From Gloeocapsa sp. DLM2.Bin57 (GTDB taxonomy: Bacteria > Cyanobacteriota > Cyanobacteriia > Cyanobacteriales > Gloeocapsaceae): 41,136 nucleotides of DNA. Each line of letters starts with the position of its first letter. The first letter of the stretch is position 1. Both the position numbers and the translations under genes were made by a program. Where the stretch lies: positions 1-41,136 of the forward strand of contig RECR01000056.1 in the NCBI GenBank assembly GCA_007693955.1. The letters are read 5' to 3'. The notes under the pieces were generated by a model that had not been told where the DNA came from, did not search any database, and saw nothing but the letters and a program-made list of their open reading frames with translations. Positions 1 to 41,136 of the stretch are shown here, piece after piece.

Positions 1-18
1 ACCTCATGATAACTTTTC

Positions 19-41
19 TGTAAAAAACCTACACTTGTGAG
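19..41 (+). repeat. Copy of a 23-nt dispersed repeat, probably the end of a palindromic element cut by the window edge
   Basis: The sequence TGTAAAAAACCTACACTTGT plus GAG matches 20460-20482 with two differences. It also matches the complement of 20243-20265. On the complement the similarity continues past the A/T run into bases 1-18 in a gapped way, so the window probably opens inside another copy of the element described at 20243-20482. Confidence 0.5.
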
Positions 42-65
42 CTCTCCCCCTCTCCCCCTCTCCCC
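42..65 (+). repeat. Three tandem copies of CTCTCCCC
   Basis: A perfect 8-bp unit is repeated three times in the noncoding end of the window. Pyrimidine-rich runs of this kind are common between cyanobacterial genes. No function can be read from it. Confidence 0.75.
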
Positions 66-113
66 TATCTCTTGCTTAGTAGGGATTTTAAAGTGTTTCT
101 TAAAATTCGATCA

Positions 114-704
114 TCAAGAAGAAGAATTAAATCTATTTTGGGTCTTCCAAACTAAACCAGAACAGAAATTAGTCAAAATATGGGCTATAACAGGGATGAT
201 CAAATTACTAGTAATTAAAGCCACATATCCTAACAAAAAACCCACAACTGCAGCCCAGAGAGCATAAGACCACTGTTGTGTACCATTCATATGTAGGATA
301 CCAAATAAACAACTAGAGATAATTACAGCGGCTAAATTTAAACCTAAAGCAGGTAACATAATACCCCGAAAGAGTAATTCTTCACTTAAACCAGGTAATA
401 ACCCTAACCAAATTAAATCAGACCAAGTCAAAGGTTTAATAACTAACTCTAAATAAGCATCAGCACTTTGACGATAAGCCGGCCAAAAATGATAAATTAC
501 ACTACTAGCAATACTGATAACTCCTGCCAAAGCTATGCTCCAAATCAAAGCTTGAGAGGTAAATTCCCAAGCCAATATCTCAACAGAGCCGATTTTTTGC
601 CAGAGTTTAGCGATCATCACAATAATAATCGCTGTAATTGCCATAATTATTAAAATTTGACTACGAGTTAAGGGTTCTAATTCAGAATTGTTGGGTTCAT
701 TCAC
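114..704 (-). CDS. CPBP family intramembrane metalloprotease
   Basis: The 196-residue hydrophobic protein carries the CPBP (Abi/CAAX-protease-like) signature: paired glutamates and arginine E108-E109-x3-R113 in SEELLFRG, a histidine in the next conserved segment (FGILH, H138), and H175 with N179 in the last motif. These residues form the predicted zinc-dependent active site inside the membrane. About five membrane segments are visible. The start codon overlaps the stop of the upstream DUF3326 gene by 4 bp, so the two are probably translationally coupled. Cyanobacteria carry many CPBP paralogues and most have no known substrate, so the family is secure but the role is unknown. Confidence 0.85.
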   Translation of the reverse strand: MNEPNNSELEPLTRSQILIIMAITAIIIVMIAKLWQKIGSVEILAWEFTSQALIWSIALAGVISIASSVIYHFWPAYRQSADAYLELVIKPLTWSDLIWLGLLPGLSEELLFRGIMLPALGLNLAAVIISSCLFGILHMNGTQQWSYALWAAVVGFLLGYVALITSNLIIPVIAHILTNFCSGLVWKTQNRFNSSS

Positions 705-1765
705 AATAATTTACTTTTGGATAATGATGATAATTCCGGACGGAGAGACTCAATAGCAACTCCTGCGTTTTCAGCGACAATTACTCCTAAAGCCTCCAAA
801 TAAGATTGTACTCTAATTGCTTTAATTCCTAGGGATTCTGGTGTAACCTGCATTCTGGTCTGGTTTTCTCCTACAGCAATTACTTGAGTTTTTAGCTGAC
901 TAAAACCAAGAAGAGCAGGACTTCCACAAGCATCACCAGGAACAATTACCGCATCTACTTGGTCAGCCCAAATTGTCTCTAAATTAGCTCTAGATTGACT
1001 AGTAATTAAACGAGGAGCTCGACTCAAACCTACTAAAATACAGGGGAAAAAGGTATAACCTAATTCTTCAGCAGCAGCTTTCGGGGATAATTCTGGTTCT
1101 AAAGGTAGGGGTTGTAAAGCAGGTGCATGAGCTGCAGGAATACCAAAATTACGTACAATTAGATGGGAAATCACCGCTTCAGCTCCAGCAATGGGATCTA
1201 CTCCCGAACCCTGGCGATAGTCTTGCAGCGCGGGACTGTTTTCTTCATCGGGAAAGCGCGCTACTACAGCGATCGCCTCTACTTTGGCGGTTTCAATCAA
1301 TTTAGCAGCAGCTCGTAACAAACTACCTGGATTACTAATAGTTCCCCAACTTGCTCCACTAGGAGCGGAGCGCAACTCTACCCCTAGGGGAGCATCGGTA
1401 ATCAGATAATCTTGGATAGTCAATCCCAATGTTGCTCTGAGTGCATCAGCTGCTTGCAGGTGTCTAAGCTGTAATTCTGGTTCTATCCCCTGGTCAAGAA
1501 TTATGCCAATGGAGTTGTATTTAACTGGAGTTAATCCCCAATTTCCTAGGGCGAATTGGTCTAGAGCATAACCTTCTACATAGAGTATTTTGGGGTCTGA
1601 CCAATAGAGTTGCGCACCATTGAGAACGTTAGGATGAGTAATCAAGCGATCGCATCCTTGGGCGATCGCCCTAGCTACGGGTAAAGCATCTCCTGCGTAG
1701 CCTCCTATTTTAGCGCCTATTCCTGTAGGTACTAACAAAACTACCGTATATGGTTTACTAGACAC
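701..1765 (-). CDS. DUF3326 domain protein
   Basis: The 354-residue soluble protein looks like the cyanobacterial and plastid-lineage DUF3326 family: an N-terminal LVPTGIGAKIGGYAGDA segment, then a glycine-rich middle and a conserved PGDACGSPALLGF stretch near residue 275. The family has no established activity that I know of. It is third in a minus-strand operon, 5 bp after a small unknown gene and a 2Fe-2S ferredoxin, and 4 bp overlapped with a CPBP protease. The linkage to a ferredoxin suggests, by context only, a redox or photosynthesis-related role. Family recognition is from memory of the sequence pattern. Confidence 0.7.
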   Translation of the reverse strand: MSSKPYTVVLLVPTGIGAKIGGYAGDALPVARAIAQGCDRLITHPNVLNGAQLYWSDPKILYVEGYALDQFALGNWGLTPVKYNSIGIILDQGIEPELQLRHLQAADALRATLGLTIQDYLITDAPLGVELRSAPSGASWGTISNPGSLLRAAAKLIETAKVEAIAVVARFPDEENSPALQDYRQGSGVDPIAGAEAVISHLIVRNFGIPAAHAPALQPLPLEPELSPKAAAEELGYTFFPCILVGLSRAPRLITSQSRANLETIWADQVDAVIVPGDACGSPALLGFSQLKTQVIAVGENQTRMQVTPESLGIKAIRVQSYLEALGVIVAENAGVAIESLRPELSSLSKSKLL

Positions 1766-1770
1766 CTAGT

Positions 1771-1944
1771 TTATGGTTTCGTTACAATTGCTTCTATTGC
1801 TGCTTTTTGCTTAACTGGATCTACTTTAGTAATTGACCAGCGTAGGGGCTCTCCGCGTTTTTGTAGTTCTGCTTCTATCTCTTGTTGTAAGGCTTGAGGG
1901 TTTCCTTGCAGATCTATTTCTGCTGTAATAAAGTGCGTTGTCAT
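1771..1944 (-). CDS. Small conserved-looking protein of unknown function, 57 residues
   Basis: The open frame extends to an ATG at 1971, but that start would overlap the ferredoxin coding end. The internal ATG at 1944 (MTTHFITAEIDLQGN) leaves a 13-bp gap after the ferredoxin stop and is preceded by a purine-rich AAGAGAGAAG stretch, so I chose it. The protein is charged, without membrane segments, and alternates beta-strand-like and helical patterns (ALQQEIEAELQKRGEPLRWSI). I do not recognise a family. Its position between the ferredoxin and DUF3326 genes suggests it works with one of them. Confidence 0.6.
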   Translation of the reverse strand: MTTHFITAEIDLQGNPQALQQEIEAELQKRGEPLRWSITKVDPVKQKAAIEAIVTKP

Positions 1945-1957
1945 TATTGCTTCTCTC

Positions 1958-2275
1958 TTAGGATTGACCAAATTGTTTGCTATAAACTATTTCTTCTTTT
2001 TCCGATTCAATCACCAGATCTGATTGAGGATAAGCTACACACAGAAGCGCATAACCTTGTTGTTGCAATTCTGGCGATATTCCCATTCCCTCACTTTGTT
2101 CTACTGTTCCTGATTTGATTAAGGCAGCACAAGTAGTGCATACTCCAGCTAGACAAGAGCTAGGTAAATCTATACCTGCTTTTTGAGCAGAAGCTAAAAC
2201 TGTCTCATCTTCGGGAACTTGAATTGTGTATTCTTCACCTTGGTGTTGAATTTTAACGGTATAAGTTGTGGTCAT
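1958..2275 (-). CDS. 2Fe-2S ferredoxin (plant/cyanobacterial type)
   Basis: The 105-residue protein has the plant-type 2Fe-2S cluster pattern: C41, C46 and C49 in SSCLAGVCTTC and the fourth ligand C79 in YALLCVAYP. Such proteins carry single electrons between photosystem I or an NADPH reductase and soluble enzymes. It is only moderately like the major photosynthetic ferredoxin PetF, having CLAGVC in place of CRAGAC and a longer acidic C-terminus, so it is probably a specialised paralogue. It is first in the four-gene minus-strand operon and so likely sets the operon's expression. The promoter should lie in 2276-2452, shared with a divergent small gene. Confidence 0.9.
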   Translation of the reverse strand: MTTTYTVKIQHQGEEYTIQVPEDETVLASAQKAGIDLPSSCLAGVCTTCAALIKSGTVEQSEGMGISPELQQQGYALLCVAYPQSDLVIESEKEEIVYSKQFGQS

Positions 2276-2452
2276 CTCAACTATAGTTGTTTTTTTGGTT
2301 CTTTTAACTATTGTGCCAAAATTTAGCCCAAGAAATAAATATTAAGAAAATTAACTAAATTTTAATCTTAATTGCAGTTTTAGCCCTTTTGCGCTCATTT
2401 AACTCCAGAAGATGATAACTTAAGGAACACTTAAAACTAATTTACTAACAAG

Positions 2453-2620
2453 ATGAAAGCAGAAAAAGATTTATTAGGAGCAGCAGCTACCGCAGCGTTA
2501 GGAGCAGGTGTTGTAACTTCTTATGCTGTGAGTCGAGGTCAAAACCCTTTGCTTGCTTTGGGAATAACTCTAATGGCGGCGGTTTTTGCGGTTATTTGTC
2601 ACCAAGCCGATTTAATTTGA
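2453..2620 (+). CDS. Small two-helix membrane protein, 55 residues, unknown function
   Basis: An ATG at 2453 opens 55 codons up to TGA at 2618-2620: a short charged start (MKAEKDLLG), an alanine- and glycine-rich helix, a turn with SRGQNP, and a second hydrophobic helix ending ICHQADLI. The codon use and the downstream terminator argue that it is real although short. It looks like a small thylakoid or plasma-membrane protein with two membrane helices. I do not recognise a named family. It diverges from the ferredoxin operon, with about 180 bp between them. Confidence 0.65.
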   Translation: MKAEKDLLGAAATAALGAGVVTSYAVSRGQNPLLALGITLMAAVFAVICHQADLI

Positions 2621-2622
2621 AC

Positions 2623-2655
2623 AAAAATCCCCGCGAAAGCGCGGGGAGTGTTTTT
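2623..2655. terminator. Bidirectional intrinsic terminator
   Basis: An 8-bp perfect stem TCCCCGCG / CGCGGGGA (2628-2635 with 2640-2647) has the loop AAAG. It is flanked by an A-run on the left and a T-run on the right, so it can stop transcription on both strands. It sits exactly between the convergent genes ending at 2620 and 2660. Confidence 0.9.
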
Positions 2656-2659
2656 AAGG

Positions 2660-2848
2660 TTAGTTAAGTCTTTGACGAGAAAAGAACTTCTCTAACTGAG
2701 CTTGACTTTCTTGTAAAAGCTGCTCGCGACTATCCTTGGTAGGTTTAAGAGGTGGTACTAAATTGCGAGCTTGTAGAGTCATATGTATTTGTAGATCCGC
2801 TACATATTCGCTGATTTCTTGTCCAGGTATTTTATTGTGTTGATTCAT
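2660..2848 (-). CDS. Small hypothetical protein, 62 residues
   Basis: A hydrophilic protein with a proline-rich middle (NLVPPLKPTKDS) and a C-terminal amphipathic helix rich in Gln and Glu (REQLLQESQAQLEKFFSRQ). There are no membrane segments or catalytic motifs. It ends immediately before the shared bidirectional terminator, which supports it as a transcribed gene. I do not recognise the family. Confidence 0.55.
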   Translation of the reverse strand: MNQHNKIPGQEISEYVADLQIHMTLQARNLVPPLKPTKDSREQLLQESQAQLEKFFSRQRLN

Positions 2849-3163
2849 AATTTCTTATTGTGTTCAAAACCCAATCTTAAATCAGGCTAACACTTTTTCT
2901 GCGGTTGAAACACCAAGTCGTCAAAATTTCACAATTCTCAATATAGCGCTACGCGCAAGGCACTCTTGCAAGAGGCAAAAGCTAATACTAGGTTTCATGA
3001 CTCAAAAATGCGTACTGCTATATATGGCGCTATGGGCAATTCATGCCAAAAGGGAAGTGTGGGGGGTGTGGGAAGCAGGGAGCATGGTGCAGTGTGCTAG
3101 TTGTAGAATATAATACCACCTAAAACTTAACACTTAAATTAATTTTTTCTTTTGCATCTGATT
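2849..3163. other. Gene-free stretch holding one small repeat element and a G-rich tract
   Basis: These 315 bp contain the repeat at 2942-3022, then a G-rich run around 3050-3090 (GTGGGGGGTGTGGGAAGCAG) of the simple type often seen between cyanobacterial genes. No coding frame with gene-like composition was seen on either strand. Confidence 0.6.
2942..3022 (+). repeat. MITE-like repeat, copy 1, with terminal inverted repeats
   Basis: The ends TATAGCGCTACG and CGTACTGCTATA are inverted copies matching at 10 of 12 positions. The element is 81 bp. It contains a perfect internal palindrome CTCTTGCAAGAG, and a core beginning CTAATACTAGGTTTCATGAC that recurs exactly in the copy at 23593-23680. It has no coding capacity, so if mobile it depends on another enzyme. 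Confidence 0.75.
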
Positions 3164-4237
3164 TTACTCATCCTCAAGTTCTTGTGATAATTCTGCTAGA
3201 GTTTGATAACTTAGTTTTTCTTGAAGGTGTTGATGTTTTCCCCGTCGCGAAAGACGTCGATATTTTTTGCTTTCTAATTTAGGTTCGTAATACTCTTCTC
3301 CTGAAGCACCTATTTTTAGTTTGAGTTGGGATTCAGGATCTGCTTGTTGCTGTTGTTGAGTCTCTAGATTGATCATTTCCTCAAGAAACTTGAGATAATG
3401 TTCGTAACGTTCCCAATCACCCCTGACTACACAATTAGGTTCGTCTCGGTGGAGACAATCGTTAAATTGACAGTTATTTTCTCTGAGCAGTTGTCTAATT
3501 TCGGGAAAGAAACTAGCAATTTCATTAGAGGTACAAGTTAAATTAGGTTGATTAAAGCCTGGACTATCGGCAACAAAACCATCTCCAGGTAAGGGGAATA
3601 ACTCGACATGACGGGTGGTATGACGACCATGATGTAACTTTCCTGACACGCTATTAACTCGCTGATTAACTTCAGGAATTAAAGCGTTAGTTAAAGTAGA
3701 TTTCCCTACTCCAGATGGACCTGCTAAGATAGTTATCTTTCCTTGTAGTCTTTCTTGCAGTTGCTTTAGACCCATTTGAGTTTTAACACTGACAATAATA
3801 GGATCATAACCCCAATTAAGTAACTTCTCTCGCCAATATTGCTGTGTATCTGTGGTGACTAAATCCGCTTTATTTAAACAGAGACTCAGATCAAGCTGAC
3901 TAGATTCGGCTTTAACTAGAAAACGACTTAATTGCCAAGGATCTAGGGGAGGATCTGTAAAGGCAAATAACAGTAATAAATGGTCAACGTTGGCGATCGC
4001 TGGGCGAGAAAGTTGATTAGAGCGTGGTAAAATCTCGATAATTGAGCCTCTACCGTCACTATTTTGGGGTTCTACCGTTTTAACGCGATCGCCTACCATG
4101 ACTTTTTGTCCAACTTTTTTCAGACGAGTGCGACAGGTACAGAGTAATTCTTTACTATCTGTGCGGACAAAGTAATAATTTGCTTGTACCGCCATCACCG
4201 TCCCTTGCAGGTAGTTTTCTAACCGTTCCTTACTCAT
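3164..4237 (-). CDS. rsgA: Ribosome small subunit biogenesis GTPase RsgA
   Basis: RsgA helps late maturation of the 30S subunit and hydrolyses GTP when bound to it. The 357-residue protein shows the circularly permuted GTPase order: an N-terminal OB-fold (about 10-80), then G4 NKAD at 122-125, G1 GPSGVGKS at 173-180 and G3 DSPG at 224-227. A C-terminal zinc finger follows with C256, C261, H263 and C269. The tail after 285 is rich in Gln, Lys and Glu and is poorly conserved. Its start overlaps the TusA-like gene by 4 bp, making it last in the grpE-dnaK-dnaJ operon. Confidence 0.95.
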   Translation of the reverse strand: MSKERLENYLQGTVMAVQANYYFVRTDSKELLCTCRTRLKKVGQKVMVGDRVKTVEPQNSDGRGSIIEILPRSNQLSRPAIANVDHLLLLFAFTDPPLDPWQLSRFLVKAESSQLDLSLCLNKADLVTTDTQQYWREKLLNWGYDPIIVSVKTQMGLKQLQERLQGKITILAGPSGVGKSTLTNALIPEVNQRVNSVSGKLHHGRHTTRHVELFPLPGDGFVADSPGFNQPNLTCTSNEIASFFPEIRQLLRENNCQFNDCLHRDEPNCVVRGDWERYEHYLKFLEEMINLETQQQQQADPESQLKLKIGASGEEYYEPKLESKKYRRLSRRGKHQHLQEKLSYQTLAELSQELEDE

Positions 4238-4473
4238 TCGGGAGTCTTTTTCCGCACATAGAGAGCATAAAACTGGTCACGATTGTCGCAGGCTTCTACT
4301 TGGTGTCCATCCATAATCAAGCTATCGGGTACTTGTTCGATGGGCTCACCAGGATCTAGCCAAACTTCTAGCAATTCTCCTGGTGACATTTTCCCTAGTT
4401 GTATTTTGGTGCGGACAAAATTGAGAGGACAGGGTGTCCCCCGCAGATCTAAGAGTATAGCGGCATTCTTCAT
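4234..4473 (-). CDS. TusA/SirA-like sulfur carrier family protein
   Basis: The 79-residue protein has the TusA-fold signature near the N-terminus, [16 protein letters not shown], with the reactive cysteine at C15 followed by P16. In TusA this cysteine carries a persulfide for tRNA thiolation and other sulfur transfers. It overlaps dnaJ by 4 bp upstream and rsgA by 4 bp downstream, so translation of the three is probably coupled. Many TusA-like proteins are not true TusA, so I give no gene symbol; sulfur relay is the family inference. Confidence 0.8.
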
Positions 4474-5597
4474 TTATGGAATAAACTCCCTAAGAATCCT
4501 TCTAAACCACCTTTCCCTGTATTTTCTTTCCTGATTTCTGCTAATTTATGCAAGAGTTCTTTTTCTTCATTGCTAATTTTCTCGGGGATATGGACATTTA
4601 CCGTGATGAGATGGTCACCGCGACTGATATCGTTACCTAATTTGGGGACTCCGTGATCTTCTAGGGTTAGAACTGTACCTGGTTGAGTTCCTGCGGGTAT
4701 AGTAATCTCTTCAGGTCCATCGACGGTATTTACTTCGAGCCGACAGCCTAAAATTGCTTGTAGATAGCTAATAGTAATTTCTGAGAGGATATTAATACCC
4801 TGTCGGCGAAACTCTTTGTGTGGTTCAACGGAGACAAATACGTATAAATCTCCTGGTGGACCACCTTTAGCCCCTGCATCTCCTTCGCCACTGACTCTTA
4901 AACGAGTTCCATTATCTACTCCCGGGGGGATATTAATTTTTAGCTTTTTAGTTACTTGTACGCGACCTACACCTGCACAGGTTTCGCATTTTTCTTCGAT
5001 AATTTGTCCTTCCCCATTACAAGTTGGACAGGTAGAGACTTGGGCGAATGTGCCAAAGGGTGTACGTGTAGCTCTGCGTACTTGACCAGTCCCGCTACAG
5101 GTTGGACAGGTTTTTGAGCCTGTTCCGGGTTTAGCCCCACTACCTTTACAGGTTTGACAGGTTTCTAGATGAGGTATTTTGATTTCTTTTTCCCCACCGA
5201 AGATAGCTTCACTAAATTCTAGTTTGAAATCTAATCTGAGATCATCTCCTCGTGTTGGACCTCGTTTGGCACTTCGGGGTTGATTTACCCCGCCAAAACC
5301 AGAGAAGATACTTTCAAAAATATCAGCAAACCCTCCTGTAAAGTCTGAGGCGTCGTAGCCGCCTGCTGCCGCACCTCCTGAGACTCCTGCTTCACCAAAG
5401 CGATCGTATCTGGCTCTGGTTTCTGGTTCGGAGAGAATTTCATAAGCGCGGTTAATTTCTTTAAAACGCTCTTCTGCGCCTACTTCTTTGTTAACGTCGG
5501 GGTGATATTGTCGAGCGAGACGACGATAGGCTTTTTTTATGTCTTCTTTGCTGGCGTCTCTGGAAACACCAAGGGTTTGATAATAATCTTTGGGCAT
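4470..5597 (-). CDS. dnaJ: Chaperone protein DnaJ (type I, Hsp40)
   Basis: A full-length 375-residue type I J-protein. The J domain has HPD at 32-34, followed by a Gly/Phe-rich linker (about 70-115). Four CxxCxGxG-type zinc repeats follow, beginning [24 protein letters not shown] and CETCAGVG, then the two substrate-binding C-terminal domains. It stimulates the ATPase of DnaK and delivers unfolded proteins. It follows dnaK by about 45 bp on the same strand, and overlaps the TusA-like gene by 4 bp. Confidence 0.96.
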
Positions 5598-5642
5598 AGA
5601 TAGCTATTTTGGTTAAAAATTACAGAATTTGTACTTATCTTT

Positions 5643-7640
5643 TTAGTCTACCGCTTCATAATCTCCGGTGACTGTTTCATCTTGCTCATAATTGAATTCA
5701 AAAAAGGTATCTAAACCTCCTTCTTCTGAGAATTCTTCCTCTGATATTTGATTTAACTCATTTAAGATTTCCTCCTCTATTGTTCTAAATTCTTCATCTT
5801 CTACGGCTTCAAAGCCATAGCGAGTTTCTTGAGTTGCTTCTCCGTAGATAATCACACCCAAACCATATAGTTTTTCGCGGAAGGTGTTAGCTAACTCTTT
5901 AACCTCATCTATACTGTAATTATTACTTAAAGCCGTTTCTAGTTGTACTCTTTGGCTTTGCATATCTTCTTGGAAATCTAGAGGTATGATTTTAGCATGA
6001 GTTCTCAAACTTGACTCGTATTCACGGAATAACTCATTAATCTCATTTTTCAGTTGAACAAAGACTAAGCGACGACGATCTTGTTCTGCGTATTTTTCCG
6101 CTTCTTCACGCATTTGTTCTATTTCTTTACTGTTTAAAGACCCTGTATTAGAAATAGAAATTGTTTGTATTTTCCCTGTTCCTCTGTCTTGGGCTTCTAC
6201 TTTGAGAATACCGTTTACATCTATTTCAAAGGCTACCTCTATTTGGGGTACACCTCTAGGGGCGGGGGGAATTCCTGTGAGAATGAATTTACCTAGGCTT
6301 TTGTTATCTTGTGCCATAGCTCGTTCACCCTGCAATACGTGTATTTCTACTGAGGTTTGTCCGTCTGTGGCTGTAGAGAATATTTGCGATCTACTAGTAG
6401 GAATGGTGACGTTACGCTCAATTATTTTGGTAAATATTTCCCCATAGGTTTCGATGCCCAAAGATAGGGGAGTTACGTCTAAGAGTAGAAGATCTTCTAC
6501 TTCTCCTCCGAGTATTCCTCCTTGAATTGCTGCACCTAAAGCTACTGCTTCATCGGGATTAACGGTGCGATCTAGAGGAATATCTGGGAAGAGATTTTGG
6601 ATCACTTTTTGAATCGATGGTATTCTGGTAGAGCCTCCTACTAGAATAATACGATCTATTTCTGATTCTGATAGATTAGAATCTTTGAGAGCTTGCTCTA
6701 CTGGTTGAATAGTGTTTTCTCTTAATTCTTTGGTTAGTTCTTCAAATTGAGTCCGCGTAAATTCTACTTCTAGGTGTTTTGGTCCGTTTTCGTCGGCGGT
6801 AATAAAGGGTAGATTAATCGATGTGGCGAGTATAGTCGATAACTCTATTTTGGCTTTTTCTGCTGCTTCACGCAGACGTTGAATCGCCATTTTATCTTGT
6901 CTGAGTTCTACTTGTTCTTCTTTGTGGAAATTCTCTAATAACCAGTTGACGATGACGTTATCAAAATCATCTCCCCCGAGGTGGTTATTCCCCGAGGTAG
7001 ATTTTACCTCAAATACACCGTTACCTATTTGCAGGATCGAGACATCAAAAGTCCCTCCACCTAAGTCAAATACTAGGATATTTTGTTCTGTTTCCTGTTT
7101 ATCTAATCCATAGGCTAAAGCTGCTGCTGTGGGTTCGTTGATGATTCTGAGTACTTCTAACCCTGCGATTGTTCCCGCGTCTTTGGTAGCTTGACGTTGA
7201 GCATCTGTGAAGTAAGCAGGTGTAGTAATTACCGCTTGGGTTACGGGTTCATTTAAAAATTGTTCAGCGTCTGAGCGTAATTTTTGCAGAATCATTGCCG
7301 AGATTTCTTGGGGGGTATAAACTTCATCCCGAATCTGGACATTAACTGTGTCGTCTTTCCCGTTAACACAATTATAGGGTACACGCGATCGCTCTATTTC
7401 TGTTTCTTCCCAACGACGTCCGATAAATCTTTTAATACTATATATAGTATTTTCGGCATTGGTTACCGATTGCCGCTTGGCTAGTTGACCAACTAGACGT
7501 TGGTCTCCTTTAGCAAAAGCCACGATACTGGGGGTTGTTCTTGAACCCTCTTGATTTAAGATGACGATGGGTTTACCCCCTTCAATCACAGATACACAAC
7601 TATTAGTTGTGCCTAGGTCGATTCCAATGACTTTTCCCAT
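5643..7640 (-). CDS. dnaK: Chaperone protein DnaK (Hsp70), probably the DnaK1 lineage
   Basis: The 665-residue Hsp70 has the N-terminal ATPase signature [11 protein letters not shown], the second motif [14 protein letters not shown], the third [14 protein letters not shown], the linker [15 protein letters not shown] and a substrate-binding domain with an acidic tail ([19 protein letters not shown]). The tail lacks the EEVD-like ending and is longer than in the main bacterial type. Its position just downstream of grpE resembles the cyanobacterial dnaK1 locus, and the divergent central sequence also fits DnaK1 better than the housekeeping DnaK2. That subgroup call is inference from recalled sequences. 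Confidence 0.95.
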
Positions 7641-7676
7641 AGCCGGCGGCGGTACAATTAATTAAATAAAATTTTT

Positions 7677-8330
7677 CTAGTTTTCTGCTGTTTCTGTAGT
7701 CGAGTCATCCACTTCCTCTTTGGGTGCTGCTACTTTTACCATAGCATGACGCAATACTTGATCGTCTAAAAGGTAACCTCTGATTAATTCTTCGATGACT
7801 GTTCCTTCTGGGTGTTCATCCGTTGGCTCTCTTAACATTGCTTCATGATAATTAGGGTCAAAGGGTTGACCTTCGGGGCGCATTGGTGATACGCCAATAC
7901 GTTTGAGACTATCTACTAGGATTTTATATACACCTTGATAACTTTTATGGATCGCTTTTTCTCCATCGTTATTGGGTTTTAGTTGTGTTCTTGCACGTTC
8001 AAAGTTATCAATTACAGGGAGTAATTCCAATATTGTATTGCGCTTAACCTGACATTCTAACATTTCTCGATCTTTGTTGCTACGTTTACGAAAGTTATCA
8101 AAGTCAGCGGCAATTCTGATGTATTGTGTTTTAAAGCTTTCAGTTTTTTCTGTTTGTTCTTCTAATTGCTGTTTGAGTACAGCTACCTGTTCTTGTAGGG
8201 CTGTGATTACCTCTTGATGGTCTTGATTTTCGGTTGTAGTTGTTTCAGTTGTTGGAGATTCCTGCACTTCTACCTCTTGATTAGTAAAGGTTTCCGCTGA
8301 ATTGTCAACATTGATTTCGTTTGAGTTCAT
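7677..8330 (-). CDS. grpE: Nucleotide exchange factor GrpE
   Basis: The 217-residue protein has an acidic Thr/Glu-rich start, a long dimerising coiled coil (about 45-105, [15 protein letters not shown]), the conserved [11 protein letters not shown], and the C-terminal beta domain with [10 protein letters not shown] and [17 protein letters not shown]. GrpE releases ADP from DnaK. It is the first gene of the grpE-dnaK-dnaJ-tusA-like-rsgA operon, 36 bp upstream of dnaK, so its upstream region 8331-8525 should carry the operon promoter. Confidence 0.95.
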
Positions 8331-8525
8331 GGTTTCTGGAATTGATGGATAATTAGCTTCAGGAGTAGCTTATTCTCTTGAACAAATTTTAGCATATCTG
8401 AGCTATGGTTCGTTATATTTCTTAATCAGGACTCGAACTAGAAAAAATTTTGCTGATGATCTTAATTTTAGTCCAACTTTTGGGAACTATAATCTTAGAA
8501 CCAGGTAATTTATACTTATATTTTC
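8331..8525. promoter_or_regulatory. Divergent control region between grpE and pilB
   Basis: This 195-bp AT-rich gap must hold the promoters of both the chaperone operon and the pilus motor operon. I looked for the CIRCE heat-shock operator (TTAGCACTC and its inverse) and do not see it. No convincing -35/-10 pair stands out for either side, so exact promoters are not assigned. Confidence 0.4.
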
Positions 8526-10541
8526 ATGAATAAATCTTCACTCCATAACAAATCATCACGAGCACTTGTACCTAGAGATTTCTTTTTCCCGTTTGGGAAT
8601 AAGCTGATTGAAGCGGGTTATGTGCAACGTGAACAACTGAAACTAGCTTTACAGAAAAAAGAAGAGTCAGGAAATTCCCTGATTAACATTTTAGAAGAGT
8701 TAACTAATCGTAAACTTCCTTCAGAATTAGTCAGACAATATAAGAAACACCAATTATTTGAGCTCAAGGTGTTTTATGGTGTTGATTGCGTTGATCCTGA
8801 AGTAGATAGCATCGCTAGTATTCAAATGGCGTTGCTAATTGAGAAGGTTATTCCCATAGAAGTATGTAGGCGTTATAAACTATTGCCCATCAAAAAAGAA
8901 GAAGAAATACTGTTAGTGGCGATGGTTAATCCTGATGACTTAGAAGCTTATGACGAATTACGTCGGATTTTAGGTCAGAAAAAGCTGAGTTTACAGCGAA
9001 TGGTAATTACCAAAGAAGATTATCAAAGATTATTAGATGAGTACCAAAACGCTGAATCAAAACGAGATAAAGAAAGAGCTGAAGAATTAAAACAAAAGAC
9101 TTTAGAAAAACTCAGTGATGTTACCGAAATCATTGAGAATATCGAGGTAGCACCTGATGAACAAGATGATCAATCAGATGTTATTACTGATGAAAATGAT
9201 AATAGTGCACCACCAATCATCGCACTAGTTAATAAAATTTTGGTTAAAGCCTTGAAAGAAGGAGCATCAGATATTCACATCGAACCTCAAGAAGAGGATT
9301 TAAAGATACGTTTCCGTAAAGATGGGGTATTGACTCAAGCATTTCCACCGCTACCTAAACATATTATCACACCAGTAGTAGCTAGATTTAAAATTATTGC
9401 AGATTTGGATATAGCAGAGCGCAGAATGCCCCAAGATGGTAAAATTAGACGGGTTTTCCAAGGCAGAAAAGTAGATTTTCGGGTCAACAGTCTGCCGAGT
9501 CGTTACGGAGAAAAAGTAGTTTTACGGATTCTAGATAACTCAGCAACTCAATTAGGATTAGATAAACTCATCAGCAATCTAGATACCTTAGCAGAAGTAA
9601 GAGAGTTAGCGGGGCGTCCTTTTGGGTTGTTTCTAGTAACAGGACCAACAGGATCTGGTAAATCTACATCATTATACTCAATTTTAGCAGAAAGAAATAA
9701 TCCAGGGGTAAATATCAGTACAGCCGAAGACCCCATCGAATATTCACTACCAGGAATTACCCAAGTACAGGTAATTAGAGAAAAAGGGATGGATTTTGCC
9801 TCGATCCTCAGAGCCTTTCTGCGACAAGATCCTGATGTGATTCTGGTGGGGGAAACCAGGGATAAAGAAACGGCGAAAACGGCGATCGAAGCAGCTTTAA
9901 CAGGACACTTGGTGTTAACCACTTTACACACTAACGACGCAGCAGGGGCGATCGCTCGATTGGATGAGATGGGGGTAGAGCCTTTTATGGTGTCGGGTGC
10001 GTTACTAGGGGTTTTAGCGCAAAGATTAATGCGACGGGTATGTAGTGAATGTAAGGTAGCATATCAACCATCCCAAGAAGAATTAGCCCGTTTTGGCTTA
10101 TCAGCGATGAAAGATAAGCAAATAACCCTCTATAAAGCGAACACTGTCAGTGCCGAAGAAATGCAAGCGGCAAAACTGAATAAAACACTGTGTCCAAAAT
10201 GTGGAGGTATTGGCTATAAAGGGAGGGTAGGGGTATATGAGTTGATGAAAAATAGTGAACAAATACAAGCTTTGATTAATCAGGGTGCAAGCACTGACCG
10301 CATCAAAGAGGTAGCAGTAGAGGAAGGAATGGTGACTCTACTAGCCTATAGTATCAATTTGGTACTAGAAGGACACACCACTCTAGAAGAAGTTGAAAGG
10401 GTAACCTTTACAGATTCTGGTATAGAAGCGGAGCTAAGAGCGAAGCGTAAATCAGTCCTCATCTGCAAAACTTGTGGAGCAGGATTACAACCAGAGTGGA
10501 TAGATTGTCCTTACTGTATGACACCACGTTTCCAAGATTAA
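8526..10541 (+). CDS. pilB: Type IV pilus extension ATPase PilB
   Basis: A 671-residue GspE-family ATPase that powers pilus assembly, used for phototactic motility and DNA uptake. It has an N-terminal MshEN-like domain (about 25-165) and a charged linker. The ATPase core has Walker A GPTGSGKST at 373-381, Walker B DPDVILVGETRD, the His-box TLHTND, and a zinc-binding CSEC/CPKCGG pair. It ends with a second zinc ribbon (CKTCGAG and CPYC) after residue 640, an extension I associate with cyanobacterial PilB. It is followed 13 bp later by pilT. Confidence 0.95.
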   Translation: MNKSSLHNKSSRALVPRDFFFPFGNKLIEAGYVQREQLKLALQKKEESGNSLINILEELTNRKLPSELVRQYKKHQLFELKVFYGVDCVDPEVDSIASIQMALLIEKVIPIEVCRRYKLLPIKKEEEILLVAMVNPDDLEAYDELRRILGQKKLSLQRMVITKEDYQRLLDEYQNAESKRDKERAEELKQKTLEKLSDVTEIIENIEVAPDEQDDQSDVITDENDNSAPPIIALVNKILVKALKEGASDIHIEPQEEDLKIRFRKDGVLTQAFPPLPKHIITPVVARFKIIADLDIAERRMPQDGKIRRVFQGRKVDFRVNSLPSRYGEKVVLRILDNSATQLGLDKLISNLDTLAEVRELAGRPFGLFLVTGPTGSGKSTSLYSILAERNNPGVNISTAEDPIEYSLPGITQVQVIREKGMDFASILRAFLRQDPDVILVGETRDKETAKTAIEAALTGHLVLTTLHTNDAAGAIARLDEMGVEPFMVSGALLGVLAQRLMRRVCSECKVAYQPSQEELARFGLSAMKDKQITLYKANTVSAEEMQAAKLNKTLCPKCGGIGYKGRVGVYELMKNSEQIQALINQGASTDRIKEVAVEEGMVTLLAYSINLVLEGHTTLEEVERVTFTDSGIEAELRAKRKSVLICKTCGAGLQPEWIDCPYCMTPRFQD

Positions 10542-10554
10542 GGAGAAAAAAATT

Positions 10555-11643
10555 ATGGAATTAATGATCGAAGATTTGATGGAACAATTGGTAGAAATGG
10601 GTGGCTCTGATATGCACATTCAAGCAGGAGCGCCTATTTATTTCCGTATTAATGGCAAATTAGGACCAATCAACGATGAGCTACTCACTCCCCAAGAATG
10701 TCAGCGTCTAATTTTTAGTATGCTCAATAATACTCAACGCAAGGAATTAGAGCAAAATTGGGAGTTAGACTGTTCCTATGGTGTCAAAGGGTTAGCACGT
10801 TTTCGGGTAAATGTTTATAAAGAAAGAGGTTGTTACGCTTCTTGTTTACGAGCTTTATCCTCGAAAATTCCTAATTTTGAACAGTTGGGTTTACCAGATA
10901 TCGTCAGGGAAATGGCGGAAAGACCCCGCGGAATGGTGTTAGTAACAGGACAAACAGGATCAGGTAAAACTACTACCCTAGCAGCAATTTTAGATTTAAT
11001 TAATCGTACCAGAGCAGAGCATATTCTAACGGTAGAAGATCCGATCGAATATGTGTTTAGTAACCATAAAAGTTTATTTCACCAACGTCAACGAGGAGAA
11101 GATACGAAAAGTTTTGCTAATGCGCTCAAATCAGCGTTAAGGGAAGACCCAGATATCATTCTAGTGGGTGAACTACGGGATTTAGAAACCATTTCTCTAG
11201 CAATTACAGCAGCAGAAACAGGTCACTTAGTGTTTGGTACTCTACATACAAATTCAGCCGCAGGTACTATAGACAGGATGATTGACGTGTTTCCTGCAGG
11301 ACAACAAGCACAAATACGAGCGATGGTGTCCAACTCTTTAATCGGAGTATTCAGTCAATGTCTTCCTAAGAAGAAAAACCCCAAACCTGGTGAGTTTGGT
11401 CGGGTGTTAGCTCAAGAAATTATGGTGGTTACCCCAGCGATCGCTAACTTGATTCGGGAAGCGAAAGCACCACAAATTTACTCAGCGATTCAAACGGGGA
11501 TGAAGTTAGGAATGCAAACCATGGAGCAATCTTTAGCTAACTACGTCAAGAGTGGGGCTATTTCTTTTGAGGAAGCTATTTCTAAAAGTGGAAAACCAGA
11601 TGAGTTACAACGTCTGGTAGCTGGTAGTCTCTCGGCTAAATAA
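10555..11643 (+). CDS. pilT: Type IV pilus retraction ATPase PilT
   Basis: The 362-residue protein is a full-length PilT. It has an N-terminal PAS-like domain with GGSDMHIQAG, Walker A GQTGSGKTT at 132-140, Walker B EDPDIILVGELRD, the His-box GTLHTNSA and a retraction-ATPase AIRAMV-type segment (AQIRAMVSNSLIGV). It drives pilus retraction and hence twitching. A strong ribosome binding site AAGGAG at 10540-10545 lies 9 bp before the start. It sits between pilB and pilC, the usual cyanobacterial order. Confidence 0.95.
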   Translation: MELMIEDLMEQLVEMGGSDMHIQAGAPIYFRINGKLGPINDELLTPQECQRLIFSMLNNTQRKELEQNWELDCSYGVKGLARFRVNVYKERGCYASCLRALSSKIPNFEQLGLPDIVREMAERPRGMVLVTGQTGSGKTTTLAAILDLINRTRAEHILTVEDPIEYVFSNHKSLFHQRQRGEDTKSFANALKSALREDPDIILVGELRDLETISLAITAAETGHLVFGTLHTNSAAGTIDRMIDVFPAGQQAQIRAMVSNSLIGVFSQCLPKKKNPKPGEFGRVLAQEIMVVTPAIANLIREAKAPQIYSAIQTGMKLGMQTMEQSLANYVKSGAISFEEAISKSGKPDELQRLVAGSLSAK

Positions 11644-11666
11644 TCATCATTTAGAGTATTAAGATC

Positions 11667-12881
11667 ATGGCAACCTTTATTGTTGAAGTAAAAGATAAAT
11701 CAGGGAAACTAATCAAAGAAAAAGTTGATGCGAGTTCTCCTGAACAAGCCCGTACCTTTCTCAAGCAACGTTATGACACCATAGGCAAAGTTAGTAAAGC
11801 CGGCGTCAATTTTGATATGTCACAACTGGAATTATATTTCAGTAAGGTGACAGTTAAAGATAAAGCGGTTTTTTCCCGACAATTTGCGGTAATGGTTAAC
11901 GCGGGTGTAGCTATCGTCCGAGCTTTGGGGGTACTAAGTGAACACTGTGATAATGCTAAGCTTAAAAGAGCGATTAAAGGCATCAGTAATGACGTTCAAC
12001 AAGGGGGGAATCTCTCAGATTCTATGGGTAAATACCCCGAATGTTTTGATCAACTTTATGTCAGTATGGTGGAAGCAGGTGAGACAGGGGGTGTGTTGGA
12101 TGAAGTATTAAACCGTCTCTCTAAATTACTTGAGGATATGGCTCGTTTGCAAAACCAAATTAAATCAGCGATGACCTATCCTGTGGCGGTAGGACTATTT
12201 GCTACAGCTGTATTTTTTGGAATGACGGCTTTTCTGATTCCCATTTTTGCCCAAATTTTTGACGATTTAGGAGCAGAATTACCAGCTTTAACGGCTTTTA
12301 TGGTAGAGCTAAGTAAAATAGTCAGAAGTTGGAAAATTTTGGTTCCAATTGTTATTATAGCTGTTCTTGCTTTTGCTCTTAGAACTTACTATAAAACCAA
12401 GAAGGGACGCTATCAGATCGATGCTTTGATTCTGAAAATACCCCTATTTGGTCCGTTGAATGAAAAATCCTCTGTAGCGCGTTTTTGTCGAGTTTTCGGG
12501 ACGTTAACTCGTTCTGGTGTACCGATTCTCAACTGTTTAGATATTGTAATTGAGACTATCGGTAATCAGGTAATCGCTGACGCTGTAGATGCAACTAAAA
12601 GAGAAATTCAACAGGGGGGGATGCTGAGTATAGCTTTAGGTCGTCGTAATGTTTTCCCCGCGATGGCGATTCAAATGATGAGTATCGGGGAAGAAACAGG
12701 GGAACTAGACGCGATGATGATGAAAGTAGCTGATTTCTACGAAGATGAAGTAGAACAAACCATTAAAGCTTTAACTAGTCTGATTGAACCTGCGATGATG
12801 ATTGGTATTGCTGGTATGGTAGGTACTATTCTTATGTCTATGTATTTACCAATGTTCTCTATCTTTGACCAGATTGCTTAA
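11667..12881 (+). CDS. pilC: Type IV pilus inner-membrane platform protein PilC
   Basis: The 404-residue GspF/PilC-family protein contains two repeated T2SF cytoplasmic domains, each followed by membrane segments. The first is at about 65-190, with FSRQFAVMVNAGVAIVRAL and AMTYPVAVGLFATAVFF. The second is at about 265-400, with FCRVFGTLTRSGVPILNCL and a final hydrophobic IGIAGMVGTILMSMYLPMF. PilC anchors the PilB and PilT motors under the pilus base. It is the last gene of the operon; a hairpin terminator begins 6 bp after its stop. Confidence 0.95.
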   Translation: MATFIVEVKDKSGKLIKEKVDASSPEQARTFLKQRYDTIGKVSKAGVNFDMSQLELYFSKVTVKDKAVFSRQFAVMVNAGVAIVRALGVLSEHCDNAKLKRAIKGISNDVQQGGNLSDSMGKYPECFDQLYVSMVEAGETGGVLDEVLNRLSKLLEDMARLQNQIKSAMTYPVAVGLFATAVFFGMTAFLIPIFAQIFDDLGAELPALTAFMVELSKIVRSWKILVPIVIIAVLAFALRTYYKTKKGRYQIDALILKIPLFGPLNEKSSVARFCRVFGTLTRSGVPILNCLDIVIETIGNQVIADAVDATKREIQQGGMLSIALGRRNVFPAMAIQMMSIGEETGELDAMMMKVADFYEDEVEQTIKALTSLIEPAMMIGIAGMVGTILMSMYLPMFSIFDQIA

Positions 12882-12887
12882 GATCTT

Positions 12888-12923
12888 AAAAGCAAGAGAA
12901 ACTGTTTTCTTTTGCTTTTTTTT
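12888..12923 (+). terminator. Intrinsic terminator of the pilBTC operon
   Basis: The stem AAAAGCAAGAGAA (12888-12900) pairs with TTCTTTTGCTTTT (about 12907-12919) with one mismatch and a short loop, then continues into a T-run. It ends the pil operon just before the next gene's start at 12940. Confidence 0.8.
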
Positions 12924-12939
12924 AAGTTTTGAAATAATT

Positions 12940-13470
12940 ATGGATAAAACTAATTACGAAGAGTTACTATCTGAGTATGCTAATCCCCAAGATGTGATTA
13001 CTCTACTCAAAGCCTATAGACCTTATTTAGAAAAACTACCTAGTTTACGCAGACCTGATGAAAGTTTACTAACTATCCCTCTACCAATTATTACCATACG
13101 GAAATCACCTAAAGAAACAATCCAACTACCCTGTGAGGTAGCTTTACTGATGTGTGATCCCGATTGGCAAATAAAATTAGCAGGGGAGATCTTAGTCTTT
13201 ATTCATCGTCCTCTGGAGGATTTATCTGAGTTATTGAGTCGTTGGCGTCAAATTCAAGTTTGTTTGAGTTATGGTTATGAATGGCTATTACCACAATACG
13301 CCCAACATATGCTCAATGAAGGTTCAGATAAGGTTTATCCTCTGTTTGTTTTGTTTCCCGAAACCCCAGAACGGATTAAAAGAGGTTTAGCAGGATCCGG
13401 TTTACCTTATGTAGTGCAAAATCCTACTCTGTCTTCAGCAGACTTGAGGGAACATCAGACCAGGGTTTAG
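12940..13470 (+). CDS. Conserved-looking hypothetical protein, 176 residues
   Basis: The frame is open from 12865, but that start lies inside pilC and would translate the terminator hairpin. The ATG at 12940 (MDKTNYEELLSEY) is the sensible start. The protein is soluble, with a helical first third and a middle rich in Leu, Trp and Tyr (WRQIQVCLSYGYEWLLPQYAQ). I see no catalytic motif and do not recognise the family. Its last 47 bp overlap the convergent amidase gene end-to-end. Despite following pilC it is separated from the pil operon by a terminator, so a pilus role is not implied. Confidence 0.6.
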   Translation: MDKTNYEELLSEYANPQDVITLLKAYRPYLEKLPSLRRPDESLLTIPLPIITIRKSPKETIQLPCEVALLMCDPDWQIKLAGEILVFIHRPLEDLSELLSRWRQIQVCLSYGYEWLLPQYAQHMLNEGSDKVYPLFVLFPETPERIKRGLAGSGLPYVVQNPTLSSADLREHQTRV

Positions 13471-14839
13471 CTGTTTCTAATTGAGAAGCGATCGCTATTA
13501 AAGTAACTTCAGCCCCAGGACGTCCTACTAATTGAATCCCCACGGGTAAACCTTCGGGAGAGAACCCAGTGGGAAGGGCGATAGCAGGTAATGCAGAGGC
13601 GTTAGCCAAAGGACATGGTGCAATCCAACTAATAATCTTTTCTAGAGTTTCTCGGGGAGTTAAATCAGCCCATGCACCGATAGTAATGGGAGGATGGAGA
13701 TAAGTAGGGAGTAATAAAACATCAAAATCTAGAAATAAAGCAACGATTTTACGAGCAATAACCTGTAATTGTTGCACAGCGCGTAAATAGTCTCCCGCTG
13801 TTCCCGCTTCGGTAGCTAACCAACGACTAAAGGGACTCAATAACTCAGCAGGAAGATTGACACTAGCTGCACCTGCTTGCCATACTTTAGTAAAAGGTTC
13901 AACTATTGAGCTAAAATCAAGGTTAGTAAACTCCAGAATATGACCCAAACCCTCTAATCTTTCTACGGTTTCCTCTACTTGTTGTTGGCAAATAGCAGAT
14001 GGTTGTAAATCGGGTATCACCGTAAAAGCGTAACCAATTTTTAAAGAGGGGGGAACTTGTCGGGTTGCTTCGAGAAAAGATATCTCAGGAGTCTCTAACC
14101 AATAGGGATCTCCTACGATATAACCAGACATGACGTCTAATAGTGCAGCTGCATCAGCTACAGTACGGGCGATCGGACCATTGGTAGCAATCCCGCTTTG
14201 ATAATCTCCTACAGGAGACCAAGAAACGCGACCACGAGAAGGTTTAATTCCTACTAAACCACAACAAAAAGCCGGACCACGAATAGAACCCCCACCGTCT
14301 GAACCTTGAGCGATCGCCGTTAATCCTGCAGCGACTGAAGCTGCAGCACCACCACTAGATCCGCCTGGTGTATAATCATAGTTCCATGGGTTACGGGTAG
14401 GAGCAAAACCAAGGGGTTCGGTATAAGGTAGAGTACCAAATTCAGGAGTAGCAGTTTTCCCCAAGATAATCAAACCTGCTTGTTTGAGACGAGTAACTAC
14501 CCCATCATCATAATTAGGGATTTGGTCTTTAAGAGCAATACTTCCGTAAGAACAGGGTAAACCTGCTACGGAGTTGAGGTCTTTGATGGAGATAGGTACA
14601 CCAAAAAAGGGGGGAAGATCTGCTAAATTTTCAGTTTGAGCTAGTTGTTCTGTTTTAGCCCTAGCATCAGCTAAAGCCATTTCTGTAGCCACGGTATAAT
14701 AACAGTTTAACTGAGGGTTATAGGTTTCAATACGTTCTAGATACAATTGCACTAATTCTAGGGGGGAAATTTCCCCCTGACGAATTAATTTAGCTTGTTC
14801 TAAAGCAGAGGTAAAAGGGAGGTCATGATTATTAGTCAT
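13424..14839 (-). CDS. Amidase signature family enzyme
   Basis: The 471-residue protein hydrolyses a carboxamide by the Ser-cisSer-Lys mechanism. Lys86 is in VPISIKDLN, the bridging serine is in GGSSGG (161-162), and nucleophile Ser185 is in GSDGGGSIRGPA. All signature residues are intact. The substrate cannot be read; it is shorter in the C-terminal part than GatA and its gatB/gatC partners are absent here, so a stand-alone amidase is more likely. It is third in a minus-strand operon with a GST and a GT2 gene, 9 bp after the latter. Confidence 0.88.
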   Translation of the reverse strand: MTNNHDLPFTSALEQAKLIRQGEISPLELVQLYLERIETYNPQLNCYYTVATEMALADARAKTEQLAQTENLADLPPFFGVPISIKDLNSVAGLPCSYGSIALKDQIPNYDDGVVTRLKQAGLIILGKTATPEFGTLPYTEPLGFAPTRNPWNYDYTPGGSSGGAAASVAAGLTAIAQGSDGGGSIRGPAFCCGLVGIKPSRGRVSWSPVGDYQSGIATNGPIARTVADAAALLDVMSGYIVGDPYWLETPEISFLEATRQVPPSLKIGYAFTVIPDLQPSAICQQQVEETVERLEGLGHILEFTNLDFSSIVEPFTKVWQAGAASVNLPAELLSPFSRWLATEAGTAGDYLRAVQQLQVIARKIVALFLDFDVLLLPTYLHPPITIGAWADLTPRETLEKIISWIAPCPLANASALPAIALPTGFSPEGLPVGIQLVGRPGAEVTLIAIASQLETAKPWSDVPSSLLKTE

Positions 14840-14848
14840 TGTAATTGT

Positions 14849-15874
14849 TTAAGTAGAAATTTTGACTTGATCTTGATCTTGTTTATACTCAATTAAAGTA
14901 GCTTGTTTACCTTGCCAACGATTTAGCCAATATTGAGCTTGACCAACAGCTTGAGCAAATTTAAACATTACTGCAAAAAAAGCATAGGCGATCGCTTCAT
15001 TTTGATAATTACCTTGTTGTAAACGATTACGATAAATCCTCCCTATTAGTAGGGGGTAAGCTAATAAAAGTAATAGACTCCAACCCTGAGTAATCCAGCT
15101 TAAACCTACAGCTAAGATTGGTAAAATCAAGCCCCAAAACCAACCACTTAAATGCTGTCTAACCATATACTTTTCAGGAGGGGCACCGTGCATAGCGAAG
15201 CCTTCTGCTACAGCCCAACCTCCTCTAACTGCACGTTTCCACCATTGACTAAATTTAGACATAGCTAGATCGTGCCAAGTCATATCAGCGTCTATGCGGA
15301 GAATTTTCCAACCTTTTTCTCTCATCCGAATACACATCTCTGGTTCTTCACCACAAATGAGAGTCCCATTATAACCATTAACACTTTTAAGGGCTTCAAC
15401 ACGTATCAGCGCGTCTCCTCCACAAGCTTTGGCTTCTCCTATAGGTGTATTCCATTCTAAGTCTCCCAAGAGATTATAAACTGAAGCTTCGGGGTATTTT
15501 TCTCTTCGGCGACCACAAACTACAGCTATTTGACTATCTGATTCTAGAGTGGCGATCGCCTTAGAAATCCAGTCTGTAGCTAAGGTACAATCCCCATCAA
15601 TAAATTGTATATAGTTTAAATTCGGGTAATTAGCAATTAACCAAAATAACCCTGCATTACGTGCTCTAGCTGCTGTATAGGGTGTTTGATTATCTAGTTC
15701 TATAACTGTTTGACAATATTGTTGAGCTAACTCACCACTACCATCGGTTGAACCTGAATCTACATAAACCAGTGGAATATTTTGATTCAGTTGCGTTGTT
15801 AAGGAAGTCAAACAGTCTCGTAAACGATCTCCTTCATTTCTCCCGATAATTACCACACCTAGATTTTCAAACAT
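14849..15874 (-). CDS. Family 2 glycosyltransferase, membrane-associated
   Basis: The 341-residue protein has a GT-A fold beginning VVIIGRNEGDRLRDCL, a nucleotide-sugar-binding VDSGSTDGS, the metal-binding acidic motif FIDGDC near residue 93 and an acceptor-site GEEPEMCIRMREKGW. Two hydrophobic segments at about 245-285 anchor it in the membrane. The acceptor and sugar are unknown; such proteins often act in exopolysaccharide or glycolipid synthesis. It lies 3 bp after the GST gene and 9 bp before the amidase. Confidence 0.88.
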   Translation of the reverse strand: MFENLGVVIIGRNEGDRLRDCLTSLTTQLNQNIPLVYVDSGSTDGSGELAQQYCQTVIELDNQTPYTAARARNAGLFWLIANYPNLNYIQFIDGDCTLATDWISKAIATLESDSQIAVVCGRRREKYPEASVYNLLGDLEWNTPIGEAKACGGDALIRVEALKSVNGYNGTLICGEEPEMCIRMREKGWKILRIDADMTWHDLAMSKFSQWWKRAVRGGWAVAEGFAMHGAPPEKYMVRQHLSGWFWGLILPILAVGLSWITQGWSLLLLLAYPLLIGRIYRNRLQQGNYQNEAIAYAFFAVMFKFAQAVGQAQYWLNRWQGKQATLIEYKQDQDQVKIST

Positions 15875-15877
15875 AAC

Positions 15878-16840
15878 TTAAATCAACCTCTCTGGACCAA
15901 TAGGAATAATTCCCCCAGGATTTAAGGGAAAAAGATTTCCATAATAATCCTGTTTAATCTGTTCTGCATTACAAGTCGCTGCTACACCAGGTAAAGAGTA
16001 GATACGAGTTAGATAGGCACTCAGATTGGGATAGTCAACAATCCGACGATAGTTGCACTTAAATAAACCATGGTAAACTAAATCAAAGCGAAATAAGGTG
16101 GTAAATAAGCGTACATCCACCAGAGTAATTGTTTCACCACAGAGATAGGGTTGTTGGGTTAATAAATCCTCTAACTCAGTTAAAGTGTTAAATAACTCAG
16201 TAACTGCTTGATTATAAGCTGCTTGAGTTTGAGCAAAACCACAACGATAAACACCATTATTAACGCTATGGTAGATTTTCTCGCTCAAGTGGTCAATATT
16301 TGTTTGTAAAGACTCAGGATAAAGGTTTAACTCAGAATTAGTAGCCCAAGAGTTAAAATCAGCGTTGAGAATTTGAATAATATCCCCACTCTCATTATTA
16401 ACAATAGTTTTTGTTTCACTATCCCATAAAACTGGTACTGTACAACGTCCTTGGTAATTGGGTTGAGCTAATCTATATAAATCTGGTAGAGTAGTGCAGT
16501 TTTCCTCGGGTTGTTGTAGCGTCCAAATCCCGCGATCGCCAGCGGGAACAACTATAGATACAGCTATTACCTCTTCTAACCCCTTTACAGCGCGCACGAC
16601 AAGAGTACGATGTGCCCAGGGACAACCTAAACCAACATAAAGACGATAACGTCCACAAGCAGGTTTATATCGACTCTCAGGCTCATTACTTAAAAAATGC
16701 CGAAATTCACTCTCAGGACGAATATAAGCCCCCAGTTTATCTCTAGGAGCTATTCTAGACATCATTTGCTGCCAGAGTGTAACCCATAACCATTTTACAG
16801 CTTTGATACTGTAGGAGGGGGGTAGAGAGGTTTTAGGCAT
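15878..16840 (-). CDS. Glutathione S-transferase family protein, glutathionyl-hydroquinone reductase type
   Basis: The 320-residue protein matches the Xi-class (YqjG/Ecm4) pattern: GLGCPWAHRTLVVRAVKGLE with catalytic Cys73 followed by P74-W75-A76, then RCTVPVLWDSET and NNESGDIIQ for glutathione binding, and a helical C-terminal domain (about 185-310). Family members reduce glutathionylated hydroquinones. It is the first gene of a three-gene minus-strand operon, and diverges from modA with 119 bp between them. Confidence 0.85.
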   Translation of the reverse strand: MPKTSLPPSYSIKAVKWLWVTLWQQMMSRIAPRDKLGAYIRPESEFRHFLSNEPESRYKPACGRYRLYVGLGCPWAHRTLVVRAVKGLEEVIAVSIVVPAGDRGIWTLQQPEENCTTLPDLYRLAQPNYQGRCTVPVLWDSETKTIVNNESGDIIQILNADFNSWATNSELNLYPESLQTNIDHLSEKIYHSVNNGVYRCGFAQTQAAYNQAVTELFNTLTELEDLLTQQPYLCGETITLVDVRLFTTLFRFDLVYHGLFKCNYRRIVDYPNLSAYLTRIYSLPGVAATCNAEQIKQDYYGNLFPLNPGGIIPIGPERLI

Positions 16841-16872
16841 AATTGCTAATTTCGAGGTCTGAAGTTGTCAAT

Positions 16873-16878
16873 ATTATA
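16873..16878 (-). promoter_or_regulatory. Candidate -10 box for the GST operon
   Basis: On the minus strand TATAAT lies 33 bp upstream of the GST start, giving a leader of about 25 nt. There is no good -35 hexamer at the usual distance, so the assignment is tentative. Confidence 0.4.
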
Positions 16879-16959
16879 CCTTCTTTTGTTAATTTAGCTA
16901 CACCAGGTTAGTAAAAATTCTAGCATAATGTTAAACATGCTTGCTTAAACAATCTATCT

Positions 16960-17733
16960 ATGCAGAAAATACGCATTTATTTACTGTTAATCACGGTTAC
17001 TTTTTTTAGTGTTTTAATACTGCCAATATTAGCTCAAAGCAATAATGAGTTAACGATTTCAGCCGCAGGTAGTTTAACCGCCGTACTAGAAGAAATTAAA
17101 CCTATTTATGAACAACAAAACCCCCAAACAACTCTAGTATATAACTTTGGTTCTTCTGGTTCTTTACAACAACAAATAGAGCAAGGAGCACCAGTAGATG
17201 TCTTCTTCTCAGCAGCAGCTAGACAAATGGATGCACTAGCATCAAAAAACTTAATTATTACACAAACTCGCCGAGATTTATTAAGCAATGACTTAGTTTT
17301 AATTACACCTACAAATACCAACATAATTTCTAGTTTTACTGACTTAACTAAGCCTGAAATTCAAAACCTAGCCATAGGAGATCCAGGTAGTGTTCCTGCG
17401 GGTCAATATGCAGAAGAAATTCTCACTTTTTACGGGATTTTAGAACAAGTAAAAGATAAATTAGTTTACGGGAGAAATGTTAGCCAGGTTCTTAATTTCG
17501 TCGAAACAGGTAATGTTGACGGGGGGATACTCTTCTTAACAGATAGTAAAAATAGCGAGAGAATTCAAGTCGTAGCTACAGCACCTCCAGAATCCCATAG
17601 TCCTGTTGTTTATCCTATTGCTGTACTCACCAGTAGTCAACAACCAGAGTTAGCGCAAGAATTTATTAACTTTTTAGCTGGTAGTGAAGCTCAAGCAATT
17701 TTTAGTAAATATGGCTTTACAACTAAGGAATAA
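16960..17733 (+). CDS. modA: Molybdate ABC transporter substrate-binding protein ModA
   Basis: The 257-residue protein has an N-terminal signal peptide with a hydrophobic core (ILPILAQS) ending near residue 26. It then shows ModA hallmarks: LTISAAGSLTAVLEEI, NFGSSGSLQQQIEQGAPVDV, the conserved LAIGDPGSVPAGQYA, and a C-terminal FINFLAGSEAQAIFSKYGF. It binds molybdate or tungstate in the periplasm. It is followed 5 bp later by the fused permease-ATPase gene. No molybdate-responsive operator was recognised upstream. Confidence 0.93.
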   Translation: MQKIRIYLLLITVTFFSVLILPILAQSNNELTISAAGSLTAVLEEIKPIYEQQNPQTTLVYNFGSSGSLQQQIEQGAPVDVFFSAAARQMDALASKNLIITQTRRDLLSNDLVLITPTNTNIISSFTDLTKPEIQNLAIGDPGSVPAGQYAEEILTFYGILEQVKDKLVYGRNVSQVLNFVETGNVDGGILFLTDSKNSERIQVVATAPPESHSPVVYPIAVLTSSQQPELAQEFINFLAGSEAQAIFSKYGFTTKE

Positions 17734-17738
17734 ATAAA

Positions 17739-19550
17739 ATGTTTAACTCAGATTTATCACCTCTGTGGATATCTTTAAGAGTTTCCTTATTAGCTACTAT
17801 CATTGCTTTATTTTTCGGAACATTAGTAGCTTATTTAATGTATAAATATCAAGGAAGAGGGAAAGGACTGCTCGACGGAATCTTTACCTTACCACTGGTT
17901 TTACCACCTACAGTTGTGGGCTTTTTACTATTACTATTATTAGGGAGAAATAGTCCTGTAGGAAAACTCTTAATAGCGGGAGGAATCAGCGTTATTTTTA
18001 CTTGGCAAGGAGGAGCGATCGCAGCTACTGTAGTTGCTTTTCCTTTAATTTATAAAACTATTTTAGGAGCATTTGAACAAATAGATGTAAACTTAATCAA
18101 TGCAGGAAGAACCCTAGGAGCTAATGATTATCGTCTATTTTGGCAAATTCTTTTACCTTTAGCGTGGCGAGGAGTAATAGCAGGTATTATCCTAGGGTTT
18201 GCTAGAGCTTTAGGAGAATTTGGGGCTACCTTAATGATAGCAGGAAATATTCGCGGTCGAACTAGAACCATTCCTATTGCGATTTTTTCTGCAGCAGAAG
18301 GAGGGGATATGCTTCAAGCTTTAGGATGGGTTTTATTAATGATTACTATTGCTTTAGTAGCGATCGCTATTATTAATTATTATGCTAAATCCTCTAGTTT
18401 TAGTAGTCCTTGGTCATTTTGGGTAGGATATTGGATTATGAAGCGTCAAGGGAAAATAAAACAGCTTCTACCCTCCACCAAAAAGGGTTTATTAATGAAT
18501 ATCAGTAAAAGTTTACCTGGTTTTCAACTCAAGATTAATCTAGATCATGATAACACTCCTTTAGGGATTTTAGGTGCTTCTGGTTCAGGGAAAAGCATGA
18601 CTCTTAAATGTTTAGCAGGATTAGAAAAACCAGATCAAGGTAGAATCGTACTCAACGGTAAAGTTTTTTTTGATTCTGAGCGTAAGATTAATATACCTTG
18701 TCATCATCGTCGTTTAGGAATTGTTTTCCAGAATTATGCTCTTTTTCCCCATCTCACCGTAGCTCAAAATATTGGTTTTGCTATCCAAGATTTAGCTAAA
18801 TCAGAAAGAGAAGAAAGGATCAAAAACTTGATTAAACTGGTAGAATTAGAAGGGTTAGAGTATCGTTATCCCCAACAATTATCAGGAGGACAACAACAGA
18901 GAGTAGCTTTAGCTAGAGCTTTAGCAATTCAACCCGAAGCTTTACTATTTGATGAAGCACTTTCCGCGTTAGATACTTACTTACGTCATCAGATTGAACA
19001 AACATTAATTGACGTTTTAGCTAGTTATCATGGAGCTTCTTTATTCGTTACTCATAAATTAGAAGAAGCTTATCGAGTCTGTAACCAATTAGTTGTCTTT
19101 AATCATGGTAAAATCCTTCAACAAGGACGTAAAGAAGATATATTTGAGCGTCCTATTAGTAGCACAGTGGCTAGAGTTACTGAATGTAAAAACTTTTCTA
19201 GTGCTCAACAAATTAACAATAACACAATTAAAGCTTTAGATTGGGATTGTGAATTAAAAGTAATTGATGTTATTCCCCCTGAATTAACCTATGTCGGAAT
19301 TCGCGCTCATCATTTACAGTTTAGGGAAGATAATCAACATCAGAATACTTTTTCTTGTTGGTTAACAAATATAAGTGAAACTCAACATCGGATCAGTTTA
19401 TATTTAAAATTACATCAACCTCCAGAACATCATAAAGACTATCATCTTCAAGCTGAAGTTTATAAACAAAAGTGGGAAGAGTTGAAAAATCGTCCTTTTC
19501 CCTGGTATGTTTGTTTAAATGAGTTAAAATTATTTATGATGGAAAGTTAA
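17739..19550 (+). CDS. modBC: Fused molybdate transporter permease and ATPase ModBC
   Basis: The 603-residue protein joins two usually separate subunits. Residues 1-225 are a ModB permease with five to six membrane helices and the EAA-type loop NAGRTLGANDYRLFWQILLP. Residues about 255-470 are the ModC ATPase with Walker A GASGSGKS, signature LSGGQQQRVALARAL and Walker B LLFDEALSALD. The C-terminus (about 500-603) has a molybdate-binding TOBE-like region. Walker B has Ala where most transporters have Pro (DEA for DEP). A modBC fusion is known from Anabaena. The partner is ModA just upstream. Confidence 0.93.
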   Translation: MFNSDLSPLWISLRVSLLATIIALFFGTLVAYLMYKYQGRGKGLLDGIFTLPLVLPPTVVGFLLLLLLGRNSPVGKLLIAGGISVIFTWQGGAIAATVVAFPLIYKTILGAFEQIDVNLINAGRTLGANDYRLFWQILLPLAWRGVIAGIILGFARALGEFGATLMIAGNIRGRTRTIPIAIFSAAEGGDMLQALGWVLLMITIALVAIAIINYYAKSSSFSSPWSFWVGYWIMKRQGKIKQLLPSTKKGLLMNISKSLPGFQLKINLDHDNTPLGILGASGSGKSMTLKCLAGLEKPDQGRIVLNGKVFFDSERKINIPCHHRRLGIVFQNYALFPHLTVAQNIGFAIQDLAKSEREERIKNLIKLVELEGLEYRYPQQLSGGQQQRVALARALAIQPEALLFDEALSALDTYLRHQIEQTLIDVLASYHGASLFVTHKLEEAYRVCNQLVVFNHGKILQQGRKEDIFERPISSTVARVTECKNFSSAQQINNNTIKALDWDCELKVIDVIPPELTYVGIRAHHLQFREDNQHQNTFSCWLTNISETQHRISLYLKLHQPPEHHKDYHLQAEVYKQKWEELKNRPFPWYVCLNELKLFMMES

Positions 19551-19618
19551 GTAATATCGAATTGACTAAAATTTGCTAAAAATATAACAGAAGGAAGGAA
19601 CAGGAAAGAACAGGGAAC

Positions 19619-19646
19619 ACCTAATACCTAATACCTAATACCTAAC
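19619..19646 (+). repeat. Four tandem heptamers ACCTAAT
   Basis: Three perfect copies and one with a final C lie between modBC and the toxin gene. They follow a purine-rich tract (GAAGGAAGGAACAGGAAAG). This is like the short tandem heptamer repeats known in cyanobacterial intergenic DNA. Confidence 0.8.
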
Positions 19647-19701
19647 TCCTAAAGATCGCTTTTTCTTTTCCATTTGATATAAGTATCCCCTAAAAATCGA
19701 T

Positions 19702-19965
19702 TTAATAGGTAGAACCTCTGTGTCCTACTTTGATAACTAAAACTAAAAGTTCATCATCTTTAATTTTACAAATAATTCGATAATCTCCTACACGATAACG
19801 CCATAAACCGGTTTTATCGCCTTTCAAAGCAGAACCCAAGCATCGAGGATTGTCTTCACAGACAATTCTTTCTTTTAAATAAAAAATAATACGTTTTTGA
19901 ATTTTTTTATCGAGTTTCTTTAACTCTTTTTGTGCCCTAGGGTCAAATTTAATCTGCCAAGTCAA
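19702..19965 (-). CDS. RelE/ParE-family toxin of a type II toxin-antitoxin pair
   Basis: The 87-residue basic protein has the RelE-fold pattern: a helix DPRAQKELKKLDKKIQKRI, the central GLWRYRVGDYRIICKI, and the C-terminal VIKVGHRGSTY. Family members cleave ribosome-bound mRNA or poison gyrase; the arginine-rich RYRVGDYRI and HR..Y ending fit the RelE side. Its start overlaps the antitoxin gene by 17 bp, the usual arrangement for coupled translation. Confidence 0.88.
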   Translation of the reverse strand: MTWQIKFDPRAQKELKKLDKKIQKRIIFYLKERIVCEDNPRCLGSALKGDKTGLWRYRVGDYRIICKIKDDELLVLVIKVGHRGSTY

Positions 19966-20164
19966 GGTCTTTCTCCACTGCAGCGATATCGATATAGTGA
20001 TCAGGGGGATGGGCTAGGCGTTCTTCAGCCACCTTAAGATCTTCTAAATCTTCTAAATATTCAAGAACCGCTTCTTGAATTAAGTCATCTATATCTTTAC
20101 CTAATTCTTTTGATAAGGATATTAATTTATTTTGAATATGTTCAGGAAATTTTAAATTGGGCAT
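19949..20164 (-). CDS. Antitoxin of the RelE-type pair
   Basis: The frame opens at 20182, but the second ATG at 20164 (MPNLKFPEHIQNKL) gives the normal beginning for this type. The 71-residue protein has a ribbon-helix-helix-like or CopG-like start with helix LISLSKELGKDIDDLIQEAVLEYLE and an acidic tail that would wrap the toxin (ERLAHPPDHY...EKDLDLAD). It should repress its own operon, with the operator expected in 20165-20240. It precedes and overlaps the toxin gene. Confidence 0.8.
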   Translation of the reverse strand: MPNLKFPEHIQNKLISLSKELGKDIDDLIQEAVLEYLEDLEDLKVAEERLAHPPDHYIDIAAVEKDLDLAD

Positions 20165-20242
20165 AACTGTAAAGCCAAACATAACTTATTATTTATTTTA
20201 CAACTTATGCTTTGATTTACCCTCATCTTTCTCCCCCTTTAC

Positions 20243-20482
20243 CTCACAGGGGTAAGTTTTTTACAAAGGATTGTACTTAGGATGAGACTCCGAAGACAAT
20301 CCGGGAAAGTGGACAAGGACGTGTGTGTAACTTAATAGTACAAAGCTGCAAAAACACACTTTTTTGTATGTATTATATTCCTTGAACGCCGTTTTTCCTA
20401 TGTATTATCTCCCTTGTATCCTTGTCTTCATTCCTCCGAGAGTCTCATCTTCACCGAAATGTAAAAAACCTACCCTTATGAG
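20243..20482. repeat. Large imperfect palindrome with inverted terminal repeats (MITE-like)
   Basis: The 240-bp gene-free stretch is bounded by inverted copies: GGTAAGTTTTTTACA at 20251-20265 pairs with TGTAAAAAACCTACC at 20460-20474 (14 of 15). Further in, GATGAGACTC at 20281-20290 pairs with GAGTCTCATC at 20440-20449, and nearby segments with GAAGACAA and TTGTCTTC also pair. The outer 23-nt end recurs at 19-41. It encodes nothing, and could be a nonautonomous mobile element or a large RNA hairpin. Confidence 0.6.
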
Positions 20483-20556
20483 ACCCCCTTGCTCCCGCTA
20501 ATATTCAGGCATAATAAATATCATAACTTACTAGGCTTGATGCCATCTAATGTTAA

Positions 20557-21615
20557 ATGCCTAATTCTTTAACAAGGATTTTTATTGGTACTATCTTTTT
20601 CATTATCACTATGATAGTAGCAGTAGTTGGTTATATTCTTTTTGGCTGGACTACCTTAGACTCGATTTATATGGTAATCATTACCATTTTTGGGGTAGGT
20701 TATGGAGAAGTGCAACCTTTAGAAACTCCAGCACAAAAAGTGTTCACTATTTTAGTTATCATTGCGGGAACATCATCAGCGGTATATAGTGTAGGAGGTT
20801 TTGTCCAAATGATCACCGAGGGAGAAATCAATAAAGCGTTAAATACTCAACGTCAACAAAAAACCATCGACAATTTAAGCGATCATATCATTATTTGTGG
20901 TTTTGAACGTATGGGACAAATTCTCGCCCAACAACTCCATAAATCAGGAGAACAATTTATTGTTTTAGATAATAATCCTGAGAGTTTAACCATTGCTGAA
21001 TCTTTAAATTATTTAATCAAAATAGGTGATGTTACTGATGAAACTTTCTTAGAAAGTATAGGGATTTTAAGAGCAAAAATTATCGCAGTTGTTTTACCTG
21101 ATGATACGGCTAATGTTTTTATTACTTTAACAGCGAGAAGTTTAAACCCTGATCTAACTATTATTGCCCGAGGAGATCGCCCTTCTACTGAGAAAAAACT
21201 CCTCTTAGCTGGTGCTAATCATATTATCTTACCCGCTAGTCTTAGTGCTTTGAGAATAGCTAATTTAATCACTCATCCTACTGCTTTAGATTTTTTAGGA
21301 CACAAACAAGAATTAAACTATCTTAACGAATTATTAGGACAATTAAATATAGAAATGAATGAGTTACTGATTTTGGCTGATTCTCCCTTAATTGGGAAAA
21401 CTATTAGAGAATTACAGGTCAGAAGTCAAGGTAATTTTATCGTCGTTGCTTTATCCCGTAGCGATGGAGAGTTAATTATTCCCCCCAATCCTTCCTTAAT
21501 TTTAAACAAGGGTGATAACTTAATCTTGCTAGGAAATACGGGTAATTTAAATAAATTAGAGTTAAGTTTTGCTCTTAAACGTAAAGAACGTCTCTATCGG
21601 GGAGTGAAAATTTAA
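20557..21615 (+). CDS. Two-helix potassium channel with cytoplasmic RCK (TrkA-N/TrkA-C) domains
   Basis: The 352-residue protein starts with a membrane helix (about 5-30), a pore loop with the K+ filter GVGYGE at 46-51, and a second helix (about 64-88). An RCK domain begins at DHIIICGFERMGQIL (109 onward), and a TrkA-C domain ends the protein (about 265-345). The architecture is that of MthK-like ligand-gated K+ channels. The filter is preceded by ITIF where many channels have TTT, but VGYG is intact. It is 4 bp upstream of an ammonium transporter gene, so the two are co-transcribed. Confidence 0.9.
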   Translation: MPNSLTRIFIGTIFFIITMIVAVVGYILFGWTTLDSIYMVIITIFGVGYGEVQPLETPAQKVFTILVIIAGTSSAVYSVGGFVQMITEGEINKALNTQRQQKTIDNLSDHIIICGFERMGQILAQQLHKSGEQFIVLDNNPESLTIAESLNYLIKIGDVTDETFLESIGILRAKIIAVVLPDDTANVFITLTARSLNPDLTIIARGDRPSTEKKLLLAGANHIILPASLSALRIANLITHPTALDFLGHKQELNYLNELLGQLNIEMNELLILADSPLIGKTIRELQVRSQGNFIVVALSRSDGELIIPPNPSLILNKGDNLILLGNTGNLNKLELSFALKRKERLYRGVKI

Positions 21616-21619
21616 CTAA

Positions 21620-23308
21620 ATGCTTAATCTGTTGTGGTTATTACTCTGTTCAGGTTTAGTATTTTTAATGCAAGCGGGTTTTATGTGTTTAGAATCTGGT
21701 TTAACCAGGTCTAAAAATAGTATCAACGTTGCTGTTAAAAACTTTGCTGATTTTATCCTATCTGCTGCACTATTTTGGTTGTTCGGTTATGGTTTAATGT
21801 TTGGTAAATCTTTAGGAGGTTGGTTAGGTTTTACTGACTTTTTGTTCACTCCTAATGCTCAACCAGAATTAGCGGCATTTTTTCTCTATCAAGTTATGTT
21901 TTGTGGGACTGCTACTACCATTATTTCTGGTGCTGTAGCTGAACGGTTAAAATTTACAAGTTATTTACTTATTGCGGGTTTAGTTTCAGGGATTATCTAT
22001 CCTTTTTTTGGTCATTGGGTTTGGAATGCTTTAGTAACAGAAAATACGGGAGGTTGGTTACAACATCTGGGTTTTCGGGATTTTGCGGGTTCTACCGTAG
22101 TTCATAGTGTAGGAGCGTGGGTTGCTCTAGCGGCTTTACTAATTATTGGTCCTCGTCAAGGACGCTATACTCAAGCTAAGATCCAAGGATCTAATCTTCC
22201 TTTTTCGGTATTAGGGGTTTTTCTACTCTGGTTTGGTTGGATTGGTTTTAATGGGGGTAGTACTTTTGCTTTTAACGCCACAGTTCCCTTAATTATCCTC
22301 AATACTATGTTAGCTGGTGTTAGTGGGGCTATAGTTGCTACGAGTTTACATTTATGGCGATTTAAACATCTAGCAGTTGAAGCATTAATCAATGGATCTT
22401 TGGCGGGTTTAGTAGCTATTACCGCGAATTGCAATATCGTTACTGCTCCTTTGGCAGTAATTATCGGTGCTACAGGTGCAGCGGCAATGATGCTGGTAGA
22501 ATATTGGTTAGATAAATATAAGATTGATGATGCAGTAGATGCAATAGCTGTACACGGTGGTGCGGGTGTTTGGGGAACTCTTGGGGTAGCTTTATTTGGT
22601 AATTTATCTCTGTTAGAAACTGATTTAAATAGGGGACAATTATTACTAGTCCAAATGTTAGGGATTGGGGTTGCTTTTTTTTGGTCTTTTGGGTTGAGTT
22701 GGTTAATTTTAAGAGTAGTTAATAGTTTTTATCATTTGCGAGTTTCTCCTGAAGCTGAACAAATTGGTCTCAATATTTCTGAACATCAAGCCAAAACAGA
22801 GACTTTTGATTTATTACAAGTAATGGAGGAACAAGCTAAAAGTTCTGATTTGAGTTTACGAGTACCTGTTGATACTTTTACTGAGGTGGGTTATATAGCT
22901 AGTCGTTATAATCAGGTTATCGATTCTCTCGCGGTTAAAAATCAAGAAAATGTCAGTTATTTAGAGAAAATCTATACTGTTACGGCTATTGCTTTGGCTA
23001 GTTTAGAAAATAATCATTTTGATCCTAATGTTTTTAATGAGTTTATTAATAGTGATGATGAGTTGGGTAGTTTAGCTAAGGTTTTACAAGGTTTAGTTCA
23101 AGAAGTTTCTGATAATAAAGAAGAACTAATTACTCTACGTTATCTTCTCCAAAACAAAATTATTGACCATCTTCAGCAACGTTTTCCTGATGCTGCTAGT
23201 CAAATTGAATCTAAGGTTAGTCAAATAGAAGATATCAATATCTTATTAGAGTTATTCACGATTAATAGTTTATCGGACTGGGATTTAAAAACACAAAAAC
23301 TTACTTGA
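21620..23308 (+). CDS. Ammonium transporter (Amt/Rh family) with an extended C-terminal cytoplasmic region
   Basis: The 562-residue protein has an Amt core (residues 1-380) with the transport residues in place: RDFAGSTVVH and DAIAVHGGAG give the twin histidines and conserved aspartate, and CGTATTIISGAVAERLKF is the central gate region. After RVSPEAEQIGL (about 373) comes roughly 180 residues of hydrophilic helical sequence. It includes a HAMP-like segment (RVPVDTFTEVGYIASRYNQVIDSL) and a coiled coil, with no recognised catalytic domain. This resembles the joining region of Amt-sensor fusions without their enzymatic output domain. It lies 4 bp after the K+ channel gene. Confidence 0.9.
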   Translation: MLNLLWLLLCSGLVFLMQAGFMCLESGLTRSKNSINVAVKNFADFILSAALFWLFGYGLMFGKSLGGWLGFTDFLFTPNAQPELAAFFLYQVMFCGTATTIISGAVAERLKFTSYLLIAGLVSGIIYPFFGHWVWNALVTENTGGWLQHLGFRDFAGSTVVHSVGAWVALAALLIIGPRQGRYTQAKIQGSNLPFSVLGVFLLWFGWIGFNGGSTFAFNATVPLIILNTMLAGVSGAIVATSLHLWRFKHLAVEALINGSLAGLVAITANCNIVTAPLAVIIGATGAAAMMLVEYWLDKYKIDDAVDAIAVHGGAGVWGTLGVALFGNLSLLETDLNRGQLLLVQMLGIGVAFFWSFGLSWLILRVVNSFYHLRVSPEAEQIGLNISEHQAKTETFDLLQVMEEQAKSSDLSLRVPVDTFTEVGYIASRYNQVIDSLAVKNQENVSYLEKIYTVTAIALASLENNHFDPNVFNEFINSDDELGSLAKVLQGLVQEVSDNKEELITLRYLLQNKIIDHLQQRFPDAASQIESKVSQIEDINILLELFTINSLSDWDLKTQKLT

Positions 23309-23501
23309 CTAATTGGAAAATTTATCTTAACTTGTGTAATCTAGCTGAGAACGTTTTTGTCGAGGATATTAATTTCACTTCTTGGGCAAAAGGGATAGTC
23401 AGAAAAGCAGATCACGATTTAGCAGTAAGGTAATGTATTATAGATATATAACCTTTTGTCTGCTGTCAAAGAGGTAGATATTATGCCAAGGTAAATAAAA
23501 A

Positions 23502-23597
23502 TGGTACGTCTTGAGAATGGTGGGGCACACCGTTAAAGAAAAAGCTTGTGGAGTCGGTTTGTCGGAGGTACAGATTGAATTAAAGTTGTATCTATAG
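23502..23597 (+). pseudogene. Fragment of a TnpB (IS200/IS605-type) C-terminus
   Basis: A 31-codon frame reads MVGHTVKEKACGVGLSEVQI near its middle. The VGHT followed by ACG resembles the C-terminal ending of cyanobacterial TnpB proteins. A stop lies just upstream in the same frame, and everything 5' is missing. The TAG stop is contributed by the inserted repeat at 23593. This is a recalled-pattern match to a short sequence, so it is only moderately supported. Confidence 0.45.
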
Positions 23598-23680
23598 CGC
23601 TGCTCGCTCTTGCACTCTTTAGGCTAATACTAGGTTTCATGACTCAAAAATGTCAAACACTCCAGATGCGTACTGCTATA
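23593..23680 (+). repeat. MITE-like repeat, copy 2
   Basis: It has the same ends as 2942-3022: TATAGC at the left and GCTATA at the right, extended by neighbouring bases to ATCTATAGC and GCTATAGAT. It shares the CTAATACTAGGTTTCATGAC core. Compared with copy 1 it has a 16-bp extra piece (TCAAACACTCCAGATG) before the right end and a shorter left inner part. It lies between the TnpB fragment and the element's right end, suggesting it inserted there. Confidence 0.75.
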
Positions 23681-23686
23681 GATAAA

Positions 23687-23745
23687 AGGCAATGAAGCAA
23701 GAATCTCCCGTTATAATGCGGTAGCATTTAGCCCGAGAGTGTCAA
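23687..23745 (+). mobile_element. Right-end remnant of an IS200/IS605-type element
   Basis: The segment starting GGCAATGAAGCAAGAATC and ending GAGAGTGTCAA matches the layout of the 3' end (reRNA/right-end region) of TnpB-type elements, in which AATGAAGC...GAATC...GAGTGTCAA flanks a short hairpin. Here the hairpin is degenerate (CCCG...CGG inside). The element is therefore probably inactive, since its coding part is lost. Confidence 0.45.
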
Positions 23746-23992
23746 CACACTCAAACCGACAATGTGGACATTAATGGCTTTCGGTGTATCTAGGGTGATA
23801 AGCTTTCACAAGAATGGTTATAGGCCCTCTTGCACTCATGCAAAAGCCAAAAGGCAAAAGTAAGATGATTTGTCTATTTCTTAGGTTAAATTAATTTTAT
23901 TTTTTTACCCCATGGTGCCGAGAGAGCCACTTTTGAACCTTTTTCCCACAATTAGAACAATGCTTTAAACCCATTTTCTTGGTAAAGCAACT

Positions 23993-24298
23993 TTAACCAC
24001 GTTCGTCAAATCTTGTGTAAAATCCACCGTATTTAAGCCAATATTGGCGTAAATCATGGTTAGGAGTATGTAAACTAGCTTTAGCTCGATAAAGCAAAAC
24101 TTGTCGATGACTACCAATCCAAACCTTTTTAATGGGTTCAACAGAGATTAAAGAACCTCCTAAAGACTTAATACATTCTTCAAATCGTTCTACAGTAGTA
24201 TATTCTAGGGTTTCTAAAATAAAAAAGTTACCAGAACAGATCAAATGGCGAGTTCTAATCCACGCTTGCATTTTCTTGCTAGCAATTGGTGGCAGCAT
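23993..24298 (-). CDS. CpeR-like small protein (phycobiliprotein regulator family)
   Basis: The 101-residue basic protein begins MLPPIASKKMQAWIRTRHLI and ends with QYWLKYGGFYTRFDERG. In my recollection this pattern belongs to the CpeR family, which activates or assists phycoerythrin gene expression and lyase function. There are no membrane segments. No phycobiliprotein gene is nearby, so it is an orphan here. If the identification is right the organism may make phycoerythrin; family assignment needs a database search. Confidence 0.55.
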   Translation of the reverse strand: MLPPIASKKMQAWIRTRHLICSGNFFILETLEYTTVERFEECIKSLGGSLISVEPIKKVWIGSHRQVLLYRAKASLHTPNHDLRQYWLKYGGFYTRFDERG

Positions 24299-24357
24299 AA
24301 TATCTAATTTTGCTCAACAAAACAGATTTTAACATCTTAATTTTAAAGACTAGGTAA

Positions 24358-24363
24358 TATAAT
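24358..24363 (+). promoter_or_regulatory. Candidate -10 box for the DUF937 gene
   Basis: TATAAT lies 39 bp before the ATG at 24403. No matching -35 hexamer is evident, so this is only a composition-based suggestion. Confidence 0.3.
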
Positions 24364-24402
24364 AAGCTCAAAACTTGATCTAGTTAACAAGGTAAAATAC
24401 CC

Positions 24403-24939
24403 ATGGGACTTTTTTTTGATGTCTTAAGTTCGATTAATAACCCTAATCAAGGGGGAAGCATCGCTCAACTCAGTCAAATCACTGGTACAGTGAACGAACT
24501 AACTACTAATAATGGCTTGAATCCCTCGGCAATGCAGGGTATTATGTCATCTTTAGGTCCTCTTTTACGCCCTGTCCTCAAAGAGCAAGTAACAGGTGGT
24601 AATAACCCATTAGAAAATGTGATGAGCCAATTTACTGGTGGTGGTGGTGCTACTGGTGGTTTAGGTGGTCTTGAATCGATTTTTGCAGGTCCAATACAAT
24701 CTCAAATCACTAATACTATAGCTCAAAAAACTGGTTTAGATAGTTCTATGTTACAGGGCATTGTGCCCAAATTATTACCCGCGGTCATGGGTTTACTAAA
24801 TATGGGTAAAACTACAGGAGGAATGGGAGGAGGTGGCAACCCTCTCTTAAATGCTTTCTTAGATAGTGATAAAGATGGTGATGTAGATTTAGGAGATGTC
24901 TTTAAATTTGCTAATCGCTTTCTCAATCCTGGACGTTAA
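24403..24939 (+). CDS. DUF937 family protein with a C-terminal EF-hand-like calcium loop
   Basis: The 178-residue protein is of the YidB/DUF937 type: helices with repeated SAMQGIMSSLGPLLRPV and SSMLQGIVPKLLPAVMGLL motifs separated by glycine-rich linkers (GGGGATGGLGG, GGMGGGGNP). The last 25 residues contain DSDKDGDVDLGD at 154-165, a textbook 12-residue Ca2+-binding loop with acidic residues at 1, 3, 5, 9 and 12, like a half-dockerin. No signal peptide or membrane helix. Function is unknown; the calcium loop is a direct reading. Confidence 0.75.
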   Translation: MGLFFDVLSSINNPNQGGSIAQLSQITGTVNELTTNNGLNPSAMQGIMSSLGPLLRPVLKEQVTGGNNPLENVMSQFTGGGGATGGLGGLESIFAGPIQSQITNTIAQKTGLDSSMLQGIVPKLLPAVMGLLNMGKTTGGMGGGGNPLLNAFLDSDKDGDVDLGDVFKFANRFLNPGR

Positions 24940-24950
24940 TTAACACTCAA

Positions 24951-24975
24951 ACTAGCTCTCTTGAGGAGGGCTAGT
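24951..24975 (+). terminator. Hairpin between the DUF937 gene and queA, terminator-like
   Basis: ACTAGCTCTC (24951-24960) pairs over 10 bp, with one G-U, with GAGGGCTAGT (24966-24975) around a 5-nt loop. It lacks a proper T-run, so it may be a weak terminator, a processing site or an mRNA stabiliser. Confidence 0.4.
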
Positions 24976-24991
24976 AATATTTAAAGCAACA

Positions 24992-26062
24992 ATGAACTCT
25001 CAAGAATACTTATCTGATTATGATTACCAACTACCACCAGAACTAATCGCTCAGACTCCTGTAGTTCCTAGGGATAGTTCTCGTTTACTGGTTGTAGATT
25101 CTCTTCTTACTCATCGTCATCTCTTGTTTAGGGATTTACCAGAATTATTACAACCAGGAGACTTGTTAGTAGTTAATGATACTAAGGTTATCCCGGCTAG
25201 ATTATATGGCTATAAAAAAACTGGCGCACCAGTGGAGATACTGTTATTAGAGGAGAGAGCTTCTAATCAATGGTTGGCTTTGGTTAAACCTGGTAAACGT
25301 TTTCGCGTTGGTACAGAAATTTATTTTTCTAGTTCTGATTCTAGTCAAGATAGTCTTAAAGCTGAAGTAATCGCTACAGATTCAGCAACAGGAGGACGTA
25401 TTTTACGCTTTTATCCTCCTGTTGGGGTGTCTATCTGGGATATCTTGCCTTTTTTTGGTCAAGTTCCCCTCCCTCCTTATATTACTACCCCCAATCAAGA
25501 ACCTTCTCAATATCAAACGGTGTACGCTACTAAACCCGGTGCGGTAGCTGCTCCTACCGCGGGACTTCATTTTACCCCTGAATTATTGACTAAGTTAACC
25601 CACATGGGTGTACAACGAACAGCAATTACTCTTCATGTAGGGGTAGGAACTTTTCGACCTGTAGAGGTTGAAAGTATCACTAGTCATCAAATGCACCAAG
25701 AATGGTTAGAGGTTAGTTCAACTACGGTAGAAACTATCAAATCTACTCAAGCTCGGGGGGGTCGTATTATTGCTGTCGGAACAACTGTAGTACGAGCGTT
25801 AGAAACGGCAGCAAATTCACCAGAAGGGTTACAAGCTTTTCGTGGTAAAACTGATTTGTTTATCTATCCTGGTTATAAGTTTAAGGTGGTTGAGGGGTTG
25901 ATTACTAATTTTCATCTCCCCCGTTCTACTCTGTTAATGTTGGTTAGTGCTTTAATCGGGAGAGAACGTCTGTTGAGTCTTTATCAAGAGGCGATCTCCT
26001 CTGGTTATCGTTTTTATTCTTTTGGAGACGCGATGTTTATTACCCCTGATGCAGTTAGTTAA
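24992..26062 (+). CDS. queA: S-adenosylmethionine:tRNA ribosyltransferase-isomerase QueA
   Basis: The 356-residue protein is full length. It shows the family landmarks: [14 protein letters not shown] at the N-terminus, [16 protein letters not shown], the conserved [38 protein letters not shown] and the ending [12 protein letters not shown]. It builds the epoxy-queuosine precursor on tRNAs with GUN anticodons. It is upstream of, and separated by about 60 bp from, the tRNA-Gly pair. Confidence 0.95.
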
Positions 26063-26079
26063 TTTGTTTGAGAAAGTCC

Positions 26080-26109
26080 TTGACAAAGGCAGTGAAGTTA
26101 TGCTAAGTT
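26080..26109 (+). promoter_or_regulatory. Promoter of the tRNA-Gly pair
   Basis: A consensus -35 TTGACA (26080-26085) is followed 18 bp later by TAAGTT (26104-26109) as -10. Transcription would start near 26116, a few bases before the first tRNA at 26123. The -10 is imperfect. Confidence 0.55.
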
Positions 26110-26122
26110 TGAATAGTTGCCA

Positions 26123-26193
26123 GCGGGTGTAGTTTAGTGGTAAAACCTCAGCCTTCCAAGCTGATGATGGGGGTTCGATTCCCCCCACCCGCT
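26123..26193 (+). tRNA. tRNA-Gly (UCC anticodon)
   Basis: The 71-nt cloverleaf has acceptor GCGGGTG paired with CACCCGC, D-arm with GTTTAGTGGTAAAAC, and anticodon stem TCAGC/GCTGA closing the loop CTTCCAA (anticodon TCC). The T-arm is GGGGGTTCGATTCCCCC. CCA is not encoded. It reads GGA and, by wobble, GGG codons. Confidence 0.95.
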
Positions 26194-26210
26194 TTTTGAC
26201 TTCTTCTAGT

Positions 26211-26281
26211 GCGGATATAGTTTAGTGGTAAAACCTCAGCTTCCCAAGCTGATGATGGGGGTTCGATTCCCCCTATCCGCT
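26211..26281 (+). tRNA. tRNA-Gly (CCC anticodon)
   Basis: A 71-nt near-copy of the preceding tRNA. The acceptor is GCGGATA with TATCCGC, the anticodon stem is identical and the loop TTCCCAA gives anticodon CCC, for GGG codons. The T-arm sequence GGGGGTTCGATTCCCCC is shared. It ends one base before the stop codon of the convergent flavin reductase gene. The 17-bp spacer to the first tRNA suggests one shared transcript. Confidence 0.95.
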
Positions 26282-26764
26282 TTAACCGCCATATTGCCAA
26301 CCAGTACTTTCGAGAAGCAGTTGATCGCCTTCTCTATGTATTCCTGCGGCGATGACTTCTCCTACGTAGATAGTATGATCGCCTTTAAAAACGCTATCCA
26401 CTACCTGACACTCAATATAACCGAGAGAATCGCTGATAATGGGACATCCTGTGGCTTCACCTTGGTAAAATTCTACATCTTCAAATTTATTACCGACTCT
26501 ACGTCGGGGTTTAAAAAATTTGGCGGCTAATTCTTTTTGATTGCTATCTAAAAAACTAATGGCGAAAACACCTGTTTTTTTGATAATCTCGTGAGAACTA
26601 GAATCTTGACGTACACAGTTAATCACCAAAGGAGGTACAAAAGAAGTCTGCATTAACCAACTGGCGGTAAAACCGTTTAATTCCTCTCCGTCTTTAACAC
26701 CACAAATGTAAAGACCGTGGGGAATCTTGCGTAACATTATTTTTTTAGCTTGTTCGTCTAGCAA
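26282..26764 (-). CDS. Flavin reductase-like domain protein
   Basis: The 160-residue protein matches the flavin-reductase-like FMN-binding fold: PHGLYICGV with the flavin-binding NGFTASWLMQTSFVPPLV, FAISFL, and the C-terminal GDHTIYVGEVIAAGIH. Such proteins reduce free flavin with NAD(P)H, or serve as the reductase half of larger systems such as cyanobacterial flavodiiron proteins. Its stop codon abuts the 3' end of tRNA-Gly(CCC) without a gap. Its exact physiological partner is unknown. Confidence 0.88.
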   Translation of the reverse strand: MLDEQAKKIMLRKIPHGLYICGVKDGEELNGFTASWLMQTSFVPPLVINCVRQDSSSHEIIKKTGVFAISFLDSNQKELAAKFFKPRRRVGNKFEDVEFYQGEATGCPIISDSLGYIECQVVDSVFKGDHTIYVGEVIAAGIHREGDQLLLESTGWQYGG

Positions 26765-26842
26765 AGTAATTTTACCCTAATTCTCTAGAATATTATAGAT
26801 TAAGGGGAGTATCTTTACGTCCTTTTTTGTGAAGGTAAATGA

Positions 26843-26848
26843 TATAAT
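26843..26848 (+). promoter_or_regulatory. Candidate -10 box for the SDR gene
   Basis: TATAAT lies 33 bp upstream of the ATG at 26882. The region 17 bp upstream holds no clear -35, so support is limited. Confidence 0.4.
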
Positions 26849-26881
26849 CTATGGGATTAATTTTAAGATTAACTTATTTGA

Positions 26882-27835
26882 ATGCAGCGTAAGCGAATAT
26901 TGTTAACAGGTGGAAGTGGTTGTATTGGTCACTATCTAGCTGAAGCATTAATTAAAGAAACCGAACACGAAATCTATCTATTAGTCAGAAATCCTGGTAA
27001 GTTGCTGTTTGACTATCAATATCGTCAGGGAATCACTATTTTAGAGGGTGATTTACGAGATATCGACAAATATCAGGAGTTGTTGGGTTCAATCAATGTC
27101 GCTATTTTAGCTGCAACTTCTTGGGGGGGAGATAATGAGATTTTTGATATTAACGTTAGTAGCACTATTAAGTTACTAAATTTTTTAGATCTAGATGTCT
27201 GTGAACAAGTTATCTACTTTTCTACAGCGAGTATCTTAGATCATCAGAATCAATTATTACCCGAAGCTAGAGACATTGGTACTAATTACATTAAGAGTAA
27301 ATATGAATGTTATACTAAATTGTCAGAATTAGCGATCGCCCCCAAAATTACGACTATTTTTCCCACACTAGTATTAGGAGGAGATCAAGATAAACCCTAT
27401 TCTCACATTTCAGCGGGATTACCGAAGATAGTAGAATGGGTTAATTTAGCCCGTTGGTTTCAAGCTGATGGTAGTTTTCACTTTATCCACGCTAGAGATA
27501 TAGCCCAAATTGTTACTTATTTAGTTAATCATCCCCCTGATGAAGTTAGAGAATTTGTGATCGGGAATGATCCTTTAACGGTTAATCAAGCGATGGAGGA
27601 AGTTTGCGCTTATTTTGGTAAAAGAATTTGGTTAAGGATTCCTTTGTCTTTATGGTTAGCCAAGATTTTTATCAAGGTTTTTTATATCAGAATGGCTGAT
27701 TGGGATAGATTTTGCTTAAACTATCGTCATTTTACTTATAAAAATTATGTTAATCCTGCTCAATTTGCTTTAACTAATTACTGTAATGATTTAGGCGACG
27801 CGTTAAAACTAGCGGGAATAGTACCAAAAAAGTAA
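26882..27835 (+). CDS. NAD(P)-dependent epimerase/dehydratase (extended SDR)
   Basis: The 317-residue protein starts with the Rossmann nucleotide-binding motif TGGSGCIG (9-16). It has DLRDIDKYQ, the active-site tyrosine and lysine in YIKSKYE (YxxxK), and FIHARDIAQIVTYL in the substrate-domain region. Substrate cannot be inferred; sugar nucleotide or isoprenoid substrates are typical. Its 3' end is 2 bp from the convergent J-domain gene. Confidence 0.88.
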   Translation: MQRKRILLTGGSGCIGHYLAEALIKETEHEIYLLVRNPGKLLFDYQYRQGITILEGDLRDIDKYQELLGSINVAILAATSWGGDNEIFDINVSSTIKLLNFLDLDVCEQVIYFSTASILDHQNQLLPEARDIGTNYIKSKYECYTKLSELAIAPKITTIFPTLVLGGDQDKPYSHISAGLPKIVEWVNLARWFQADGSFHFIHARDIAQIVTYLVNHPPDEVREFVIGNDPLTVNQAMEEVCAYFGKRIWLRIPLSLWLAKIFIKVFYIRMADWDRFCLNYRHFTYKNYVNPAQFALTNYCNDLGDALKLAGIVPKK

Positions 27836-27837
27836 AT

Positions 27838-28548
27838 CTAGAGGAAATTTTCAGCGAGACTACTAGCTTCTGCTTGTAGTTGTTTAGCTATTCTAAACAA
27901 TTCTTGACCCGTATGTAAATTACTTTCACAATAATTTTGGGTAAATAACTCTAACTCATCTAAACCATCGCTAACCTGATTGAGACAATAGTAGAGATTA
28001 GCTGCTAGTTTAGCCAATTTAGGGGGGTTAGGTTGATGGTGGAGACAGAGACGGGCTTTAATGAGATATTTACGGGAAGAAGATAAATAAAGCTGGAAAT
28101 CCCTCATGAGTTGATCATCAAAAGGATCTCCTGCGAGAGCGTCTATTTGTTGCTGTAGGGGTTCAATAATCGAGGATAACCATTGATTAATTGGGAGATA
28201 AACCTGTTGTAACCACCGTTCAAATTGTGCCTCAACTTGGCGTTCTCTCTCTCGCTGACGTTGATAATCTTTTTGTACTTGTTGGGTTCTTTTTTCCCTT
28301 TGTACATAGACTTCAGTGCGAATATGCTGACGTTGTTGACGCAGTTGGCGATCGTAGTTACGACGTCGTTGAGGATCGCCAAGTACTTCATAAGCTGCGT
28401 TGATAGAGACAATTTTATTGTGGTCAGCTTCGCTATTTTGACTATCGGGATGATATTGTTTCACTAAATTGCGATAGGCTGATTTAACCTCTGTTTGAGA
28501 GGCTTGTTGAGTAATTCCCAGGATTTGATAGTGATTATCCTCTGACAT
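27838..28548 (-). CDS. J-domain protein with an unrecognised helical C-terminal region
   Basis: The 236-residue protein has an N-terminal J domain with HPD at 33-35 (VKQYHPDSQN) and the typical end NAAYEVLGDPQRRRNYDRQL. Zinc repeats and the DnaJ C-terminal domains are absent. The rest is a highly charged coiled-coil-like stretch (about 70-125) and a helical domain of unknown fold. It should recruit DnaK to particular clients (type III J-protein). It begins 1 bp after the cysK stop, so it is co-transcribed with cysK. Confidence 0.88.
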   Translation of the reverse strand: MSEDNHYQILGITQQASQTEVKSAYRNLVKQYHPDSQNSEADHNKIVSINAAYEVLGDPQRRRNYDRQLRQQRQHIRTEVYVQREKRTQQVQKDYQRQRERERQVEAQFERWLQQVYLPINQWLSSIIEPLQQQIDALAGDPFDDQLMRDFQLYLSSSRKYLIKARLCLHHQPNPPKLAKLAANLYYCLNQVSDGLDELELFTQNYCESNLHTGQELFRIAKQLQAEASSLAENFL

Positions 28549-28549
28549 A

Positions 28550-29524
28550 TTATGCTTTTAAATCAACTAATTGCTTAGAATCGTCTTCTTCTATGTCTTT
28601 AAACAAAGGGGTACTGAGATAACGTTCTCCAAAACTAGGTTGAATCATCACAATCATTTTACCTTGGTTTTCTGGTCGTTTACCTACTTTAATGGCTGCA
28701 CATAAAGCCGCCCCTGCAGAAATACCCGAGAGAATACCTTCTTCTTTAGCTAAGCGACGACCATAAATCATGGCTTCCTCATCGCTAATGGTAACTACTT
28801 CATCGATTAATTCTACGTTGAGTACATCCGGGACAAATCCTGCGCCAATTCCTTGGATTTTATGGGGACCGGGATTACCTCCAGATAAAACTGGGCTGTT
28901 AGTCGGTTCAACGGCGATCGCCCGAAAAGAGGATTTATACTTTTTAAGTTTTTGGGCTACTCCTGTAATTGTGCCTCCTGTACCTACTCCTGAGATAAGG
29001 ATATCAACTTTACCGTCTGTATCTGCCCAGATTTCTTCTGCGGTAGTTAAGTTATGGATTTCTGGGTTAGCCGGATTACTAAACTGTTGAAGCATATAAG
29101 CATCAGCAATGGAGGCTACTATTTCTTGTGCTCTTTTGATACAACCACTCATCCCTAATGGTCCTGGTGTTAATTCTAACTTAGCGCCATAGGCTTTTAA
29201 CATTGCCCTTCTTTCTTGGCTCATAGTTTCAGGCATGGTTAAGATAATTTGATAACCTTTAGCTGCTGCTGCCATCGCTAGTGCTATACCTGTGTTTCCT
29301 GATGTTGGTTCAACTAGGATAGTTTTACCTGGGGTGATTAATCCCTCTTCTTCAGCTTTATTAATCATGTTAACCCCGATACGATCTTTTACCGAAGCTG
29401 CTGGGTTCATTCCTTCGAGTTTGACGATGATTTCAGCTACACAACCTTCTTGTTGGGGGATGCGATTCAGTCTAATTAGGGGAGTTTTACCGACTAATTC
29501 GGTAATATTTTCGGCAATTTTCAT
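28550..29524 (-). CDS. cysK: Cysteine synthase A (O-acetylserine sulfhydrylase)
   Basis: The 324-residue PLP enzyme makes cysteine from O-acetylserine and sulfide. Signature features are the PLP lysine K46 in [10 protein letters not shown], the substrate-binding TSGNTG (74-79), the phosphate loop [10 protein letters not shown] and [10 protein letters not shown] near the C-terminus. It is followed 1 bp later by a J-protein gene, and preceded by a structured RNA with terminator (29572-29775). Confidence 0.95.
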
Positions 29525-29550
29525 ACTGTGAAGATTAACTTATTTTTTTT

Positions 29551-29556
29551 AGTATA
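29551..29556 (-). promoter_or_regulatory. Candidate -10 box of a cysK promoter
   Basis: On the minus strand TATACT lies 27 bp before the cysK ATG and just downstream of the RNA's terminator. The -35 position overlaps the T-run and has no match. It suggests cysK can be transcribed on its own, independently of read-through. Confidence 0.4.
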
Positions 29557-29571
29557 GTCTAACTTTTGTCT

Positions 29572-29610
29572 CGAAAAAGCAAAAACCCCCACAGAAGTAT
29601 CTGTAAGGGT
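29572..29610 (-). terminator. Strong intrinsic terminator upstream of cysK
   Basis: Read on the minus strand, ACCCTTACAGA pairs over 11 bp with TCTGTGGGGGT (29600-29610 with 29585-29595; two G-U pairs) around a 4-nt loop, followed by TTTTTGCTTTTT. It ends the RNA described at 29611-29775. Confidence 0.88.
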
Positions 29611-29775
29611 AAGTTGTTGCGGGTCTGCTAGTTGAAACCTGACTGCCGGGAGGAACTCCCACAAGTACAATATATATTGACTGTTAGAGAACAGCCCCGG
29701 CGCTCAGCCGGCTAACTTCAACTAGGAGACCCATGATTTTACTACTATCTGTCATGGGCATCACCTCCTTTGCTC
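29611..29775 (-). ncRNA. Structured RNA of unknown class upstream of cysK (leader or stand-alone RNA)
   Basis: On the minus strand a closing stem is formed by GGGTCT and TAGTTGAA (29717-29732) with TTCAACTA and AGACCC (29621-29637), about 15 pairs with one mismatch. It encloses further hairpins: AGCCGGC with GCCGGGGCT, CTGTT/AACAG, the palindrome CAATATATATTG, and GGGAG/CTCCC. A separate hairpin CCCATGA/TCATGGG precedes it, and the terminator follows. A near-perfect ribosome binding site and a 23-codon ORF overlap its 5' half. I recognise no Rfam class. It may be an attenuator for cysK or an independent small RNA. Confidence 0.65.
29684..29755 (-). CDS. Short ORF in the cysK leader, 23 codons, possible leader peptide
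   Basis: The frame starts MTDSSKIMGL and ends SAGAVL before a TAA. It is preceded at 8 nt by AAGGAGG within AAGGAGGTGAT, an 11-nt exact complement to the 16S rRNA 3' end. An upstream ATG at 29761 lies too close to that site. The ORF covers the 5' half of the RNA's closing stem, so translation would disturb it. I see no similarity to a known peptide. Confidence 0.5.
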   Translation of the reverse strand: MTDSSKIMGLLVEVSRLSAGAVL

Positions 29776-29848
29776 CCTAAGCGGTTAATGTCTTAGTTAG
29801 TTGTTGTCATTTAAGTTAGCATAGAATTTAGCAAAAGGCAAGGGATTT

Positions 29849-30718
29849 TTAAAATTTTGTCCAATTTTCGGGAATTAAATCACTGGTATCTCTGGATTTG
29901 ACGGCAAACCATTGTTTAGGTGCACAAACTATTTTGTCGGGATTGGTATTTAACCATGCTCCCCACCAGCTAAATGTACTATTAGCTATGATGTTGTGGT
30001 TACAAAGACTCATCAGTTGTAAGTCTTCAAAATCTGGTTGACTCTTGACAAAAATCATTTTATGTGGTATGTAAAAGTTAGCTTTTACCCAGTCTAAATC
30101 ATCAGAAAAGATGAAGAAAACGGGATTGTTAAGATATTGTTGGAGATAATTAACGCAGTTTTGATAATATTCGAGAGAACAAATGCCATGAATACGATTT
30201 AAATCTGGTTCGTTAACATAGTCTCCTCGACGAATGTGTAGGGAAACCGACTCACTATTATTTATTTGTTCTACAATTTTTGGATCGGGTTGAGTTTTAA
30301 AAGAAAAATCTTCTTGTAATAAAATATCGCGAATATCTTGAAAATACTTTTCTGTTTGCCAATACCCTTTTAAGTATAAATTTTTAGGTAAAGAAAATAA
30401 ACTAGGGTCAAATTCAAATCTAGTTTGATTAACAATCATTTTTTGAGGAGGTAGTTGTAATAACTTACGGGTTTTTGAGTTAAGGGAACTGAGGATATTT
30501 CTTTTAAAGAAGAAGTCTAAATCTGCTTGAGTAGCGATATTGTCTTGAATATTAAAACAATTAAGGCTATATTTACGCTTCTGTTTAAAAGTTTCTACAC
30601 CCTTGTACCAGTTAATATCTAATTTCAAGGAAGTGGAATGTAAAAGAGACAATTTTCTTCCTAAAGCGTATTGAAACATTTGGTTTCCTAAACCATCGGT
30701 TAGACGAACAATAATCAT
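29849..30718 (-). CDS. Alpha-1,2-fucosyltransferase-like (GT11) glycosyltransferase
   Basis: The 289-residue protein matches family GT11. It has an N-terminal VRLTDGLGNQMFQYALGRKL, the GDP-fucose-binding HIRRGDYV (near residue 162), FFIFSDDLDWV and the C-terminal NSTFSWWGAWL. Enzymes of this family transfer fucose from GDP-fucose to a galactose of a surface glycan. It has no membrane segment. No GDP-fucose synthesis genes are in the window. It is beside pseudogenes (30805-31544), the type of region where surface-sugar genes are gained and lost. Confidence 0.9.
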   Translation of the reverse strand: MIIVRLTDGLGNQMFQYALGRKLSLLHSTSLKLDINWYKGVETFKQKRKYSLNCFNIQDNIATQADLDFFFKRNILSSLNSKTRKLLQLPPQKMIVNQTRFEFDPSLFSLPKNLYLKGYWQTEKYFQDIRDILLQEDFSFKTQPDPKIVEQINNSESVSLHIRRGDYVNEPDLNRIHGICSLEYYQNCVNYLQQYLNNPVFFIFSDDLDWVKANFYIPHKMIFVKSQPDFEDLQLMSLCNHNIIANSTFSWWGAWLNTNPDKIVCAPKQWFAVKSRDTSDLIPENWTKF

Positions 30719-30804
30719 AAAAGATATATCTCCAAAATTTACTCTAGTATCAATCTAAGTACGCAAGACCCAAAATTTGGCATCATGACTACTATTGTCT
30801 GACT

Positions 30805-31121
30805 TTGTTGCGTCAAAAGATCTCAGAAACCTTAGCTAACTATGGATTCACTCAAACAACTGCGACTATTTTAGATATTGGTTGTGACTTGTCGGGAAAA
30901 CCAGATATTCTTATTAAAACAGCAAAAACAATACCAATAGCTGATAATTCGATGGGGTTGTTTCCTTTCAAGTACTCGAACACGTCTGGGATTTAGACTG
31001 GTATCTAGGAGAATGTTATCGTATCTTGAAACCAGGTGGCTGGTTATATCATCCCCGTCCTACAGATTGTCGTCGTTGGACTAAAGAAAATACGGGAATT
31101 ATGGAGACAACCGATACCTAG
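30805..31121 (+). pseudogene. Decayed SAM-dependent methyltransferase gene
   Basis: One frame reads ATILDIGCDLSGKPDI followed by IPIADNS. After a frameshift near 30965 another frame continues FQVLEHVWDLDWYLGECYRI, then LKPGGWLYHPRPTDCRRWTK and ends at 31121. Together these are the SAM-binding motif and the VLEHV, LKPGG and HPxPTDxRRWT blocks of a class I methyltransferase, with the first half shortened. The 5' end is not clear. It is not translated as one protein. Confidence 0.75.
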
Positions 31122-31187
31122 ATTAGAGTACAAATAGCTTATTATTAGATTACAGGACAACCAGAGATTCCCAAGAATTATTAACCA

Positions 31188-31544
31188 AGTTATAGGGGAG
31201 ATCCCAACGCGGGTATATTGGGTTTAGATAAGCAAAGATATAGTTCTTATGATGTTGGTCAATCTTTGTTGATTTTACCAAGTAATTGGTTAGGAATGAA
31301 ACTAGGTAGATTTTTTCCTCAATTAGCGGAAAGACAATTATTAAGATTCTGGGTAATTAATGCGGTAATTAGTTCTTTAGGTTTTTTATTATAGCTAGAA
31401 AACTTAATTTTCTTCTGGAGATATCAACCTGAAAATATAGAAATCGAGGAATTATATGAAGAATAACAAATAGCAATTAAATACTTGAAGATAACTTTTT
31501 TACCTTTTAACTTGAGAGATTTAGTTCTTAAAAATAATAATTAA
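31188..31544 (+). pseudogene. Decayed gene of an unknown membrane-type protein with two in-frame stops
   Basis: A single frame of 119 codons runs from 31188 to TAA at 31542-31544. It is broken by TAG at 31392 and TAA at about 31464. It reads GDPNAGILGLDKQRYSSYDV, later a hydrophobic segment, then FFWRYQPENIEIEELYEE, and a final ITFLPFNLRDLVLKN. The composition is protein-like throughout, so the stops look like recent damage. I do not recognise the family. Its true 5' end is lost. Confidence 0.65.
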
Positions 31545-31708
31545 AGTTTAGAGAATCTGTGTCTATTATTAATAATAGTGTGGTGGCTAATTTTTGGGTT
31601 AGCTATAGTGTTAACTGTGACTTGGCTCAGGAAAGCTTTACTTTAGTAAATGTTTTGCTAAAATACAGGAAAATTAGTAACAATTGCGGCTAGAAGAGGA
31701 GGAAACGA

Positions 31709-31939
31709 GTGGTTTATACAGAAGAAGCCCATCAACAAACCGTAGAATCAGAAATTATCACGGCAGCTCGAAAAATATACGATACTTATTATAGATTACA
31801 TGGAACAACAGCCAGAACTCCCATTGGAGTAGCTTTAGATGAGAAAACCCATAGAGGTCAATTGTTGTTTACCAAAGCACCAATATTATTACCAGGAGAG
31901 TGTTTTGTTTCCGTCAATCAACTAGAATCAGAAGCTTAA
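31709..31939 (+). CDS. Small hypothetical protein, 76 residues, GTG start
   Basis: The GTG at 31709 is preceded by a good ribosome binding site GAGGAGGA at 31695-31702. The hydrophilic protein has a helix with IITAARKIYDTYYRLHGTT, then a beta-rich end with RGQLLFTKAPILLPGECFVSV. No membrane segments or known motifs. It is 4 bp upstream of pilD, hence in the same operon. I do not recognise the family. Confidence 0.7.
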   Translation: MVYTEEAHQQTVESEIITAARKIYDTYYRLHGTTARTPIGVALDEKTHRGQLLFTKAPILLPGECFVSVNQLESEA

Positions 31940-31943
31940 AAAA

Positions 31944-32762
31944 ATGTGGATAAGTGCGATCGCAGATCTAGTTATACAAACCTTTGTATTTGTATTTGGC
32001 GCAGCGATAGGAAGTTTTCTCAACGTGTTAGTCTATCGTCTCCCTGCGAAAATACCCCTAACCCATCCACCTTCACGATGTCCTAAATGTTTACATCCTT
32101 TGGGAAAAACAGAGAATATACCCATATTGGGTTGGTTATGGTTGAGAGGACGTTGTCGCTGGTGTAAAACAGAGATATCATGGCGCTATCCTGGGGTAGA
32201 GACTTTCTGTGCTGTTTTATTTGTCTTGGTATTTCGTGAATTTGGGTTTAGTTGGTTTACTATTGGTTATTGGGGGTTAGTCAGTTGGCTAATAGCTTTA
32301 GCTTTAATCGATTTAGATACGATGATTTTACCCAATGAATTGACCCAATCTGGTTTAGTCATGGGATTAGGATTTCAATTTATCCTTGGATGTTACGAGG
32401 GTTCATTGACTGGAGGTATCCAAAGATTAATGGGAGGTGTGGTAGGTGCTGTTTTAGGTATCTGGTTATTTGAAGCTATAATTCTGATTGGGACGATCGC
32501 CCTAGGACAAGCAGCGATGGGAGGAGGAGACGCGAAATTAGCAGCGATGATAGGTGCTTGGTTAGGCTGGAAATATCTATTATTAACAGGGTTTCTAGCT
32601 TGTTTATTAGGAGCTATCATCGGAGGAGGAGCGATCGCCCTAGGGTGGATTAGTCGCAGACAACCCATACCTTTTGGTCCTTTTCTAGTATTAGGAGCAG
32701 GTATAAGTCTATTTTGGGGAAATGCGATAATCTCTGGTTACATGAATTTATTTTTCCTTTGA
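31944..32762 (+). CDS. pilD: Type IV prepilin peptidase (PilD, family A24)
   Basis: The 272-residue membrane protein cleaves and N-methylates prepilins. It has the N-terminal GSFLNVLVYRLP motif, a cytoplasmic zinc site C46-x2-C49 and C71-x2-C74, and the catalytic aspartates in IDLDTMILPNE (D123/D125) and GGGDAKLAAMIG. About seven membrane helices follow the A24 pattern. It is away from the pilBTC cluster (8526-12881), with accD-region genes downstream. Confidence 0.93.
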   Translation: MWISAIADLVIQTFVFVFGAAIGSFLNVLVYRLPAKIPLTHPPSRCPKCLHPLGKTENIPILGWLWLRGRCRWCKTEISWRYPGVETFCAVLFVLVFREFGFSWFTIGYWGLVSWLIALALIDLDTMILPNELTQSGLVMGLGFQFILGCYEGSLTGGIQRLMGGVVGAVLGIWLFEAIILIGTIALGQAAMGGGDAKLAAMIGAWLGWKYLLLTGFLACLLGAIIGGGAIALGWISRRQPIPFGPFLVLGAGISLFWGNAIISGYMNLFFL

Positions 32763-32803
32763 AATTGGGAATTAACTGCTACTTGATTGCTAAAATAACT
32801 ATT

Positions 32804-33010
32804 GTGTCTTGGATTACACTGAGAACCACCGTTGCTCGCCCGGAAGCCGAACTAATGCAGCAAATACTAGCCGCTCACGATATCCCTAGTCGAGTGATTG
32901 ATATAGGAGTAGGATTCTACTGTGGTCAAGGTAGTCAGGTAGCTTTACAGGTTTTGCCTAAAGACCAATGGACAGCTTACCTGTTACTGAGTCCTGTAGA
33001 AGATAATTAA
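32804..33010 (+). CDS. DUF2007-type small protein
   Basis: The frame is open from 32714, inside pilD, but the likely start is the GTG at 32804. This gives a 68-residue protein beginning MSWITLRTTVARPEAEL and continuing LMQQILAAHDIPSRVIDIG. The pattern resembles DUF2007 proteins (putative signal-transducing fold). A conserved LLLSPVED-like end is present. No catalytic motif; function unknown. Confidence 0.7.
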   Translation: MSWITLRTTVARPEAELMQQILAAHDIPSRVIDIGVGFYCGQGSQVALQVLPKDQWTAYLLLSPVEDN

Positions 33011-33034
33011 ATTTGAGATAAAGTTTTTAAAAAT

Positions 33035-33970
33035 ATGTCTTTGTTCGATTGGTTTGATAATTTACGAAAATCAGAGCCGAAAATTCAAAAACAGCAAGAA
33101 CGAGAAATTGCTGACGGTTTGTGGACAAAATGTCCCTCTTGTGGTGTACTAACCTATACCAAAGATTTACAAGCTAATCAGTTTGTCTGTGCTGAATGTG
33201 GACACCATCTCCTGATTAATAGTAATCAAAGGATCGCTCAGTTAATCGATCCCCAAACTTGGCAACCTCTTAATGAGCATCTCCACGCAGGCGATCCTCT
33301 GGAATTTCGCGATCGCAAAGCCTATAGCGATCGACTCAAAGAAACACAGCTAAAAACGGGTCTCAAAGACGCGGTACAAACAGGAACAGGTTTATTAGGT
33401 GGATTTCCCGTAGCTTTAGGAGTGATGGACTTTCGCTTTATGGGGGGGAGTATGGGTTCAGTGGTAGGAGAAAAACTCTGTAGATTGATTGAACACGCAA
33501 CTGCAAATTGTCTCCCTGTAATTATTATCTGTGCTTCAGGTGGAGCAAGAATGCAAGAGGGGATGTTAAGTTTAATGCAAATGGCGAAAATCTCAGGGGC
33601 TTTATCACTACACCGCGAAGCAGGATTGTTGTACATTCCCGTACTGACTCACCCTACCACAGGTGGAGTAACCGCGAGTTTTGCGATGTTAGGTGATTTA
33701 ATACTAGCTGAGCCAAAAGCAACCATTGGATTCGCAGGAAAACGCGTCATAGAACAAACTTTACGGGAAAAACTCCCCGAAGGGTTTCAAACCTCAGAAT
33801 ATCTCTTGGAACATGGTTTTATTGACGCCATCATCCCTCGTACAGAGTTAAAAGAAACTTTAGCTCAATTAGTGGGTCTTCATCAACCTTTCTGCTCTCC
33901 TTTACTAATCAATGAACATGAGGATCTAGTAGTTCCAGAAGAGCAAAATCACTTAGTACCGCGATTATAA
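33035..33970 (+). CDS. accD: Acetyl-CoA carboxylase carboxyltransferase subunit beta (AccD)
   Basis: The 311-residue subunit joins AccA to transfer carboxyl groups from biotin to acetyl-CoA, the first step in fatty acid synthesis. The N-terminal zinc finger has C33, C36, C52 and C55. The crotonase-fold core includes [36 protein letters not shown] and [17 protein letters not shown]. It is flanked by unrelated genes in an operon, with holB 5 bp downstream. Confidence 0.95.
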
Positions 33971-33975
33971 CCACA

Positions 33976-34911
33976 ATGAACCTAGGGGAGTTAAAAGGAC
34001 AACATCTTGCGGTAGAATTATTAACTAGGGCGATCGCCCTAGAACAAATTGCACCAGCTTATCTATTTACCGGTAATTCAGGGATAGGACGTCGTTTAGC
34101 AACCCTAGGTTTTACTAGACTCCTCTTGTCGGGAAATGCTGAACCAAAAGACATCTTCAATCACCCTGATTTACTGTGGATAGAACCAACTTATCTACAT
34201 CAGGGTAAGCTGATCACCGTTAAAGAGGCTTTAGCTAACTCTATCTCACGTAAAACAGCGCCACAAATACGTATTGAACAAATTCGCGAGATTATGGAGT
34301 TTTTGGGTCGTCCTCCTCTGTTGAGTCCTCGTTCTGTTATAGTTATAGAAGATGCTCATCAGATGAACGAATCAGCAGCTAACGCTTTACTTAAAACTCT
34401 TGAAGAACCAGGATTGGCTACTTTAATACTCATTGTTAACTCTAGTCAATCTCTGTTATCTACTCTAGTCTCTCGTTGTCAACGTATCCCTTTTTATCGA
34501 CTTAGTGATAGTGAAGTGGTGGAAATACTCACCGAAAAAGGTTATACAGAGATTATAAATCAACCAGAAATCATCACTTTAGCCCAAGGAAGTCCAGGAA
34601 AAGCGATCGCCCTAGCCGAACAATTTCAAACTATACCACCAGAATTATTAACTAAGTTAAAAACTCCTCCCTATAATCTCACCTCTATTTTTACTCTAGC
34701 TCAAACAATTACCCAAGAATTAGATACAGAAAACCAACTCTGGTTAATAGACTATCTCCAAGTATATTATTGGCGCAGTAGTCAAAAAGATCAAATAGCG
34801 CTAATTTGGGAACAAGCGCGACAATTTTTACAACAATATGTCAACCCGCGTCTAGTCTGGGAATGTAGTTTACTAGAATTGTATAAGCAATGGGAAAAAG
34901 TCTCAAATTAG
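33976..34911 (+). CDS. holB: DNA polymerase III subunit delta prime (HolB)
   Basis: The 311-residue clamp-loader protein begins LKGQHLAVELLTRAI and has a degenerate P-loop GNSGIGRR, lacking the lysine that binds ATP. That is normal for the inactive delta-prime subunit. The conserved IEDAHQMNESAANALLKTLE and sensor SRCQ follow. It helps load the sliding clamp. Its end overlaps the next gene by 22 bp. Confidence 0.9.
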   Translation: MNLGELKGQHLAVELLTRAIALEQIAPAYLFTGNSGIGRRLATLGFTRLLLSGNAEPKDIFNHPDLLWIEPTYLHQGKLITVKEALANSISRKTAPQIRIEQIREIMEFLGRPPLLSPRSVIVIEDAHQMNESAANALLKTLEEPGLATLILIVNSSQSLLSTLVSRCQRIPFYRLSDSEVVEILTEKGYTEIINQPEIITLAQGSPGKAIALAEQFQTIPPELLTKLKTPPYNLTSIFTLAQTITQELDTENQLWLIDYLQVYYWRSSQKDQIALIWEQARQFLQQYVNPRLVWECSLLELYKQWEKVSN

Positions 34912-35810
34912 TACCCTGGTTACTAGCACTTCCTCTAGCTTGGTTAATAGGTTATAGTTATAACGTTATCTATGGTGGGGGGATTAGCTGGCTAAGGATA
35001 ATGTATCAAAACAAATTAGAATTAGCCAGTGAAATTGATAGTCAACGTCGGGTGATCATCATTGGTGGATCAGGAGTCCACTATACCATCAATGCTGAAC
35101 AAATAGAGCAAGAATTAGGAATACCCGTATTTAATCTCGGTTTAGACGGTAAATTAGGTTTAAATGTGCTTTTACCTAGCGTTTTACCCGCAATCAGAGA
35201 AGGTGATATCGTAGTTTTAATTCCTGAATATCTGATGTTGTCAGATTCCGATGGTTTAGGAGAGATTTCTAGTTGGTTTGGTGTAGCCACAGGAAAACCT
35301 GGTTTAGGTGATATCCCCCCCAAACAGTTATTACAGGATACTTGGTTATTAGGGATACCGAGTTTACGCGCCTTAACTAAGTCGGGTATAGATTTAATCA
35401 CTAAAGGACAATTAGAAGAGTATTACTCAGATCCTCTTACCAACAGGGGTGATCCCACTAAAACTTGGGAAAGAAGTAGCCAATGGTGGAAATTAACGGT
35501 AAATGAGCCGATTTCTCCCCATTCGATCGCCATGATTAATAGTTTTCAACAACAAGTAGAGGCAAAAGGTGCTACCTTATTATTATCTCTTTCCTGGATT
35601 TACGGGAGTACAGATCCTCAAACAGTAAAGAATATTCAAATCACAGCCAAAGAGTTAGAGGCGATCGCACCTCTACTCTATAACCGGGAATCTCTTAATA
35701 TTAAAACCGATTCTAGTCTCTTTGCTGATACTCATTACCACCTGAAACCCGAAGGGAGAAAATTACGTTCTCAAGAATTAGCCCAACAATTACAACCTTA
35801 TGTTAGATAA
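34890..35810 (+). CDS. SGNH/GDSL-like hydrolase-fold protein, membrane-anchored
   Basis: The 306-residue protein has an N-terminal membrane anchor (LLALPLAWLIGYSY). It is followed by a GDSL-like motif IIGGSGVHYTINAEQ, with the serine in GGSGV, and a late DTHYHLKPEGRKL that may supply the Asp-His pair. Related proteins modify extracytoplasmic polysaccharides or lipids. Activity is inferred from motifs only. It overlaps both neighbours, holB by 22 bp and the following oxidoreductase by 11 bp. Confidence 0.65.
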   Translation: MGKSLKLVPWLLALPLAWLIGYSYNVIYGGGISWLRIMYQNKLELASEIDSQRRVIIIGGSGVHYTINAEQIEQELGIPVFNLGLDGKLGLNVLLPSVLPAIREGDIVVLIPEYLMLSDSDGLGEISSWFGVATGKPGLGDIPPKQLLQDTWLLGIPSLRALTKSGIDLITKGQLEEYYSDPLTNRGDPTKTWERSSQWWKLTVNEPISPHSIAMINSFQQQVEAKGATLLLSLSWIYGSTDPQTVKNIQITAKELEAIAPLLYNRESLNIKTDSSLFADTHYHLKPEGRKLRSQELAQQLQPYVR

Positions 35811-37041
35811 ACCAATAGAAGTGTTAATTCTCGGTGGGGGGTTTGGCGGTTTATACACTGCTATAAAATTAAGTAAATCAGCATTAGTTAAACAGCAAAA
35901 GTGTAAAATAACCCTGGTAGAGCAAAAAGAACGTTTTTTATTTACTCCTCTGTTATACGAGTTATTAACAGCAGAATTGCAACCTTGGGAAATTGCACCT
36001 TCTTATCAAAAGTTACTCACTTCCACTCCCATTAATTTCTGTCAACAACGAGTAAATAGCATAGATTTAGCACAACGTCGCGTTACTTTAGCTAATCAAC
36101 AGTCACTCTCTTACGATTATCTGGTTTTAGCTTTAGGAAGTGAAAATCGTCGCGCTACTGTTACTGGTAGCGAATCTGTACTCTATTTTCGTACCCTAGC
36201 TGATGCAGAATTACTCAACGAACGCTTAAAATTATTAGAGTACACCGAAAAACGCTTTATCCGTGTAGGGGTTGTGGGTGGTGGTGCTAATGGGGTAGAA
36301 TTAGCTTGTAAGCTGGCAGCTCGTTTGGGCGATCGCGCTGATATCTACTTATTAGAAAAGGGAACACAACTATTAAAACACTTTTCCCGAGGTGTACAAA
36401 CAGCAGCTAATCGCGCTATTATGAAACGAAAAATTACCGTAATTTATGATAGCCAGATTAGAGAAATTACTCCAGAAAAAATTATTCTAACTAACCAAAC
36501 TATACCCATAGATTTAGTAATTTGGACAGTAGGTACTCAACCTTTATCCTGGTTAACTAATCTAGATTGTCAACAAACTCCACAGGGAAAATTATTAACT
36601 ACTTCTACTCTCCAATTACTTAATTATCCCGAAGTATTCACCCTTGGAGATATCCTAGAAATTCCCCATCAAATCATTCCCCAAACCGCACAAGCTGCTT
36701 ATCAAGCTGCTAATTGTGTCGCGGTCAATCTCCAAGCACAAATATTAGGTAAACCCCTCAAAACCTTTCGTTATTTACACTTAGGAGATATGTTAACTTT
36801 AGGTAAAAAAGCCGCTGTAATTTCTTGTTATGGCTTTAATCTAGAAGGCTTTATCGCTGATAAAATCAGGAGACTAGTTTATATTCAGCGTCTCCCCACA
36901 CAACGTCATCGTTACCAAGTTTTGAGTAATGTTTTAGGTAATTCTTTATTAAGAAAACTTCGGTTTTGTCGTTGGCAATTGAAGCGATTTTTATCTCTAA
37001 CCCTACGTGCTAGGAAACGTTTAACAGAAAATAAAGAATAA
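35800..37041 (+). CDS. Type II NAD(P)H dehydrogenase (NDH-2-like FAD oxidoreductase)
   Basis: The 413-residue flavoprotein has the FAD-binding LILGGGFGGLYTA at its N-terminus and the NAD(P)-binding VGVVGGGANGVELACKL near 165. FTLGDI and QTAQAAYQAANCVAVNL form the second FAD-contact region. NDH-2 enzymes oxidise NAD(P)H and reduce quinones at the membrane without pumping protons. Cyanobacteria have several paralogues, including one that reduces demethylphylloquinone, so no finer name is given. It is the last gene of the run that began at 31709. Confidence 0.88.
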   Translation: MLDKPIEVLILGGGFGGLYTAIKLSKSALVKQQKCKITLVEQKERFLFTPLLYELLTAELQPWEIAPSYQKLLTSTPINFCQQRVNSIDLAQRRVTLANQQSLSYDYLVLALGSENRRATVTGSESVLYFRTLADAELLNERLKLLEYTEKRFIRVGVVGGGANGVELACKLAARLGDRADIYLLEKGTQLLKHFSRGVQTAANRAIMKRKITVIYDSQIREITPEKIILTNQTIPIDLVIWTVGTQPLSWLTNLDCQQTPQGKLLTTSTLQLLNYPEVFTLGDILEIPHQIIPQTAQAAYQAANCVAVNLQAQILGKPLKTFRYLHLGDMLTLGKKAAVISCYGFNLEGFIADKIRRLVYIQRLPTQRHRYQVLSNVLGNSLLRKLRFCRWQLKRFLSLTLRARKRLTENKE

Positions 37042-37062
37042 TATCAAAATTTCGATATTTTT
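37040..37062 (+). terminator. Weak hairpin terminator after the NDH-2-like gene
   Basis: AATATC (37040-37045) and GATATT (37054-37059) form a 6-bp AT-rich stem followed by a short T-run. It sits at the operon end, which supports the call despite its weakness. Confidence 0.4.
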
Positions 37063-37336
37063 GGCGACAGAACCCGCTCGCCACAGTCTGATAATCTCGT
37101 CAAGAATCGTACAAGTTGGAGCATACATCTTTTGCTTTTTGAGGATCGCGAAGTATTATTTAATTTTAGTGTAATTAAGAGAGTAAGGTGGTAAAAACAA
37201 AACTTGATGTCCGGCATTCGTTATCTACGAATCATAAGGAGTTCGGAGTTAAGATATGGGATGAGTTAATTAACTTTTGCCTGAGTACCTTTTCCCTGTT
37301 CCCCGCTCCTTATTGCCTATTGCTATTGCCTCTATT
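37063..37336. other. Gene-free stretch with simple repeats
   Basis: Nothing protein-like was seen on either strand. Near 37290-37330 there is TTTTCCCTGTTCCCCGCTCC followed by TATTGCCTATTGCTATTGCC. This is an inverted relative of the GGAACAGGAAAG-type purine tract at 19595, and typical of cyanobacterial spacers. Confidence 0.55.
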
Positions 37337-38092
37337 TCAGATAAACTCTATTTTCTCTCCGGGTAATAGTTCTTTTACTTGAGTTGTTAAATTACTTTGT
37401 TGCAGTTGTTGTTGTAAATTTTCTGCTGTTCCTTCTGCAGTTAGTAAAGACATTAGTAACCCTTCAAATTTGAGATCTCCTCCCGCTGCTGTAGGAATAA
37501 TAAACTGGGGTTTCAACCATTGACAAACCAAGAGTGCGTTTTCTTGTCCTTTGATCACAGAACCTAACAAAGGAAGTTTTAAGTCAATAATGGGAGTAAC
37601 CACTATATCTACTGGTGCATATTTTTGAATTTGCTCAGAGTGAAAACCATGGGGTTCATAGTATAATGTTTGACCTGTGGTTAAATCTTTGAGCAGATAG
37701 GCGTTTTCAATGAGAGTAGGACCAACTGGAGAACCAGGAAAAGCTCTAATTTCTACCACGTCATGGAAGTTAAAAACGTCACCATGATTAAGTGTATGAA
37801 TTTGAGTATAACCGATTGACTCAACCACTTTAGCTGCATTAGGAGAAGCTACTACGGGAAGATCATGATTAAGATGTTCTAAAGTAGGCTTATGAGCGTG
37901 ATCTTCTAAACCTTGTGAGAGTAAAATTAAGTCAATTTGTTCGGGTATGGGTTTAGCTATAGTGCGATCGCCTTTAAACAGCCAGGGTAAATTACCAAAG
38001 ACCAGAGACCCTACCAACCAAGGATCTAGTAAAATTTGTTTACCCGCTACATCGATTAACCACGAATTACTATCAAGCCAAGTTAATTTCAT
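37337..38092 (-). CDS. Metallo-beta-lactamase fold protein with an altered metal site
   Basis: The 251-residue protein has the fold's N-terminal KLTWLDSNSWLIDV, ILLDPWLVG and a C-terminal ATAAGGDLKF. It resembles UlaG-like hydrolases. The usual HxHxDH motif reads SQGLEDHAH instead, so two metal-binding histidines are replaced while DH remains. It may have a changed or lost metal centre, or bind one metal only. Substrate unknown. It diverges from the following gene. Confidence 0.75.
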   Translation of the reverse strand: MKLTWLDSNSWLIDVAGKQILLDPWLVGSLVFGNLPWLFKGDRTIAKPIPEQIDLILLSQGLEDHAHKPTLEHLNHDLPVVASPNAAKVVESIGYTQIHTLNHGDVFNFHDVVEIRAFPGSPVGPTLIENAYLLKDLTTGQTLYYEPHGFHSEQIQKYAPVDIVVTPIIDLKLPLLGSVIKGQENALLVCQWLKPQFIIPTAAGGDLKFEGLLMSLLTAEGTAENLQQQLQQSNLTTQVKELLPGEKIEFI

Positions 38093-38159
38093 AATTATTT
38101 ATCTTTTCCTTTTTCTTTATTGTAAACTTTTATTAAAAATAATAGGAATCTAGACATTC

Positions 38160-39677
38160 ATGGAATCACAGCAACCCAATAGTCTTTTGTTGGTGGTGAT
38201 AGTTAATTACCGTACAGCAGACTTAACCGTCGATTGTCTAAAATCTTTAGAAGCAGAAGTTCAAAATCTACCAGGAACTGAAGTTGTCGTAGTAGATAAT
38301 GCTTCTGGAGATAACTCTGTAGAACAAATTCAAAAAGCGATAGATGAACAAAATTGGCAACCTTGGGTAAAACTTATAGCCTCAGAGCGTAATGGTGGTT
38401 ATGCTTATGGTAATAATTTAGCCATTAGACCAGCTTTAGAATCAACTAACCCTCCCCAATACGTTTTACTACTCAATCCTGATACGATAGTGCGTAGTGA
38501 AGCGATCGCCACTTTAGTGCAATTTATGGAAAAACATTCTGACATAGGAATAGCAGGAAGTCGTCTTGAAGATCCAGACGGTAAACCCCAGCGTTCAGCA
38601 TTTCGTTTTCATAGTATATTGAGCGAATTTGAAGGGGGTATGCGTTTAGGGATGGTTTCCCAATTACTGAGTAAATGGAAAGTAGCACCTGAAGTTTCCG
38701 ATGTTGACTGTAGAACAGATTGGGTCGCAGGAGCAAGTATGATTATTCGTCTGGAAGTATTCAAGGATGTAGGATTACTCGACGAGGAATATTTTATGTA
38801 TTACGAAGAAGTAGATTTTTGTTTACAAGCCAAAAGGAAGGGGTGGTCTTGTTGGTATGTACCCGAGAGTCGAGTTGTTCATTTTGTCGGACAAAGTTCG
38901 GGAGTAACCAATACTAAAATTACCCCCAAAAGAAGACCACTATACTGGTTTGAATCAAGAGAGCGCTATTTTATTAAAAACTATGGTAAATTTTATACAT
39001 TTCTCGCTGATTTGATGTGGATGATTGGTTTTATTGTGTGGAAAGGTAGAAACAGTATTGAAAAGAAACCCAATAATGATCCACCTTATTTACTTACTGA
39101 TTTTTGGCAAAATAGTATTTTAGTAAAAAAAAATAGTATGACAACACAGCTACAAAATCCAGAGACTAAAACAGAACTAAGTTTATGGTCACAACTCAAA
39201 GAAGATTGGATCGCTCACGAAAAAGATTGGACAAGACCAGGTTTTAGAGCAGTTGCTGTATGTCGCTTTGGTGTTTGGCGAATGAAAATTCAACCCAAAC
39301 TATTACGCGCACCATTTAGTATTCTTTATCGTGCTATGTATCGACACGTCAGAAACGTTTATGGTATTGAAATACCCTATTCTGTTAATTTAGGTCGTCG
39401 AGTCATCGTGGAACATCAAGGTTGTATCGTCATTCACGGGAATTGCACTATTGGTGATGATTGCGTTATTCGTCAAGGAGTTACTATCGGTAATCGTTAT
39501 CTAGATAAACCACTAGAAGCACCCCAATTAGGTGCAAGAGTGAATGTAGGAGCAGGTGCTAAAATTCTGGGTAAATTAGTGATTGGTGATGATGTAAGTA
39601 TTGGTGCTAACTCTGTCGTCCTAACAGATATACCTGCGGGTAAAACCGCTGTAGGTATTCCTGCTAAAATACTTTAA
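38160..39677 (+). CDS. GT2 glycosyltransferase fused to a serine-acetyltransferase-like hexapeptide domain
   Basis: The 505-residue protein has two halves. Residues 1-300 are a GT2 enzyme with VVIVNYRTADLTVDCLKSL, VVVDNASGDNS, LLNPDT, WVAGASMIIRLEVF and YYEEVDFCLQAK. After a run of nine A (39125-39133), residues from Met327 form a CysE-like region with left-handed beta-helix repeats (VNLGRRVIVEHQGC, NCTIGDDCVIRQGVTIGN, NVGAGAKILGKLVIGDD). The acetyl or acyl acceptor is unknown. Either reading-frame shift in the A run ends the first half within five codons, so the fusion needs checking. It overlaps the convergent next gene by 4 bp. Confidence 0.85.
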   Translation: MESQQPNSLLLVVIVNYRTADLTVDCLKSLEAEVQNLPGTEVVVVDNASGDNSVEQIQKAIDEQNWQPWVKLIASERNGGYAYGNNLAIRPALESTNPPQYVLLLNPDTIVRSEAIATLVQFMEKHSDIGIAGSRLEDPDGKPQRSAFRFHSILSEFEGGMRLGMVSQLLSKWKVAPEVSDVDCRTDWVAGASMIIRLEVFKDVGLLDEEYFMYYEEVDFCLQAKRKGWSCWYVPESRVVHFVGQSSGVTNTKITPKRRPLYWFESRERYFIKNYGKFYTFLADLMWMIGFIVWKGRNSIEKKPNNDPPYLLTDFWQNSILVKKNSMTTQLQNPETKTELSLWSQLKEDWIAHEKDWTRPGFRAVAVCRFGVWRMKIQPKLLRAPFSILYRAMYRHVRNVYGIEIPYSVNLGRRVIVEHQGCIVIHGNCTIGDDCVIRQGVTIGNRYLDKPLEAPQLGARVNVGAGAKILGKLVIGDDVSIGANSVVLTDIPAGKTAVGIPAKIL

Positions 39678-40351
39678 CTCTCTGCTAAATGCTCATTAAT
39701 CGCCATTTGAATATCTGTGGCTAGGGATTTCGCATCCTCTCTCGCTTGTTCTAAATTGGAGAGAGGATTAATTGGTATATGTAAGGAAACAGCTAACCAA
39801 GGTAAGCGTTTTCCTTGTAACTGAGCTAATTGATCTCGCCAAAACCAATTTTGGGGGTGAAAGCTACCACCATTTAGCCAAGCGTACCACTGAACTATAG
39901 CAAAAGTTCTCTCATTCATTCTAGCTCGTAAGAATCTCGCTGTAACGGTGTCCGATTCAGGAGCAGTAAATTTAATTCTAGTCAGAGAATCCCTTTGTAA
40001 ACCTCCAGGGGCTTCTAAATCACTCCATTCTACACTAGGTTTATCTTTATAATAGGGCTGCGTTCTCATAAATAACACAGCTAATTGCTGAGGTTGTCTA
40101 GCAATAACTTGATAAACCCATTGACTCCCATCTATATATATGACTTCTACCTTAAAATTCTGCCAACCTCTAATATAGAGACCAGTTGTTTTGATTCTAT
40201 TTAATTGGGATAGGTTCACCTCTTGAACATCTGACCACCTTAAATCACCAGTCCAATAACTCGGTAAAGCTATAGTTAGGATAATCACTATAAAAAAACC
40301 AACCAAGACTAAGCGAGAAAGATGTTCTTTGGCAAAATACATACTAAACAA
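39674..40351 (-). CDS. Cyanoexosortase B system-associated protein (EpsI-like)
   Basis: The 225-residue protein has an N-terminal membrane anchor (LVLVGFFIVIILTIALP). Its soluble part ends in the exosortase-partner-like RTFAIVQWYAWLNGGSFHP and WFWRDQLAQLQGKRLPW. This fits the cyanoexosortase B-associated family as I recall it. Exosortases process surface proteins carrying a PEP-type sorting signal. The exosortase gene itself is not in the window. It overlaps the downstream part of the DUF2993 gene by 8 bp. Confidence 0.65.
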   Translation of the reverse strand: MFSMYFAKEHLSRLVLVGFFIVIILTIALPSYWTGDLRWSDVQEVNLSQLNRIKTTGLYIRGWQNFKVEVIYIDGSQWVYQVIARQPQQLAVLFMRTQPYYKDKPSVEWSDLEAPGGLQRDSLTRIKFTAPESDTVTARFLRARMNERTFAIVQWYAWLNGGSFHPQNWFWRDQLAQLQGKRLPWLAVSLHIPINPLSNLEQAREDAKSLATDIQMAINEHLAES

Positions 40352-40997
40352 CCTGGGGAAAATGGGTAATTTCTGTGACTGCTTTCAGACTATAATGACC
40401 GTTATTAACAACTAAACTCTGAATTTTTAAAGATAGTCCTTTTAAGTAAAAATGACCTAAATTAAACAAGGCTTCGATTTCTTTTAAGACTAGCTCTGGT
40501 ACGTTATTTTGGGTAACTTCCTCAACTAAGACTCGGTGACTAACTTGACATAATCTTGGTCTGAGTTGAAAGTTTAACTCTTGTTTAGATGAGATTAACT
40601 TCACAATTAAATCACCATCAGGAGCAATATAACAATTAATGCTTTTAAGACTATCAGGTTTAACTCTATTTAAGTGTTGTTCTAAATCTTTTCTACTTAA
40701 AACAAAAAAAGCCGTACCTTGACTCGGTTGAGTCAACTTAATTTTACCTATTAAAGCTTGTAGGGGATTGACAGTAATCTGTTCAAAAGTCATTCTCAAG
40801 TTTTGTAGGCTTTGATTATTAGACATAATCAATCCTTCACTATCGATAGAAAGTGATTCTACAATCCCTTTCGCTAAATTTTCGGGATTGGTTTTGACAG
40901 TTACCTTGAGTTTATCTGCTTTTAACTGATTACTTAAAGCTACTTCTGCAATTTTACTGAGAGTGTTTTCACCTAATCCTTGAAAGCTGGCAAACAT
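40344..40997 (-). CDS. DUF2993 family protein
   Basis: The 217-residue protein matches the LmeA-like DUF2993 pattern: an N-terminal GLGENTLSKIAEVALSNQLK and KLKVTVKTNPENLAKGIVES, repeated beta segments such as IDSEGLIMSNNQSLQNL, and a final beta strand pair. Family members are thought to act at membranes or in lipid transport in actinobacteria and cyanobacteria; the exact role is not known here. It is first in a pair with the exosortase-associated gene. Confidence 0.8.
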   Translation of the reverse strand: MFASFQGLGENTLSKIAEVALSNQLKADKLKVTVKTNPENLAKGIVESLSIDSEGLIMSNNQSLQNLRMTFEQITVNPLQALIGKIKLTQPSQGTAFFVLSRKDLEQHLNRVKPDSLKSINCYIAPDGDLIVKLISSKQELNFQLRPRLCQVSHRVLVEEVTQNNVPELVLKEIEALFNLGHFYLKGLSLKIQSLVVNNGHYSLKAVTEITHFPQVV

Positions 40998-41040
40998 AAT
41001 TAGAGTCCTAATATAAAGATATATTAAGATTTTAAAACAA

Positions 41041-41071
41041 AAAACGCCCCCCTGACTTAGGAGAGCGTTTT
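41041..41071 (-). terminator. Strong terminator of psbA
   Basis: AAAACGCCCCCCT (41041-41053) pairs with AGGAGAGCGTTTT (41059-41071) over 13 bp, including G-U pairs, around a 5-nt loop. On the minus strand it is followed by TTTTTTGTTTT. It follows the psbA stop by about 20 bp and probably blocks read-through into the DUF2993 gene. Confidence 0.9.
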
Positions 41072-41090
41072 ATTTCTTAAGTAATTAAAC

Positions 41091-41136
41091 TTAACCTTTG
41101 ATTGCAGGAGCGCTTTCGCTGCTAGCTAAATCTAAG
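41091..41136 (-). CDS. psbA: Photosystem II reaction-centre protein D1, C-terminal fragment
   Basis: The last 14 codons read LDLASSESAPAIKG then stop, cut off by the window edge. LDLA followed by Ser is the end of mature D1 and the start of its processed extension (cleaved after Ala344 by CtpA). The extension here is 10 residues, shorter than the 16 usual in cyanobacteria. Only this end is visible, but the match to D1 is specific and a strong terminator follows. Confidence 0.8.
   Translation of the reverse strand, partial: LDLASSESAPAIKG

Follow-up and report, generated by a model that had tools for sequence, protein, structure and literature searches.

The window analysed here is a 41,136-nt stretch of DNA from Gloeocapsa sp. 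DLM2.Bin57 (contig RECR01000056.1), in which the element at positions 29572-29775 is a small, self-contained RNA gene with a very short open reading frame inside a conserved hairpin. It is encoded on the minus strand, with a glycosyltransferase-11 gene (29849-30718, Pfam PF01531) on one side and, on the other, cysK (28550-29524, minus strand; TIGR01139, 461.8 bits against a cut-off of 350.95), its downstream neighbour outside the element. Read 5' to 3' on this strand, a leader motif is followed by a Shine-Dalgarno (SD) sequence, an ATG, an ORF of 23 codons, a variable hairpin tip, the second strand of a long rod and a terminator. The leader motif ACCGCTTAGGG (29775-29785) recurs in relatives as ACCGYYYAGG, and the SD sequence AAAGGAGGTGAT (29760-29771) comprises 12 bases complementary to the 3' end of the 16S rRNA. 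The ORF MTDSSKIMGLLVEVSRLSAGAVL (29684-29755), as read from the sequence, begins with the ATG at 29755 and closes with a TAA that ends at 29684. Its 3' two-thirds (codons 9-23) are at the same time the 5' strand of the rod, and its stop codon sits on the 5' side of the upper-rod tip. The base of the rod, or closing stem, was located by folding and by comparative data at 29717-29732 (5' strand; helix 1) and 29621-29637 (3' strand), and the upper rod, consisting of two paired strands with the variable tip (helices 2-5 of the covariation alignment), occupies 29640-29715. A smaller hairpin around the start codon, CCCAUGA/UCAUGGG, can be read from the sequence at 29730-29758 (29758-29752 with 29736-29730). 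At the 3' end there is an intrinsic terminator with a T-run (29576-29610; 11-bp stem at 29610-29585), and at the other end a putative -10 box, TATGCT, was recognised by eye at 29818-29823; if the latter is right, the element measures roughly 230-240 nt in the window.

Two further places in the window were noted. Tandem tRNA-Gly genes (anticodons tcc and ccc), separated by 16 nt, are found at 26122-26281 on the plus strand; they adjoin a queA-like ORF (24992-26062, named by eye), and short minus-strand ORFs overlap them. Beside the glycosyltransferase-11 gene, the plus-strand region 30805-31400 contains short ORFs which by eye resemble pieces of a methyltransferase and may be a decayed gene.

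The original prediction of a structured RNA on the minus strand was borne out by folding: the 219-nt minus strand reaches -77.9 kcal/mol (z -4.0), with none of 200 shuffles equally good, and the plus strand folds less stably (z -3.0). Three of the parts that had been described are present, namely the closing stem of 15 pairs (GGGUCU-C-CUAGUUGAA / UUUCAACUAG-C-AGACCC, 29732-29717 with 29637-29621), the hairpin before it, which is the one around the start codon, and the 11-bp terminator with its T-run. A closing stem around three or more hairpins, as envisaged there, is replaced in the comparative data by one long irregular rod with a variable tip, for which 34 pairs were predicted in 25 sequences, three of these outside the rod. 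As the start-codon hairpin and the rod base both claim the same GGG, they cannot both form in full. The proposed alternative fold, in which a CCTCCC segment would sequester the GGAGG of the ribosome binding site, is rejected because the duplex energy of the SD sequence with the 3' strand of the rod is at chance level (z averages -0.15 over 113 loci and is below -1 in 15). Among 30 sampled loci the mean folding z was -3.0, with 24 below -2. The fold of a Gloeobacter-like locus (z -3.0) differs in detail, and in a Thermosynechococcus-like locus (z -2.0) the upper hairpin is predicted with other letters beyond a shortened ORF.

A search for covariation in relatives, which had likewise been proposed, revealed conserved pairing in alignments of 25 and of 131 sequences. 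The larger one (A2) was drawn from 146 loci, of which 10 without a recognised 3' end and five that were identical or near a contig end were left out. The rod, counted there at 31 pairs, is paired in 95.7% of 4060 cells compared with 91.2% after shuffling and with 22-52% when it is slid out of register. Compensatory change was observed in 15 of the 31 pairs, doubly changed cells amount to 190 against 61.4 in shuffles, and none of 500 shuffles attained any of five rod measures. Pairing is 91.5% in helix 1, with compensatory change in five of its 13 pairs, and 98-100% in helices 2-5 across the 131 sequences. Under a stricter, self-made tree-aware null, only one pair stood above all 40 simulated alignments; we think this null too strict for a nearly invariant alignment and gave more weight to shuffles and slides. 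Judged by these comparisons, the hairpin is under selection as RNA. The start-codon hairpin is paired in 98.0% of cells with no pair changed on both sides, so that covariation neither supports nor refutes it.

The GGAGG had already been seen as a ribosome binding site, while the ORF of 23 codons that it serves had been missed. This ORF is open in 146 of 146 loci, with 23 codons in 138 and 24 codons in eight, and it is closed by TAA (80 loci), TAG (64) or TGA (two, one of them, L099, named Acaryochloris). Most loci (116 of the 146) were chosen by a pattern that joins the SD sequence and the ATG to letters of codons 8-12 across a gap of any length from 12 to 27, and these parts are therefore conserved partly by selection of the loci; the SD sequence, for instance, is invariant in A2 but had served to pick most of the loci. 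This pattern does not bear on the frame across the gap, the end of the ORF or the 3' strand of the rod, and the differences in ORF length are whole codons although any gap was permitted. In the own genome AAGGAGGTGAT-N4-ATG has a single exact match; with up to two mismatches it occurs at 49 places, the same number as for a reversed control.

A natural test of the stop codon is provided by family f58 with its 26 matched loci. Where codon 18 is not a stop (13 loci), the ORF always ends at codon 24; of the 13 with a stop at codon 18, 12 lack the one at codon 24. Both stops are present in L249 of this family and, by eye, in L191 outside it, and in L205, also outside and by eye, the early stop was gained and the late one lost. 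In our view, the late stop is maintained for its role in ending a frame, with few independent evolutionary events behind this test. Taken together, the comparative evidence is strong that the ORF is a real reading frame. A different picture was obtained at four loci of family f55 (L203, L204, L206 and L209), where the SD sequence and roughly the N-terminus are kept, the C-termini are unrelated and no rod is visible by eye; the element is perhaps decaying or changing there.

At E ≤ 0.01, a covariance model of the 131 sequences matched 294 of the 388 class genomes, with a single match per genome except for one genome with two (G136), and its matches include a Gloeobacter-like (G112) and a Thermosynechococcus-like genome (G128). 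In a draw of 194 genomes from the phylum, 71 were matched, all within the own class, and no match was listed outside it. BLASTn with a 256-nt query (E ≤ 0.1) yielded a match in 93 of 100 genomes, the own genome counted; the match in G002 is at chance level (E 0.033) and those in the remaining matched genomes have E ≤ 3e-7. Within the own genome no match longer than 25 nt was obtained apart from the element itself, and chance matches of 15-25 nt there (L002-L008) were excluded from every count. A pattern scan of named genomes gave at least 116 stretches, and the 80 matches listed include records named Nostoc, Anabaena, Fischerella, Planktothrix, Okeania and Leptolyngbya. The covariance model found no match in 94 of the 388 genomes; among 20 of these that were listed, seven belong to the small-genome family f34, six to genus g90 and seven to other families. 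Searching again two genomes of g90 gave none (G115) and a 40-nt match at E 0.10 (G133), and no credible match was found in G076, G099 and G233, three of the seven in other families. A mobile or viral origin was rejected, as the pattern has no exact match in IMG/VR and one Fischerella copy no blastn match in plasmid or phage records. The element is thus a single-copy gene of less than about 300 nt that is kept in 294 of 388 class genomes including deep branches and has no Rfam model.

That the element could equally be a stand-alone small RNA ending at its terminator had been considered from the beginning, and this possibility is supported by the promoter and terminator motifs that relatives carry. 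TGTG[TC]TA is present upstream of the element in 102 of 141 loci (shuffled mean 3.2), and ACCGYYYAGG, with at most two mismatches and within 45 nt of the SD sequence, in 129 of 141 (shuffled mean 5.5). Downstream, GCGGAYRG stands before the T's in 137 of 145 loci, a motif counted without a shuffled control. The copy in the window has no exact TGTG[TC]TA, and its terminator no GCGGAYRG. The neighbours of the element change: the first downstream ORF in 138 loci encodes a pterin-4a-carbinolamine dehydratase in 76, an OprB/SLH porin in 28, cysK in six and other products in the rest. Downstream ORFs are here the longest non-overlapping ORFs of at least 75 codons and not annotated genes; gene family names were verified with a single representative for pterin dehydratase, porin, Rrf2 and psbD respectively, and with the cysK, glycosyltransferase and DnaJ-domain genes of the window. 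Shared signals next to changing neighbours argue that the element is a gene of its own. On the upstream side, psbD is the nearest ORF in 37 of 146 loci, and no upstream ORF was found in 40. Several elements lie near a contig end, possibly since psbD copies break assemblies.

As to known families, Rfam 15 gave no match in the element, in searches of the whole window and of an 801-base stretch (E up to 1), and the RNA accordingly stays as unclassified as originally described. Likewise, neither 16 loci searched at gathering score nor 10 picocyanobacterial ones searched at E up to 1 gave a match, two of these 26 loci being the same place. A known RNA family was therefore rejected. A known peptide family was rejected as well, since four peptides (of about 100 distinct ones) had no match in Pfam or NCBIfam.

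The closest description in the literature is that of ncl0160, an sRNA of Synechocystis 6803 with widespread homologues and an ORF of 23-25 residues preceded by a ribosome binding site, for which translation was judged likely and a predicted fold is given in Figure S2 (Brenes-Alvarez et al. 2016, PMC4734099, in the parts available to us). Like our element it is a widespread cyanobacterial sRNA with a conserved short ORF and ribosome binding site. Its 83 homologues use 47 TAA, 34 TAG and two TGA stops (same source), compared with 80, 64 and two in our 146 loci. Presence in heterocystous and other cyanobacteria, a trait of the ncl0160 family, was found here too, in 294 of 388 class genomes and, among other named records, in Nostoc, Anabaena, Fischerella, Planktothrix and Leptolyngbya. 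Because ORF length, stop usage and spread match, identity with ncl0160 is very likely, and the copy in the window was for this reason assigned to that family as a new member. The element is probably ncl0160, judged by matching descriptions; in a letter-by-letter comparison its signature would be AGGAGGTGATG-YCC-ATG, GGGTC and CGGCAGT. Marine picocyanobacteria were excluded from the ncl0160 survey, and covariation, an overlap of ORF and hairpin, and an early-stop clade are absent from the available parts of that account (PMC4734099). The present analysis adds to these parts a hairpin that covaries and overlaps the ORF, the test of the stop codon, coverage of deep branches and a picocyanobacterial form. 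Our literature search found no second paper on ncl0160 and no function for the element, a text search with its sequence strings gave no match, and the available part of a paper on small Synechocystis proteins (PMC5126843) contains nothing on its ORF.

Two other structured RNAs with short ORFs invite comparison. The uORFC-6-1 motif is found mainly upstream of hflX in Bacillales and is, in the accessible portion of its description (PMC8632094), tied chiefly to one downstream gene, whereas the element precedes changing genes and carries its own terminator. Downstream-peptide RNA/Yfr6 (RF01704) is also a cyanobacterial structured RNA with a short conserved ORF; its structure, as far as the sections at hand describe it (PMC2864571, PMC1242208, PMC2518516), lies in the 5' UTR of the ORF, unlike that of the element, and the RF01704 model has no match here.

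Reading frame and hairpin in the same nucleotides constitute an overlapping code that is open to exact mutant tests. In dual-function RNAs of the SgrS/RNAIII type, ORF and regulatory part are mostly separate, whereas in the element the ORF and the structured part are the same nucleotides. The likeness to SgrS and RNAIII consists in a small ORF and a structured RNA in one transcript (PMC2518516, in part).

From sequence comparison, a conserved rod, a maintained ORF, changing neighbours and a wide single-copy spread can be regarded as established. The explanation we favour, with a probability of roughly 55%, is a stand-alone sRNA gene of the ncl0160 type with its own promoter and terminator and a very strong ribosome binding site, in which codons 9-23 of the ORF are part of the rod and translation gates the rod, with an action in trans or on the RNA itself. 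Ribosomes translating the ORF would melt the rod and thereby expose its 3' strand; as the stop codon is located at the rod tip, the geometry suggests that a ribosome reaching it must do so. An untranslated RNA would retain the rod. Translation might in this way gate the action of the RNA, be it its stability, the way it is processed or base-pairing between its 3' strand and other RNAs, and the element would act in trans or on itself rather than as a cis-switch of cysK.

The main rival, which we regard as possible though clearly second, is that the transcript serves chiefly as a short mRNA encoding a functional micropeptide and that the rod only protects this mRNA or limits its translation. The kept frame fits a micropeptide mRNA and a translation-gated RNA alike, and the ORF, whose length, frame and stop are retained throughout the 146 loci, the strong SD sequence and the motif RLxAGAV near the C-terminus, which is kept as far as Gloeobacter-like loci, speak for a peptide. 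Against it, codons 2, 7, 10, 11, 13, 14 and 18 vary widely, Thermosynechococcus-like ORFs stop at codon 17 without the AGAVL end, picocyanobacterial ORFs end differently, four f55 loci have unrelated C-termini and the four peptides tried remained without a Pfam or NCBIfam match. Gating by translation is preferred because codons vary and some clades have a different C-terminus.

We consider it improbable that the element is a cis-acting leader-peptide attenuator of downstream genes (commonly pterin dehydratase, porin, Rrf2 regulator, cysK) whose rod controls readthrough of the terminator. In 127 of 138 loci the first downstream ORF does share the strand of the element, the order pterin dehydratase, porin, Rrf2, cysK, DnaJ-like is constant in 85 of 85 loci having at least two of these five families, and similar-looking leader-peptide RNAs exist (PMC8632094, as far as available). 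However, rod and terminator share no nucleotides and form no antiterminator in the predicted folds, and 11 of 138 loci, as well as 10 of 25 distant ones that include some weak matches, have their first neighbour on the other strand. In three of four loci of the Gloeobacter-like family f46 (L196, L197 and L200) cysK is even found upstream. The order in the window (element, cysK, DnaJ-domain gene) looks like the common one minus its first three genes, which would explain why cysK adjoins the element.

A purely non-coding sRNA with a fortuitous ORF would agree with the strong conservation and covariation at the RNA level, but is very unlikely given that all 146 loci preserve frame, length and stop, with three different stop codons in use, and that 12 of the 13 loci with an earlier stop have lost the old one. 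Least probable of all is the riboswitch, sensing a sulfur metabolite, or attenuator of cysK that had originally been suggested: it draws on the position of a structured RNA upstream of an adjoining cysK in the window and in six of 138 loci, and is rejected on synteny, this adjacency being the exception (and the first downstream ORF opposite in 11 of 138), with no Rfam match and a maintained ORF occupying the structure. The analysis thus corrects a tempting misreading of the locus.

A broader idea, put forward only tentatively, would make the element a core RNA of oxygenic phototrophs whose role is to report translational activity. Ribosomes moving along the ORF with its near-perfect SD sequence would keep the rod open and expose its 3' strand as effector, and a loss of translation, as in darkness or starvation, would close the rod. 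The RNA might go back to an ancestor shared by Gloeobacter and the other cyanobacteria, and might have been kept in altered form even in picocyanobacteria.

In these picocyanobacteria (family f34) the covariance model finds one genome, weakly (G353, E 0.0012), and a looser pattern detects a diverged form in 17 of 81 genomes. An ORF of 17 codons, for example MSSSCSMQGLLIAENAG, is present in 16 of the 17 loci and is shorter in L217; its C-terminal end differs from that of the main form. GGGTC stands opposite GGACCC in 11 of 17 loci, and a GGGYATYRTT terminator ends 16 of 17. When five of these loci were folded, the rod was the best fold in three and not in L225 and L230. The shared SD sequence, start, GGGTC position and layout make homology with the main form likely, though not proven. 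Within loci L214-L230, the segment GGGTCTGCTGATCGCGGAGAAC is very conserved in most cases.
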